From the NCBI GenBank assembly GCA_036557285.1, contig DATBHW010000004.1, positions 1-53,651 of the forward strand: DNA of 53,651 bases, written 5' to 3'. Below, one piece after another: positions 1-53,651 of the stretch. The translations under genes and the position numbers were made by a program. The DNA comes from Ktedonobacterales bacterium (GTDB lineage Bacteria; Chloroflexota; Ktedonobacteria; Ktedonobacterales; DATBGS01). The notes beneath the pieces were generated by a model. The model had not been told where the DNA came from. It did no database searches and was given only the letters and a program-made list of their open reading frames with translations. Every line of letters starts with the position of its first letter. Within the stretch, counting starts at the first letter, position 1.

Positions 1-2594
1 TGCGGGCCGGAGCCTTCGCTCAGCACATAGCAGTAGGATTGATGTTCGCCGCGCCCGACGCGCCCGCGAAACTGATGCAGCTGCGACAGGCCAAAGCGGT
101 CGGCGTCTTCAATCGCCATCACCGTCGCGTTGGCTACATCCACGCCCACCTCGACGACGGCGGTAGCGACCAGTACATCCAGTTCGCCATCGCGGAAACG
201 CCGCATCACCTGTTCTTTTTCGCCGCCCTTCAGCCCGCCATGCACCAGCCCCAGCCGCAGCGTCGGGAAGACCTGGGTGCGCAGCCGCTCGTACTCCACA
301 ACAGCGGCTTTCACATCCTCCAGCGTTTCGGATTCTTCGATCAGCGGGCAGATCACATACGCCTGGCGACCAAGCGCCACCTGCTCGGCAATCACATGGT
401 ACGCTTCAGCACGCCGCGTGCCGGAACGCCAGCGGGTGATAATCTGCTGGCGGCCCTGGGGCATTTCATCCAGCGTCGAAATATCCAGATCGCCATAGAG
501 CGTCAAGGCCAGCGTGCGCGGAATGGGCGTAGCCGTCATCACCAGCATATGCGGATTGTAGCCCTTCTGGCGCAGGGCGTCGCGCTGCTCGACGCCAAAG
601 CGGTGCTGCTCGTCCACCACCACAAACCCCAACCGCGCAAACGTCACACCCTCCTGTATCAAGGCATGCGTGCCCACCACCACCATCGCTTCGCCCGATT
701 CCGCCGCCGCCAGCATGGCCGCGCGCTCGCGCTGGCGCTGGCTGCCGATCAACAGCGCGACGCGGATGCCAAACGGCTCCAGCAGCCGCGATATAGTACG
801 ATAGTGCTGCTCGGCCAGAATTTCCGTCGGCGCCATCAACACACCCTGCAAGCCATTGGCCGCCGCCGTCAAGAGCGCCGCCGCCGCAACCACCGTTTTG
901 CCCGACCCCACATCGCCTTGCAGCAGGCGGCACATTGGCTGCGCGCGCCCCTGGTCCGCCAGAATCTCGGTAATCACCCGGCGCTGCGCTCCGGTGAAGC
1001 GAAACGGCAGCGCCGCCTCGAACGGCTTATCGATGGAAACCGGCCACAGCCCCGGCGCTGGGGGTCGCTCACTCACAGGTGTCGAAGCGGATAGTTTTGA
1101 GGACAGCAGCGCGACCTCGCTCTCCTGCACCGTCTCGAAAACCTGCCCCAGATCAACCCTCAGCGCGATACCCTCGACCCCACTCCTCCACTCCGCGCGG
1201 CGCGCCAGCATCCCTAGCTGAATCAAAAATAGTTCATCAAATGCCAGCCGCTTCCTGGCGCTGACCAGCCGCCCCTCGTTCTCTGGATAGTGGTACTGGC
1301 TGACCGCCTGGGGCAGGGATGGCAGCCCCACCTGCGAACGAATCGTCGCGGGCAGGAACTCTGGCAGCAGTTCGGCACAGCGGTCCACCGCCCACTTGGT
1401 ATAGCGGCGCAGCGCCTTAGCGTTGAGTCCTTCGGTGAGGGTATAGATCGGGACCAGCCGTCCCGTGTTCACCAGATCGCCCTGCTCCGGCAGTTCGTGG
1501 CTGCGCACGTTGAACTCGACTTTGTTGCCGAAGCGCTGCTTCACGCCGGTCAGGACAATATAGCTGCCGCGCGTCAACTGTTTGAGCAGATAGGGCTGAT
1601 TAAACCAGGTAGCGCGAATCTGGCCGGTCTCATCCGAGACTCTGGCGATAGTGCGCACTCTGCCGCTGGCGCTGCGTACATTCTGCACCTCCCAGATCAT
1701 CCCCATAATCGTCACCACCTGCTCCAACGGAATCGTCGCAATTTTTTCTAGCTTGCTGTAATCGTGGTGTTCGCGCGGATAATAGGTAAGCAAATCTTGC
1801 ACCGTATGGATACCCAGCCGACGCAGCTTCGCCTCTTGCGACGAGCCAACCCCAGGAACCGCCGTCACCCGCGCTTTCAGCAGAAAATGGCTCTCTACCG
1901 TCGTTTGCCTGCCATCAACCCCCTGGTCATACGCCTCTTGCTCCTGGTCAGCATCAGCAGGCGCAGCGAATGCAGTTTCATCGAGTTGATTCGATAAATC
2001 CACCAGATGGCTGCTGCGAATCACTGGTGAAGAGATTGGCCCGCGCGAGGGCAGCAGTTCCCAGGGCGCTGCCTCTTGCATCACGGGGCCTGGGGCAGTG
2101 GCTGGCTCAGCTCCCTGAGATTGCCCGCTTCTCGATGGGGATACTTGGGATCCAGGCGCGCTCTTGCGCGGTTCAGATGAGGGAAGTATACGCGCTTCTT
2201 GAGCCGTAGTCATCGGGCGAGCCGCAGGCCGCGCAGAAAACCCGGATGCTTTTCCATCCGGCGTCGTTTCGGGAGCCTGCCCGCTTAGTCGAGCGAGCGC
2301 GGCGCGCACTCGCGCGGCCCGCTGCATGGGATCAAGCGTGTGATAGTCCTGCAATAAGTGTTGAATGGCTTGCTCAACCGGCAGCGCGCTGGCAGCATCA
2401 GCCAGCGCGCCGGACAGCCGCAGCTTCTCTACTTCGTCGGCCCAGCGTGCTACAAAGGCTTCTAGCCCGCCTGGGCGCACCGTTTGATCGGTATGTCCCA
2501 AACGCTGCTCATGGAGGAGAATCTTACGAGCCTTCTCGATGACAGGTGGTAGCACGCGCGCATCCCTTTCTCGCACTTCTAGCCGTCGTCGCAT
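1..2594 (-). CDS. recG: ATP-dependent DNA helicase RecG (3' end outside window)
   Basis: RecG remodels stalled replication forks and branched DNA. The minus-strand frame opens at an ATG at 2594 and is still open at base 1, so only the last part of the helicase C-terminal region is missing. About 230 residues of proline/alanine/serine-rich sequence precede the family core, making it longer than the usual ~690-residue enzyme. The wedge/OB region follows (VPGVGSSQEAKLRRLGI, then YPREHHDYS). Next come the helicase motifs: P-loop GDVGSGKT near residue 560, MAPTEILAEQH, DEQHRFG near 660, TATPIPRTL, and HGGLKGGEK leading to QFRGRVGRG. It lies 32 bases downstream of the ArsA-like gene and is probably co-transcribed. 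No strong ribosome binding site precedes the ATG, so the exact start is the weak point. The family call is secure. Confidence 0.93.
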   Translation of the reverse strand, partial: MRRRLEVRERDARVLPPVIEKARKILLHEQRLGHTDQTVRPGGLEAFVARWADEVEKLRLSGALADAASALPVEQAIQHLLQDYHTLDPMQRAARVRAALARLSGQAPETTPDGKASGFSARPAARPMTTAQEARILPSSEPRKSAPGSQVSPSRSGQSQGAEPATAPGPVMQEAAPWELLPSRGPISSPVIRSSHLVDLSNQLDETAFAAPADADQEQEAYDQGVDGRQTTVESHFLLKARVTAVPGVGSSQEAKLRRLGIHTVQDLLTYYPREHHDYSKLEKIATIPLEQVVTIMGMIWEVQNVRSASGRVRTIARVSDETGQIRATWFNQPYLLKQLTRGSYIVLTGVKQRFGNKVEFNVRSHELPEQGDLVNTGRLVPIYTLTEGLNAKALRRYTKWAVDRCAELLPEFLPATIRSQVGLPSLPQAVSQYHYPENEGRLVSARKRLAFDELFLIQLGMLARRAEWRSGVEGIALRVDLGQVFETVQESEVALLSSKLSASTPVSERPPAPGLWPVSIDKPFEAALPFRFTGAQRRVITEILADQGRAQPMCRLLQGDVGSGKTVVAAAALLTAAANGLQGVLMAPTEILAEQHYRTISRLLEPFGIRVALLIGSQRQRERAAMLAAAESGEAMVVVGTHALIQEGVTFARLGFVVVDEQHRFGVEQRDALRQKGYNPHMLVMTATPIPRTLALTLYGDLDISTLDEMPQGRQQIITRWRSGTRRAEAYHVIAEQVALGRQAYVICPLIEESETLEDVKAAVVEYERLRTQVFPTLRLGLVHGGLKGGEKEQVMRRFRDGELDVLVATAVVEVGVDVANATVMAIEDADRFGLSQLHQFRGRVGRGEHQSYCYVLSEGSGP

Positions 2595-2626
2595 CGCTGG
2601 CAGCGGGGGTAATACCAATGCAGCCC

Positions 2627-3799
2627 CTACGCCGTTGCGGCTGCCGGTTCAAAATGGATTTCCAGGTTTTTATCAACAAAGCGCGCCACTTTGGCATCCA
2701 TAGGCATCAGCACTGCCGGAAGTGTCAATTCGCGCTTAAAGTTGCCTACCTCTACTACCATCTCATCGCCCTTCTTGGTCAAGACGACTTTATCCAGTTC
2801 CACATGGGGCAGAGGCAGCCGCAAGATATAGCCCTGGCCGTTCTTCGCCAGTTCCTGCACCGCGCCGCGATAAAAAACCTGCGTCGGATCGTCTTCGCCA
2901 AAGATCGTATGGGCTAGTTTCCCCAGCGCCTCCACACCTAGAATCTCTTCAGAGAGATACGGCCCCTCCCAGATGGGCAGTGGCTTGAAGGTGTTATAAA
3001 TCTGCTGGCGATAACGCTCCTGCGACTCCAGCAGGCGCTGCATAAACACATCCTGATACACCGCTTGAGGCAAGACACGATTGCAGACCACGCCATCAAT
3101 GGGGTAGTTATAGAGCGCCAGATACGTCTCCGCCCGCAGCGCTTCTTTAATCACCATCTTCTCCGGGTTGACCACCAGCCGATACGAACTGATCTCCGGG
3201 TTGGTGAGCACCTCGCGCAGCCCCTTCACGCGCTCGTTGAGACGCTGGATGGACTCCGCCAGATTCACCGTTGAGGGCACAAAAGCTTTCAGCAGCGGTT
3301 TTGCCATGCTCAACGCCGTTTTTTGCAGTGCGCTCGTGCGTCCCACGTACCAGAGAAAGGATTCCGGCATGCTCAAGAGCCGCATCGTCTCGCCAGTGGG
3401 GGCGGCATCAATCACCACCGTCTCAAAGTCGCCGTCGCGCGCATTGCGATAAATATTCATCAAGCTGATAAGTTCATCCATGCCAGGGATCACCGCCATC
3501 TCCTCAGCAACCACCTCTTCAACACCCTGTTTCTTCAAGACCGACCCGACATAATGCTGCACCTTGCCCCACTGCTGGCGCATCTCCTCCAGCACATTCA
3601 CTTCCTGCGCCCAGAGGTGATCGGCAACCTGGATCGGCTCAGCCGTCAGCGGACGATCAAAACAATCGGCGAGGCTATGCGCCAGATCAGTGCTCACGAC
3701 CAGGGTCCGCTTCCCCAACTCAGCGGCGCGTGCTGCTGTCGCCGCCGAGATGGTCGTCTTGCCAACGCCACCTTTCCCCAGATAGAGGATTATCCGCAT
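2627..3799 (-). CDS. ArsA/GET3-family anion-transporting ATPase
   Basis: This is a cytosolic, soluble P-loop ATPase of the ArsA/Get3 branch of the deviant-Walker SIMIBI family, 390 residues. The deviant P-loop GKGGVGKT is at residues 8-15. It is followed by the switch region STDLAHSLAD and by DAAPTGETMRLL, the motif typical of ArsA proteins. A C-terminal stretch after residue 300 (RLPLPHVELDKV to LPAVLMPMDAK) fits the alpha-crystallin-like tail found in many ArsA-like proteins of phototrophic and chloroflexal bacteria. Only one ATPase half is present, unlike proteobacterial ArsA. No ArsB, ArsC or ArsR lies nearby, so arsenite export is not supported and the substrate is unknown. The start at 3799 is chosen because AAAGGA sits 10 bases upstream; the longer frame adds only MALARKEYYS. 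It heads a two-gene unit with recG. Confidence 0.88.
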   Translation of the reverse strand: MRIILYLGKGGVGKTTISAATAARAAELGKRTLVVSTDLAHSLADCFDRPLTAEPIQVADHLWAQEVNVLEEMRQQWGKVQHYVGSVLKKQGVEEVVAEEMAVIPGMDELISLMNIYRNARDGDFETVVIDAAPTGETMRLLSMPESFLWYVGRTSALQKTALSMAKPLLKAFVPSTVNLAESIQRLNERVKGLREVLTNPEISSYRLVVNPEKMVIKEALRAETYLALYNYPIDGVVCNRVLPQAVYQDVFMQRLLESQERYRQQIYNTFKPLPIWEGPYLSEEILGVEALGKLAHTIFGEDDPTQVFYRGAVQELAKNGQGYILRLPLPHVELDKVVLTKKGDEMVVEVGNFKRELTLPAVLMPMDAKVARFVDKNLEIHFEPAAATA

Positions 3800-3988
3800 G
3801 CTATAGTATTCCTTTCGAGCTAGAGCCAACCGGAATCAGTGTATCACACACCTACTCTACAGGTACGAAGGAGACATGCGAATAGTTCATTCTGTGTGCT
3901 GTGCGCCGAGGAGAAAATGAAGGGGGCATATTGAAAAAGCGGAGACCAACCCTATCATGCAAGCTAGCCCCTGACTTTGATCTGGCGA

Positions 3989-4963
3989 TCAAAGACTACT
4001 GAGGCGCTGAATAAGAAGCTGGATCATATGTTCGTCGCTCACCCCTGGAAAAGAGGCCGCCAGCAACTCGTATGATTCTAGAGCCAGTAATATTTCCTTT
4101 GCTTCTTCGTTCTGGGTGATCCGCTCAGGGTTCCGAGCAACTGGCTCAGTGGCAGCAGACTCTATTACGAGACCTATATTCTCTACCGTCAAATCGCCCA
4201 CCAGCCGCCTAAGTTCTCGTTCAGTTGCTGTTGTTACCCAAATGCGCACAAGCCCATTCGTAAGTTCCTCACCCTGGACTTTGAAATAGTAGAGGTTAGG
4301 ATCTGATGGAGGCGGGACATCGAAATACGGCTGGATTTTCGCCCCAGCAGCGGTCGTAATGGAGTACCGCTTTTGACCCGTCTCTTTCTCGTAGACCCAT
4401 AAGTTTTTGCTGGCTTTTCTACTTCCCCCGCCGCTCTCTTTCCACTCTGCGAAATAATCTTGAGGGTCAGGAAGGATGGTTTCTTCTTCAAAGTAAAGGA
4501 ATTCTTGTAGATTTGCTTGCCATAGGAGCCACCCTGTTCGCATATCTGCTTGAGCGCCCCTGGCCTTCTCACTCACCAACTTCCTGCGCTCCCCTAGAAA
4601 ATCGGCGTACTGGGTCAGAACATCGCTCATTGCCTCATTGGGAAGACTATCCAAAGATGGGATACGTATAGAACGGGTGGCTGCTGGATGCATGAGACGC
4701 GTGCCACAGATGTCTCTCAGCGGTTTATCCGATGGTTGCCTCAGCATCTTATGTTCTACGCCCAGGCCATTGTGCATCACATCAATATTGAGATTGCTCC
4801 ATCCGACATAGGGGATGTTCTTTGCTATGCAGTAGACGTGCGCCCAATCACCCTCTTCTAATTTCCTGCCCATCATAAATGCTACGCGGGTGGCAAGCAG
4901 TTGGTGAGCATAGGCAAATTCTTTAGGTGAGAACGCTTGGAGGGTTCTGGGCCGTTGCACCAA
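3989..4963 (-). CDS. Putative restriction endonuclease partner of the adjacent DNA methyltransferase
   Basis: No family is recognised from sequence alone. The 324-residue protein has DVMHNGLGVEHKML at residues 61-74. Its spacing (D61, then E70-x-K72) matches the catalytic core of PD-(D/E)xK nucleases. The rest is hydrophilic, with no membrane segment or signal peptide. It lies 72 bases downstream of an HTH-fused DNA methyltransferase on the same strand. Both genes are visibly lower in GC than the flanking housekeeping genes. That layout (methylase first, nuclease second) is what a Type II restriction-modification pair would show. The start is TTG at 4963 or GTG at 4960; AAAGGA is 8 bases before the TTG. 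The nuclease role is inferred from motif and position only. Confidence 0.55.
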   Translation of the reverse strand: MVQRPRTLQAFSPKEFAYAHQLLATRVAFMMGRKLEEGDWAHVYCIAKNIPYVGWSNLNIDVMHNGLGVEHKMLRQPSDKPLRDICGTRLMHPAATRSIRIPSLDSLPNEAMSDVLTQYADFLGERRKLVSEKARGAQADMRTGWLLWQANLQEFLYFEEETILPDPQDYFAEWKESGGGSRKASKNLWVYEKETGQKRYSITTAAGAKIQPYFDVPPPSDPNLYYFKVQGEELTNGLVRIWVTTATERELRRLVGDLTVENIGLVIESAATEPVARNPERITQNEEAKEILLALESYELLAASFPGVSDEHMIQLLIQRLSSL

Positions 4964-5035
4964 TGCAGGTTTCCTTTTCTAGCAATTCGAGTGTGGCAGC
5001 CCCTTACTCAAGGCGTTAGAGCATTAGCAATGAGA

Positions 5036-7177
5036 TTACGGAGAGCTATCAAGCCACTGCTTGACAATCGTGCGAAACTCTGCAAAGCCCAGGACTCTCG
5101 ATCCCTGAAAAATGGCCTTAGCGATCCAATCACTATAGAGTTTGCGGAAATCAATCTCCTCTTCACGGGAGACATGGAGATACACATTTGTCTGCTTCCT
5201 TACATCAATCTTGCTTAGAAAGGAGAAGATAGAATCTCTCAGTGCTTCATTGCTTTGATCTGCGCTTTTGGGCGATCTATGAAGCGGTTTTAGACAATAG
5301 AGTACCAGATCGCAGCCAGCCGTGTTTTCACTGACGAAGTGCTTGAAGGTGCCATGTTGTTTATCAAAGATGTCAGCCGCATGGATCTCAAATCCTGCTT
5401 CTACTATGGCTGCGCGTAAAGCATCCCAAACATGGCTGGATGAGTTCATAAAAACGAGGAGCAACCAATGCCCGCTGCGCAGAACCCGATAGCATTCCTT
5501 CAGGCTCTGTGTCATCAAGGATTGGTAAGCGCCTACATCTTTGCCTTGTACCTTGTTGACAATCGCCTCATCATGGGCATCGGTGAATCGGCCCAACCAA
5601 GACTCCCAAAGGATGTTCATCTCACTATAATTGATATTGGCGCCAAAAGGGGGATCGGTAAAGATTAAATCAACAGACTCATCTGGCAGATAATCAAGCA
5701 AGGTGGCAGAATGCTGAATAACAGCAGATCTTCCCCGGTAGCGGATGGCTGTGGCTTCTAAATGGTCTTGAATTGTGCGTGCCTTGCGGGCAAACGTGAT
5801 GAAAACGTTAGCTTCGTTAAAAATAAAGGGAACATTAAACCGGGCCGTATTACCACTCCCACCCCAAAACCGAAATTCTGAGAGCCGGGTTACACGTTGG
5901 TACAAGGAGGTGAAGACGAAAGCAAGGTAAGCCGCAAGTTCAGGGTCGGCAATCCGATGAATTGCGCGCCAGAGATGGCTCATGGCGGCAAGGTTTCGAG
6001 GGGTGTAAAAGCGATCAATGCGGTCAATACCATGATTCTTCGGTTGGCGTAAGTTGACGCCATCGGGAAGGTCCATACGTGGATAGTAGCCCTCGGCTAC
6101 CGGCGTTAACGCCTCCAGCCGAGAAACAAGCTCCAGGTCTGCCTGGCTCAGTGGGTGTACCATCTCTTGCTGGCGTGATCCACAGCATATATAGCCGATT
6201 TGTACAGGTTGAGCTATCGTTCTCTTCAGGTGAGACTTTTCTAAGTTCCGCCCACATGCCGGGCAAGGAAATTGTGTCAGTATCTTATGATCTCGAACCC
6301 TTTTTCCATACTTGCGACAATGATCCCATAAGAGGAATTCATGCCCACATTCATTACAAAGAACTCGATACGACCAGACAGTATATAAAATCTCGGTAGC
6401 TTTCCCACATTCGCGGCAATTGGTGGTATAGAGGCTGGCACGCAGGTCTTGAAGCTCGTTGAGAACTGCCGTGACTCCTGCATTGAAAAGGCCCGGATCG
6501 ATAGTAGATATAAATCGGTTCGCTATGAAGCAAGCGGCTGGGGATAATTCATTCAGAATACTATCATAGCCAAGTATCCTACATGCCACACCAGTCATTC
6601 CGCTGCCTGCAAAAGCATCCAGAACCAGGCCTCCATCTGGTAGATAGTGTTTCACAAGTTCTGCTATCCCCTGGGGAGGAACCTTTGTATGGTACGTATG
6701 CGCGTCGTAAGTGTACGTGTTTTTTCCAGCCGACATATTGCTCTGCGGTGGATTGTCAACCGTGGCAGCAGGCGCCGAGTGTTCTGCAAGCATAAGGCGA
6801 AGATGATCTTCTCCCCTGCTGCCAAAGTATTGACCGGTGCTTACGCGGCTGATGACCGGAGGAAACTCACCAGGAGAGAGGTCAATATGTGGCGGCAAGG
6901 GATCGAAAAGCGTAGGGGATGGTTGGCGCCGCTGTATACCACGCGATGAGAATGTACTTCTTTCAAGCTGGTTGAAGGGACGAGCTATCTGGTCATCCAG
7001 AGAAGCCTGATATATCTCCAGGATTTTGTGTAACTGGGCTGGGCTAGGTATACCCGCTCCTCGTTCCCATCTGTTCACCGAGACAAAAGAAACCCCTAAC
7101 ACATGAGCAAGACCTTCTTGCGAAAGTTGCACCCGGCTGCGGATTTCTGCCAGAATGGCTGGAACATCCACCGGCAT
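5036..7177 (-). CDS. Zn-ribbon DNA (N4/N6) methyltransferase with N-terminal XRE-type HTH
   Basis: This enzyme transfers a methyl group from S-adenosylmethionine to an exocyclic amino group in DNA. About 50 N-terminal residues form a Cro/C1-type helix-turn-helix (LSQEGLAHVLGVSFVSVNRW). The cofactor motif LDAFAGSGMTG is near residue 190. A four-cysteine Zn ribbon (CRECG, CNECG, then CPACG) occupies about residues 250-320. The catalytic motif TDPPFGANINYSE is near residue 508. The architecture resembles the Zn-ribbon adenine methylases of COG1743. The fused HTH suggests the enzyme represses its own operon. ATG at 7177 has GGAGGT only one base upstream, whereas GTG at 7171 is seven bases from it, so the true start may be two codons later. 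The low GC compared with its neighbours suggests horizontal gain. A nuclease-like gene follows. Confidence 0.88.
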   Translation of the reverse strand: MPVDVPAILAEIRSRVQLSQEGLAHVLGVSFVSVNRWERGAGIPSPAQLHKILEIYQASLDDQIARPFNQLERSTFSSRGIQRRQPSPTLFDPLPPHIDLSPGEFPPVISRVSTGQYFGSRGEDHLRLMLAEHSAPAATVDNPPQSNMSAGKNTYTYDAHTYHTKVPPQGIAELVKHYLPDGGLVLDAFAGSGMTGVACRILGYDSILNELSPAACFIANRFISTIDPGLFNAGVTAVLNELQDLRASLYTTNCRECGKATEILYTVWSYRVLCNECGHEFLLWDHCRKYGKRVRDHKILTQFPCPACGRNLEKSHLKRTIAQPVQIGYICCGSRQQEMVHPLSQADLELVSRLEALTPVAEGYYPRMDLPDGVNLRQPKNHGIDRIDRFYTPRNLAAMSHLWRAIHRIADPELAAYLAFVFTSLYQRVTRLSEFRFWGGSGNTARFNVPFIFNEANVFITFARKARTIQDHLEATAIRYRGRSAVIQHSATLLDYLPDESVDLIFTDPPFGANINYSEMNILWESWLGRFTDAHDEAIVNKVQGKDVGAYQSLMTQSLKECYRVLRSGHWLLLVFMNSSSHVWDALRAAIVEAGFEIHAADIFDKQHGTFKHFVSENTAGCDLVLYCLKPLHRSPKSADQSNEALRDSIFSFLSKIDVRKQTNVYLHVSREEEIDFRKLYSDWIAKAIFQGSRVLGFAEFRTIVKQWLDSSP

Positions 7178-7480
7178 TACCTCCCAGACATCACTTATAA
7201 ATAAAGAATATTTGATAAATATGATACTCAGGCTTTCGCCATCTGTAAAGGCCAGAAAGCGGACGGTGAAGCCTTGGGGCAAGTGGGCTGGTTCCCTTGA
7301 ACTTTCTCCAGAGAAGCGTTATGATACGGAGGCATAGTAGATGTTGGGAAGTATAGCTTATTCATATGGATGTATTTGGTGGCATAAGGTGAGATGCAGG
7401 CGTGCGGGCAATACGTCTACCAGGCAAGCCTGGTATGAACGCCCCAGGTGATGGTCTTGATCCTCAAAGGAGCTAGCGCG
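7178..7480. other. Divergent intergenic region between the R-M operon and the MoxR operon
   Basis: About 300 bases without a gene. The left third, next to the methyltransferase start, is very AT-rich (several TATAAA/ATATTT-like runs) and probably holds the minus-strand promoter that the fused HTH could bind. The right half contains the plus-strand promoter listed separately. No RNA gene or repeat is seen. Confidence 0.5.
7297..7325 (+). promoter_or_regulatory. Sigma-70-type promoter for the MoxR/VWA/rsmG cluster
   Basis: TTGAAC at 7297-7302 and TATGAT at 7320-7325 are separated by 17 bases, close to the housekeeping consensus. The first gene starts about 150 bases downstream. Confidence 0.55.
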
Positions 7481-8884
7481 GTGCCTACACAAGAGAAGCC
7501 CCGTACCATTCGAGAACTACGACAGACAGATTACCAGGTTCTTTCGGTAAAAGAAGAGATGCGTAAGAACCTGATTGAGACGATTCGGAAAGGCGAAGAC
7601 CTTTTCCCCGGCATTATCGGCTATGAAGATACCGTCATCCCCCAGGTGGAGAATGCTATCCTTTCAGAGCAGGACATCATCTTCCTGGGCGAGCGCGGCC
7701 AGGCAAAAACACGCATTGCCCGCAGCCTGATTCACCTGCTTGATGAAGAAGTACCCATTATTGCGGGCTGTGAAATCAACGACAACCCCTTTAGCCCGAT
7801 CTGCAAAGCCTGCCGGGATAAAGTAGCAGAGGAAGGCGATGATGTCGCCATCACCTGGATTGGCCGGGACCGGCGCTACGGCGAAAAGCTGGCAACGCCG
7901 GATATTACCATCTCCGACCTGATCGGCGAGGTGGACCCGATTCGTGTGGCCGAAGGGCGCTATCTGGCTGATGAACTCACCATTCACTATGGCCTGATTC
8001 CGCGCACGAACCGGGGCATCTTCTGCATCAACGAGCTGCCTGATCTGGCCGAACGCATCCAGGTGGGCTTGCTGAACATCATGGAAGAGCGCGATGTGCA
8101 GATTCGCGGCTACAAAGTGCGCCTGCCTCTGGATGTGTATGTCGTTGCCAGCGCCAACCCTGAAGACTATACGAATCGCGGGCGTATTATTACCCCGCTG
8201 AAAGACCGCTGCGGCTCCGAGATTCGCACCCACTATCCACGCGAAGTGGAAGACGAGATCACCATCATGGAGGCCGAAAGCGCCCGGTTCGTCGCCGACG
8301 GGTTGGAGACGAGCTATCCCAAGTATATGAAGGAGATTATCGCCGAGATCACGCATCAGGCCCGGCGCAGCCAGGACATCAGCCAGCGATCCGGTGTCAG
8401 TGTGCGCGTCTCTATCTCCAATTACGAAAACGTCATGAGCAACGCCATCCGGCGCTCCATCCGGCTTAACGAGCATCAGGCGGTGCCGCGCATCAGCGAC
8501 CTTCCGGCGCTCGTCGCTTCCACCAGCGGCAAGATCGAACTCGATACCGTTGGTGACGCCAAAGAGGACCGCATCATACAGAAGCTCATGAAGAACGCCA
8601 TCGTCAAAGTCTTTGGCGATTATTTCGAGGTACGCGAGTTTGAGCAGCTTGTGGCTGGCTTCGAGAAGGGGCTGAGCGTGCAGGCAGCGGATAACCTGCC
8701 CTCGATGGAGTACGTCCACCAGCTTGCCCGGGTCGGCGGTCTCAAGCAGGCGGTTGCCAAACTCAACGGACATGGTACGCCGGCCTCTGTCGCTTCGGCC
8801 ATCGAATTCATTTTGGAAGGGCTGCATCTGAACCGCCGCCTGAACAAAAATGAAACCGGCGGGCGCGCCCGCTACAGCCGTTAG
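7481..8884 (+). CDS. MoxR/magnesium-chelatase-like AAA+ ATPase
   Basis: This is an AAA+ ATPase related to the BchI/ChlI and MoxR branch, which usually works with a VWA-domain partner, here encoded by the next gene. The P-loop GERGQAKT is near residues 70-77. The Walker B region reads IFCINELPDLAERIQ, with N before the glutamate. That form is usual for this ChlI-like subgroup rather than a defect. Sensor region SANPEDYTNRGRIITPLKDR and SEIRTHYP follow. GTG at 7481 is chosen because AAAGGAG ends eight bases upstream; the longer reading from 7448 has no ribosome site. Such pairs are thought to act as chaperone-like remodelling or metal-insertion complexes. No chlorophyll or cobalamin chelatase subunit is nearby, so the substrate is unknown. 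Confidence 0.85.
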   Translation: MPTQEKPRTIRELRQTDYQVLSVKEEMRKNLIETIRKGEDLFPGIIGYEDTVIPQVENAILSEQDIIFLGERGQAKTRIARSLIHLLDEEVPIIAGCEINDNPFSPICKACRDKVAEEGDDVAITWIGRDRRYGEKLATPDITISDLIGEVDPIRVAEGRYLADELTIHYGLIPRTNRGIFCINELPDLAERIQVGLLNIMEERDVQIRGYKVRLPLDVYVVASANPEDYTNRGRIITPLKDRCGSEIRTHYPREVEDEITIMEAESARFVADGLETSYPKYMKEIIAEITHQARRSQDISQRSGVSVRVSISNYENVMSNAIRRSIRLNEHQAVPRISDLPALVASTSGKIELDTVGDAKEDRIIQKLMKNAIVKVFGDYFEVREFEQLVAGFEKGLSVQAADNLPSMEYVHQLARVGGLKQAVAKLNGHGTPASVASAIEFILEGLHLNRRLNKNETGGRARYSR

Positions 8885-8918
8885 ACAGCGCAGGCAGCAT
8901 TGTAGTGCTTTAGAGCGC

Positions 8919-8976
8919 AGCGCCTTCTCTTATCAAACCGAAAGCTTCGGTATTGACGAGTTTTTGAGAAGGCGCT
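8919..8976. repeat. Nested inverted repeats between the ATPase and VWA genes
   Basis: An outer stem of 11 bp (AGCGCCTTCTC at 8919-8929 with GAGAAGGCGCT at 8966-8976) encloses an inner 6-bp hairpin ACCGAA/TTCGGT (8937-8951). It sits in the 118-base gap, just before the VWA ribosome binding site. A run of five T precedes the closing arm, so it is not a simple terminator. Confidence 0.6.
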
Positions 8977-9002
8977 CGCTTTCTACCAGGAAGGGACAGG
9001 CA

Positions 9003-11303
9003 ATGTTCTCCCGGTATCATTACTCGCGTTGGGATGGCACGCAGCGTATCGAGGGGCTGGACGCCGACGAGATTCTGGACGCGCTCTCCGAAGATTTTCT
9101 GCGTGAGGGCGATCTGCGTCGCGCTATGGAACGGATGATGCGCCAGGGCTTCCAGGGCCGCAATGGCGAGCGCCGCATGGGCCTGCAAGAACTGATGGAG
9201 CGGCTGCGCAACCGGCGCCAGCAGCAGCTCCAGCGCTACAATATGTCCTCTGTGATGGAAGATATTCAGAAAAAACTCGAAGAAGTCAAGCAGATGGAGC
9301 GGGCGGGCATCCAGCGCCGCCTGGACGAAGCCGCCGGTCGTCCACAGCAGCCCCGACCAGAGCGCGGCGCGCAAGACCAGCAAGGCCAGGGCGGAGAAAA
9401 CGGCCAGGAGGGGCAGGAAGGACCACAAGGGCAGCAAGGGCAGGAGGGTCGGGAAGGGCAGCGCGGACAATCCGGCCAGCGACAAACTGGTCAGCAAGGC
9501 TTGCAGGGGCAGCAGGGGCAATCTGGCGCGCAGCAGGGCGAACGTATGCGATCCGGTCAGCAGGGGCAGGACAGTGAAGAGCAAGAAGGCCAATCCGGCT
9601 CGCCACAGGCTGGCTCGCAGCAGGGGGGAATGCCAGAAGGGCTTGACCCCGAAGCCTTGCGCAAGATGCTGGAGAAAGTCGCCAACCGCAAGCTTGAATA
9701 TCTGGATAACCTGCCACCGGATGTGGCTGGACAGATCAAATCGCTGAGCGAATACGATTTCATGGATGACGACGCCCGCCAGGCGTTTCAAGAACTCTTG
9801 CAGATGCTCCAGCAGCAGGTGATGCAGCAATACTTCCAGGGCATGCAGCAGGCCATCCAGAACATGTCGCCGGAAGACCTCAAGCGCATGCGCGATATGG
9901 TGCGCGAACTCAATCAGATGCTGCGCGAAAAGCAGGAGGGTGGCGAACCGGATTTCGATGCTTTCATGCAGAAATACGGCGATTTCTTTAGCCCTGGCAT
10001 CAACAACCTGGATGATCTGATTGACCAGATGCAGCGGCAGATGGCGCAAATGCAGGCGCTGATGGACAGCATGACACCAGAGCAGCGCGATGAACTGCGC
10101 GGCATGGTCGATCAATTGCTGGGTGACGACCGCCTGCGCGTTGACATGATGGAACTGGCGATGAATCTGGACCGGCTCTCGCCCAACGATTATCGCACGC
10201 AGTATAACTTCAGAGGAGATGAGCCGCTGAGCTTGCAAGAAGCGATGCAGTTGATGGGTCGGCTTCAGGGGATGGACGAACTGGAGGAGCAGTTCCGCGA
10301 CGCCCGCCGCCTGGGCGACCTGGATGAGATTGACGCCGAGAAAGTGCGTCAACTGGTGGGCGACGAAGAGGGCCAGGCGCTGGAACAGCTTCAGGAACTG
10401 ATGAAGCTGCTGGAAGAGGCTGGCTACATCCAGAAGCAGGGGAGCCGCTGGGAACTGACCGCGCGCGGTATCCGCAAGATCGGGCAAAAAGCGCTACAGG
10501 ATATTTTTGCCCAGTTGAAGAAGGACCGCTTTGGCCGCCACGCGACGATCACGCGCGGCGTCGGCGGCGAACGCATTGACGAAAGCAAACTCTATCAGTT
10601 CGGCGATCCGTTCTTGCTCGACCTGCAAAAAACCCTGATGAACTCCATCCACCGCAACGGCATCGGCACGCCCGTCGGACTGGACAAAGATGACTTTGAG
10701 GTCTATCGCACCGAGTTTCTGACGCAATCCTCAACAGTCCTCATGCTCGATATGAGTATGAGCATGGTCTATGGCTATCTGTATCAGGCTGCTAAACGAG
10801 TAGCGGTTGCCCTGGAGAGCCTGATTCGCGGGCAGTTCCCGCGTGACAAGCTCTCGATCATCACGTTTGCCCGCATCGCCCGACAGCGCAAGGCGGAAGA
10901 ACTGGTGGGGCTGGGGTCGTATGACCATGAGCAAGGCACCAACATGGCGCATGGGCTGATCCTGGCGCGGCAACTCCTCGAAAAACAGAAGGGTACAAAT
11001 CGCCAGATCATTCTGATTACCGATGGCGGCCCCACGATGTCCTACGAAGAGGGCGAATGGTGGTTCGGTATGCCGCCCAACTTCGCCGCCGAGCAGCAGA
11101 CGTTACGCGAGGTGCAGCGCTGCACGCGTGATGGCATCGTGATTAACACCTTTATGCTGGACCGTGATCCCTGGATGATTCAGTTCGTTAATGAGATGGC
11201 CCAGATCAACGGCGGGCGCACCTTCTTCGCTACGCCTGAAAACCTGGGCGAATATATTCTCGTTGACTATGTGAGCAACAAGCGTAAGCGTGTCAAGCAA
11301 TAA
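9003..11303 (+). CDS. VWA-domain protein with collagen-like Gln/Gly-rich linker
   Basis: A 766-residue soluble protein, probably the partner of the upstream MoxR-type ATPase. The first ~110 residues are charged and helical. Residues ~115-215 are a low-complexity linker built from repeats such as GQQGQEG and GQSG, giving a collagen-like look. A long helical middle follows, rich in Gln, Met, Asp and Leu (QMQRQMAQMQALMDSM). The C-terminal von Willebrand A domain has the metal-binding MIDAS: DMSMS near residue 582, the GTNMAHG threonine near 645, and ITDGGP near 672. The layout matches the BchD/CobT-like partners of AAA+ chelatases. ATG at 9003 has GGAAGGGA upstream; the frame open back to 8850 overlaps the ATPase gene and the hairpin region and is not used. 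Confidence 0.85.
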   Translation: MFSRYHYSRWDGTQRIEGLDADEILDALSEDFLREGDLRRAMERMMRQGFQGRNGERRMGLQELMERLRNRRQQQLQRYNMSSVMEDIQKKLEEVKQMERAGIQRRLDEAAGRPQQPRPERGAQDQQGQGGENGQEGQEGPQGQQGQEGREGQRGQSGQRQTGQQGLQGQQGQSGAQQGERMRSGQQGQDSEEQEGQSGSPQAGSQQGGMPEGLDPEALRKMLEKVANRKLEYLDNLPPDVAGQIKSLSEYDFMDDDARQAFQELLQMLQQQVMQQYFQGMQQAIQNMSPEDLKRMRDMVRELNQMLREKQEGGEPDFDAFMQKYGDFFSPGINNLDDLIDQMQRQMAQMQALMDSMTPEQRDELRGMVDQLLGDDRLRVDMMELAMNLDRLSPNDYRTQYNFRGDEPLSLQEAMQLMGRLQGMDELEEQFRDARRLGDLDEIDAEKVRQLVGDEEGQALEQLQELMKLLEEAGYIQKQGSRWELTARGIRKIGQKALQDIFAQLKKDRFGRHATITRGVGGERIDESKLYQFGDPFLLDLQKTLMNSIHRNGIGTPVGLDKDDFEVYRTEFLTQSSTVLMLDMSMSMVYGYLYQAAKRVAVALESLIRGQFPRDKLSIITFARIARQRKAEELVGLGSYDHEQGTNMAHGLILARQLLEKQKGTNRQIILITDGGPTMSYEEGEWWFGMPPNFAAEQQTLREVQRCTRDGIVINTFMLDRDPWMIQFVNEMAQINGGRTFFATPENLGEYILVDYVSNKRKRVKQ

Positions 11304-11348
11304 CGCTCACGGCGCTGCCGCGATTGTAAAGAGTGAGGAAACGACCCT

Positions 11349-12110
11349 ATGGCGGGCGTCGGCCAGCAGCAGATCGAATTGCCACCAGACCTCGAAACCC
11401 TGCTGATCGGCGCCCGGCAGATAGGGCTGAGCCTCGCGCCAGCGCAGCTTCAGCAGTTCACCTGGTACCGCGATCTGCTCCTCGATTGGAACCAGCGCGT
11501 CAACCTCACCGCAATCACCGACCCGCAGGACGTACTGACCAGACACTTTCTGGATTCGCTGGCCTGCCTCTTCGCCATCCCGCCAGCCGAGCAAAAGAAG
11601 TCGCTCCGACTCCTTGATGTTGGCAGCGGAGCAGGCTTCCCAGGACTGCCGCTTCAGATCGTCTTCCCCGATTGGCGAGTCACGCTGCTGGAGGCAACCG
11701 GCAAGAAGGTGCGCTTTCTGGAAGCAGTTATCGCCAGCCTGAAGCTCAGTCAAGCGCGGGCTATCCAGGGGCGCGCCGAGGAACTGGCCCACGACCAGAC
11801 GCATCGCGCCCGCTACGATCTTGTCACTGCGCGGGGGCTGGCCGCGCTCCCCACGCTGCTGGAATATTGCCTGCCCTTCTGTCACCCTGGTGGCCTGGTC
11901 ATCGCCCCCAAAAAAGGCGCGATCAGCGCGGAAGTGGAGCAAGGCAAACGCGCTGCCGTTCTCCTTGGCGGGCGCTTTGTTGAGGTGCGCCCCTTTAGCC
12001 TGCCTGGCTTAGAAGATCAACGGGCGCTGGCCGTCTTTCGGGCCACACGCGCCGCGCCCGCCCAGTATCCACGACGGGCAGGCGCGCCAGTCAAGCAGCC
12101 GCTGGGGTGA
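11349..12110 (+). CDS. rsmG: 16S rRNA (guanine527-N7)-methyltransferase RsmG
   Basis: RsmG methylates N7 of G527 in the 530 loop of 16S rRNA using S-adenosylmethionine. Family landmarks are present: WNQRVNLTAITDP, then RHFLDSLA, the cofactor motif LLDVGSGAGFPGLPL, and VTARGLAALPTLLEY. The protein has 253 residues against about 210-240 usually. The extra length is a basic, proline-rich tail (AAPAQYPRRAGAPVKQ). The gene follows the VWA gene by 45 bases in the same direction, and GAGTGAGGA lies before the ATG. Its stop is only 9 bases from the convergent purA stop. Confidence 0.93.
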   Translation: MAGVGQQQIELPPDLETLLIGARQIGLSLAPAQLQQFTWYRDLLLDWNQRVNLTAITDPQDVLTRHFLDSLACLFAIPPAEQKKSLRLLDVGSGAGFPGLPLQIVFPDWRVTLLEATGKKVRFLEAVIASLKLSQARAIQGRAEELAHDQTHRARYDLVTARGLAALPTLLEYCLPFCHPGGLVIAPKKGAISAEVEQGKRAAVLLGGRFVEVRPFSLPGLEDQRALAVFRATRAAPAQYPRRAGAPVKQPLG

Positions 12111-12119
12111 AAGCATCTA

Positions 12120-13418
12120 TCACGCCTGCGCGATCAGCGCAGACTCCCGGTAAATCGTCTGCCCCCGGCTGGGGCCAACCGAAATCAGGGAGATAGGCGT
12201 CTCAATCAGTTCGCTGAGGCGATCAAGATAGCACTTTGCCGCTGGTGGCAGATCGGCGTAGTTCGTGATCCGGCTGGTCTCGCACTGCCAGCCCGGCAGT
12301 TCTTCATAGACTGGCTCGCACGCCGCCAGATCGAGCAGATTGGCCGGAGGCGTTCGCACAATCTGCCCGCGCAGGCGATAGGCTGTGCAAAGCTTGAGCG
12401 TCTCAAACACATCCAGCACGTCCAGCTTCATCATTACCGCGCTCGACAGCCCGTTTAACCGCGCCGAATAACGCGCCGCCACCGCGTCAAACCAGCCACA
12501 GCGGCGCGGCCTGCCGCTCGTCGTGCCATACTCGCGCCCCCGCTCGCGCAAGGCCTCGCCCGTCTCATTCAGCAGTTCCACTGGCATCGGGCCACTGCCT
12601 ACACGAGTCGTATACGCTTTATACACGCCGATCACCTGCTCGATGCTGCGCGCCGGGAGACCGGCCCCCGTGGAAGCATATCCGGCAACGGTAGTCGAGG
12701 ACGTGACGAACGGATAGGTGCCAAAATCAACATCAAGCAGCGCGCCATGCGCGCCCTCCAGCAAAAGAGCGTCCCCGGCAGCGAGCGCGTCTTGCAAGAG
12801 CGTCTGGGTATCGGTAATGAGCGGGCGCAGGTGCTCGCCATACGCCAGATACTCGCTACAGATCGCGTCCGGCGAGAGCGGCGGCTGCCCATAGACAGCC
12901 GTAATAATCCGGTTTTTCTGCTGGAGCACGCTGGTCAGCCTGGCGCGGAACTGGTCGGCATCCAGCAAATCGCCTGCCCGGATGCCCGTTCGAGCATACT
13001 TATCCACATAAGCCGGACCAATGCCGCGCAGCGTCGTCCCAATCTTGTCAGCGCCCCGGCTCTCCTCTTCCAGACGATCTAGCAAGAAGTGATAGGGCAT
13101 CACCAGATGCGCCCGATCACTGATATGAATCTGATCGAGATTCACGCCCTGAAGGCGCAGGGCTTCCAACTCCTCCAGCAATCCTTTGGGGTCAATGACG
13201 ACCCCATTACCGATGACTCCCCTGGTTTGCGGGTGCAGCACTCCTGCTGGTACCTGATGAAAAGCAAACTCTCCGCCGTCATACACCACCCGATGCCCAG
13301 CATTGCCGCCGCCTTGATAGCGCACCACGTAATCCGCCTGCGCCGCTAGCTCATCAATGATCTTGCCCTTGCCTTCGTCGCCCCACTGAGCGCCGACAAC
13401 CGCTGTCACACTCACCAT
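12120..13418 (-). CDS. purA: Adenylosuccinate synthetase
   Basis: PurA joins IMP and aspartate, using GTP, in the first step from IMP to AMP; it is cytosolic. The 432 residues match the normal length. The N-terminal GTP loop GAQWGDEGKGKIIDELA is followed by GGGNAGHRVV and FHQVPAGVLHP. The IMP-site region DKIGTTLRGIGPAY comes next, then TTSGRPRRCGWFD. The C-terminal ISVGPSRGQTI is the guanine-specificity region. GAGAGGAAA precedes the ATG. The gene lies 22 bases downstream of the spermidine-synthase-like gene and is probably transcribed with it. Confidence 0.96.
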   Translation of the reverse strand: MVSVTAVVGAQWGDEGKGKIIDELAAQADYVVRYQGGGNAGHRVVYDGGEFAFHQVPAGVLHPQTRGVIGNGVVIDPKGLLEELEALRLQGVNLDQIHISDRAHLVMPYHFLLDRLEEESRGADKIGTTLRGIGPAYVDKYARTGIRAGDLLDADQFRARLTSVLQQKNRIITAVYGQPPLSPDAICSEYLAYGEHLRPLITDTQTLLQDALAAGDALLLEGAHGALLDVDFGTYPFVTSSTTVAGYASTGAGLPARSIEQVIGVYKAYTTRVGSGPMPVELLNETGEALRERGREYGTTSGRPRRCGWFDAVAARYSARLNGLSSAVMMKLDVLDVFETLKLCTAYRLRGQIVRTPPANLLDLAACEPVYEELPGWQCETSRITNYADLPPAAKCYLDRLSELIETPISLISVGPSRGQTIYRESALIAQA

Positions 13419-13440
13419 CTATTTCCTCTCTGGAGGGGCT

Positions 13441-15021
13441 TCAATTCCCCTCGGCATAGCTAATCAGCAAATCATTCGTCAATTGCTCAACCGGCGCGCG
13501 GTCATCAGTAAAGACCACGCCCCCATCTGGCCGCCAGACTGATACCTGCGGCGCCACCTCCTGCGCTACCTGGCCTAGCAGGCTATCGGGTTGCAGCGCA
13601 TTCAGATTCTGGCGAAATGTCGTGAGGCTGGTAGGGTGCTTTGTCGCCATAATTTCTGCATTAAACGTACCAGGCACTAAAAAGACATACACGCTCGGAA
13701 AGACCCGGCTGAGCGTATTGACAAACGCCTGCACCAGCCGGAAATTGGTCCGTGTATGCCCCGTGTTGAGCGCCAGCACGCCGTCATCAGCCAGGTGGTC
13801 GCGCAGTTCGCTAAAGAACTCCTCTGTCGTCAGGTGAAAAGGGATATAGGGCTGCTGAAACGCATCAATGGCAATCACATCATAGCTGGCCTGTGTCTGG
13901 CGGACAAACGCGCGCCCATCTTGCTCAAAAATGTGCAGATTCGGCTCGCGCATAGCGAAATACTGTCGGGCCACATCCACAATAGCCGGATCGATCTCTA
14001 CGCCATCAATCTGTACTGCGCTATAGGCGGCGCTAAACTGGCGCGCAATCGTGCCGCCCGCCAGGCCGATGATCGCCAGGCGATGCAGTTGTGACGGCTG
14101 AAAGTTTGGATTAAAGAAGGGCGCGGCCAGAAAATAATCCCAATACCAGCCGGTCAGAATCTGCTGAGGGTTATAGATCGAGTGAATGGCCTGGCCCTCG
14201 TTCAAGATCAATTCTCTGGTCCCATCGGACGCCTGCGTCACCTGAATGTAGTTATAGAGCGATTCTTGCTCATAGATCAGCCCAGGAATAGCTTTCAACG
14301 GCCCCAGCGGCGCGGCGGTCAGCGCGCCCGCTGGCACGATCAGCGCCACCACCAATCCAGCCTGCGCCATAATCTGGGCAATGCGCGGCTGGCGCGCCAG
14401 GCTAGCCGACACAGGGCGCGCGCCGAAGCCGGAGCGCGCGAGCAGGCTCCAGGCCGAAGCCAGGAAGAGCAGTCCTGCAAAGACGAGAAAGCTGCGGCGC
14501 GTGCCAATGGTGGGGATCAGCCAGAAGACCGGCAAAAACGTCCCCAGGATGCTGCCCAGCGTCGAAAGCATATAAATCCCGCCGCTGCTGGAGCCAGCTT
14601 TCTGAAGCCTCGTCATCGTCAGGCGAATGGCAAAGGGCGGAACCATCCCTAGCAGCGTCACAGGGACCAGGAAGAGCAGCAGCACTGATTCCAGCGAACC
14701 CACCAGAATGCCGACGCTGGCCTCGCTCACTCCAATGCCCCCCTGCTGCAAAATCGGACCGCTGATCAAGGGGATCAGCGCCATCGAGACAGCGGCAAGC
14801 AGTAAGAGCAGCGCCAGCGCGCGCTCAGAGGGATAGCGATCTGCCAACCGACCACCTAGAAAATAGCCAACGCTGAGGTACAGGAGAATTAACCCGATCA
14901 GGTTAGCCCAGACCACCTGAGAGGTGCCAAAATAGGGGGCGAGCAAGCGCGCCGCGCACATCTCAATCGCCAGGCCGACAACGCCGCTGAGGAATACCAG
15001 ACTCAACACACGAATACGCAT
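13441..15021 (-). CDS. Membrane-anchored spermidine-synthase-like protein
   Basis: The N-terminal half (about residues 5-240) has roughly seven hydrophobic segments, the first being VLSLVFLSGVVGLAIEM. The C-terminal ~270 residues form a Rossmann methyltransferase/aminopropyltransferase fold of the SpeE type: LAIIGLAGGTIARQF, then the acidic VEIDPAIVDVARQYF, and YDVIAIDAFQQPYIP where SpeE has its DAF loop. This two-part plan is common in Chloroflexota and Planctomycetes. The natural product is generally not proven to be spermidine. ATG at 15021 is preferred to the GTG seven codons earlier. A -10 box and a MITE lie just upstream, and purA follows. Confidence 0.8.
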   Translation of the reverse strand: MRIRVLSLVFLSGVVGLAIEMCAARLLAPYFGTSQVVWANLIGLILLYLSVGYFLGGRLADRYPSERALALLLLLAAVSMALIPLISGPILQQGGIGVSEASVGILVGSLESVLLLFLVPVTLLGMVPPFAIRLTMTRLQKAGSSSGGIYMLSTLGSILGTFLPVFWLIPTIGTRRSFLVFAGLLFLASAWSLLARSGFGARPVSASLARQPRIAQIMAQAGLVVALIVPAGALTAAPLGPLKAIPGLIYEQESLYNYIQVTQASDGTRELILNEGQAIHSIYNPQQILTGWYWDYFLAAPFFNPNFQPSQLHRLAIIGLAGGTIARQFSAAYSAVQIDGVEIDPAIVDVARQYFAMREPNLHIFEQDGRAFVRQTQASYDVIAIDAFQQPYIPFHLTTEEFFSELRDHLADDGVLALNTGHTRTNFRLVQAFVNTLSRVFPSVYVFLVPGTFNAEIMATKHPTSLTTFRQNLNALQPDSLLGQVAQEVAPQVSVWRPDGGVVFTDDRAPVEQLTNDLLISYAEGN

Positions 15022-15082
15022 CAGACTCGCTCTTCCAGACACACCCCGAACGGGTAGCCTCTCTTCAACATCGGGCCAGGAT

Positions 15083-15088
15083 ATTATA
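15083..15088 (-). promoter_or_regulatory. -10 box of the spermidine-synthase-like/purA unit
   Basis: Read on the minus strand, TATAAT lies about 62 bases before the ATG at 15021. The corresponding -35 position (about 15106-15111) falls on the boundary of the adjacent MITE and has no good match, so the insertion may have changed this promoter. Confidence 0.45.
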
Positions 15089-15108
15089 ACGCTTTCAGAG
15101 GGTTCCCG

Positions 15109-15238
15109 CTAGAGTCTGTTATGCACTTTTGCGCGGACTCGCTTTTCACCAAGCTTTGCAGCAACTATGTCAAACTGCGATCCATTGCTGTTAGCCCGGA
15201 CGTGAACTGCCTTCGTAAAAGTGCATAACACGCTCTAG
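15109..15238. mobile_element. 130-bp MITE with 25-bp inverted repeats and TA flanks
   Basis: The arms at 15109-15133 and 15214-15238 are inverted copies that differ at 3 of 25 positions. Both contain GTTATGCACTTTT. A TA dinucleotide sits just inside each outer edge (CTAGAG on the left, CTCTAG on the right). This fits the TA target duplication of the IS630/Tc1 group. The ~80-base interior has no reading frame. It is probably a non-autonomous element mobilised in trans. Confidence 0.7.
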
Positions 15239-15342
15239 AGATGAGCAGATTTGTACAAGCATTCACGCCAGAAACTTGGTGAACTCATCTAGACATACAC
15301 CCAACACCATGCTAGATTGCAGAAAAGATCGGAATGTGAGAC

Positions 15343-16026
15343 ATGAGCAGGTATTACACGGGCAGGCAGGCACGCAGCTACAATGCGCGCTTGCAGAGGT
15401 TCACTGAACGAACGCTCTCAGAGGCCATAGCGATGATTGACATTGCTGCGCTGCGCAGCATGCCAGAACGACAAGGACGGCCCCCACGAGTGCTGGATGT
15501 TGCTTGTGGAACGGGCATCTTCCTGAAGCAATTGCTTGAGCAGGTACCCAATCTCGAAGCCTATGGAATAGACGCGAGCGCCGACATGCTGGCACAAGCA
15601 CAGGCGCTCCTTGCTGAACTCGCGCAGGTACACCTCGAACAGGTAGAGGTGGGTACTGGCGAGACAGAGCTTCTTCCCTACGCGCCAGAAACCTTTGATC
15701 TGATTACCTGTACAAACGCCCTGCATGACCTGCCGGACCCGGTGGGAATGCTCGTGCGCTTGAGGCGACTCCTGGCATCGGGAGGACAATTAGTACTGGA
15801 GGATTTTGCCCGCCGTGCGCCTCCGTTCCCCTGGAAGGTGTTTGAGTGGCTGGTGCGGCGAGTGGTTGGGAGGCAGGTGCATGTCTATACCCTGAAGGAA
15901 GCGGAATCACTCTGTAGAGAGGCGGACCTCCATATCGTCTGTGAAAAAACGTTCAGTATAGACTGGCTCTTGCATGGCTGGGGGTTGCGCGCAAGTCGCC
16001 CTCATTTTGATAAGATGAAGAGTTAA
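15343..16026 (+). CDS. Class I SAM-dependent methyltransferase
   Basis: A 227-residue soluble protein with a UbiE/COQ5-like Rossmann fold. The cofactor motif VLDVACGTGIFLKQLL is at about residues 49-64. The acidic residue of motif II is in AYGIDASADML. Motif IV is DLITCTNALHDLPDP, and the post-motif region LRRLLASGGQLVLEDF is typical. The substrate cannot be told from sequence. Nothing beside it suggests quinone synthesis: a MITE lies upstream and a convergent JAMM gene downstream. A GTGAG stretch before the ATG is a modest ribosome site. Confidence 0.82.
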   Translation: MSRYYTGRQARSYNARLQRFTERTLSEAIAMIDIAALRSMPERQGRPPRVLDVACGTGIFLKQLLEQVPNLEAYGIDASADMLAQAQALLAELAQVHLEQVEVGTGETELLPYAPETFDLITCTNALHDLPDPVGMLVRLRRLLASGGQLVLEDFARRAPPFPWKVFEWLVRRVVGRQVHVYTLKEAESLCREADLHIVCEKTFSIDWLLHGWGLRASRPHFDKMKS

Positions 16027-16091
16027 TGCAAATGGCCGCAACAGATGCAAGGCGCTCAGCCATCAGAAAGCTCAGCTTTCTGATTTGGGGG

Positions 16092-16595
16092 CTATTGATC
16101 TCCGGGGGCATCAGCATTTTGCGCCGACTCGCGCTGAAGCGCAGCAGGAATAAAAATAGGAATGGTCTGTAACCCACTCTGCGGGTCATGCCGATAGGCG
16201 GCAATGCTCAACTCATCTGCTTCGCTGTCATCTCTCGCAGAGCTACGACGACCAGAGAACGAGGCAATCAACCAGACCCAGGGTGAATCTTGCAGATTCT
16301 CCATATTCCCCGTATCAATCCCGCTTGGATAGGGAGGCCCGCCCGGATGGCTATGATAGACCCCCACGATCCGCTCTCCATAGGCCATATCGTATTCCAG
16401 CAGCTCCAGGCTATCAAACTCGAAGCGCACCGAGGAATTGCGCGTATTGCGCAGCGGCAGCGCATCATCGGCGATCCAATCTCCAGCCGGGGTGATTTCA
16501 CCGACGAGCAAGCCGCACGCCTCAATACGCGGACGCTGGAGCATATCTGCGCGGATGGTTTGCCGCGCCTGGGTACTTAAAATAACTTTTGCCAT
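16092..16595 (-). CDS. JAMM/MPN+ metallopeptidase family protein
   Basis: A 167-residue protein with a complete JAMM zinc site: E25 in EACGLLVG, then H81-x-H83, S91 and D94 in HSHPGGPPYPSGID. Bacterial members cleave C-terminal extensions from small sulfur-carrier proteins or remove modifiers. No ThiS/MoaD-like or ubiquitin-like gene lies beside it here. The C-terminal tail after residue 145 is low-complexity. There is no signal peptide, so it is cytosolic. The ATG at 16595 has AGGAA a few bases upstream. The substrate is unknown. Confidence 0.82.
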   Translation of the reverse strand: MAKVILSTQARQTIRADMLQRPRIEACGLLVGEITPAGDWIADDALPLRNTRNSSVRFEFDSLELLEYDMAYGERIVGVYHSHPGGPPYPSGIDTGNMENLQDSPWVWLIASFSGRRSSARDDSEADELSIAAYRHDPQSGLQTIPIFIPAALQRESAQNADAPGDQ

Positions 16596-16703
16596 ACATT
16601 CCTACCAACATCTTTTGTTCTGAGCGCCACTGCCATCCTACCCCACCCACCAGGCAGCGTCAACCCATCGGTTTTGCCTTTTTGCCCGGTAGCCCCAGCC
16701 CAT

Positions 16704-16733
16704 TTGTGTCCGCCCGAAAGCGCGTGATACAAT
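16704..16733 (+). promoter_or_regulatory. Probable promoter of the TPR gene
   Basis: TTGTGT at 16704-16709 and TACAAT at 16728-16733 are 18 bases apart. The -10 is preceded by TG one base away (extended -10). The TPR gene starts 30 bases downstream. Confidence 0.4.
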
Positions 16734-16763
16734 CAGCTTCAGTCTGTGTGAAGGAGCGCGCAT

Positions 16764-19004
16764 ATGCCCAGGGAGACCCGCAAACCCAGGAAAACGCCCG
16801 GCCCCAAACCGCATCAGCAGCCTGCTGCCCCCAGAACGCTTGACGCTTCAGCAAAGCAAGCAGTGCAAGCAGTGCTGGACCAACTCCCTACACTCTCGCA
16901 GCAATTGCGCCAGAGCAGTGATCGCGCCGCCTCCTATCAGGCGCTCTCTCTCATTGAACAACAGCCCGCCAGCGTCGCGCTCGCCGTTGCCGATGCCCTC
17001 GCCTCCAGACACATCGTTGAGGCAGCCGATGTCGCCCTGGCCCTGGCAGAACTCAGCCAGAGCCAGGCGCTGCGTAAAGAGGCGCGGCGCGCCCTGGTAC
17101 GCCTGCGCTCGGCAGGCATCGCCCCCGGCTTCTCGGTCCCGGCCATCGAAACTACCGCCACGCAACGGCAGCGTCCCTTTTACCTGGGCTACGTCACGCA
17201 GACACGCGAGCAGGGGGAGGCGCAGCTTGCGCTCGCCTGGTATGAAAATCAGGCCGCAGGCGATGTGCGCGGGGTGGTCTTTCTACTCGAATTCTGGCGC
17301 GATGGCGTCAAAGACTTCTATATGACGGATGTCACGACTACCAGACGCTTTCAGCAAGACTTCGCTAAAAACCACGCTGTTGTGGCCTGTTCGTTGGCGC
17401 AGGCGCGCCAGCTTGTTCAGGAAGCTCTGGAGATCAACACCTGGCGCAAAACCCCGCTCCCTGACGCCTACAAGCGTCACTATCCTACTATCCGTGACCT
17501 CCTGCTCAACAGCGCAATTGCTGAAGAAGAGGAGCACGCGGTCCTTCAGGAAGGGGATCGTCCCTGGATCGCGCAGCATCTGGAGCCTGAAGAGTTGATC
17601 GCCAATGCGCTCGGCGCGTGGTCATTTGGCGACTATGGCCTCTTCTATGACCTGCTGGCCGACGAACACCCGGCGCGGCGGGCGCAAACGCGCGATGAAT
17701 TCATCCAGCAGCGCCGCCAGTGGGCCGACGAAGCAGACCCGGCGGCCTTGCGCGCGCTGCTCATCCGCGAGCAGTCAGAGGCAGCACAGGCGGGTGGTCT
17801 CTGGACGCCCACCAGCATCCACGCGGGCGGGCGCAAAGATGTTGAGGCATTCTGGTCCCTGCTCCTCAAGGATAGCCCGCTGGGCGGCCAGATGGAGGAA
17901 TTGCCGATGGCAACCATCATCAACCGCGAGACGGGCCGACACTGGTACTGGACCAGCTATACGCTCGTTCAACAAAGCGGGGTCTGGCGCATCAGCCGCC
18001 AGCGCGACCAGGGGCTGCTGGCGCAAGGTCTACCCATCCCCGATCTTCAGCAGCGCGTCAAGGAACTGACCGAAGAGGCTAACCGTATCGCGCAAACGCA
18101 ACCAGCAACGGAAGCAGAGGCCGAGGAAGCCACCCGCACCCTCTTTGGCGCAGTTGTCACCTCGCTGCATACGAACGATGCCCTGATCGCGCGGCTGCCC
18201 CTGGATCGCGCCCCCTACGATCAGGCCGCGCTGGACGCACGCGCCATCGGCCAGTATGAGCGCACCGCCGCCTACTATCAGAAGATGCTTGATCGCTTTG
18301 GTGATCGGGCGCGCCTGCTGACACAACTAGGCATCATGCAATACCTGGCGGGCGCGCGCGACCAGCAAGAGGGCAACCAGACCGGCGCTCAACGCTGGTG
18401 GGACAGCGCCAGCGCATCATTAGAGGAGGCGCGCTCGCTCTCGCCAACCGCCGATACCTATCAGGCGTTGGCCGAACTGCGCCTGGCTGCGAATCGGCTG
18501 GAAGAGGCCGAACAACTGATACGCCAGGCGCTTGAGCTTGACTCCACCCGCGCCGAGCGGTGGGGCGAACTCGGCAGCATCCAGATGAACCGCAGCGAAC
18601 CACGCGCCGCGCTCGAAAGCTTTCAGCAAGCGGCACAGCGCAACCCGGACTTGCCCGGCATCCAGTTTCATATCGGCAGGGCTTATCGCGCTCTCGGAGA
18701 GCCTGAAAACGCCCGACTGGCTTATGAAGAGGCGATTCGCCGCAACCCTAGCGACACCGAGGCACATAATAACCTGGCGGCGCTGTTGGAAGAGCAAGAG
18801 CCTGCGCAAGCGATAGCGTTGCTGGAACGCGCCAGCGCGCTGGCGCCCACTGTTGCGCTCTATCATGCCAATCTGGCAGCACTTCTGCTGCAAACCGGAG
18901 CGATCAAGCGCGGCAAAGCCGAACTGGAGCTTGCCGAACGGCTCGAACCATCCAACCCGGTTGTGCGCCAGGTGCGCGCGTTTGCCAAAAGCCTGAAAGT
19001 TTAG
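16764..19004 (+). CDS. Large tetratricopeptide-repeat protein
   Basis: A 746-residue protein. The basic N-terminus (MPRETRKPRKTPGPKPHQQ) is followed by an alpha-helical region of HEAT-like character to about residue 140. A mixed domain to about residue 420 follows, with no family recognised. The last ~220 residues are TPRs, for example DTYQALAELRLAANRLEEAE, then RAERWGELGSIQMNRSEPRA and GIQFHIGRAYRALGEPENA. It is probably a protein-interaction scaffold; no catalytic motif is seen and there is no signal peptide. AAGGAG precedes the ATG at 16764. Its stop codon overlaps the convergent glycosyltransferase stop by three bases. Confidence 0.72.
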   Translation: MPRETRKPRKTPGPKPHQQPAAPRTLDASAKQAVQAVLDQLPTLSQQLRQSSDRAASYQALSLIEQQPASVALAVADALASRHIVEAADVALALAELSQSQALRKEARRALVRLRSAGIAPGFSVPAIETTATQRQRPFYLGYVTQTREQGEAQLALAWYENQAAGDVRGVVFLLEFWRDGVKDFYMTDVTTTRRFQQDFAKNHAVVACSLAQARQLVQEALEINTWRKTPLPDAYKRHYPTIRDLLLNSAIAEEEEHAVLQEGDRPWIAQHLEPEELIANALGAWSFGDYGLFYDLLADEHPARRAQTRDEFIQQRRQWADEADPAALRALLIREQSEAAQAGGLWTPTSIHAGGRKDVEAFWSLLLKDSPLGGQMEELPMATIINRETGRHWYWTSYTLVQQSGVWRISRQRDQGLLAQGLPIPDLQQRVKELTEEANRIAQTQPATEAEAEEATRTLFGAVVTSLHTNDALIARLPLDRAPYDQAALDARAIGQYERTAAYYQKMLDRFGDRARLLTQLGIMQYLAGARDQQEGNQTGAQRWWDSASASLEEARSLSPTADTYQALAELRLAANRLEEAEQLIRQALELDSTRAERWGELGSIQMNRSEPRAALESFQQAAQRNPDLPGIQFHIGRAYRALGEPENARLAYEEAIRRNPSDTEAHNNLAALLEEQEPAQAIALLERASALAPTVALYHANLAALLLQTGAIKRGKAELELAERLEPSNPVVRQVRAFAKSLKV

Positions 19005-20194
19005 CGGCGATCCAACGCGGCGGCTTGCATTGCATAGTCGCTCAAGAGTTCGTGGGCCGAGGCGATCACATCCTCCGGGGGGATGGCTTTTAAGCAGCGT
19101 CGTGAATAGCACAGATTCACCTTCCAGGGTGGCCGGTTGCCCACAAAATGGAAACAGGGGCTGCATGGCAGATCGCGGTGGGCCGCCAGAAAGCGGAAAC
19201 CCGGCTCCCCTACCGGGTGGAACTGCTGGATATTCGAAGGCCCAAAGATGCCAATGGCTGCTGTGCCAACAGCCCCGGCCATATGCAACGGGCAGGAATC
19301 ATTGCCGATAAAAAGCGTGCTGGCCTCGATCAAGGCTGCCGTTTGCTTGAGCGTGGTTAGGCCGGTTGTGTCTATCGGCGCAAGAGGAAGCCGGGCTGTG
19401 ATGGCTTCAGCCAATGACTTATCTGTGGGGCCGCCCACCAGCACGATTTTCGCCTTATACTGCGTCATCAGGCGCTGTGCGACTGCCGCGAAACGTTCAG
19501 TTGACCACTGCTTGCGCCGCTGAAAGCCCTCGCCTCCTGGATGGATTGCCACCACCACATCTTGAGCCGCCACGCCCGCTTTGCGCAGCAGCGAGCGCGC
19601 AGCAGCGCGATCTTTCCCGCTAAGATAGATGCGCGGGATACGCTCCGACGCCTCCGTCGGGAGGGGCGCGCCAATTTGATTGACAACATCCAGATAGCGA
19701 TCAATGGCATGGCTGGCGCCAAACTTTTCATCGCGGGTTGAGCGCAGCCACCAGTGACGAGGCATCGGAAAACCTACATGCTCATGTCCGCCGCTGATGC
19801 TGGTCAAGACCTGGCCCAGCGTCGAAAAGTTCAAGATCATATCAAATTGCTCGCGCCGCAATTGATAAAGGACACGGGCAACCCGCGCCCACTCCAATCC
19901 TGCGCCAGCAGGATTGACCTGCACCAGAGAATCGAGGTCAGGGTTTCCTTCCATAATGCCATAATTGCTGCGATTGGTCAGGCCAACGATCTGCGCATAG
20001 GGAAATCGCTTGCGCAGGGCATGCAGGGCAGGGGTCGCCAGGAGCGTATCGCCCAGGGGACAGAGGACGGTTGCTAAAATCTTGCGTGGCTCTCCTGGCA
20101 CGGGCGCCGCCGTGCTCACGCCGCCAGTATCCAGGATATGCTGAGTTGGCTCTAGAGACGCAATACTTGCCAATGTACGCAGAGAACGATCCAT
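19001..20194 (-). CDS. Glycosyltransferase family 9 (heptosyltransferase-like)
   Basis: A 397-residue GT-B enzyme of the ADP-heptose:LPS heptosyltransferase type. The N-terminal domain has CPLGDTLLATPALHALRKRF, the GT9 acceptor-side signature. The C-terminal domain has AIHPGGEGFQRRKQWSTERF, LVGGPTDKSLAEAI and FIGNDSCPLHMAGAVG, with GIFGPS, the nucleotide-sugar region. Chloroflexota generally lack classical LPS, so the acceptor is more likely another surface glycan or glycolipid. It lies downstream of the exporter gene on the same strand, with an 8-bp hairpin in the 83-base gap. Confidence 0.87.
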   Translation of the reverse strand: MDRSLRTLASIASLEPTQHILDTGGVSTAAPVPGEPRKILATVLCPLGDTLLATPALHALRKRFPYAQIVGLTNRSNYGIMEGNPDLDSLVQVNPAGAGLEWARVARVLYQLRREQFDMILNFSTLGQVLTSISGGHEHVGFPMPRHWWLRSTRDEKFGASHAIDRYLDVVNQIGAPLPTEASERIPRIYLSGKDRAAARSLLRKAGVAAQDVVVAIHPGGEGFQRRKQWSTERFAAVAQRLMTQYKAKIVLVGGPTDKSLAEAITARLPLAPIDTTGLTTLKQTAALIEASTLFIGNDSCPLHMAGAVGTAAIGIFGPSNIQQFHPVGEPGFRFLAAHRDLPCSPCFHFVGNRPPWKVNLCYSRRCLKAIPPEDVIASAHELLSDYAMQAAALDRR

Positions 20195-20244
20195 AAAACC
20201 CCTACCTCGCTCTTACCAAAGTTCTGTATCGGGATAGCGTGGGC

Positions 20245-20264
20245 GACAGGCGCCGACGCCTGTC
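20245..20264. terminator. Hairpin between exporter and GT9 genes
   Basis: GACAGGCG and CGCCTGTC form an 8-bp stem with a 4-base loop. There is no following T-tract on either strand, so it is a structured spacer or weak terminator rather than a clear intrinsic terminator. Confidence 0.35.
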
Positions 20265-20277
20265 AGGAGTCGTTGTG

Positions 20278-21729
20278 TCACTTTTGGATGTTGCTGGGAA
20301 GCAGCGACTCAAGCTTCTCTTCATAAAGACCAGTCGCTTCGTTGGATAATTCGGGCGACGCTGCCGGAGCCTCACGCGCCGACTGAGCGCCAATACGGGC
20401 ATCAAGGGCGACACTGAGCAGACCACCAACAAAGACCATTCCTGCCAGTACCCACATCACCGTAGCAATACCATACAGATCGGCAATACCACCGATGAAC
20501 AAAATCACCGGAATAGAAGCCGCGTTATAGATAATTGATTGGAGCGAAAGCACCCGCCCCTTGATCGTATCGGGGGTATGTTCTTGAACCAGCGTTAGCG
20601 CCGGAATAGTCATCAAATCGAGTTCACACCCCAGTGCAAAGATCAGCGCCATGATCAGCGCCAGGAACGGCCAGTCATTGAACCATTGCAGCGGGTCAAT
20701 CCGCTCAGCCAGGCGCTGACACACGACCAGCAGAATGCTCGTCACGCTCAGGCCAATAATTCCGGCGCTGATACTGCGCGCCTTGCCCAACCGCTTCACG
20801 ACCCTGGGCATCAAGGCGGAGCCAACCACCAGTCCGACCCCAGCCGGTACGAACACCAGCGCAGCGTTGGCGGGCGGGCGATGCAGCAATTCGACGACAA
20901 ACTTCGGCGCAAGCTGGCCGATCACCAGCAGCAGAACGCTGCCAAACGAGAGTTGCAGCAGCGCAATCAGCAAACGGCGATCACGATAGACAAAGCGCCA
21001 GCTTTCCCCAATCTCGCCCAGCACCCGCCGGAGCAGCGCGACATCTGCTCTTGCTCCCAGCGCCTCGCGTTTCAAGACAAAAAAGCGATTTGGCAGCAGA
21101 AACGTCAGGACGGCGCACAGGAAAAAGGCCAGGCCGATAATCAGATACAAGAACTGCACCGAATCAAGTGTAGTAGCAAAAAGATTCGGAGCAATGGTCA
21201 CTGAAGAGATGACATTCAGAATCACCGGGCCAAGCAGCACAAATCCCAGCGCCTGGGCCAGCGTAAAGGTAATATTGAACAGCGAAAGGGCATTCACCAG
21301 TTCACGTTCATCCACCAGCAGGGGGATGGCTGCCCCCTCTGCGGGGGTAAAGAACTGGCTGATGACCGCAATAATAAAGGTCAGGATATAGACTGGCAGC
21401 ACATCATGTCGATCAATTATCAGATTGACAACGAACCCAAGGGCGCACAGGCCCCGCAGCAAGTTACTCATCCAGAGGACGTGCCGCCGATTGATGCGAT
21501 CAACGATGACCCCGGCAGGAACGCCGAAGAGCACCGCTGGCAGGCTGAAAGAGATAATTGCCAGGCCGATAAGTGTCGAAGAGCCTGTCACCTCAGCAAT
21601 CAGGACCAGCAAACCATAATTTGCCGCATTCTGGATGGTTTGCGAAATAAGTTGTGCCAGCCAGAGTTGTAAAAAAAAGCGATTCCGCAGCAGGCTGCGA
21701 TAGCCTACCTGCGGCGCAACACTCGTCAT
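20278..21729 (-). CDS. Major facilitator superfamily exporter (EntS-like)
   Basis: A 483-residue inner-membrane protein with about 12 hydrophobic segments, of the MFS_3/EntS type that includes enterobactin and macrolide exporters. The N-terminal pattern FFLQLWLAQLISQTIQNAA is typical. The loop 2-3 motif reads GVPAGVIVDRINRRHVLWMS, the family version of GxxxDRxxRR. After the transmembrane region there is a hydrophilic tail of ~40 residues. The substrate is not predictable. A paralogue of the same length class lies at 35,576-37,150. It starts 136 bases after the DUF951 gene in the same direction. Confidence 0.85.
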   Translation of the reverse strand: MTSVAPQVGYRSLLRNRFFLQLWLAQLISQTIQNAANYGLLVLIAEVTGSSTLIGLAIISFSLPAVLFGVPAGVIVDRINRRHVLWMSNLLRGLCALGFVVNLIIDRHDVLPVYILTFIIAVISQFFTPAEGAAIPLLVDERELVNALSLFNITFTLAQALGFVLLGPVILNVISSVTIAPNLFATTLDSVQFLYLIIGLAFFLCAVLTFLLPNRFFVLKREALGARADVALLRRVLGEIGESWRFVYRDRRLLIALLQLSFGSVLLLVIGQLAPKFVVELLHRPPANAALVFVPAGVGLVVGSALMPRVVKRLGKARSISAGIIGLSVTSILLVVCQRLAERIDPLQWFNDWPFLALIMALIFALGCELDLMTIPALTLVQEHTPDTIKGRVLSLQSIIYNAASIPVILFIGGIADLYGIATVMWVLAGMVFVGGLLSVALDARIGAQSAREAPAASPELSNEATGLYEEKLESLLPSNIQK

Positions 21730-21864
21730 GCGTTCCCCAAACTACACCGGGCAATCAGTAAACCAGGCCAGAAACCAGCAGCCTCCACCAATAGACAAAT
21801 CGTTTGACCGCGCCTCCTGGTCACAAAATGCCCTCGACATCAGGGAAAGGTCCGCTCCGCCTGG

Positions 21865-22095
21865 TTACTCCTGGCCCTCATTGTCAGCGGACGCGCTCGT
21901 TTCCGCAGCATGGCTGAGAATCTGCTTCAAGCGGCGCTCAACCTCACTCCTGGGCAACAGAACCCGACGGCCACAGCCCTCGCATTTGAGGCCAATATCA
22001 GCGCCCAGCCGCACCACCAGCCAATCATAGCTGCCACAGGGATGTGGCTTGCGCAGCCGGATGCGATCATGCAACGCGAACGGGACAAACTTCAT
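21865..22095 (-). CDS. DUF951 family protein
   Basis: A small basic protein of 76 residues that matches the DUF951 family, a Firmicutes/Chloroflexota protein often found beside nucleotide or ribosome genes. The core RIRLRKPHPCGSYDWLVVR is followed by GADIGLKCEGCGRRVLLPR. The single CPxCG-like pair (CEGC) together with HPCG suggests a metal site. Function is unknown. Of two adjacent ATGs the second (22095) has the better spacing from GAGGA. It lies 30 bases downstream of nadD, the usual gene order for this family in these phyla being variable. Confidence 0.85.
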   Translation of the reverse strand: MKFVPFALHDRIRLRKPHPCGSYDWLVVRLGADIGLKCEGCGRRVLLPRSEVERRLKQILSHAAETSASADNEGQE

Positions 22096-22124
22096 CATCT
22101 AATCCTCTATGTGCCTGGTTAACC

Positions 22125-22829
22125 TCACAAGCCGGGCGAACGATGAGGCGCTGACTGGCGTACCTCTTGCCATGCCGCGAGTGGCTGGCGGTAGAGGCCA
22201 TGCGCCAGGATATAGGCTTCTACGGCATCCGGTACTTGATAGCGAATGGGGCAGCCACTCGCTGCCCGTCTGCGCAGATCGCTTGAACTGATAGCAATCT
22301 GCGGGGCTTCCAGCGGCATCAATCGCTGCTTGATGCCCGGTACAGCTTCCTCTAGCCGCGCCAGGTAGTCCGGGTCCAGTTGATAGCCGGGCCGGTGAAC
22401 GGCCACTAATGTATCCGCCTGCCGGACCACACCCGCCGGATCGTGCCAGGTGAGCAGATCATCCAGCATATCAAAGCCAATCACAAAAGCGATAGCTGTC
22501 TCTGGCCCCCATTGTTCGTGCAGCAGCCTGAGCGTATCCACCGTGAAAGATGGGCCAGGGCGTTCCAGGTCCACCAGGGAAATAGCAAAGGCGGGGTTGC
22601 CCGCAATGGCTAGCTCCACCATGCGCAGCCGGTGCTGGGCAGGGGTAATCAGATGGTCACGCTTATGAGGAGGATCGCCCGCGGGAAGGAAGTAAAGCCT
22701 ATCAAGATGCAGCGCCGAGACAGCTTCCTGGGCCACAATGAGATGCCCGACATGAATCGGATCAAACGTCCCGCCCAACACGCCAAACTGCCGTTGTATC
22801 GAGCGCGGGCGTTCCGAAGATTGCGCCAT
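22125..22829 (-). CDS. nadD: Nicotinate-nucleotide adenylyltransferase
   Basis: NadD makes deamido-NAD from nicotinate mononucleotide and ATP. The nucleotidyltransferase signature FGVLGGTFDPIHVGHLIVAQE is near the N-terminus with the HxGH motif. FLPAGDPPHKRD follows, and the C-terminal ISSSDLRRRAASGCPIRY is the ISSTxIR motif. Length is normal at ~234 residues. The start is either ATG at 22829 or GTG at 22847; neither has a strong ribosome site. It is the middle of the gluQRS-nadD-DUF951 minus-strand block, with its own promoter upstream. Confidence 0.93.
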   Translation of the reverse strand: MAQSSERPRSIQRQFGVLGGTFDPIHVGHLIVAQEAVSALHLDRLYFLPAGDPPHKRDHLITPAQHRLRMVELAIAGNPAFAISLVDLERPGPSFTVDTLRLLHEQWGPETAIAFVIGFDMLDDLLTWHDPAGVVRQADTLVAVHRPGYQLDPDYLARLEEAVPGIKQRLMPLEAPQIAISSSDLRRRAASGCPIRYQVPDAVEAYILAHGLYRQPLAAWQEVRQSAPHRSPGL

Positions 22830-22953
22830 AGACCTGTGAGATCGCACAGATGCTCACCATCCCCTTTGTCTCTGGTTCTGGCTATACCCGATAGTAACAA
22901 CACCGCATCACCCCTAGCAACCATTGAGTGTTCACCAGAGTTCTCCCCGCGCC

Positions 22954-22959
22954 ATTATA
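22954..22959 (-). promoter_or_regulatory. Extended -10 promoter element upstream of nadD
   Basis: On the minus strand TATAAT is preceded by TGTGA, giving a TGN extended -10. It lies about 107-125 bases before the nadD start. The -35 region is weak, as is common for extended -10 promoters. Confidence 0.45.
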
Positions 22960-23021
22960 TCACAGCGCGCCCTGGCCCTCGTCAGGAGCGGTCCGACGGC
23001 TTTCTTAGAAACGGGGCAAGT

Positions 23022-23981
23022 TCAAAACACTACAACTGGCCCGGCGGCTACCCCTGAGAGCCGATCAGGCTTAAAGAAGGCTAAGAGTTCGTGGGCGCTG
23101 AGTGATTCACCTGCTGGGCAAAGCCCACAGCTTGCCGCCAGCGCGCCCAGCACGCGCTCTGGTGAAAGGCCAGCCGCGCGCAGCGCCCCGACACCAGCAG
23201 CCTGCTCGCGCTTCGCCAGGCGCGCGCCCTGCGCATCAACGACCAGCGGCACATGCCCAAACACCGGAGCCGCAAAGCCCAGCGCCTCAAAGAGCGTGAT
23301 TTGCCGGGCCGTTGAGCTAAGCAGGTCTGCGCCACGCAACACCTGCGTTATCTGCATCAATCCATCATCCACGACAACCGCAAACTGATAGGCCGGGATG
23401 CCATCGCTGCGCGAGAGGATGAAATCCCCGACGACCTGGGCCACATTTTGCGTCACCAGGCCAACGACCAGATCGGTAAACTGGATCAGCCGGTCTGGCG
23501 CCCGGAAGCGCAGGCAGGGCCGTCTGCCCGCCACCTCTCGCGCTTGCCGCTCCGCCGCGCTCAGGTTCCGACACGTGCCTGGATAACGCGGCCCCTCATC
23601 ACCTGCGTCCTGGGGTGCGCTCGCTGCTCGCGCCACCTCGGCGCGGCTGCAATAGCAGGGATAGACCAGATCAGCCGCGCGCAAACGCGCTAGATAATCA
23701 TTGTAGATAGCCTGGCGCTCGCTTTGCAGGTAGGGGCCAAAGGACCCACCCCGATCTGGCCCCTCATCCCAATCCAGGCCCAGCCAGCGCAAATCTTCCA
23801 CTATCCGCGCCACAGCTCCTGGGCGCACGCGAGGCCGATCCAGGTCTTCCACGCGCAGCACAAACGCGCCGCCCGCCTTGCGCGCAAAGAGCCAGGCGAG
23901 TAATGCTGTGCGAACGTTCCCCAGGTGCAGGTCGCCGGTTGGGCTGGGAGCATAACGCCCCCGAATGGGCGGCTTGTTCAT
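23022..23981 (-). CDS. gluQ: Glutamyl-Q tRNA(Asp) synthetase
   Basis: GluQRS attaches glutamate to the queuosine of tRNA(Asp). It is a shortened GluRS that lacks the anticodon-binding half, and the ~319 residues fit that. The first motif YAPSPTGDLHLGNVRTALL contains the HIGH-type HLGN. The cysteines of the zinc knuckle are CYCSRAEV and the downstream YPGTCR. The KMSKS-type loop reads RLAKREQ. The ATG at 23981 is preferred over a TTG at 24014. The final ~50 residues (ERVLGALAASCGLC to RLSGVAAGPVVVF) match the family tail. Confidence 0.88.
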   Translation of the reverse strand: MNKPPIRGRYAPSPTGDLHLGNVRTALLAWLFARKAGGAFVLRVEDLDRPRVRPGAVARIVEDLRWLGLDWDEGPDRGGSFGPYLQSERQAIYNDYLARLRAADLVYPCYCSRAEVARAASAPQDAGDEGPRYPGTCRNLSAAERQAREVAGRRPCLRFRAPDRLIQFTDLVVGLVTQNVAQVVGDFILSRSDGIPAYQFAVVVDDGLMQITQVLRGADLLSSTARQITLFEALGFAAPVFGHVPLVVDAQGARLAKREQAAGVGALRAAGLSPERVLGALAASCGLCPAGESLSAHELLAFFKPDRLSGVAAGPVVVF

Positions 23982-24049
23982 GACTATAGGAAGCAATTCT
24001 CTCAATGGAACCAATTATGGAAAACATCAAATAGAGCGCCCAGCCAGGC

Positions 24050-24775
24050 TCAGCCTTCGGGCGTCCGCGCCCCCGATGGCAGCGGCGGCACACAACTTGC
24101 CGACCACGAACAGCCCTGGGAGCCGCCAGCGGAAAGAAGCGGAGCAACCGCTATGCCACGTTCAAGCAATAAGCGCGTCACCAGACACAGCGGCAAACCC
24201 ACCACCGTCAGATAGCATCCTTCAACCCGCTCGACAGGATGAAAAAGTTCATGCTGAACGGCATAGCCCCCGGCTTTATCCAGCGGATCGCCCGTCGCCA
24301 CATAGGCCGCGATCTCCGCGTCGCTGTAGCCGCGCATCCAGACGGCTGTACAACGCTGCCCTGACGTTAAGATACCATTCCGGCAGTCACATAAAGCAAC
24401 ACCTGTCGCCACCTGATGTGCCCGCCCGCGCAGCCGCCGCAGCATCCGCTCCGCATCCGCGCTATCAGACGGCTTGGAAAGCATCTCGCCATCCAGAATC
24501 ACGGTGGTATCGGCGGCCAGAATCACGCCGTCAAAATCTAGTTTGCTGGCCGCCACGGCCCGCGCCTTCTCTACCGCCAACGCCTCGACCAGATCGGGAA
24601 AGCTGCCTCGAAACGCCTCGGCAAAGGCATCTTCGTCCAGATCAGCGGGCGCAATCCTGAACGGAAACCCCAGCCTGCCAAAGATTTCGCGCCGCCTGGG
24701 CGAACCCGACGCCAGCAGCAGCGAAGGCATCTGCCCAGAAGCCATTGGGTGTTCTTGCTCGCTCAACGCATCCAT
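24050..24775 (-). CDS. maf: Maf family nucleotide pyrophosphatase
   Basis: Maf proteins hydrolyse non-canonical or excess nucleoside triphosphates (dTTP/UTP type or m7GTP type) and have been linked to septum formation. The N-terminal LLLASGSPRRREIFGRLG is the family signature. LAADTTVILDGEMLSKP carries the catalytic Asp. The C-terminal TGDPLDKAGGYAVQ is the second conserved block. The protein has 241 residues against ~200 usually, with ~20 extra at each end. Start is ATG 24775, or the ATG ten codons later. Confidence 0.9.
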   Translation of the reverse strand: MDALSEQEHPMASGQMPSLLLASGSPRRREIFGRLGFPFRIAPADLDEDAFAEAFRGSFPDLVEALAVEKARAVAASKLDFDGVILAADTTVILDGEMLSKPSDSADAERMLRRLRGRAHQVATGVALCDCRNGILTSGQRCTAVWMRGYSDAEIAAYVATGDPLDKAGGYAVQHELFHPVERVEGCYLTVVGLPLCLVTRLLLERGIAVAPLLSAGGSQGCSWSASCVPPLPSGARTPEG

Positions 24776-24804
24776 CCTACTTGATCAACAACGCTGTTAG
24801 CCGC

Positions 24805-26079
24805 TTAACATATACGCAAGACGGCAACGCACTCGATATGCGCCGTCTGAGGAAACATATCTAGCGGCTGCACGTTCACCAGGTGATAGCCCGCCGTTGT
24901 CTCGCAGAGGTAGCGAAGGTCGCGGGCCAGCGTGGCCGGATCGCACGAAACATAGACTACACGGGAGACGCGCCGCTCTATCAGCGCATCCAATACCTGG
25001 CGCTGGCAGCCCTGGCGCGGCGGGTCCAGTACCAGCCCGTCAATCGTCTCTGGCAGAGACGGCAGCACCAGTTCCGTCTTACCCTGGAGAATCTGCACGT
25101 TGGCGGCGTCGCGCACGTTCCAGAGCGCATCGCGCACCGCGCTTGCCGATTCCTCAATGCCAATCACGCGCCGCGCATGCCGCGCCAGCAGCAAGGCAAA
25201 CGTTCCCACGCCACAATAGGCATCGGCCACCGTCATCTCCGGGCCAGACTCCAGACCGCGCAAGACCAGCGCCGCCATCTGGTCCGCCTGGAGTGTATTC
25301 GTCTGAAAGAACGAACTGGGCCGTATCCGAAAACGCGCTCCCGCCAGTTCCTCCTCCATGCTCTCCTCGCGCACCTCGAACCCCGACGCCTCTAACTGCG
25401 CCTGAACTTCCGGCGCGGGTGCAGGTTGCAGCAAAAGCTGGCCGGTATTGGCCCCACAGCGGACCAATACCTGTGGACGCGGCTGCGGTAGCTCAGACAG
25501 CGCCTTCAAGGCGCGATTGATGGATTCGTGGGCAATCGGACACGCATCGAGCGGAATAAGCCGGTGCGAGCCACGCACCGTCAGACCCACCTGTCCTTCG
25601 CGGTTCACCGAAAAGCGCATATGGTTGCGATAGCGCCAGGGAGTCTCGCAGGCCAGCGTCGGCAGCACAGGCGGATCAACAAAACCGCCTTCACCGCGCA
25701 GCAGATCAGCGACCATTTCGCGCTTGATCTCCAATTGCCGGGCGTAGTCAATATGCTGGAACTGGCAGCCGCCACACACGCCAAAATGCGGGCATGGGGC
25801 TTCAACCCTCCAGGGCGAACGCTCAAGCACCTGAAGCATGGTGATACGCGGCGACAAGCGCCGCCGTCGGTTCTTACGCCGCCCTGTTCGCGGCGGTGGC
25901 TCCTCGACAGAGACGATCACCCGCTCGCCTGGAATCCCTCCCGGCACACTCACCTCCTGGGGAAAGCGTTCGTCTGCCTCCTCTGCTGGCTGGCTGGCAT
26001 CTGGCAATCTGGCAATGATCTGCCCAACGGCATCGCCCTCGCGGGTGAAGCCGGTCAGTTGCACTTCATAACAGCGCAT
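24805..26079 (-). CDS. rlmD: 23S rRNA (uracil-5-)-methyltransferase RumA/RlmD type
   Basis: This family methylates C5 of uracil in 23S rRNA, U1939 in E. coli. A TRAM domain opens the protein (YEVQLTGFTREGDAVGQI). The 4Fe-4S cysteines follow in CPHFGVCGGCQFQH, with DACPIAHE as the probable fourth ligand. The SAM region is VADAYCGVGTFALLLA. The catalytic cysteine is in VVYVSCDPATLARDL. The start at 26079 places the TRAM domain at the N-terminus. The frame stays open back to 26190, but that adds a hydrophobic stretch not typical of the family. Whether the target is U1939 or another uracil (RlmCD-like dual use) cannot be decided. Confidence 0.88.
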   Translation of the reverse strand: MRCYEVQLTGFTREGDAVGQIIARLPDASQPAEEADERFPQEVSVPGGIPGERVIVSVEEPPPRTGRRKNRRRRLSPRITMLQVLERSPWRVEAPCPHFGVCGGCQFQHIDYARQLEIKREMVADLLRGEGGFVDPPVLPTLACETPWRYRNHMRFSVNREGQVGLTVRGSHRLIPLDACPIAHESINRALKALSELPQPRPQVLVRCGANTGQLLLQPAPAPEVQAQLEASGFEVREESMEEELAGARFRIRPSSFFQTNTLQADQMAALVLRGLESGPEMTVADAYCGVGTFALLLARHARRVIGIEESASAVRDALWNVRDAANVQILQGKTELVLPSLPETIDGLVLDPPRQGCQRQVLDALIERRVSRVVYVSCDPATLARDLRYLCETTAGYHLVNVQPLDMFPQTAHIECVAVLRIC

Positions 26080-26285
26080 TCGCGCTTGCTGATCCACCGG
26101 CAAGGCCAAAAGCAATCCTCTCAACTGAAAGAGAGCAACCACAATAAGGGAGTAAAAAGCTGAACTTCCAGCCCATTGTATCACTCTCAATTACAGCGAA
26201 GCAAAGAACCGGCAGTTCTGGCGCGTAGAACCCTCAAAGCGGTATAGTAACAAAAGATAGTGCTATGGAGAGCAGGAGAACCAGC

Positions 26286-26972
26286 ATGCAAAGCCAGCCG
26301 AAATCTTGCGCCCTGAGTTTCAGTGGCGGCAAAGACTCGATGCTTGCCCTGGACCGCGCCATCCGGCGCGGCTGGCCTGTGACCTCTCTGCTGAATCTCT
26401 ACGATGCGGCCAGCCAGCGCGTTCGCTTTCATGGTGTGCGCAAAGAACTTATCCAGGCGCAGGCCGACGCGCTGGGCATCGCGCTGCTCGCCTATCCGAC
26501 CCAGCCAGAAACATTTGAGCAGGTTTTTCTTGACGCGCTGGCTGATCTGCGCGAGCGCGGCGTGGACGCGATCATTTTCGGCAATATCCACCTGGCCGAT
26601 GTGCGCGCCTGGTATGAAGAGCGCACCACCGGCCAGGGCTTGAGGCATCTGGAGCCGTTCTGGGGCGAGCCAGTGGGGCTGCTGGCGCGTGAGGTCATCA
26701 AGCGCGGCTATCACGCGATATTGACCAGCGTGGAACTGGCACGCGCCCGAGAGGTGTGGTTGGGCCAGCCGTTCAGCGAAGCCCTCATCGCCGAGTTCGA
26801 GACAGCAGGCATTGATGCCTGCGGCGAGCGCGGTGAATATCATACCTTTGTCAGCGGCGGCCCGCTCTTTCGCTATCCGCTTCCCGTTAGCCTGGGGGAG
26901 CGTGTCTCCACGCCCGGCTACGCGCTGATTGATATATTGCTGGAAGCGCCTTTCTCCACCAGCGGCGCATAA
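26286..26972 (+). CDS. Dph6-like ATP pyrophosphatase (PP-loop) protein
   Basis: A PP-loop ATPase of the diphthine-ammonia ligase/MJ0570 group, 228 residues. SFSGGKDSMLALDRAI is the PP-loop near residues 12-27. LNLYDAASQRVRFHG, then FGNIHLADVRAWYEER and CGERGEYHTFVSGGP, are the conserved blocks. Bacteria do not make diphthamide, so the true amidation substrate is unknown; genomic links with cobalamin salvage have been noted for bacterial members. The BtuF-like gene 18 bases downstream supports that idea here. CAGGAGA before the ATG at 26286 fixes the start. Confidence 0.85.
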   Translation: MQSQPKSCALSFSGGKDSMLALDRAIRRGWPVTSLLNLYDAASQRVRFHGVRKELIQAQADALGIALLAYPTQPETFEQVFLDALADLRERGVDAIIFGNIHLADVRAWYEERTTGQGLRHLEPFWGEPVGLLAREVIKRGYHAILTSVELARAREVWLGQPFSEALIAEFETAGIDACGERGEYHTFVSGGPLFRYPLPVSLGERVSTPGYALIDILLEAPFSTSGA

Positions 26973-26990
26973 AATTAGGAAGGGGATGCT

Positions 26991-27941
26991 ATGCGGCTTG
27001 TATCGTTGCTGGCAAGCGCCACAGAAATGATCGCAGAACTTGGATGCCTCGATCAACTGGTTGGCCGTTCACACGAATGTGATTACCCCAAGGCGGTGCA
27101 GATGCTGCCGGTAGTAAGCCGGGTACAGATTAACGTTGACACCAGCAGCGCCGAGATCGACGCGCAGGTCAAGGCTTTGAGTCGCGCAGCGCACGAAGAT
27201 ACCGCTGCGCTGAAGGCGCTGAGCATCTACAGCATCAACACGGATCAATTGCAGCGCCTGCGCCCTGACATCATCTTCACCCAGACGCAATGTGAGGTCT
27301 GCGCCGTCAGCGAGCGCGATGTAGCGCGCGCCGTCGCGCAACTGATCGGCATCCAGCCGCGCATTCTCTCGCTGGCGCCCTACCGGCTGGCTGATGTCTG
27401 GGAGGACGTGCTGCGCGTGGGCGCTGCCCTGGAGCGCCAGGCACAGGCAGAGAAGCTGGTAGCAGGGTATCAAGCGCGCCTGGAGCGGCTGCGCAGCCGC
27501 TCTGACGCACAGCCTGAGCATCCGCGCGTCGCCATACTCGAATGGATCGATCCGCCAATGGCTGGTGGCAATTGGACGCCTGAACTGGTCGAGTACGCAG
27601 GCGGCATCAACCTCTTTGGCGAAGCTGGCGCGCACTCGCCCTGGCTGGCCTGGGAAGACCTGCTGGCCGCCGATCCTGATGTCATTGTGCTCACGCCCTG
27701 CGGCTTTACCCTTGAGCGCACGCTCGAAGATATTCCCCTGTTGGAAGCACGCCCTGGGTGGTCAAACCTGCGCGCTGTGCGTAATGGGCGCGTCTTCGCC
27801 GTCGATGGCAACCAGTATTTCAACCGCTCCGGGCCGCGCCTGGTCGGATCCGCTGAGATTCTGGCGACGCTCCTGTATGGGAAGGACATGGCCGAGAGCA
27901 TCGATCATACAAGCTGGCAAAGAGTCGGCGACAAATCATAG
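26991..27941 (+). CDS. BtuF-like cobalamin/corrinoid-binding protein without signal peptide
   Basis: A 316-residue type III periplasmic-binding-protein fold. MRLVSLLASATEMIAELG is the typical N-terminal strand-helix of BtuF/FhuD-type proteins. SHECDYP and FTQTQCEVCAVS follow, and the C-terminal domain reads VAILEWIDPPMAGGNWTPEL then LEARPGWSNLRAVRNGRVF. The protein starts at the mature fold, with no signal peptide or lipobox. No ABC permease or ATPase gene follows. It is therefore probably a cytoplasmic ligand-binding protein rather than a transporter subunit. It forms a two-gene unit with the Dph6-like gene. Confidence 0.82.
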   Translation: MRLVSLLASATEMIAELGCLDQLVGRSHECDYPKAVQMLPVVSRVQINVDTSSAEIDAQVKALSRAAHEDTAALKALSIYSINTDQLQRLRPDIIFTQTQCEVCAVSERDVARAVAQLIGIQPRILSLAPYRLADVWEDVLRVGAALERQAQAEKLVAGYQARLERLRSRSDAQPEHPRVAILEWIDPPMAGGNWTPELVEYAGGINLFGEAGAHSPWLAWEDLLAADPDVIVLTPCGFTLERTLEDIPLLEARPGWSNLRAVRNGRVFAVDGNQYFNRSGPRLVGSAEILATLLYGKDMAESIDHTSWQRVGDKS

Positions 27942-27981
27942 CACATCCTATTGAATCGCTGCTGCCTGGAACGCTCAGAAA

Positions 27982-28021
27982 CAGAAGTGCCCTGCCCGAG
28001 TACATGGGCAAGGCACTTCTG
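27982..28021. terminator. Shared terminator between convergent btuF-like and glnA genes
   Basis: CAGAAGTGCC-C-TGCCC pairs with GGGCA-A-GGCACTTCTG across an 8-base loop: 15 pairs with one internal mismatch. On the minus strand it is followed by TTTCT, so it is best placed as the glnA terminator but can act both ways. Confidence 0.65.
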
Positions 28022-28063
28022 CATAGAAAAGGCTGTTAAGAGGCAGCTTCACCTGCTGCCAGG

Positions 28064-29488
28064 CTAGGCATCGTAGAAGAGGGCAAACTCCAGCGGCGTG
28101 GGGCGCAGACGCACCTCAACAGACTGAGCGCGCTTGATCTCGATATGCTTCTCCAGCAGATCCTCGGTGAAGACCCCACCCTCCAGCAGGAAGTCGGAAT
28201 CCGCCTCCAGCGCGCTAAGCGCCTCATCGAGCGAACCGGGCACCGAACGAATCTCATGGGCCTCGGCGGCGCTCAGTTCATAAATGTTCTTGTCCAGCGG
28301 ACCAAAGCCTTGTCTTTCGGGATCAATCTGGCGCTTAATGCCATCCAATCCCGCCATCAAGAGCGCGGCAAATGTCAGGTATGGGTTGCACGACGGGTCC
28401 GGCGGGCGGAACTCAAGGCGCTTGGCCTTGGGGTTATCCGAGTACATAGGGATACGCACCGCCGCCGAGCGATTGCGCTGCGAGAAGACCAGATTGACGG
28501 GCGCTTCAAAACCAGGCACCAGACGCTTGTAGCTGTTGGTCGTGGGCGCTGCCAGCGCCAGAATCGCCGGAGCATGGGTGAGCAAACCACCAATGTAGTA
28601 GAGCGCCGTCTTGCTCAAGCAGGCGTAGCCGTCGCCGAAGAAGAGCGGGCGCTCATCCTTCCAGAGGCTTTGATGGACGTGCATCCCCGACCCATTGTCC
28701 CCAAAGAGGGGCTTGGGCATAAAGGTCACGGTCTTGCCATGCCGTTTCGCAATATTCTTGGTAATATATTTGTAGAGCATCAGCTTATCGGCCATGCGCA
28801 TCAGTGAATCGAAACGCATGTCGATCTCGGACTGGCCTGCGGTGGCAACCTCGTGATGCTGCGCCTCCACCGGTATACCACACGCCTCCATCGTCAACAC
28901 CATCTCGGTTCGTATATCTTGCAGGGTATCGGCTGGCGCAACTGGGAAATAGCCTTCTTTGCCGCGAATAGTATGGCCCAGGCTGCCCGCTGCCCCACCT
29001 GCGCTGTTCCAATGGGCCTCGGCAGAATCAACCTCGGCAACCTGCATATTCTGGTTGGAGGCATAGCGCACAGAATCAAAAATGAAGAATTCAGCCTCTG
29101 GCCCGAAATAGCTCGTATCCGCTATGCCGCTCTTGCGCAGATACGCTTCGGCCTTACGGGCGATATAGCGCGGATCGCGGCTATATGGCCGATGCACGGC
29201 CCCTGGCTCCGCTACATCGCAAATCAAGCTGAGCGTGGGAACAGCCGTAAACGGGTCCAGAATAGCGGTATCCGGGTCCGGCATCAGCAGCATATCGCTT
29301 TCATTGATCTCCTGGAAACCACGAATGCTCGACCCGTCAAAACCCACGCCCTCCTCGAAGGCATCTTCATTGAACGCAGAAAGGGGAACACTAAAATGCT
29401 GCCAGGTGCCTGGCACATCGGTGAACTTGAAGTCCACCATCTTTACATTCCGCTCTTCAGCAAACCGTAAGACTTCATCGGGGGTCAT
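28064..29488 (-). CDS. glnA: Type I glutamine synthetase
   Basis: GlnA makes glutamine from glutamate and ammonia with ATP. The 474-residue length fits the bacterial dodecameric GSI class. [16 protein letters not shown] and [12 protein letters not shown] open the N-terminal beta-grasp. [18 protein letters not shown] is the ATP-binding signature. NRSAAVRIP is the glutamate-site region. Near the C-terminus, [14 protein letters not shown] lines up with the NLYDLPPE loop that carries the adenylylated tyrosine in GSI-beta enzymes. The match is partial, so adenylylation is uncertain. ATG at 29488 has AAAGGAG upstream. Two palindromes in the leader suggest transcriptional control. Confidence 0.95.
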
Positions 29489-29540
29489 TTGTTCTTCAAC
29501 TCCTTTTCGGACGCCAGCAAAGGTTCTAGTAAACGGAGAA

Positions 29541-29575
29541 GCCGTCATACTGTGCGCAATGCACAATATGACGGC
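29541..29575. promoter_or_regulatory. 35-bp palindrome in the glnA leader, containing a TTGTGCA-type site
   Basis: Arms of 15 bases (GCCGTCATACTGTGC and GCACAATATGACGGC) match with one difference around a GCAAT centre. The inner core TGTGC-N5-GCACA recurs at 29658-29674. It lies 53 bases before the glnA ATG and could be an operator or an mRNA hairpin. Confidence 0.6.
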
Positions 29576-29657
29576 GCACCTATCAGTTGTGATAAGGATA
29601 CCAGAGCGGCTTTCCGCTTGTCTTTGGACAGATTAGCAGGAAAGAATACAACTTTTC

Positions 29658-29674
29658 TTGTGCATTCTGCACAA
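29658..29674. promoter_or_regulatory. Second palindromic site TTGTGCA-TTC-TGCACAA upstream of glnA
   Basis: A perfect 7-bp inverted repeat with a 3-base spacer. It shares TTGTGCATT with the leader palindrome when that one is read on the other strand. The two centres are about 108 bases apart. A dimeric nitrogen regulator is the simplest explanation, but no known GlnR, TnrA or NtcA consensus is matched. Confidence 0.6.
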
Positions 29675-29745
29675 TACTCTGCCATCTTCTGAGAGCATCC
29701 TATGGGAGTTCTCAAATATAGCCCTACCAGGCCAGGGAGCGTTTT

Positions 29746-29775
29746 TTGACACGGCGCTTCATTGGGGGCTATACT
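29746..29775 (+). promoter_or_regulatory. Near-consensus sigma-70 promoter of the GT39 gene
   Basis: TTGACA at 29746-29751 and TATACT at 29770-29775 are separated by 18 bases. Transcription would start near 29782, right at the foot of a 12-bp hairpin (29780-29823). Confidence 0.65.
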
Positions 29776-29779
29776 GTGC

Positions 29780-29823
29780 CTCTGAAGCGCCGACGCCTGG
29801 ACCCCAGCAGCGGCGTTTCAGAG
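29780..29823 (+). promoter_or_regulatory. 5'-terminal mRNA hairpin in the GT39 leader
   Basis: CTCTGAAGCGCC pairs with GGCGTTTCAGAG over 12 positions, one being a G-U pair, with a 20-base loop. It begins at the predicted transcription start and ends 47 bases before the start codon. Confidence 0.45.
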
Positions 29824-29869
29824 ACGTTGGTAGAAGCGGCTGATAGAAAGAGCAGGTCAAGAAAAGACG

Positions 29870-31525
29870 GTGGCCCGGCAACAAACGTTACCTCCGCAGG
29901 ACCAAACCCTGCCAACTTCAGGAGCAGCGCCAGGCGGGCAAGGCCGCCGCGCTTTCTTCTTGGAAGCAGGTCTGGTCGGTGTTGTGTTGCTGCTGGCGCT
30001 GCTCCTGCGGCTGTGGCATCTTTCCGCCCTGACAGACAACTATGACGAGGGCGTTTACTGGGCCTCGCTCCGCGCCATGTACGAAGGACATGGGTTATTT
30101 ACCCCAGTCTTTTCCTCGCAACCTCCGCTTTTCCTGCTCTCACTCTATCCGTTGGTCGCCCTGTTTGGGCCAACCATGCTTGCAGCGCGTTGGGGAATCG
30201 TCTGCTTTTCACTCATTGGCATCCTGGCGATGTATCTGCTCGCCAGACGGCTGGGCGGACGCTGGGCAGGCGCTATCGCGGCTCTGCTCCTTGCCTGCGA
30301 TTACCTCTACCTGATTCAATCGCAGACCATCCAGGCCGAAGCTCCGTCTGTCGCGCTGATGATCGCTGCGGTGGCCGCCGCCGCCTATGTCAATCGTTAT
30401 CCCTGGCAAGCTGCATTGCTCTCAGGCGCGGCAACATCTCTGGCGGCGCTGGAGAAGCTTTTTGCCGTCGCGGCGATTGCCCCGATTATGGTTCTTTTTT
30501 TGGGCTGTTTGATCGCTTTCGAGCGCGCGCGGCGATCCGAAGAGCAGCCAGAGCAGCGCACAGGTCTCTTTTCCCGTTTGCGCCTGCCACAGCGGCAAAC
30601 GATCACACACGCCGCACTGCTGATAAGCGCGTACCTGGCGGGGATGGCGCTGGCGGGGCTGCTGGTCTTTCTCCCCTATCTCAACCAGCTTCATGCCGCT
30701 TACCAGCAGGTGATCGCTCTCCACCTGGCTGCCGACCAGAGCTTTGCCAGTACGGTGAGCCGGAACCCCCAGACGCTGCTCAACGCAACCACAGAGTACC
30801 CGCTGGCGATCCTGGGACTCCTCGGCTTTCTTGTGGGTCTGATCCGCCGACGCTGGCATATCCTCACGGCGGCTGCCTGGATACTGGCTGCACTGGTTAT
30901 CCTCTTGCGTCAGACGCCGCTCTTCACGCACCATCTCGCCTTGCTCATTCCGGGCCTGGCCCTCAGCGCCGCCATTGGTCTCGCGCCCACGACGGAGGCA
31001 TTCTCCGCAGAGGCGGCGATTCTGCACGCCCGGCTGCAACGCATTCGACCAGCCTGGAACGCGCGCGTGAGTAAGATAGTGATCCTGGGTCTGCTCGCGC
31101 TGCTCTTGATAGGGATGCTGGCGTTCAACCTGCAAGACATCGTCCGCTACCCGTTAGACAGACCGGCTGCCGAAATGCATGCGCCATTGGTGAACGCAGC
31201 CCAAATCTCGCAGGTCGTCAGCGACTTGCAACATCTGACCACGCCCCAGCAGCAAGTAATCACCGATGACCAATACATGGCGATGCTGGCAAACCGCGAT
31301 ATACCGCCAGCGTTAGTAGATACCTCCGAAGTGCGTATCACCACCGGCTATCTGACCACTGAGCAGGTCATTGCCATCGCTGAACAGCCACAGGTTGGCG
31401 CGATTCTCTTCTACACTGGCCGGTTTGGTAAGCTGCGAGGCTTTCGCGCCTGGGTAGAGCAGCATTTTCACCTGGCGCGCACCTATGGCAGCGGGCGAAA
31501 CCTCTACGTGCGGAATGCCCCATGA
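29870..31525 (+). CDS. GT39-like membrane glycosyltransferase (ArnT/PMT fold)
   Basis: A 551-residue integral membrane protein with about 10-11 hydrophobic segments. After the first segment (VGVVLLLALLLRLWHLSAL) the loop reads TDNYDEGVYWASLRAM. It carries the DE pair used by GT-C enzymes of the PMT/ArnT type for divalent metal and catalysis. SSQPPLFLLSLYPLV follows, as in that family. These enzymes move a sugar from a polyprenyl-phosphate donor to a lipid or protein on the outer face of the membrane. The acceptor is unknown. GTG at 29870 is the only reasonable start and its ribosome site is weak. A good promoter lies 95 bases upstream. Confidence 0.82.
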   Translation: MARQQTLPPQDQTLPTSGAAPGGQGRRAFFLEAGLVGVVLLLALLLRLWHLSALTDNYDEGVYWASLRAMYEGHGLFTPVFSSQPPLFLLSLYPLVALFGPTMLAARWGIVCFSLIGILAMYLLARRLGGRWAGAIAALLLACDYLYLIQSQTIQAEAPSVALMIAAVAAAAYVNRYPWQAALLSGAATSLAALEKLFAVAAIAPIMVLFLGCLIAFERARRSEEQPEQRTGLFSRLRLPQRQTITHAALLISAYLAGMALAGLLVFLPYLNQLHAAYQQVIALHLAADQSFASTVSRNPQTLLNATTEYPLAILGLLGFLVGLIRRRWHILTAAAWILAALVILLRQTPLFTHHLALLIPGLALSAAIGLAPTTEAFSAEAAILHARLQRIRPAWNARVSKIVILGLLALLLIGMLAFNLQDIVRYPLDRPAAEMHAPLVNAAQISQVVSDLQHLTTPQQQVITDDQYMAMLANRDIPPALVDTSEVRITTGYLTTEQVIAIAEQPQVGAILFYTGRFGKLRGFRAWVEQHFHLARTYGSGRNLYVRNAP

Positions 31526-31595
31526 GACGCGAGAAGGGCTTCCAGGCGACACGCATGCCAGATACCGACCTGCGAAGCCATTACTTGCGAAGCAG

Positions 31596-32444
31596 CTAAA
31601 AAAAGAGCAACGCTGCCAGCGTTGGCGTTATGACCAGCGCCAGGGCGGCATAGTCTTGTTTCCGCAGGCGTGTTTCATAGAGCATCGTCTGCTCGCCAGC
31701 CGCCGCATAGCCGCGTGACTCCAGCGCGACCGCCAATTCACCAGCCCGCCGCAAGGCTCCGCGCAGCATAGGCACGATCAGCGCCAGCACCGCGCGTCGC
31801 CGCTTGCGCAGCGAGCCTCTGGTAAACTGCGCCCCGCGCGACTGCTGGGCTTTGATAAGCTGATTGGCCTCATCCACCAGCAGCGGCAGAAATCGCAGGG
31901 CGATCAGCATCATCAGCGCCAGTTCATCTGCCGGAACACGCCAGCGCCGCAGCGGGCGCAGCAGCAGCGCAAGTCCCTCAGCCAGAGCCACCGGACTGGT
32001 GGTGAGCGCCAGCAATTGCGAGGCCAGGAAGATCAGGAGAAAAATGGTGGAGAAGCCCAGCACAAGCCAGGCGCCATCCGAACTAATGACCACCGGACCA
32101 ATCGCCACATCCACGCCAAAGAGATGCACATGCGCCGGGCCGATGGTAGCCAGCGTCGTATCCCCAGGAGTAAACAGCAGCGCGGGAATAGCGGCCAGCC
32201 CGACCAGCAGCACGAGCAAACGCATCCGCCGAAAAATATAGCCGGGGCGAATGCCGCTCAGACCTACCGCCACCAGCAGAAGCGCCAGCGTCACAATATA
32301 GGGGCCGAGATGCCACGCCCGCCGATTCGCCAGAAAGAGCAGCACCGCCAGCCAGAGAACCAGCAGCAGTTTGGTGCGTGCCTGCAAGCGATGAAGCACC
32401 GATGTTCCCGAAATATAGACGCCAAGGGGCAGATTATTCAGCAT
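31596..32444 (-). CDS. ECF transporter transmembrane T component
   Basis: EcfT couples the ATPases of an energy-coupling-factor transporter to the vitamin-binding S component. The ~282-residue protein opens with GVYISGTSVLHRLQARTKLL, the usual N-terminus. It has about five hydrophobic segments and the coupling-helix signature LESRGYAAA late in the sequence; this is the Ala-Arg-Gly type motif that contacts the ATPase. ATG at 32444 overlaps the end of the ATPase gene by 11 bases, so the two are translationally linked. No S component lies beside them, so it may serve S proteins encoded elsewhere. Confidence 0.87.
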   Translation of the reverse strand: MLNNLPLGVYISGTSVLHRLQARTKLLLVLWLAVLLFLANRRAWHLGPYIVTLALLLVAVGLSGIRPGYIFRRMRLLVLLVGLAAIPALLFTPGDTTLATIGPAHVHLFGVDVAIGPVVISSDGAWLVLGFSTIFLLIFLASQLLALTTSPVALAEGLALLLRPLRRWRVPADELALMMLIALRFLPLLVDEANQLIKAQQSRGAQFTRGSLRKRRRAVLALIVPMLRGALRRAGELAVALESRGYAAAGEQTMLYETRLRKQDYAALALVITPTLAALLFF

Positions 32445-33321
32445 CGCGCCGCGCTCCAAAGGATGGCTGAGAGCCGACCAGGCCAGCAAGGATGGCCTGG
32501 GCCATCTCATCAAGCGTCAATGCCTCGGCGGGAACGGGAAAGCCTTGCTTACGCAGCGAAGCTGCTACCTGGCTCAATGCTGGCACATCAAGCCCCCATT
32601 CTACCAGCAGATGCGCCTGCCTGAAGAGTTCACGCGGGCTGCCGTCCAGAACCAATCGGCCCTGGTGCAGCACCAGCGAGCGGTCGGCCAGCGCCGCAAC
32701 CTCGCTCATATCATGCGACACCAGCAAGATAGTCGTTTGTCGCTCGCCTCGCAAGCGGGCTAGAAAGCGATAGAGTTCAGCGCGCCCCTCACCATCCAGT
32801 CCTGCGGTTGGCTCATCCAGAATTAAGATAGCTGGCTCCATCGCCAGCACTCCGGCCAGCGCGGCGCGGCGCATTTGTCCACCGCTGAGCGAAAAGGGAT
32901 CACGACGCCCAAACTCTTCCGTGGGCAGGCCGACGATGCGCAGCGCATCTGCGACCACGCGCTCCACCTTCTCCGCCCCCAGGCCCATCTGGCGCGGCCC
33001 AAAAGCGACCTCATCAAACACGGTGGAGGCAAAAAGCTGCGTCTCCGGTGATTGAAAGACGAGGCCCACCATACGACGAAGCTTTGCCAGGTCAGCGCCT
33101 CTTGCCCCCACATCAATAGCGTTCACCATGACGCGCCCACTGGTGGGCCGGAGCAGCCCATTGAAGTGCTGCACCAGCGTTGATTTTCCTGATCCGGTTA
33201 CGCCAAGAATAGCGACACAGCTTCCATCCTCAATAGTACAGGAGAGTTCGGCCAGCGCCACCTTTGCGAGCGGCGTCCCGGCAAAATAGGTATAGGTCAG
33301 CGTTTCAACTTGAATCGGCAC
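32434..33321 (-). CDS. ECF transporter ATP-binding protein
   Basis: A 295-residue ABC ATPase of the EcfA type. P-loop GVTGSGKST is near residues 40-48. The Q-loop is VFQSPETQLFASTVFDEVAFGP, the ECF-specific version with PE and the FASTV segment. The signature is FSLSGGQMRR and Walker B is AILILDEPTAGLD, followed by LVSHD. Most ECF modules have two ATPase genes, EcfA1 and EcfA2. Only one is found here, so it either forms a homodimer or pairs with one encoded elsewhere. GTG at 33321 is chosen for its spacing from AGGGGAA; the frame is open to 33426. The T component follows. Confidence 0.88.
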   Translation of the reverse strand: MPIQVETLTYTYFAGTPLAKVALAELSCTIEDGSCVAILGVTGSGKSTLVQHFNGLLRPTSGRVMVNAIDVGARGADLAKLRRMVGLVFQSPETQLFASTVFDEVAFGPRQMGLGAEKVERVVADALRIVGLPTEEFGRRDPFSLSGGQMRRAALAGVLAMEPAILILDEPTAGLDGEGRAELYRFLARLRGERQTTILLVSHDMSEVAALADRSLVLHQGRLVLDGSPRELFRQAHLLVEWGLDVPALSQVAASLRKQGFPVPAEALTLDEMAQAILAGLVGSQPSFGARRDAE

Positions 33322-33408
33322 AGCCCCGTGTTCCCCTGCCCTACCGGCGTATACTCTGCTCAAAAAGAACGGATGAAAACCGCTATTCAGTACGTCACGC
33401 GCGCATGT

Positions 33409-33438
33409 GTGACAAAGCTGCGACAATTACGCTATACT
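33409..33438 (+). promoter_or_regulatory. Promoter of the membrane protein/lipase pair
   Basis: GTGACA at 33409-33414 and TATACT at 33433-33438 are 18 bases apart. A leader of about 205 bases follows. The leader contains a GCTTTG-CAG-CAAAGC hairpin near 33563-33577, next to a possible outer stem. No RNA family is recognised and the leader holds no convincing gene. Confidence 0.5.
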
Positions 33439-33649
33439 GGTAAAGCACAACGCTCGTCTCTCTTCTAGAGAGGCAAAAAGATATGGTATCACATAGCATA
33501 TTACAAAATACCTTGTAGAAATCCAATCAGAAAGGTTTCAGAGACTTGACACACCCCCTTATGCTTTGCAGCAAAGCGGTAGGGGAGAGATGCGCAGAGA
33601 GGATGATAGCTGAAACGCTCTCCCACCATGATAAGGAGATCACCCCTTT

Positions 33650-34567
33650 ATGGCCCCCCAGGCATCTTCAATGCTTCCAACAGACGGCGATCAAGGTTCT
33701 ATCGCAGTGCTTCCCAGGACTCCGCGCCCCTGGTGGCGTCAGGCCGCTGGCTATGTCGCGGCTGGCATTCGTATCTGCCGCAAAGACATACCAGGGCTGA
33801 CGGCCCTGGTGGGACTCTTCATGCTCCCGCCGCTCGCAGCAGTCGTTGTTGGCAGCCAGCCAGGAGAGATCGCTCATTGGATCGCCAACGCCCTGCCCTG
33901 GATCACTATCACACTCGGAAACATCTCCGTCGTACTGGCTGTCGAGGCGATTGACGCGGGCAAGCCAATCATTCCCTCAGAGATTTTACCGGCGGCTGTG
34001 CGCTGGCTCCCCCGCTACCTCTGGGCCAACGGCATTACGACTGTCCTCTTCTGGGGCATCTTTATTCCTGCCCAGGGGGGACTTGGTATGTTGACGGACC
34101 ACTGGGGCTGGCCGTCATTTACGGTCATTGTACTACTGGGCATCCCCATGCTTTTCTGGCATGTGCGACTGGTCTTTGCCACCTACGCAGCTATCGTTGA
34201 TGACCAGCCAGGGGTGCGTTCCGTACTTATCAGCATAGGCATCGCCCATCGCCGCTGGCGCATGGTCGTCGCCGCTTTTGTTGGTTCGGTTCTGGTCGAA
34301 GGGCCGGTCATCGGGCCAATCTACCTGCTGATTCAAGGGATTACCAACCCGTATGTGGCAGGCGGTTTTACCTGGATGCTCATTATGTTGATGCGCCCCA
34401 TCTTCATCGCCACGCTGCACGAAATCTATGAAGACTACCGGCCAGCAGCAGAGATTGCCGAGAGCCACAAGCATCCCAGGCTCACATTCTTCCAGCGATT
34501 GCTGCGTGAAGTAAGCATACGACCTGGCAAAGCCGCGCTTCCAGAACCATCGGGAGGCGCGCCATGA
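33650..34567 (+). CDS. Multi-pass membrane protein of unknown function
   Basis: A 305-residue protein with about six hydrophobic segments between residues 45 and 255, for example GLTALVGLFMLPPLAAVVVG and AFVGSVLVEGPVIGPIYLLI. The N-terminus is a ~35-residue polar region, and the last ~45 residues are hydrophilic and basic. The general look is of a stress-type integral membrane protein with internal repeats of two segments (YciC/DUF-like), but I recognise no family. It overlaps the next gene by ATGA, which implies coupled translation with a lipase-like hydrolase. That pairing hints at a role in membrane-lipid handling. Confidence 0.6.
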   Translation: MAPQASSMLPTDGDQGSIAVLPRTPRPWWRQAAGYVAAGIRICRKDIPGLTALVGLFMLPPLAAVVVGSQPGEIAHWIANALPWITITLGNISVVLAVEAIDAGKPIIPSEILPAAVRWLPRYLWANGITTVLFWGIFIPAQGGLGMLTDHWGWPSFTVIVLLGIPMLFWHVRLVFATYAAIVDDQPGVRSVLISIGIAHRRWRMVVAAFVGSVLVEGPVIGPIYLLIQGITNPYVAGGFTWMLIMLMRPIFIATLHEIYEDYRPAAEIAESHKHPRLTFFQRLLREVSIRPGKAALPEPSGGAP

Positions 34568-35466
34568 TCGAGAAGAGCCAGAGGGCCAGGGAAACCGTTG
34601 GAACGGAAACATTGGTGGAGACCGAGGCAAGCCTCCACCTGGCTGACGGAATCACTATCTTTGCCCGCGCCTGGGCGCCGCCATCCCCGCAGCGAATCGT
34701 CGTCTGCATCCAGGGATTAGGAGGGCATGGCAACTACTACCAGACATTGGCGCGCGAGCTTGCCCCTGCGAGCGCAGCGGTCGTAGCTCCCGATCTACGT
34801 GGGCATGGGCGATCAGACGGCGTGCGCGGCAATATTGACCGCTTTGATCGCTACCTGGAGGATGTAGACGCGACCTTGAGATGGGCGCAAGCCTCCTGGC
34901 CGGACAAGCCAATCATTCTGCTGGGTGAAAGCATGGGGGCATCCATCACCATTCAGTACATCGCCAGCACGCACCGACGCGCTGATCCGGTCCCGCTTGC
35001 CGGGCTGGTCCTCATCTCACCGGTCCTGCGCCCTGCCATCCAACCAACTATCAGCGAAGCGGTGCGCTATCTCCGTCTACTCCTGACCGCGCCATCCCGT
35101 CCAGCCATGCCCGTAACCGGACGCGAGGAACTGGGCTGCCGTGACGATGCTTTCAACGCTCGCCTGCGTGCTGACCCTCTTTTCGTGCGCCACGTCAGCG
35201 TGCGCTTCCTCAACAGCCTGACCAGATGGCTCTGGCAGACCCGTCGCCAGGCGTCCCAGCTTTCTCTTCCACTGCTGGTGCTTCAGGGGGCATGCGATTA
35301 TGTCGCCAATCCCGCCGGGACCGCCGCCTTTGTGCGACGGGTAGCAGCCAATGATCGCCGCGTTGTCACCTTTCCCGAAGCCTATCACTGCCTGCTCTAT
35401 GACCCGGCGACTCCACTGGTTATAAAGGCGCTGACATCCTGGCTGGCTGCTTATCCCAAAACTTAG
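34564..35466 (+). CDS. Alpha/beta hydrolase, monoacylglycerol-lipase-like
   Basis: A 300-residue serine hydrolase. The oxyanion region is VCIQGLGGHGNYYQ, and the DLRGHGRSDG block is the one found in lysophospholipases and monoglyceride lipases. The nucleophile elbow is GESMG with Ser123. The probable acid is Asp245 in GACDYV and the probable base is His275 in EAYHCLLYD. There is no signal peptide. It probably hydrolyses a monoacyl lipid at the inner face of the membrane. Translation is coupled to the upstream membrane protein by a 4-base overlap. Confidence 0.83.
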   Translation: MIEKSQRARETVGTETLVETEASLHLADGITIFARAWAPPSPQRIVVCIQGLGGHGNYYQTLARELAPASAAVVAPDLRGHGRSDGVRGNIDRFDRYLEDVDATLRWAQASWPDKPIILLGESMGASITIQYIASTHRRADPVPLAGLVLISPVLRPAIQPTISEAVRYLRLLLTAPSRPAMPVTGREELGCRDDAFNARLRADPLFVRHVSVRFLNSLTRWLWQTRRQASQLSLPLLVLQGACDYVANPAGTAAFVRRVAANDRRVVTFPEAYHCLLYDPATPLVIKALTSWLAAYPKT

Positions 35467-35575
35467 GAATCCGGCAATCTATCGAGATGACCCGAAAGAT
35501 GGCGAAGGGTGTTGATGGAGGAAGAGTTGAGGAGCAGAGGTTCTAAGACAACAGCGGTTCGGGCCAGCGCCCAAT

Positions 35576-37150
35576 CTAGTTACTGAGCGTTGGCGGCTCA
35601 TACACCGGCGTCTCCTCATCCACTAGCACTGTAGAAGGCTGGTTCCCCTGTGCCTGGTCTTTGTCTGGTCCAGGCGCCGAGCCATCACCAGAGCCACCTG
35701 ATCGTCTCGCCAGCGCCCGCAGCAATGTTACCAGCGCCGCTGCCAGACTGAACCCCACCAGCATATCTATGACGGCGTTGATACCCAACAGATCGGTCAG
35801 CGCGCCCATAAACAGCATGACCGGAATAGCGCCGCCATTGAAGAGCACCTGATAGAGCGCCAGCACGCGTCCACGCATCTCATCGGGCGAACGTTTTTGC
35901 ATGCGCGTTTGCGCCGGGACAACGATCAAATCTAAACAGAGACCCACCAGCGCCGTCAGCCCGGCCACTGTCAGCAAAAAGAATGGATTTGTCCACCAGC
36001 CAGTCGGGTCCGAGAGACTCGCCACTTTCTGTGCAATCGGCAGTAAACCAATCCCTAGAGCCGTACCGATCATTCCGCCAGTAATCGTGCGGGTTGATCC
36101 CAGGCGGTCCACCACCGCCGGAACCAGCAGCGAGCCTAGCACCAGGCCGATACCGGCAGGAGCAAAAATCAACGCGGTATCGCTGGTGGGCAGATTCAGC
36201 AAACGCTGCACAAAGGTGGTCGCCAGTTCGGCAACCGTGAGCATAATCAAGCCCCCGAAGCATGCCTGCCACAAGGCATCCAGCAAAATATTATCCTTGC
36301 GCACCAGTTGCCAGCCTTCGCTGAGGTCTACATGCAGCCTTTTCCAGATACCAACAGATAGCTCCATTTGGACGGGCAAGGTGTCTACCGGAAGGGGCAG
36401 AGCTTGCAGGGCCTCTTGCTCGGCTCTGGTAATCATCAGATCGCTTGAAGGGCGTGCCTCTTTATGACGCTCGCGTGGCAAACTCGCGGTCAGACCAGCC
36501 GCAATGAGATAGAGTATGGTGAGAATGATAAAAAGCGTCTCAACTGGCATCAAGGTCAGATGATGAGCGTCTGTCCCCAGCACAAGAGTGGGCAACAGAT
36601 CGAGCGCCAGCGGGCCAAGCAGCAGCAATCCCACTGCCTGGCTCGCGTTCAGCGTCAAATTGTAGAGCGAGAGCGCGGGCAGCAATTCGGCCTCACCGAC
36701 TATTCGAGGGATAATGGCGCCTTCTGCCGGGCTGAAAAAGAGGCCAACAAGCGAGAACAAGAACGCCAGCGCATAAATATAGAGATATTGGTGCGGATCG
36801 ATCAACAGCGCAACCACAAAAAGCGCGGTTGACAGCGCGCGCACCACATTACTGATCCAGAGGATGCGGCGGCGATCAAGTCGATCCACCAGCGCCCCGG
36901 CTGGCGCGCCAAACAAAACCAGCGGCAAGCTCAGCGCGATAATCACCAGGCCCACCAGCGTTGCCGAGTGCGTCTCATCGGTAATCAACACGATCATCGC
37001 GTAACTGGCGGTAAATTGTACGCTGAGGTAAATAATCTGGGCCAGCCAGAGGCGCAGCAGGGCCGGGTGCCGGAGAACCTTCAAGACCTCAAGGCCCTTT
37101 AGTGATCTACCCAAGCGTTCCCTCCCTCGTGACCAGCAGGGCCAGCGCAT
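35576..37150 (-). CDS. Major facilitator superfamily exporter (EntS-like), second copy
   Basis: A 524-residue transporter with about 12 hydrophobic segments. ALLRLWLAQIIYLSVQFTASY and FGAPAGALVDRLDRRRILWIS align with the exporter at 20.3-21.7 kb (LWLAQLISQTIQNA and GVPAGVIVDRINRRHVLWMS), so the two are paralogues. It has a hydrophilic insert of about 45 residues in the central loop and a 50-residue C-terminal tail rich in Gly, Ser, Pro and Asp. The substrate is unknown. The ATG at 37150 gives the full first segment. Confidence 0.83.
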   Translation of the reverse strand: MRWPCWSRGRERLGRSLKGLEVLKVLRHPALLRLWLAQIIYLSVQFTASYAMIVLITDETHSATLVGLVIIALSLPLVLFGAPAGALVDRLDRRRILWISNVVRALSTALFVVALLIDPHQYLYIYALAFLFSLVGLFFSPAEGAIIPRIVGEAELLPALSLYNLTLNASQAVGLLLLGPLALDLLPTLVLGTDAHHLTLMPVETLFIILTILYLIAAGLTASLPRERHKEARPSSDLMITRAEQEALQALPLPVDTLPVQMELSVGIWKRLHVDLSEGWQLVRKDNILLDALWQACFGGLIMLTVAELATTFVQRLLNLPTSDTALIFAPAGIGLVLGSLLVPAVVDRLGSTRTITGGMIGTALGIGLLPIAQKVASLSDPTGWWTNPFFLLTVAGLTALVGLCLDLIVVPAQTRMQKRSPDEMRGRVLALYQVLFNGGAIPVMLFMGALTDLLGINAVIDMLVGFSLAAALVTLLRALARRSGGSGDGSAPGPDKDQAQGNQPSTVLVDEETPVYEPPTLSN

Positions 37151-37481
37151 TCTGACTCAGAGAGAGCCTCGCCTCCTGGGTTGTCGTTCGCCATTTCTTT
37201 ATCTCAGCCATCCTGGCGCCACCTGGCCTTATCTGATCATGAGCCAGCCCTATTGATAGTATTTAACCACTTTCGTAGACTGGCGCATCCACTCTTGATA
37301 AAAAGCCCTTTTGAGAGGCCATTTTCCCCAGTAGGGTATCATATCTCGCGGCTCACGTCCATCTTGTAAGGCCAGAGCCATAGGACATACAGTTATAGGG
37401 TTTGGTCGCTGCGCTGCTTCAAGCAGGGTTCATCAGCAAGGGCTGCTATAACAATACCTGTGATCCCGCTGGATCACTCAA
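37151..37481. other. Gene-free stretch between the exporter and the histidine kinase
   Basis: About 330 bases. A 7-bp hairpin GTGATCC/GGATCAC at 37460-37477, immediately after the kinase stop, may help end that transcript. The AT-rich part near 37,250-37,310 is the likely exporter promoter. Nothing else is recognised. Confidence 0.4.
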
Positions 37482-39410
37482 TCACCCATCTTCCTCTGGA
37501 ACCTTTAGCAGCATGGTAAACCAGAAGGTGGATCCCTGTCCTGGCAGACTCTGGACACCGACCTGCCCGTGGTGCTGTTCAATGATCGTCTTGTTGATAT
37601 GTAACCCCAATCCGAGTCCGATCCCCGACCCACTTTGTATTTCGATCCCTGGCGCGCGGTAAAAGCGTTCCCAGATGCGCTCCTGCTCGGCAGGCGGCAG
37701 CCCTGGCCCCTGATCCCACACCCAAACGCGGCCCTGCTGCCCCTTCACCTGCACCCCTACCTCCACCGGTCGATCTTCCCGCGAGTATTTGAGGGCATTG
37801 GTCAGATAGTTCGTCACCACTTGTCCGATACGGTCGGCGTCGGCGAGTACCGGCATTGACTCATCTGGCAAGCACAGAGAGATAGTGCGCCCAGGGAACG
37901 CCTGGCGCTGCTCCTCGACAGTCGCGCACACAATGGCCGCCAGATCCACCAGCTTCAGATCGAGCTGGAGCTGCCCGGCCTGGATGCGCGAGGTATCCAA
38001 AAGTTCACTGACCAGGCGATTCAGACGCTCTGCCTGCTGAAGTGGAAGCGCCAGATCGCTCTGAGAACCTTCTTTCCTTGTCTTCGCCTGCCCAGTCTCG
38101 TCTTCCGGCTGGGACGCCCGATGTTGGGCGCGTCGCTGGAGCATCTGCAAGCTCAGGATGAGCGTCGTGAGAGGGGTCTTGAGTTCATGCCCAGCAATCC
38201 CCAGGAAGGACTCCATGCGGCGGTTGGTCTCACGCAGCGCTGCTGCATTCGCTTGCGCAGCCAGTTCATCGGTACGCGCCTGTTCCCAGGCGCGCCGCAA
38301 CTGAGCATTTTCCAGCACCATGATCGCCTGGCGCACAAACGCCAGCAGGAGCAAGGAGAAAATCACCACGCTGGGAATCAGCGGGTGCATGAAATGGAGC
38401 GGCGCGATGATGGTCCGAATAGCAATGAGTACGCTTGCCAACAACGCTGCCACCAACGGAAGGAGGAAACGGGAGACAGCTTTGAGGTCTTCTTTCAGGA
38501 ACTGTGGGCGCTGCCCTGTTGCAGCAGGCAGCGCATTGGCGTAGGCCAGTTTTTTCTGGGTCAGCCGGAACTTTACCAGCCCTGCCAGGGGCACCAGCAA
38601 ATAGAAGGCGTTCCAGAATACATCGGAAAGATAGCCTGTTCGGTAGACATGTCTGGGATACAAGAGAAGCCAGGCAGCCAGGGAATCGGCGGCCACCAGG
38701 CAGAGGAACGCTACGATCAGCAGTGTCAAGACCGCACGCTCCATCTGGCATTGACGATAGATGAAGGCCACTGTCAGGCCAAACAGCAGACAGAGATCCC
38801 ACAGCGGATAAGCCAGATTCACTGCCTTGCCCAGCGGCGGTTCTCCACTTTGCAGATAGAGCGGAGCCAGGAGGAAATACCAGGAGAGGGCGCCAGCCGC
38901 CCCCATCACAAGCAAGCAATCCAGGATGACTTTTATCCGCGACCCCCAGGGTGGCGCCCCAGGCAACAGGGCGAGGGCCAGGAAAAAGAAGGGGTACTGA
39001 AGGAGAAAGAACAGATCGGGAAACGAGGGAAAGGGGACAGCGTTAGGATGGATAAACTGATCATCCAGGGTCCACACGGTTCGAGCTATAGCGTAGGAGA
39101 GCAGAGCCACGCTCATCATCCACCCGGAGCGTCCGCCCAGTTGGCGGGCGCGGGTGAGCCACCAACTCACGAAGACAATTGCCAGCAGTTCCGGCCAAGC
39201 CAGCAGAGCGCGGAGCCAGTCGGTGACTGAATTGATCCAAGGTGGCTGAAGCAAGGTGACGGCGATTTGGTAAGCAATAAGCCCCCCTACAACCAGGAAG
39301 GCAATCCGCAGCACTGGATCACGCCAGAAGGACTGGGCCAGCGCTGGAGGTGAGCGTGGAGCAAGCCGGGTTTTCTGTGGCCTGGCAGGCAGTGTGGGGA
39401 CAAGCTTCAA
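37482..39410 (-). CDS. Membrane-bound sensor histidine kinase
   Basis: A ~640-residue kinase. The N-terminal ~350 residues hold about ten hydrophobic segments (such as LRIAFLVVGGLIAYQIAVTL), a MASE-like sensor without a large outside domain. A short coiled coil leads to the dimerisation domain with H-box IAGHELKTPLTTL near residue 410. The catalytic domain has N-box NYLTNALKYS, then DQGPGLP and GSGIGLGLGL. It ends in the usual GSTFWFTMLL strand. No response regulator gene is adjacent. The frame is open to a TTG at 39590, but those extra ~60 residues look unlike protein. TTG at 39410 with AGGGA upstream is my choice, though the start is uncertain. Confidence 0.82.
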   Translation of the reverse strand: MKLVPTLPARPQKTRLAPRSPPALAQSFWRDPVLRIAFLVVGGLIAYQIAVTLLQPPWINSVTDWLRALLAWPELLAIVFVSWWLTRARQLGGRSGWMMSVALLSYAIARTVWTLDDQFIHPNAVPFPSFPDLFFLLQYPFFFLALALLPGAPPWGSRIKVILDCLLVMGAAGALSWYFLLAPLYLQSGEPPLGKAVNLAYPLWDLCLLFGLTVAFIYRQCQMERAVLTLLIVAFLCLVAADSLAAWLLLYPRHVYRTGYLSDVFWNAFYLLVPLAGLVKFRLTQKKLAYANALPAATGQRPQFLKEDLKAVSRFLLPLVAALLASVLIAIRTIIAPLHFMHPLIPSVVIFSLLLLAFVRQAIMVLENAQLRRAWEQARTDELAAQANAAALRETNRRMESFLGIAGHELKTPLTTLILSLQMLQRRAQHRASQPEDETGQAKTRKEGSQSDLALPLQQAERLNRLVSELLDTSRIQAGQLQLDLKLVDLAAIVCATVEEQRQAFPGRTISLCLPDESMPVLADADRIGQVVTNYLTNALKYSREDRPVEVGVQVKGQQGRVWVWDQGPGLPPAEQERIWERFYRAPGIEIQSGSGIGLGLGLHINKTIIEQHHGQVGVQSLPGQGSTFWFTMLLKVPEEDG

Positions 39411-39633
39411 GGTGTTCCCTGGCCTCTCTAGGCGGCAGGCAGAGCTAATGGCAGAGGCTCCCTGGTGCGCCTCTAGGAGAGGTACGAAGCAAGAGGGGCA
39501 TACAAGCAAGATATTCCTGTGTGAGCCGCACTCATCCCGCGTTTCGTCTTCTGCCCCGCAGAATCCAGGCCAACCAATGCGGCGGGACAAAGATAGTAGC
39601 CATCACATCGGCTGTTTAGTAGCTAATGGCCGC

Positions 39634-39673
39634 CAAAAAGAGGATTGCCCGGTGCTTGTTAGTCGCACCGGGC
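39634..39673 (-). terminator. Intrinsic terminator downstream of the tRNA-Thr 3' end
   Basis: Read on the minus strand, GCCCGGTGC and GCACCGGGC form a 9-bp stem with a 9-base loop, followed by AATCCTCTTTTT. It lies 15 bases beyond the tRNA 3' end and would terminate the intact tRNA transcript. Confidence 0.7.
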
Positions 39674-39687
39674 CAGGTGTGAATCGG

Positions 39688-39729
39688 AGCCGGCGGTGGG
39701 ACTTGAACCCACGACCTACGGTTTACGAA
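39688..39729 (-). repeat. Partial tRNA-Thr(CGT), attachment-site core at one end of an integrative element
   Basis: On the minus strand the sequence reads anticodon loop TTCGTAA, anticodon-stem 3' strand ACCGT, variable loop AGGTC and a perfect T-arm (GTGGG-TTCAAGT-CCCAC). It ends with the 3' acceptor strand CGCCGGC and discriminator T; CCA is not encoded. Upstream bases do not pair with ACCGT and no D-arm exists, so identity to a tRNA stops at the anticodon loop. This is what remains when an element integrates into the 3' half of a tRNA gene. The rebuilt intact tRNA-Thr should lie beyond the right edge. Confidence 0.75.
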
Positions 39730-39866
39730 CTCACTGTTGAGCTTTAGCTTCTTTTCGTAGGCTTTTGCAGCCTGGCTTACCTCTTCATCTTCTTTCGCTG
39801 CCATTCACCAACATGTGATGGCTCTGCCGTCAAAATTGCCGTCAAACAGGCTCTTCGGAATGCCTT

Positions 39867-39922
39867 GGGTCTGCCAACAGGGCAGATCTCCCAGACCCCT
39901 GCGTGGGATTCCATGCAGGGGT
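39867..39922 (+). promoter_or_regulatory. Mutually exclusive hairpins before the first element gene
   Basis: GGGTCT (39867-39872) can pair with AGACCC (39893-39898). Alternatively ACCCCTGC (39895-39902) can pair with GCAGGGGT (39915-39922). The two stems share bases, as in attenuators. The second stem is followed by TCTTCT, not a full T-tract. Confidence 0.35.
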
Positions 39923-39943
39923 TCTTCTATGGGAAAGGAATAT

Positions 39944-40408
39944 ATGCCGATGACTATACCTCCCCAACTCGCCAGCGCGACGGAAGCGCGCCACACCTTT
40001 GTGGAACGGCTCACCACGCTCTTCTTGGAACTCGAAGGCGAGGCCCAAGCCAACCCCGCGTTCGCCTTGCCCGCCTGCATCGCCTCCACCTTCCAGGCAG
40101 CACAGCAAGCGCATGCCGCCTGGCATCAGGCGGTGAATGCCTTGCTCACCGACGAGCCGAGGAGATCGGAGCTGTCCCCATACCCATCTCAGGCCCAGGT
40201 CTACCGCCGCCTTATCCGGCTTGCCAATGACCTGACCCGCCGCTGGCTGCATCTGGCTGATTGCCAGCAGTCTCCTGAAATCAGCACCCAGATGGCCGTG
40301 CTGGATCGCAAGCTTGCCCAGATCGAGGCCGAACTGCGCACTCTCCAGGAGGGTCAGGAAGGCGCAGAGACTCTCCCCGTCTCCTGCCCTACGACCCTCT
40401 GCATGTAG
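39944..40408 (+). CDS. Hypothetical helical protein at the element edge
   Basis: About 154 residues, Ala/Gln/Leu-rich and predicted to be mostly helical, with no motif that I recognise. RLTTLFLELEGEAQANPAF and QMAVLDRKLAQIEAELRTLQ suggest a C-terminal coiled coil. Conserved-looking tryptophans (AAWHQAV, RRWLHLADC) are the only distinctive points. GGGAAAGGA precedes two nearby ATGs, 39944 and 39950. The gene stands alone before a pair of terminators, so it is its own transcription unit. A small accessory or DNA-associated protein is possible but not supported further. Confidence 0.55.
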   Translation: MPMTIPPQLASATEARHTFVERLTTLFLELEGEAQANPAFALPACIASTFQAAQQAHAAWHQAVNALLTDEPRRSELSPYPSQAQVYRRLIRLANDLTRRWLHLADCQQSPEISTQMAVLDRKLAQIEAELRTLQEGQEGAETLPVSCPTTLCM

Positions 40409-40422
40409 GTGAGCAAAAAAAA

Positions 40423-40459
40423 CCGGCCAGACTGCCTTTTGCCCTGTTAGTCTGGCCGG
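40423..40459 (-). terminator. Intrinsic terminator facing left
   Basis: CCGGCCAGACT and AGTCTGGCCGG form an 11-bp stem. On the minus strand it is followed by eight consecutive T. No minus-strand gene lies immediately upstream, so its job may be to stop antisense transcription from the operon side. Confidence 0.75.
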
Positions 40460-40467
40460 AGCGGAAG

Positions 40468-40506
40468 AGACCCCGCAGAGCAGCATTCTCTCGCTGGGGT
40501 CTTTTT
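40468..40506 (+). terminator. Intrinsic terminator facing right
   Basis: AGACCCC and GGGGTCT close a hairpin with additional pairing inside, followed by TTTT. It ends the transcript of the hypothetical gene and lies 27 bases before the HNH-like gene. Confidence 0.7.
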
Positions 40507-40532
40507 CCGGTCATGGCAAGGAAGAGATCCCC

Positions 40533-40811
40533 ATGAATTCCCAGCGACTTTATGCGCGCAACTGGCGTGTCCGCGTCAAGGCACGCCTGCTTCTAGTCGG
40601 GCACCGCTGTGAACAGTGTGGAATAGTCCATCGCAGTATCGCTCACAACCAGCGTGGCGAACCGTATATGGTCTACCTTCAGGGCTGCCACCTGGCTCAC
40701 GACCCCTGGAATCCAGATGCCGAGTTCCGCATCTGGTGCCCTGCCTGTCACAACCGCTACGACGCTGCGCACCGCACCCAAACCCGTCATACCGCTCTTA
40801 GGCTACGTTAA
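40533..40811 (+). CDS. Small HNH-like zinc protein
   Basis: A 92-residue basic protein with two CxxC-type pairs: CEQCG near residue 27 and CPACHNRYD near residue 70. A GCHLAHDPWNP histidine block between them is the usual HNH spacing. The strict catalytic H-N-H triad is only partly clear, so this may be a nuclease or simply a zinc-binding DNA protein. Similar small HNH-like proteins often sit beside phage or plasmid primase genes. AAGGAAG precedes the ATG. It lies 100 bases before the PrimPol gene and probably heads that operon. Confidence 0.65.
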   Translation: MNSQRLYARNWRVRVKARLLLVGHRCEQCGIVHRSIAHNQRGEPYMVYLQGCHLAHDPWNPDAEFRIWCPACHNRYDAAHRTQTRHTALRLR

Positions 40812-40911
40812 CTTCATCTGCTCTTGTCTCGCTCTACCCTCTTCCTGTCTTCCCGCCAACCCTCCAGAGAAGGGTCGCTCCAAACGCCCGGCCTTTAGAG
40901 AGGAGTCGTCT

Positions 40912-43900
40912 ATGGAATCGCATTCGCTTCCACCTGCGTTGATTGCTCACCTGCAGTGGGTGATTTGGCGCTTGGAGCCACGCCCCGGCAAGGCTAAGCC
41001 AGCCAAAGTGCCCTACACCCCCGCCACCGGGCAACGCGCCAGCACCACTACCCCGGCCACCTGGGGCAGCTACGCCCAGGCTCAGGCCGCTTACCGGTCG
41101 GGTAGCTATGATGGTCTGGGCTATGTCTTCCACCAGGCTGATCCCTATTGCGGGGTAGACCTGGACGGCTGCCGGAATCGAGAGACGGGCGAGATCACCC
41201 CCTGGGCGCAGGTTCTCATCACGCGTCTCAACAGCTACACGGAGATTACACCCTCTGGCAGAGGCTTTCATATCCTGGTCCGGGCGCGCCTCCCTGACCA
41301 TCGGGGCCGAAAACGCGGTCCGGTTGAGATCTACGACCATCAGCGCTTCTTTACGGTGACGGGCCAGCACCTGGCAGGCACCCCGACCACTATTGAGATC
41401 CGCCAGGCAGAGGTGACAACGCTCTACGTCCAACTTGCCCCTGAAGAAGGAGAGAGCACTGGTTGGGGGGTACGCTGGACCTCGCCACCAGCAGACCCTC
41501 CAACGATCACACTCGACGATGAAGCGGTGCTGGCGAAGGCTATGTCCGCCAGGAATGGCGATACCTTCCAGCAGATCTGGAGGGGCGATCCGTCCGGGTG
41601 TCAGAGCCAGAGCGAGGCCGATTACCGGCTCTGCCTGCTCCTAGCCTACTGGACGAATGGCGACGCTGTCCAGATGGACCGGCTCTTCCGCCGCTCTGGC
41701 CTGATGCGCGCCAAGTGGGACCAGCAACTCTCAGGGCGTGGACATACCTATGGGGAAGTGACCATCTACAACGCGCTGCGGCCAGGATGCAGCGGCCCCC
41801 ATGAGCCTCTGCGTTCCCGACGACAATTCCACAGCGTCGCACATACCGAGCCGAAGCAGCGCCCTGCTGAAACGCCGACGGATCGCCAGGCCCTCCTTAC
41901 TCAGGTAGGCGTGCAGCTTCAGGCCCGCGCTCGCGCGCATCTGGAAACAGGCGCTACAGACCTGCTCGTGCTGCTCGCACCTCCAGGGGTAGGCAAGAGC
42001 CATCAGGTGGCCGAACTGGGGCTGCCCGGCCACATGGATCTGGCCTGGGTCGCCGAGCGGCACAGCATGATCGAGAGCGTCCAGGCGCTCAAAAGGTACC
42101 AGGAGGTGGAAGCGTGCCTGGCAAGTAATTGCCCCGACTGGATGATCCATCGTCTGGTAGGCGAGCGTGGCTTCAACACGCGCGCCATCCATCGCCAGCA
42201 TGCCTTGCCCTGCGCCTACGTTGAGCAGTTCACCCAGCCCGGCTCGAAGGTCTACCAACTGGCCCATATACGGACTCGCTATCCAGCACAACATCAAGGG
42301 CTGGTGGTGGATGAGATGGACCTCTCGAAATGGCTGCCTGAGCGCGAGCTGAGCATCGCTCCCCTGCACGCTGCCACCGTCGCCAGTGCGCCAGGCAGTG
42401 AAGCGGAGCAGCTCCTCCTGGCGGTGCAGGCGACCCTCACCGATGCTGAGCGCGCTCAGACGCCCCTGCACGGCCAGGCGCTCTTTGCTGCGCTCAATCA
42501 GCGCTGCCAGGGCCAGTTGGCGGCCTGGGTCAGCCGACTGCACAACGCGCCAGGGACGCTCATGGACCCGCGCCCCTGGGTGGACCTGGATACCAGCGCC
42601 CCGGATGCCGCCGAGCAGGCCGAGCGGCTGCCGCCGGTCGTGCTGCCGCATCTGGTGACGGCGCTCTTCCGCGAACTGCCCCAATGGGAGCAGGAACAGC
42701 CCTGGAACAGTCTGCTGCGCGTGGGACCAGGGCGGCATGGCTGGAACCTGTTCCTCACCGAGCCGCTGGCCTTCACGCCCGATGAGGCCGGGCATCTGCC
42801 GCCCCGGCTGGTGCTGGATGCCACCGCTGATCCGGAGTTGCTCCAGCTTCTGCATGGGACGGTGACGGTCGAACGCACTGAGGTGCAGGCTCCTCCAGGC
42901 ATGCGTCATGTGGCCGTCAGGACAGGCAAGCGCTATGGCAAGCGGAGCCTCTGTATCCTGCGCAAAGATGGCTCCCAACCTGATCTGCTCCGCGCTCTCG
43001 CCGAGTGTCGTTATCTGCTCCGCCGGGAAGACCCGGAAGGGATGCTGGCCGCCTCCGGCCAAATCGGGCTGATCTCCTTCAAGGGTTGTGTGGATGCGTT
43101 GGGCGAGGCGCTGGGCATCTCCAAGGAACGGCGACTCTGGTTCTGGGGCGCGCGGGGGAGCAATGCGCTGGAGGATTGCCGACTCTTGCTGGTCGTGGGC
43201 ACGCCCACGCTGCGCCCCAGCGAGACCGCGCGATTGGCGCGAGCCCTGTGGCGACACGATCCCGTGCCCATTGACGAGATGGCTACCCGCGATGCGGAGA
43301 CAGGCGCCTGGCGCTATGCTGATGCGCGCCTCCAGCGGCTGGCAGAGTATTTGAGCCGGGCGGAACTGACCCAATGCGCTCATCGCAACCGGCCTCTGCG
43401 CTACACCGGGAAGGAAGCGCGGACGGTTATCACGCTGTGCCAGGGCACGATTGACTTCCTGCCCGTGAGCGAGACAATCACCACGCTACCCTTCCTCACA
43501 GCAGGCGGCGAGGATCGCGCCGCAGTGCGCCGCGCTGCCGAGCAGGAACGCCTGGCCCGCACCTATGCAGACCTCTGCCAGGCAGGGGCCAGCGTCACAG
43601 TGGAGGCGCTGCGCCAGGCCGCTCATGTGCGCAAAGCGACCGCCAGCGCCTGGCTGAGGATCCACCGTCAGACCGAGCCGCGGGAGACCCCCACCAGTGC
43701 TCTCTCTGCTGGTTCCCAGCTCCCTACAGATGCTTTTCATAGCAACACGGGAACTATGCTCGCTGCCCTGCCCTCCAGGAGGGCGCCGCACGATGAGTTG
43801 GAGGCGCAGGCTTTGGTGGCCGACCTCGCGGCGGATTGGCGAGTGGCCTCTCATCCCTGGTTGATCTGCGGCGCCTGTGGCGGGCATCTGTGGCGCCGCC

Positions 43901-44073
43901 TGCCCTGGGGAGAGGAGGTCTGTTGCAGTTGTCACCCGGCGCCCCTCTGGTCGGATCGTCTGGTGGCGCGCATTCGAGCGTGCGCCAGTGGCACATCTGC
44001 CCCGGCAGCATTCGTGGTGAGCACTGCATCACAGCGCGGTAGCGGCTCGCGGGCCGTAAGGAGTGGTCCATGA
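40912..44073 (+). CDS. PrimPol-SF2-like helicase fusion replication protein
   Basis: A 1053-residue protein that probably initiates replication of the excised element. Residues ~15-180 form an archaeo-eukaryotic-type primase-polymerase: metal motif GVDLDG near residue 81, then TPSGRGFHI near 113, and EIYDHQRFFTVTGQ near 143. A P-loop LAPPGVGKSHQ is near residue 356 and an acidic Walker B VVDEMDL near 464. DATADPELL, WFWGARGSNA and QCAHRNRP, at about 636, 745 and 825, look like SF2 motifs III, V and VI. A C-terminal HTH (EALRQAAHVRKATASAWLRI) near 905 and a Zn ribbon (CGACG, then CCSCH) near 985 end the protein. GAGAGGAG marks the ATG at 40912. It overlaps the next gene by ATGA. Confidence 0.8.
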   Translation: MESHSLPPALIAHLQWVIWRLEPRPGKAKPAKVPYTPATGQRASTTTPATWGSYAQAQAAYRSGSYDGLGYVFHQADPYCGVDLDGCRNRETGEITPWAQVLITRLNSYTEITPSGRGFHILVRARLPDHRGRKRGPVEIYDHQRFFTVTGQHLAGTPTTIEIRQAEVTTLYVQLAPEEGESTGWGVRWTSPPADPPTITLDDEAVLAKAMSARNGDTFQQIWRGDPSGCQSQSEADYRLCLLLAYWTNGDAVQMDRLFRRSGLMRAKWDQQLSGRGHTYGEVTIYNALRPGCSGPHEPLRSRRQFHSVAHTEPKQRPAETPTDRQALLTQVGVQLQARARAHLETGATDLLVLLAPPGVGKSHQVAELGLPGHMDLAWVAERHSMIESVQALKRYQEVEACLASNCPDWMIHRLVGERGFNTRAIHRQHALPCAYVEQFTQPGSKVYQLAHIRTRYPAQHQGLVVDEMDLSKWLPERELSIAPLHAATVASAPGSEAEQLLLAVQATLTDAERAQTPLHGQALFAALNQRCQGQLAAWVSRLHNAPGTLMDPRPWVDLDTSAPDAAEQAERLPPVVLPHLVTALFRELPQWEQEQPWNSLLRVGPGRHGWNLFLTEPLAFTPDEAGHLPPRLVLDATADPELLQLLHGTVTVERTEVQAPPGMRHVAVRTGKRYGKRSLCILRKDGSQPDLLRALAECRYLLRREDPEGMLAASGQIGLISFKGCVDALGEALGISKERRLWFWGARGSNALEDCRLLLVVGTPTLRPSETARLARALWRHDPVPIDEMATRDAETGAWRYADARLQRLAEYLSRAELTQCAHRNRPLRYTGKEARTVITLCQGTIDFLPVSETITTLPFLTAGGEDRAAVRRAAEQERLARTYADLCQAGASVTVEALRQAAHVRKATASAWLRIHRQTEPRETPTSALSAGSQLPTDAFHSNTGTMLAALPSRRAPHDELEAQALVADLAADWRVASHPWLICGACGGHLWRRLPWGEEVCCSCHPAPLWSDRLVARIRACASGTSAPAAFVVSTASQRGSGSRAVRSGP

Positions 44074-45584
44074 CCGAATTTCTCAAACGGGCGGCCACCA
44101 TCGCAGGTGGGATCATCGGCCTGGTGGTCGCCATCTTCCTGATCGCGTTTCTCCTCCACTTCTCTGAGTTGCTGGCTGCGCTGCTGCTAGTCTTGCTGTG
44201 TATAGGCACGCTAGCTGGCTGCGTCAGACTCGCGGCATGGGCGTGGTGGGCCTGGCATGGTCCCCGTGTCTACTACGAGCGTGAGGAAAAGCCTGCCCGT
44301 GTTGTCGCCTCACGCGATGGCGCCTGGGTTGCCCTGGAGAAGCCCGTTTTGCCTCCAGGCTTGCAGACGCTGACCTACTCCTATGAACCGCGCGGGCTGC
44401 CTGCCCCTGCATCATCAGTATCCGTCCCGCCGGAGGCCATGCCGGTCACGGTTCGTCCCGTACCCTCCACCCGCACGTTGATCGAGCAGGGCGCGCTTGG
44501 TCGCGGGCAAGACATCCTGCTGGGCTTTGATGCCGAAGGCAACGCCATATACCGGGCCTGGAAGCAGCTCAAGGCCATCCTCATCCTCGGCTTGCAAGGC
44601 GGCGGGAAAACCACAACAGCCTGCTGGATGCTGGCGCAGGTGGTGCTTAGCGGCGGGCGGCTGGCGGTGATCGATAAGCATGCCCGCTCAGAGGAAGACA
44701 GTCTGTACGCCAAGCTGCGCCCGTTGGAAGCGTGCCTGGTCTGTCCCGTAGGGGATGCCCCCAATACGGCGCTCCAGGTGCTTGGGGTGGCGTGCGCCAT
44801 ATTCGAGGCACGGCTAGCAGGGGAACCCTGTTCCTTCCCCCTGCTGCTGGTCGTGGATGAGTTCTCGGCGATCCTGCGGCAAGGCGAGTCCGGTGGCCCC
44901 TGGGAGACGGTCGCGCGTGAGCTGGTGGCCCTCGTCGAAGATCTGAACTTTGAGGGGCGCAAACACCAGTGCTATGCCATTTGCATTGGACAGGCGACTA
45001 ACGCTTCACGCAATGGGGGTACCGAGGTGCGCGATACCTTCAACACGCGCATCGTCCACGCTATGCGCGAGAAGCAGGCCCAGATGCTGGGGCTGACTGA
45101 ACAGCAGCAGCAGATTGCCCGGCTGGAGCGCGGGCAGGTCTACGTGGATAGCGAGGGCGCCGGGGAGCCGTTCTTTGTCCAGATCCCCTCTCTCTCCGAG
45201 GCGGACCTGCGCCTGATCGCGGCATACCTACGGCTGCCATCGCCGCAGGCGAACCCGACCATGCCCACCCTGCCTCCGCTGCCCTACAAGCCGGGACGGA
45301 CCCCATTGCCAGTGACAGGTGACGCCTCTGCTCTCTCTTCCTCTCTCTCTCCTGTGGCGCCGCTCAAGCGCGTCCCGAAGGCGCTCACCCCGGAAGAGAG
45401 GGAGAGAGAGAGGATTTTAGCGGCTCACCAGGAAAACCCGGACCTCTCGGCGTCTGCGCTCGCCAGTCTGCTGCATATCAGCAACAACAAAGTCGCGCTC
45501 ATTAAGCGCATCATCACTGAGGCTCAGCAGGTAACAAACCATGCGTCTGCTGAGGCGTCACCCAGTGAAAAAGGAGCCATCTGA
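44070..45584 (+). CDS. FtsK/TraB-like DNA translocase ATPase with C-terminal HTH
   Basis: A 504-residue membrane-bound ATPase. Two hydrophobic segments at residues ~10-55 anchor it. P-loop LGLQGGGKTTT is near residue 175, and Walker B FPLLLVVDEFSAIL near 255. The region HQCYAICIGQATNASRNGG fits the sensor segment of HerA/FtsK ATPases. After a proline-rich linker, residues ~445-490 form a helix-turn-helix (ASALASLLHISNNKVALIKR). This is where chromosomal FtsK has its gamma DNA-recognition domain. In actinobacterial integrative elements such an ATPase (TraB) moves double-stranded DNA by itself. It is translationally coupled to the PrimPol gene. Confidence 0.75.
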   Translation: MTEFLKRAATIAGGIIGLVVAIFLIAFLLHFSELLAALLLVLLCIGTLAGCVRLAAWAWWAWHGPRVYYEREEKPARVVASRDGAWVALEKPVLPPGLQTLTYSYEPRGLPAPASSVSVPPEAMPVTVRPVPSTRTLIEQGALGRGQDILLGFDAEGNAIYRAWKQLKAILILGLQGGGKTTTACWMLAQVVLSGGRLAVIDKHARSEEDSLYAKLRPLEACLVCPVGDAPNTALQVLGVACAIFEARLAGEPCSFPLLLVVDEFSAILRQGESGGPWETVARELVALVEDLNFEGRKHQCYAICIGQATNASRNGGTEVRDTFNTRIVHAMREKQAQMLGLTEQQQQIARLERGQVYVDSEGAGEPFFVQIPSLSEADLRLIAAYLRLPSPQANPTMPTLPPLPYKPGRTPLPVTGDASALSSSLSPVAPLKRVPKALTPEERERERILAAHQENPDLSASALASLLHISNNKVALIKRIITEAQQVTNHASAEASPSEKGAI

Positions 45585-45811
45585 TGCCCATGCCCCATTC
45601 CTTTCGTCGCCAGCCTGCGATTCAGATCCGTCTCATTGCCTCCACACAGGCAGGAGTAGAGGCAGCGCAGGCGCGGCTGACCCTCACAAGCGGCGCCCTG
45701 CATTGGTTTCATCCTCGGCAGGGTCGCCGCGGCGAGTGGCTCATCTACGGCAGTCTGATCTTGGACGCTCTAGCGAGTCTGGCCGCCACCGACGACCACA
45801 AACGCCTGTAG
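45584..45811 (+). CDS. Small hypothetical protein of the element operon
   Basis: 75 residues with no family recognised. The centre, ARLTLTSGALHWFHPRQGRRGEW, looks like a short beta sheet, and there is no membrane segment. Its ATG shares one base with the stop of the ATPase gene (TGATG), and AAGGAG is placed correctly. It is therefore very likely translated and part of the same operon. It could be an accessory subunit of the ATPase, but nothing in the sequence proves it. Confidence 0.65.
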   Translation: MPMPHSFRRQPAIQIRLIASTQAGVEAAQARLTLTSGALHWFHPRQGRRGEWLIYGSLILDALASLAATDDHKRL

Positions 45812-45875
45812 ATTTCCCGTCACCTTGACGCTGACGTGCCAAAGCCAGTGCTTTGATTGAAAGGAGGCCATTCCT

Positions 45876-47027
45876 ATGGTATCCGTCCCACCTCAGGCGC
45901 CGATGAGCGGGTGGCGCCGTTTCTGGCGAGCTATCTGCGAACTGCACTTTATCACCGCCTTTTTTACCTGGCTGTTTCTCTTGCTCAGTCGGCTGGCCGA
46001 GCCGCTGATGACGCTCTCCGCCATCTACATCATTCTGTGCGCGGGCATCCCGCAGTGGAAGCTGGAGAGCCTCTACAACACCGGAGTCGCGGTGATGATT
46101 GGCGCCCCAGAGGTGATTCTTCCCGGCTCCTTTGTGCTGGCAGGCCAGTACAGCGCGCGTGGTGAATCACGTGCGAAGCTCTTGTACTGGGTTAGCTGGT
46201 TCTTTGTGATGCTGACCTTTGTGACACTGGGCGACCTGTTTCTCTTCCACTGGCCCCAGGATGCGGTGAGTGTGCTCATGTGGGGCCGCTGCGCTGTCAG
46301 CATCAGCTACAGTATTTTGCTGCGCGTGCTGACCCATGACCAAGGTGACCAGGGACAGCAACTCTTCCCACAGCCAGCACCTGCCCCCGAGATCGACTAT
46401 CAGGAGCTGGCACGGCATCTGGTGCCGTTGATGCCAGCACCCCACGTTGATTATCAGGCGATTGCGCAGCAGTTGGAGGCCACGTTCAAGGCGACCATGG
46501 TACGGGAAATTCGAGAAATCCAGGGTACGCTCGCAGCGACGCCAGTTCTCCACAGTGGCTTCGCAGCCAACCTTGGGAGCCAGACACGGGCGCCAATCAG
46601 TGGCTCCCATGTTCCGTTGGGGAGCCGCTTACAGGAGCCACGCTCTCTTCTGGGAACCGCACATGGGAGCCAGGCACCAGCGCCACTACCTGGCTCCGGT
46701 CCCACGGGTGGGAGCCACACGCTGGAGCCGTTGCCTGGGTCTGGAGCCACCTCTGGGCGCCAGGTGGTGGCACTGGCGCCAGCCAGGGATCCACGCCAGG
46801 GGCAGCTTGAGCCAGAAGAAAGTCTCGCTGGGCGCGAGGCGAGAGCCGCCAGGCTGGAGGCTGCCTATCAGGAGTTGGTGGCGACAGGCATCCGCGTCTC
46901 TGGTCGCGCGCTGGCTGACCGGGCCAGGTGCAAACGCGCGGCGGCGACGGAGTGGCTCCGCGCTAAAACAGGAGCCACTCCGGGGAATCAGCAAGAGGAG
47001 GTGGAGCCAGAACAGGAAGTGATCTAA
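45876..47027 (+). CDS. Membrane protein with repeat-rich linker and C-terminal HTH
   Basis: A 383-residue protein. About four hydrophobic segments lie in residues 20-155 (such as FITAFFTWLFLLLSRLAEPL and WFFVMLTFVTLGDLFLF). A helical region follows, then a Gly/Ser/Pro-rich linker (residues ~230-305) whose codons contain many copies of the DNA motif GGGAGCCA. The C-terminal helix-turn-helix reads VSGRALADRARCKRAAATEW. The membrane-plus-HTH plan resembles DUF2637/Spd-type transfer proteins of actinobacterial plasmids. The match is in layout only. AAAGGAGG precedes the ATG. It may tether repeat-bound DNA to the membrane during transfer, which is inference. Confidence 0.65.
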   Translation: MVSVPPQAPMSGWRRFWRAICELHFITAFFTWLFLLLSRLAEPLMTLSAIYIILCAGIPQWKLESLYNTGVAVMIGAPEVILPGSFVLAGQYSARGESRAKLLYWVSWFFVMLTFVTLGDLFLFHWPQDAVSVLMWGRCAVSISYSILLRVLTHDQGDQGQQLFPQPAPAPEIDYQELARHLVPLMPAPHVDYQAIAQQLEATFKATMVREIREIQGTLAATPVLHSGFAANLGSQTRAPISGSHVPLGSRLQEPRSLLGTAHGSQAPAPLPGSGPTGGSHTLEPLPGSGATSGRQVVALAPARDPRQGQLEPEESLAGREARAARLEAAYQELVATGIRVSGRALADRARCKRAAATEWLRAKTGATPGNQQEEVEPEQEVI

Positions 47028-47144
47028 CGGGAGCCACCAGGGGGAGCCATTTGGGGAGCCATGCTTGGGAGCAATTTCCTGGCATGAAGGAGGGCTGCGG
47101 TTCATTTTCACTGTTTGGTCCCCAGGGGCAGCTCTTCGGAGCCA
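46575..47144 (+). repeat. Dispersed array of the 8-bp motif GGGAGCCA
   Basis: Exact copies start at 46575, 46665, 46710, 47029, 47042 and 47054, with one inverted copy at 46601-46608. Single-mismatch copies lie near 46620, 46633, 46691 (inverted), 46742, 46953 (inverted), 46970, 47002, 47067 and 47137. The array spans the 3' end of the membrane-protein gene and the following gap. Nearly all copies point the same way and spacing is irregular. It looks like a protein-binding locus. Confidence 0.75.
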
Positions 47145-47361
47145 GAGTCGCATCGAACAGGTCAGAACATGAGATGGCCTCATCTGACCTCCAGATCGCC
47201 GCTGAGTGTCCCATACTCATTGACGTGCTTCGTCAGGACAGCATGCTCTTCCAACTGCCTCAGTCGTGGACGCCTCACGCTTGTTCCCAGTCCATTTCAT
47301 AGGATTCTGGCCTCACATCGTCTTTGTTGCGAAAAGCTATTAAGTTGTGAAGGAGAAAATC
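47028..47361. other. Non-coding gap, candidate transfer or replication origin
   Basis: A 334-base gene-free stretch inside an otherwise tightly packed operon. The first ~120 bases carry the densest GGGAGCCA copies. The rest shows no clear gene, terminator or tRNA. Its base composition drifts towards AT before the VirD4-like gene. Confidence 0.45.
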
Positions 47362-48927
47362 ATGTTCTTTGGAGATTTGCTCTCCGATCTTCAGGCATGG
47401 AATGATCGTTTGATGGTGTTTGTCCTGGCGCTCGTAGGGATTGGCTTCATCACGATGCTGGCGCGGATCCTGATCCAGCGACGGCGTGGGGGACCAGGCT
47501 CCAGAAAGCTGCGTGATCGCTTCAAAACCCGCCAGCGGCGACGCTCCAGGAAGGCGCTTCAGGAACTCGCGCGTGGGGCCAGTGTGGTGTTAGGGAAGAA
47601 CCTTCAGGCGTGGCCCAGGCAGGACATCATCCTGCCTGAACGGTCACGCTGCTTGAATGTGATCAACCTGGGTCCGGTGGGAGCGGGCAAGACCTCCTAT
47701 TTCCTGAGCACCTTCATTGCCGCAGATATAGCCCGGCCTGATGTCGCCCTGGTGCTGTTTGACGGCCAGCGCGAGATGACCGAGCAGGTGTTGGCCCTGG
47801 CCCAACGGCATCACCGCGAGGTGGTGCTGTACCCGGATGCCGGGTTTAATCCCCTGGTTGGACCCGGAGGCCCGCACGCCCATGCCGCTTTGTTTGCTGA
47901 CCTGTTCGCCCAGGTGAGCGAAACAGGAACGCAAGGCGCCTCAGGCTACTATCTGCAAAAGGCGCAGTCGTTCCTTCGGAAAACCATTCCACTCTACGAA
48001 CGCGCCTATCGGCAGCCAATGCTGCTGCAAGAACTGCTTGAACTGTGCCTGAGCGACGAGAGACGCGAGGGCCTCCTGGCAGCAGCGGCTGGATCCCCTG
48101 AGGCGCGCGAGTACACCCTCTTCTGCAACAACTGGTCGAAATCAGACTTTGATCAAAACCTCTCCGGCTTGGTCAACTTCCTGGATCGGCTCTGTGTAGG
48201 CCGCAATGCGTTTCTCTATAACCAGCGCCACGCCCCCACGCTGGCCGAGTGCCTGGAGCAAAAAAAGGTGGTGATGATCCGTGCAGGTGGGCCAGTCGGC
48301 ACCCAGGAACACACGCTTGGCCTGCTCTACATGATCAGCTTGCAAGCGTATGCGGCCCAGCGCGCGATCACGCACTCCCCCCATCTGGTGAGTGTCTTCC
48401 TGGATGAGGCGCATCTCTACTTTACGGCGAACTTCCCAACCTTCATTGCGACGGCGCGCAAGCGTCGGGTGGCGCTGCAGCTGGGATTCCAGGCGTTTGA
48501 GCAGTTGGAGCCGTTTCGCCAGACCATTACGACCAATGCGCGCACCTGGATCGTGCATAATGGCCTGCTCCATCTTGATGCGCAGGTCGTGGCAGACAAC
48601 ATCGGCAAACGCAACTTTCAGACGCGCAGTTGGTCGTATGCACGCTTCCGAGAGCCGCATGCCACCGTCTCCGACACCTGGGATTATCTGGTGCAGCCCC
48701 ATGAGATCCGGGGGCTGGATGCTAACCACGTGCTGATCCTGACCGTCGAGGGGCGTGAGACGGCTGCGCATGTGCTGGCGCGCAAGCCCAGGCTGCTGGA
48801 CCTGCCCACAACGCCCTATCACGAGCCAGCCGTCCCCATGTACGCTCCTCCCACCATCTGGGCAGAGCCAGAGAACCGGCAGCCTTCAACGACGTCTGCC
48901 ACAAGGCAAGCCGCATCCGATTGGTAG
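47362..48927 (+). CDS. VirD4/TraG-like coupling ATPase
   Basis: A 521-residue ATPase of the type IV coupling-protein/TraD group. One hydrophobic segment near residues 15-37 (FVLALVGIGFITMLARILI) anchors it. P-loop LGPVGAGKTS is near residue 103 and Walker B VFLDEAHLYF near 345. The downstream TARKRRVALQLGFQAFEQLE, then NARTWIVHNGLLHLDAQ, match the sensor region of that family. It would bring relaxase-bound DNA to a transfer channel; no channel genes are in the window. ATG at 47362 is chosen because AAGGAG is seven bases upstream; a GTG five codons earlier is less likely. Seven bases separate it from the next gene. Confidence 0.78.
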   Translation: MFFGDLLSDLQAWNDRLMVFVLALVGIGFITMLARILIQRRRGGPGSRKLRDRFKTRQRRRSRKALQELARGASVVLGKNLQAWPRQDIILPERSRCLNVINLGPVGAGKTSYFLSTFIAADIARPDVALVLFDGQREMTEQVLALAQRHHREVVLYPDAGFNPLVGPGGPHAHAALFADLFAQVSETGTQGASGYYLQKAQSFLRKTIPLYERAYRQPMLLQELLELCLSDERREGLLAAAAGSPEAREYTLFCNNWSKSDFDQNLSGLVNFLDRLCVGRNAFLYNQRHAPTLAECLEQKKVVMIRAGGPVGTQEHTLGLLYMISLQAYAAQRAITHSPHLVSVFLDEAHLYFTANFPTFIATARKRRVALQLGFQAFEQLEPFRQTITTNARTWIVHNGLLHLDAQVVADNIGKRNFQTRSWSYARFREPHATVSDTWDYLVQPHEIRGLDANHVLILTVEGRETAAHVLARKPRLLDLPTTPYHEPAVPMYAPPTIWAEPENRQPSTTSATRQAASDW

Positions 48928-48934
48928 GTATCAG

Positions 48935-49564
48935 ATGGGGAAGTACGTGCAGCCAACGGCGCGAGATGTCGCGCTGTTTCGGTACATCGGGCAGCGAGGG
49001 CTGTCCAACACGCAGGCGATTCATCAGCAGTTTTGGGCAGGACGGAAAATACAAACCTGCCAGGACCGACTCGCCCAACTCGTGAAAGGAGGCTATCTGC
49101 ATACCGCCATGACCGACGCCCGTGGGAAGGCTGAACAGATATACTGGCTCGGTCGGAAGGCGGAGCACCTCTTTGCTGCGGCAGAACGCGCCAGCTTTGT
49201 CAAAGGGAGGCCAGCCCAGGCCGAGATTGGGCATGTGCTGACGATGGGAGATGTGCTGGAAAAGTTGAAGCAGCGGTACAGGGTGACAGACGTGACCACG
49301 GAGCGCGCATTGAAGGGGGAACATAAACGAGGCTTGAGCACGGTGCTGGCTGATGGGCGGATGCGCCTGGATGGAGTGGAGTATCTGCTGGAGATTGATT
49401 CCCCGCACTACACCGGGCAGCGGTTACGAAAAAAGGTGGCAGGCTTTGGGAAAGCGGGGAAGCCCACCTTGTGGGTCGTTGCAAGTCAGGCCCGGCTCCG
49501 CACGGTGAGTCGTGCGACGGCAGGGCAGGCGAATATTCAGGTCGTACAGGTGAACAAACTATGA
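48935..49564 (+). CDS. Replic_Relax-like winged-helix protein, copy 1
   Basis: A 209-residue protein of the replication-relaxation type, whose members include putative relaxases of plasmids and integrative elements. The N-terminal winged helix reads PTARDVALFRYIGQRGLSNTQAI, then CQDRLAQLVKGGYLHT, and the wing ends in IYWLGRKAEHLF. The C-terminal half, with RLDGVEYLLEIDSPHYTGQRL and KPTLWVVASQARL, resembles a nuclease-like alpha/beta fold in which D and E residues could bind metal. ATG at 48935 follows the ATPase stop by seven bases. It overlaps the next gene by ATGA. Confidence 0.68.
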   Translation: MGKYVQPTARDVALFRYIGQRGLSNTQAIHQQFWAGRKIQTCQDRLAQLVKGGYLHTAMTDARGKAEQIYWLGRKAEHLFAAAERASFVKGRPAQAEIGHVLTMGDVLEKLKQRYRVTDVTTERALKGEHKRGLSTVLADGRMRLDGVEYLLEIDSPHYTGQRLRKKVAGFGKAGKPTLWVVASQARLRTVSRATAGQANIQVVQVNKL

Positions 49565-50292
49565 ACGAATTACACCCAGACGAGGTCGCCCTGCTGGCCT
49601 TCCTCCACCGGGTCAGGCGCGCGACGGCAGGCGATCTCCACAAACACGCATGCAGTGACCTCTCAAGAACCCAGTTCTACCGCAGGTTAGCCAGGCTGGT
49701 GGAAGGGAGATATATGGCTGCCGAGTTGCTGCTCCCAGAGCGGGGGCATGGATCGCCCCGCGCCTATCGCCTGCTCCTGAAAGGCGCGCGAGCCATCGGG
49801 CTGACGTCGCTGCGTTCCGATCATTACCGGAAGCAGAGGCGGGAAGTCTACCAGGCGCAGCAGGTACGGCATGAACTGGCGCTCTGGGCTGAACGGTATG
49901 GCTGGCGTCTCCTCACGACTGACGAGGAGTGCCGTCCCGCGCTGATCGGGCTGCTCACCGGGGTCGCCTATGCCCGGTATGGCGAGCACTTCCCAACGCA
50001 TACCATCGTCCCCACACCTGTGAAGGTGCGCCCTGATCTGCTCCTGGAGACTGGCAACGCGCTGGTGTTGATCATCATTGGACATCCCCAGGCCAGCGCC
50101 ATGTTCTGGAAAAGCAGGATGGAGCGCTATGCGCCTCTGCTCCACGCCGTTCGCGTGGCCTGCTTTGCCCTTACCGAGCAACAGCACCACGATGCCGCCG
50201 CGGTGATCGCGGCAACGGGGCATGCGAAACGATGCCTACTCTTAGGCCCATCCCAGGTGATGGAACTGGTTAATCGGCTCGCCCATGAGTAG
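49561..50292 (+). CDS. Replic_Relax-like winged-helix protein, copy 2
   Basis: A 243-residue relative of the preceding gene, with the same plan. The winged helix is EVALLAFLHRVRRATAGDLH, then QFYRRLARLVEGRYMAAELL, and the wing RAYRLLLKGARAIGL. The second half holds KVRPDLLLETGNALVLIIIG where copy 1 has its LDGVEYLLEI strand. The final part, MERYAPLLHAVRVACFALTE, matches the strand-helix of that fold. Tandem divergent copies suggest a heterodimer or split duties (DNA binding against nicking). It is coupled to copy 1 by ATGA and ends the operon just before a strong terminator. Confidence 0.65.
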   Translation: MNELHPDEVALLAFLHRVRRATAGDLHKHACSDLSRTQFYRRLARLVEGRYMAAELLLPERGHGSPRAYRLLLKGARAIGLTSLRSDHYRKQRREVYQAQQVRHELALWAERYGWRLLTTDEECRPALIGLLTGVAYARYGEHFPTHTIVPTPVKVRPDLLLETGNALVLIIIGHPQASAMFWKSRMERYAPLLHAVRVACFALTEQQHHDAAAVIAATGHAKRCLLLGPSQVMELVNRLAHE

Positions 50293-50337
50293 TTTTCTGG
50301 AGCTGTGCTAGCCTAGCTTTAGCGTGTCTTTTGTCTC

Positions 50338-50383
50338 TTATCTGCTCTCCAGGGCGTAGTGCCTTGGGGAGCAGATAATTTTT
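50338..50383 (+). terminator. Strong intrinsic terminator at the end of the transfer operon
   Basis: TTATCTGCTC-T-CCAGGGC pairs with GCCTTGG-G-GAGCAGATAA, about 18 pairs with two G-U, around a five-base loop. TTTTT follows. It lies only 16 bases before the XRE gene. Confidence 0.85.
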
Positions 50384-50398
50384 GTGATGAGGTGAACC

Positions 50399-50725
50399 AT
50401 GAAGAAACGTTTCAATTTTCAACAGCGGTCGTCCCAGTGGCCTCAGCGTTCCTCCCCGCGTGGTGTACCCATACCCCGGTTGGCAACCCTGCGCCGCCAG
50501 CAAGGACTCTCCCAGGCCGAACCCGCCGAACGCGCGGGCGATGGCGTCAGTACCATCAGTCGCTTGGAGCGTGGCGCGAACGCCCGTTATGGCGCCATCG
50601 ATTTACTGGCAACAGCACTTGGTATTTCCCGTGAGCGCTTGATCAAGCTTCTCCGACGGGGCAGGCATAATGGGCTGGGCGAACGTAATAGTCCTTCCCA
50701 AGAGGACCATGAAGAAGGCAAATGA
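50399..50725 (+). CDS. XRE-family transcriptional regulator
   Basis: A 108-residue protein with a Cro/C1-type helix-turn-helix: PRLATLRRQQGLSQAEPAER, then GVSTISRLERGAN and YGAIDLLATALGISRERLIK. The first ~18 residues are basic and glutamine-rich, and the last ~20 are acidic. It is probably the element's control protein, acting on the transfer operon or on excision. It sits right after a terminator, so it needs either read-through or its own promoter, for which no clear match was seen in the 16-base gap. GATGAGGTG precedes the ATG. Confidence 0.8.
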   Translation: MKKRFNFQQRSSQWPQRSSPRGVPIPRLATLRRQQGLSQAEPAERAGDGVSTISRLERGANARYGAIDLLATALGISRERLIKLLRRGRHNGLGERNSPSQEDHEEGK

Positions 50726-51197
50726 CGATGGTAGATTACGAGGAAATGCGACATCATCCAAGATGTAGGCCGTAAGCCCTCCCACGTGTTACCTCATCTT
50801 TCTGCTCCCATCGTTGACCGTACCTACCAACTCGTAGCTCCAAACTTTTGTCCAGGGACTGAGACGCGCCCCTCCGGAGCATATCCCATGAAAAAAGAGC
50901 TGCGCCGCTCTCCTGGAGCGTACCCCCCATTCCCCTCAAACACGGACAGGATAGCACGAACGCCGCCCTTCAACCACTAACATGCTAACATCTCGGCTGT
51001 GGCCGTGGATATGCTGTGCCACTCGCAACGACCACCATGACGGCTTGAATCCTCGTTTGCTCCCAGCTGGCCTGTCAGAGGCTGAGACATTGCATCAGGA
51101 AGTGCCGCAGTCTATAGAGCGCCGCGACAACCAGATGGCGGGCACACTGAGGTAGACTCAATGGGCGGACATACAATTCCTTAAATCGCCTCAAAAC
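50726..51197. other. Non-coding stretch after the XRE gene, possible gene remnant
   Basis: About 470 bases without a convincing gene. One frame (about 51,030-51,150, plus strand) reads GLNPRLLPAGLSEAETLH and looks protein-like but has no start and soon meets a stop. It may be debris of a lost gene. No intrinsic terminator or repeat is seen. GC is lower than in the transfer operon. Confidence 0.4.
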
Positions 51198-51929
51198 TCA
51201 TCTTGTGTATAGTTCAGCTTGATACTGGGCGATGAGTTCGGGACGGTCGTTGATGACTACTAAATGCTCAAGCAACTGGAAAAGTTCTGTCTGTGAGAAA
51301 CTAGACGCCTCTCCCATCAGGAATGTTTGTTCGCCGCGCAGAGTAAATTGGTAACGCTCTTCACGTGCCCACCAATGAATCTCTGCTACCAACGATACAT
51401 CAGAGATGGTAAAACTTCGCTCCAGACGTTCCGCTGTGTTCATCTCTGTTCCCGGAGGAGGCCACCGGAAACGCCGCAAACTGTAGAAGTCGAAGGAACT
51501 CATTGTGAGAGTACACAAAGCTTTGGCAGGGGAGACACTATTGAAAATCAAGGTGACAATCTGAAGTCCTCGAGAGCCTCTATTAGTCTGAAGGCTGGAT
51601 AATGTCAAGCCTAGTGGATTCCCAGCCACCCCGTAGATCGACATTTCCGCTCCAGCTATCAGCTTATCGAATTGTACCCTGTGCCACTTGTCGTGGAATG
51701 TCTGGTTGTACAGCTTGCTTGATTCTTGGCGACCCCAGCGCTGTTCAAGATGCTCCTGTAGCCGGACAATAAAGTTGGGTCTCGGACAATAAAGTTGGGT
51801 CTCCACTTGTTGATGAGGATAGACCGAGCGAAGAAAGTCGCTCGCCAACTTCGCTGGTTTCCTGACCGCTTGGTTGTGAACTATGAGATGTTGTCTGGTA
51901 TACGTTACGAGCAGAGAAGGGGCCGCCAT
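51198..51929 (-). CDS. Hypothetical reading frame that crosses a Tn7-like terminus
   Basis: A 243-residue frame from ATG 51929 (or a TTG at 52028). The first ~50 residues (MAAPSLLVTYTRQHLIVHNQ onwards) are encoded by DNA that appears to be the inside of a Tn7-like transposon. The residues QLYCPRPNFIV are simply the translation of its two terminal 20-bp repeats. The remaining ~185 residues, from LQEHLEQRWGRQESSKLYNQ to the stop, look like a genuine alpha/beta protein fragment of no known family. The most economical reading is a host gene cut by the insertion, with an accidental in-frame fusion. If the whole frame has homologues, it would instead be a transposition accessory gene like tnsE. Confidence 0.45.
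   Translation of the reverse strand: MAAPSLLVTYTRQHLIVHNQAVRKPAKLASDFLRSVYPHQQVETQLYCPRPNFIVRLQEHLEQRWGRQESSKLYNQTFHDKWHRVQFDKLIAGAEMSIYGVAGNPLGLTLSSLQTNRGSRGLQIVTLIFNSVSPAKALCTLTMSSFDFYSLRRFRWPPPGTEMNTAERLERSFTISDVSLVAEIHWWAREERYQFTLRGEQTFLMGEASSFSQTELFQLLEHLVVINDRPELIAQYQAELYTR
51757..51802 (+). repeat. Apparent Tn7-like terminus: TGT plus two 20-bp TnsB-site-like repeats
   Basis: The end reads TGTAGCCGGACAATAAAGT. From memory of Tn7, its end begins TGTGGGCGGACAATAAAGT, which would be 17 of 19 identical. The unit CGGACAATAAAGTTGGGTCT is repeated perfectly in tandem at 51763-51782 and 51783-51802. The element would extend to the right, where tnsD lies. Confidence 0.65.
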
Positions 51930-51956
51930 GAAATAGCGGCCCCTTCTCTCGTTTTT
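51914..51956 (+). terminator. Perfect 13-bp hairpin with T-tract just inside the transposon end
   Basis: GAGAAGGGGCCGC and GCGGCCCCTTCTC enclose nine bases, followed by TCGTTTTT. It would stop transcription that enters the element from the left. The ATG of the minus-strand frame lies in its loop. Confidence 0.75.
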
Positions 51957-52217
51957 CAGTGAGCATGAGCATATCTTCTTTTCCTGCTCAACCTCACTTG
52001 GGAGAGTTAACAATTTCTCCTGAAACAAGAGGAGATGCCCAGCCAGTGCTCATGGGAGCAAGAGATGATGGCTGGGCTTTCCTCGAAGTGAGTTTAATTT
52101 CCAGCAACGAGAGTCAATTCACTTCCAATGATGCTTTATTGCAACGGGGTGCGGGACTTGCTGCTTTTCCCACACGCCAATTGCGCCGGTTAGCACCATG
52201 TGGCTTGTGCCCTTGTT
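51957..52217. other. Gene-free stretch between the terminator and tnsD
   Basis: About 260 bases downstream of tnsD. Frames on both strands are short or only extend into the shadow of tnsD. Possibly decayed transposon sequence; nothing is recognised. Confidence 0.35.
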
Positions 52218-53549
52218 CTAATTCAAGCGATCAAGCATTCTCATGGCTTCTTGAATTGCTGCTTGCACCAACGGTTTATGCTGCTGGACATCTACCCCAG
52301 CTAGCTTTACTAACTCCCGGTGCGAAAGGGGTTTCCGTGCTATATTCCCTTGCTGAGCTACCCAATTGACGCGACGAACCGCGAACTGCTCAGTTGATTC
52401 TAGAACTTCATCGAGAGCTTGCATTGTCAATGGCAAGAAGGCAGCATTTCTGAACCAGTTTGAAGAGGAGGGTAGGGCCAACTGCAGTTTTAGAAGTGTT
52501 ATTTTTTGCGGCGCGCCAGGGGCATCAAGAAGTTCTTGTGCTCTTTGTCGTATGACTTCAGCAGTCTCTCGATCGCGTCCTTCCCACTCTTGTGGGAGAA
52601 TTTTTTGGCCCCCTCTTGATCCATATGGTTTGACTTGCCTATGCCAGCGATTACCTGGTGGTTGGCGGGCTTTGTGAGGAGGTAAGTGGGCTTGAAGCCA
52701 GGTAAGATCATATCTCCTCAACCAATCATATCCGCCCATTGATTGCCTGACCACGACACCGATTCCCTGACCAGGGTAGTTTGCTATCGTTTTCAGCCAC
52801 TGTTCGCGATGAAAGGATAGCTCAACTTCAGATGGGGTCTTTCTCTCACGTTCTAGCATCTGGAGACGCGAGGGCAAACCCAACTTTTTCACCTGTCGAA
52901 AAATGGTGTTGACACTTACTCCTAGCTGTTGTGCAATCTGTGCATTGCTCAGTGTGGAATCTAGCCGTAGGTCGGATAACGTGCTTTCCCATAGTTTTCC
53001 ATAAGTAAGGATGCTGTTGTATTGATAGGGGTCGTCCGGGTCAGCCTCAGAGAGGCTACGCGAATACGCGAACCCACAGTCGCAAGCGAAGATGCCGCTA
53101 AACTTTGAGCGAGCTTTTTGGCGGATGCGGCAGATGTGGATATGCAATTGCTTGTAATGCAGACAGATCGGGTTTAAGCATGGCCACGGTCCTTGCCCAA
53201 ATACAGCTGAGCGAGGAGTACTCTGTGGTTCTTGAAAAGATTGCTGCACCGAACTCTTGAGAAACTGCAGGGTAAGAATATGATGGAGAGGAATCTGCCT
53301 TTTTTTTGTTCCAACAAGTCTCATGAGCCAGCTAGAGTGCATACTCGCCGTCAGATCGACCTCACAGTGCAGCAAGGTGAGTAATGCACTGGGGAAATAA
53401 TTTTGGAAGGCCCCTACAAGCTCGGAGATTCTTACCTTGCCTACCAATGTCAGATAACGCTGCTGTTCTAACAAAGTCTGATAGTGTTTGCGCAGGTAAT
53501 GTGCATCTACCGGTAGTTTGTTGACGAGGGGGCAGGCCAGGTGGTACAA
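52218..53549 (-). CDS. tnsD: TnsD/TniQ-type target-selection protein, N-terminus lost
   Basis: TnsD binds a specific chromosomal site and recruits the Tn7-type transposase. What remains (443 residues from TTG 53549) matches the part after the TniQ domain. It opens with LVNKLPVDAHYLRKHYQTLL and GKVRISELVGAFQNYFP. The zinc-binding CLNPICLHY near residue 124 is followed by IFACDCGFAYSR near 153. HTH segments LSNAQIAQQLGVSVNTIFRQ near 200 and the C-terminal VRRVNWVAQQGN follow. The usual ~190-residue TniQ domain with its first zinc site is missing. In frame, a TAA at 53571-53573 coincides with the start of an IS701-like transposase, so the gene is truncated. GC is lower than in the transfer genes. 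Confidence 0.82.
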   Translation of the reverse strand: MYHLACPLVNKLPVDAHYLRKHYQTLLEQQRYLTLVGKVRISELVGAFQNYFPSALLTLLHCEVDLTASMHSSWLMRLVGTKKRQIPLHHILTLQFLKSSVQQSFQEPQSTPRSAVFGQGPWPCLNPICLHYKQLHIHICRIRQKARSKFSGIFACDCGFAYSRSLSEADPDDPYQYNSILTYGKLWESTLSDLRLDSTLSNAQIAQQLGVSVNTIFRQVKKLGLPSRLQMLERERKTPSEVELSFHREQWLKTIANYPGQGIGVVVRQSMGGYDWLRRYDLTWLQAHLPPHKARQPPGNRWHRQVKPYGSRGGQKILPQEWEGRDRETAEVIRQRAQELLDAPGAPQKITLLKLQLALPSSSNWFRNAAFLPLTMQALDEVLESTEQFAVRRVNWVAQQGNIARKPLSHRELVKLAGVDVQQHKPLVQAAIQEAMRMLDRLN

Positions 53550-53572
53550 GGAGCGGGAGGAGGGAAGCGCTT

Positions 53573-53651
53573 ATGACCGACCAACGCCTCGTGACGCCTG
53601 CTCCCGCGCCTTTGGAGACGTATGCCCATCACTTTGATGGCTGCTTTGGCA
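53573..53651 (+). CDS. IS701-like transposase, 5' end only
   Basis: The last 79 bases encode MTDQRLVTPAPAPLETYAHH and then FDGCFG, running off the edge. This closely resembles, from memory, the N-termini of IS701-family transposases abundant in Ktedonobacteria (a short polar start, then PAPLE-YA--FD--FG). GGAGGAGGG is placed well before the ATG. The IS left end must lie within about 30 bases upstream and cannot be set exactly. With only 26 codons the family is not certain. Confidence 0.5.
   Translation, partial: MTDQRLVTPAPAPLETYAHHFDGCFG

Follow-up and report, generated by a model that had tools for sequence, protein, structure and literature searches.

An intragenic repeat array in an AICE-type element from Ktedonobacterales and its co-variation with the C-terminal helix-turn-helix of the encoded membrane protein

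Results

A repeat array found at one locus of the genome

Does a dense cluster of short repeats at the 3′ end of a membrane protein gene act as DNA or arise from the encoded protein, and if it acts as DNA, which protein would read it? An earlier note on this locus took the cluster for a candidate clt/oriT of a conjugative element, read by an FtsK-like protein. We examined it in the window, that is, the whole stretch of 53,651 nucleotides, which forms contig C4 in the 5.1-Mb draft genome of a soil-type bacterium. Seven exact copies of GGGAGCCA lie where the note had placed them, at 46575, 46601, 46665, 46710, 47029, 47042 and 47054, and as stated there they mostly share one direction, only the copy at 46601 being on the minus strand. 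The clustering is indeed far above chance: 286 copies in 5.115 Mb correspond to about 0.03 per 490 bp, and no other such cluster exists in the genome. A group of three copies on contig C12 was considered as a second site and rejected, as it is not an array. Besides the seven exact copies we counted 12 with one mismatch, where about nine had been reported.

The real core of the repeat is GGAGCCA, which occurs 14 times within 620 bp (46541-47160) against 0.14 expected from the remainder of the window (Poisson p ~1e-20), with 11 copies in the sense and three in the antisense orientation. No control window of the contig came close to this density, and nowhere else in the whole genome are three GGAGCCA found at short gaps. 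Five units follow at an exact spacing of 45 bp (46575...46755). The copies that the note had described beyond the stop codon at 47027 were confirmed as five, three exact and two with one mismatch, spaced by 12-13 bp. Its claim that coding alone is insufficient also held, as copies occur in all three reading frames and on both strands, and shuffling synonymous codons with the protein kept gave a mean of 2.0 and a maximum of 6 copies (300 shuffles) compared with 10 real copies within the gene. Synonymous shuffles failed to reproduce the strong arrays described below as well, and protein sequence is thus excluded as their cause.

Gene content of the element

Read from left to right starting at the tRNA piece, the element encodes a primase-type replication protein, an FtsK-like ATPase, the membrane protein whose gene holds the array, a TraG/VirD4-like ATPase and a Replic_Relax protein (Table 1). 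An intact tRNA-Thr(CGT) adjoining a tyrosine integrase is present on contig C10, and we infer from the common att site that contigs C4 and C10 are linked. A tRNA att site, a tyrosine integrase, primase-type replication and an FtsK-like translocase are features shared with actinomycete integrative and conjugative elements (AICEs), which have been reported as confined to Actinomycetales within the Actinobacteria searched (PMC3218068). The gene layout of the window is that of an AICE-type element found outside the Actinobacteria, and it differs from known AICEs in its Chloroflexota (Ktedonobacterales) host and in the additional TraG/VirD4-like and Replic_Relax genes. No relaxase family was matched among the genes scanned, and we found no evidence for the suggested oriT at the array. 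A TnsD-like gene lies at 52218-53549, close to the contig end.

Table 1. Features of the element in the window.
Feature	Position	Strand	Description
tRNA-Thr(CGT) 3′ fragment	39680..39729	-	att site of element
Primase/helicase-type replication protein	40906..44073	+	NrS1-1_pol-like HBD
FtsK-like ATPase	44070..45584	+	two N-terminal TM-like helices, C-terminal HTH-like tail
383-aa membrane protein	45876..47027	+	C-terminal HTH at ~317-365, preceded by a long disordered linker and a predicted helical membrane domain (~12-160)
GGAGCCA array	46575..47144	+, mostly sense	14 copies; 7 exact GGGAGCCA; spans 3′ part of membrane/HTH gene and beyond stop
C-terminal HTH segment (RLEAAYQELVATGIRVSGRALADRARCKRAAATEWLRAK + flanks)	46824..46970	+	proposed array reader
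TraG/VirD4-like ATPase	47362..48927	+	Pfam PF12696
Replic_Relax protein	48935..49564	+	Pfam PF13814

The 383-aa membrane protein matched no Pfam family, PF10935 included, and gave only weak HTH matches in Foldseek; its C-terminal HTH was modelled by AlphaFold2 with a pLDDT of about 94. The closest solved folds to the model of the upstream ATPase are the FtsK motor (6t8b, E 4e-12) and TcpA, the coupling protein of pCW3, which supports its earlier identification as FtsK-like, while the HTH-like C-terminal tail also reported for it was modelled at low confidence only. Within the FtsK-like gene a GA-rich run alone stands out and is not convincing as an array. The C-terminal part of the primase (43531-43689) encodes an HTH that shares its class with the one in the membrane protein and might read the same array.

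In its layout of membrane domain, linker and C-terminal HTH, in its position beside an FtsK-like translocase and in its intragenic array, the membrane protein resembles the SpdB2/DUF2637 proteins of Streptomyces. Comparison of its membrane domain with DUF2637 by hhalign gave E 0.05-0.16 at a probability of about 1%, using shallow alignments. As sequence homology to DUF2637 was sought and not found, the protein was kept out of that family. DUF2637 was not matched anywhere in the window's own genome, and the control genomes had none either.

Private arrays in Ktedonobacterales relatives

Same-order relatives include a Ktedonobacteraceae MAG and Ktedonosporobacter rubrisoli, and a profile search of contigs (alignment A3) returned four loci only. 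No GGAGCCA clusters were found in the Ktedonobacterales homologues, and GGGAGCCA was rejected as an exact conserved motif, GGAGCCA being unclustered in relatives and replaced by other motifs. Homologues that keep the protein and lack the 8-mer, which the earlier note had named as a point against its reading, thus literally exist; yet many of them, including the closest, have a clustered word of their own in the corresponding gene segment. These words are AGGGCCA, AGAGCCA, AGATCCA, AGTACC, AGGACA, GGTGAACA, GGCTACG and CTGCA(A), together with TGGACA (in two elements), TAGACA, GGAACA and CGAACA.

Arrays of private motifs in the matching gene segment were tabulated for 14 Ktedonobacterales genes and nine Streptomyces genes. 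The 280 in-gene copies in these genes comprise 222 sense and 58 antisense copies, and almost none of them falls in the first third of the gene, which codes for the membrane domain. About nine further HTH-bearing Ktedonobacterales homologues (e.g. L019, L066, L070 and L074) had no detectable array. Several of the Ktedonobacterales arrays are weak, those of G001, G045 and G044 being marginal against shuffles in which the best 7-mer was chosen.

The motif follows the C-terminal HTH

Comparison of gene pairs points to the motif following the C-terminal HTH of the membrane protein, rather than its membrane domain or the FtsK-like protein. Recombination has shuffled membrane domains against HTHs, so the effects of the two can be separated. 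Two genes of one genome (C156 and C218) have membrane domains of 36% identity and HTHs of 78%, and both contain TGGACA, their common 3′ half being a homologous DNA cassette. The reverse was seen for C156 and C221, with 69% in the membrane domain, 19% in the HTH and different motifs (TGGACA vs CTGCA), for C221 and C222 (69% and 17%, different motifs) and for G001 and G045 (52% and 16%, different motifs). The window and G001 have the same motif class, with a membrane domain identity of 24% and an HTH identity of 56%.

An [A/G]GNNCC array was present in five of the six genes that share the window's class of HTH (GGAGCC, AGGGCC, AGAGCC, AGATCC and AGTACC) and in none of ten genes with other HTHs. 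In a Mantel test of 13 genes, for which motif representatives were picked by eye and not blind, the motif correlated with the HTH (r 0.42, p 0.001) and not with the membrane domain (r -0.05).

In G041, G035 and G040, a separate array occupies the 3′ end of the FtsK-like gene itself (GGAAAC, GCGTAA and ATTCAC, respectively). That of G041 (L102:7451-7861) consists of 18 copies of GGAAAC, mostly in the 3′ end of the gene, and is a candidate clt; the next gene contains a TAGACA array, which is distinct from it. In the G035 element (L018:11114-11531 and 946-1076) each of two genes has a separate array: the primase gene contains eight copies of ACTATCCGCA in its 3′ part, and the FtsK-like gene contains six of GCGTAAC.

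Arrays in spdB2-type genes of Streptomyces plasmids

Streptomyces plasmids served as the positive control, and the array scan returned the clt already known for pJV1 (CCGCACA, after traB) and for pWTY27 (TGACACC), in agreement with the published sites (PMC3583192). In nine plasmids, genes of the SpdB2/DUF2637 type contained an array stronger than the clt, with GTGAGC, GTGAAC or GCGAAC as the motif. Such arrays are present in pJV1, pSN22 and pWTY27, and in pJV1 and pWTY27 their motif differs from the proven clt at traB. The 16 copies of GTGAGC in the spdB2-type gene of pJV1 (L111:666-1781), which belongs to a cluster named spdB123 (PMC3218068), are apparently a new array beside the known clt. 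Synonymous shuffles did not reproduce the Streptomyces arrays, although the shuffle of pSN22 was not clean, as the stretch merges two annotated frames; the array of H15 is weak, with 6/100 in its shuffle test.

Before ten further genes were viewed, a prediction was fixed that recognition helices with GWVA, GWVS and WVSD would go with GTGAGC, GTGAAC and GCGAAC, respectively. The predicted motif was found in all seven unseen genes with a recognisable helix, and one gene without an HTH had no array. For H35 and H36, which have divergent HTHs, no array was detectable, and that part of the prediction failed. Part of the agreement in motif among the Streptomyces genes reflects descent, as these genes are homologues of one another. 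The SpdB of pIJ101 has no array, and the rule is therefore not universal in Streptomyces. No TraB 3′-end arrays were found in the californicus, NBC_01383, alfalfae and melanogenes plasmids.

Discussion

Candidate readers of the array

We consider that the array probably provides binding sites for the HTH of the membrane protein encoded by the same gene, and that this protein would tether the element at the membrane for FtsK/TraB-type transfer or for maintenance. The earlier reading, which sees the array as the element's clt, recognised by the FtsK-like ATPase through its C-terminal HTH in the way that TraB recognises 8-bp repeats in Streptomyces, draws on the gene just upstream, which encodes an ATPase of FtsK fold and HTH-like tail, on known clt arrays that overlap or follow the transfer gene (PMC3583192) and on the mainly one-directional repeats. 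It nevertheless appears unlikely, as C103 and G038 have similar FtsK tails by alignment and different arrays (AGGGCCA vs GGTGAACA), the window and C103 have different tails and similar arrays, three relatives have a separate array in the FtsK-like gene itself, and in two Streptomyces plasmids the proven clt at traB and the spdB2-type array are different motifs. What stands is a cis array of the clt kind in an element of the conjugation type; what changes is its likely reader, for which co-variation favours the membrane protein's HTH over the FtsK-like protein. A replication origin or partition site, composed of iterons or a centromere and read either by the primase or by the membrane protein as a segregation anchor, would suit the same-class HTH in the primase tail and has a parallel in the 3′ array of the G035 primase gene. 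It is quite improbable, however, given that array genes adjoin quite different replication proteins and that the motif tracks the HTH of the membrane protein where the primase differs.

Sites inside the gene itself would also fit an HTH protein that limits its own expression by binding there as a roadblock, but the 3′ half and the region after the stop contain 10-20 sites, far above the need of a repressor and remote from the promoter, and membrane anchoring would be left unexplained; autoregulation of this kind seems very unlikely. The possibility that the array is a by-product of coding, as a decayed 45-bp minisatellite or a low-complexity linker, gains some credit from the repetitive linkers and from the five regularly spaced units in the window. 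Against it are the occurrence of copies in all frames, on both strands and after the stop with dissimilar spacers, the outcome of the synonymous shuffles, and the fact that the motif follows the HTH, which together make it highly improbable.

Proposed binding by the membrane protein at a second cis-acting site

If the membrane protein is the reader, its C-terminal HTH would bind many sites in its own gene, and the membrane-anchored protein would tether the excised or replicating integrative element at the membrane, next to the FtsK-like translocase. The array would then serve in cis as a second locus, for dsDNA transfer of the FtsK/TraB type, for intramycelial spreading or for maintenance. It is clt-like, but probably a second, membrane-protein-specific site. 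Like the TraB/clt systems of Streptomyces plasmids (pJV1 CCGCACA, pWTY27 TGACACC, pSVH1 8-bp repeats), it is an element-specific array of short repeats that adjoins or overlaps the gene for an HTH-tailed transfer protein. Unlike clt, it lies in the membrane protein gene and tracks the HTH of that protein, and in Streptomyces the two kinds of array coexist as different motifs.

Linker, array and HTH occupy one stretch of DNA and therefore recombine as a single cassette, in which site and reader stay matched. Placement of the array inside the gene thus keeps the two together during recombination, as exemplified by the cassette of C156 and C218. A general rule for FtsK/TraB-type conjugative elements of two phyla may be drawn from this, for which we regard the case as evenly balanced: HTH-tailed transfer proteins, chiefly of the SpdB2 type, would hold arrays of their own sites within the gene as a swappable cassette, an element would have at least two orthogonal cis addresses, and recognition-helix residues (e.g. 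WVA, WVS) would predict the motif. No earlier description of an intragenic array was found in the open literature, a search whose scope lay outside the main TraB/Spd papers (EMBO J 2011; mBio 2015), and the rule is apparently new, on a provisional basis.

Spd proteins are important yet unexplained partners of TraB. In pSVH1, SpdB2 is an integral membrane protein with TraB as an interaction partner and with dsDNA-binding activity, reportedly of a non-specific kind, and in SLP2 spdB2 has an effect on stability (PMC4170104). The SpdB2 literature that we surveyed describes non-specific binding only, unlike the motif-specific binding proposed here. A private in-gene array would give Spd proteins a predicted address in classic plasmids with mapped clt (pJV1, pSN22 and pWTY27), and would offer a simple natural code linking the recognition helix to the DNA word. 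The window also extends the anatomy of FtsK/TraB-type conjugation to mycelial Chloroflexota.

Other repeats and neighbouring genes in relatives

Regular word repeats that are remote from the gene of interest were seen at L067:692-1349 and L078:9877-10470 and are perhaps CRISPR arrays. At L020:17455-17910, eight copies of GAGAGTCA are interspersed with ATATATA repeats adjoining a minus-strand gene (17890-18963), in an arrangement that resembles plasmid iterons. In three elements of one genome, IS605 OrfB/TnpB-like genes lie directly 3′ of the array gene (L062:1951-3246, L063:1337-2608 and L064:6523-7809).
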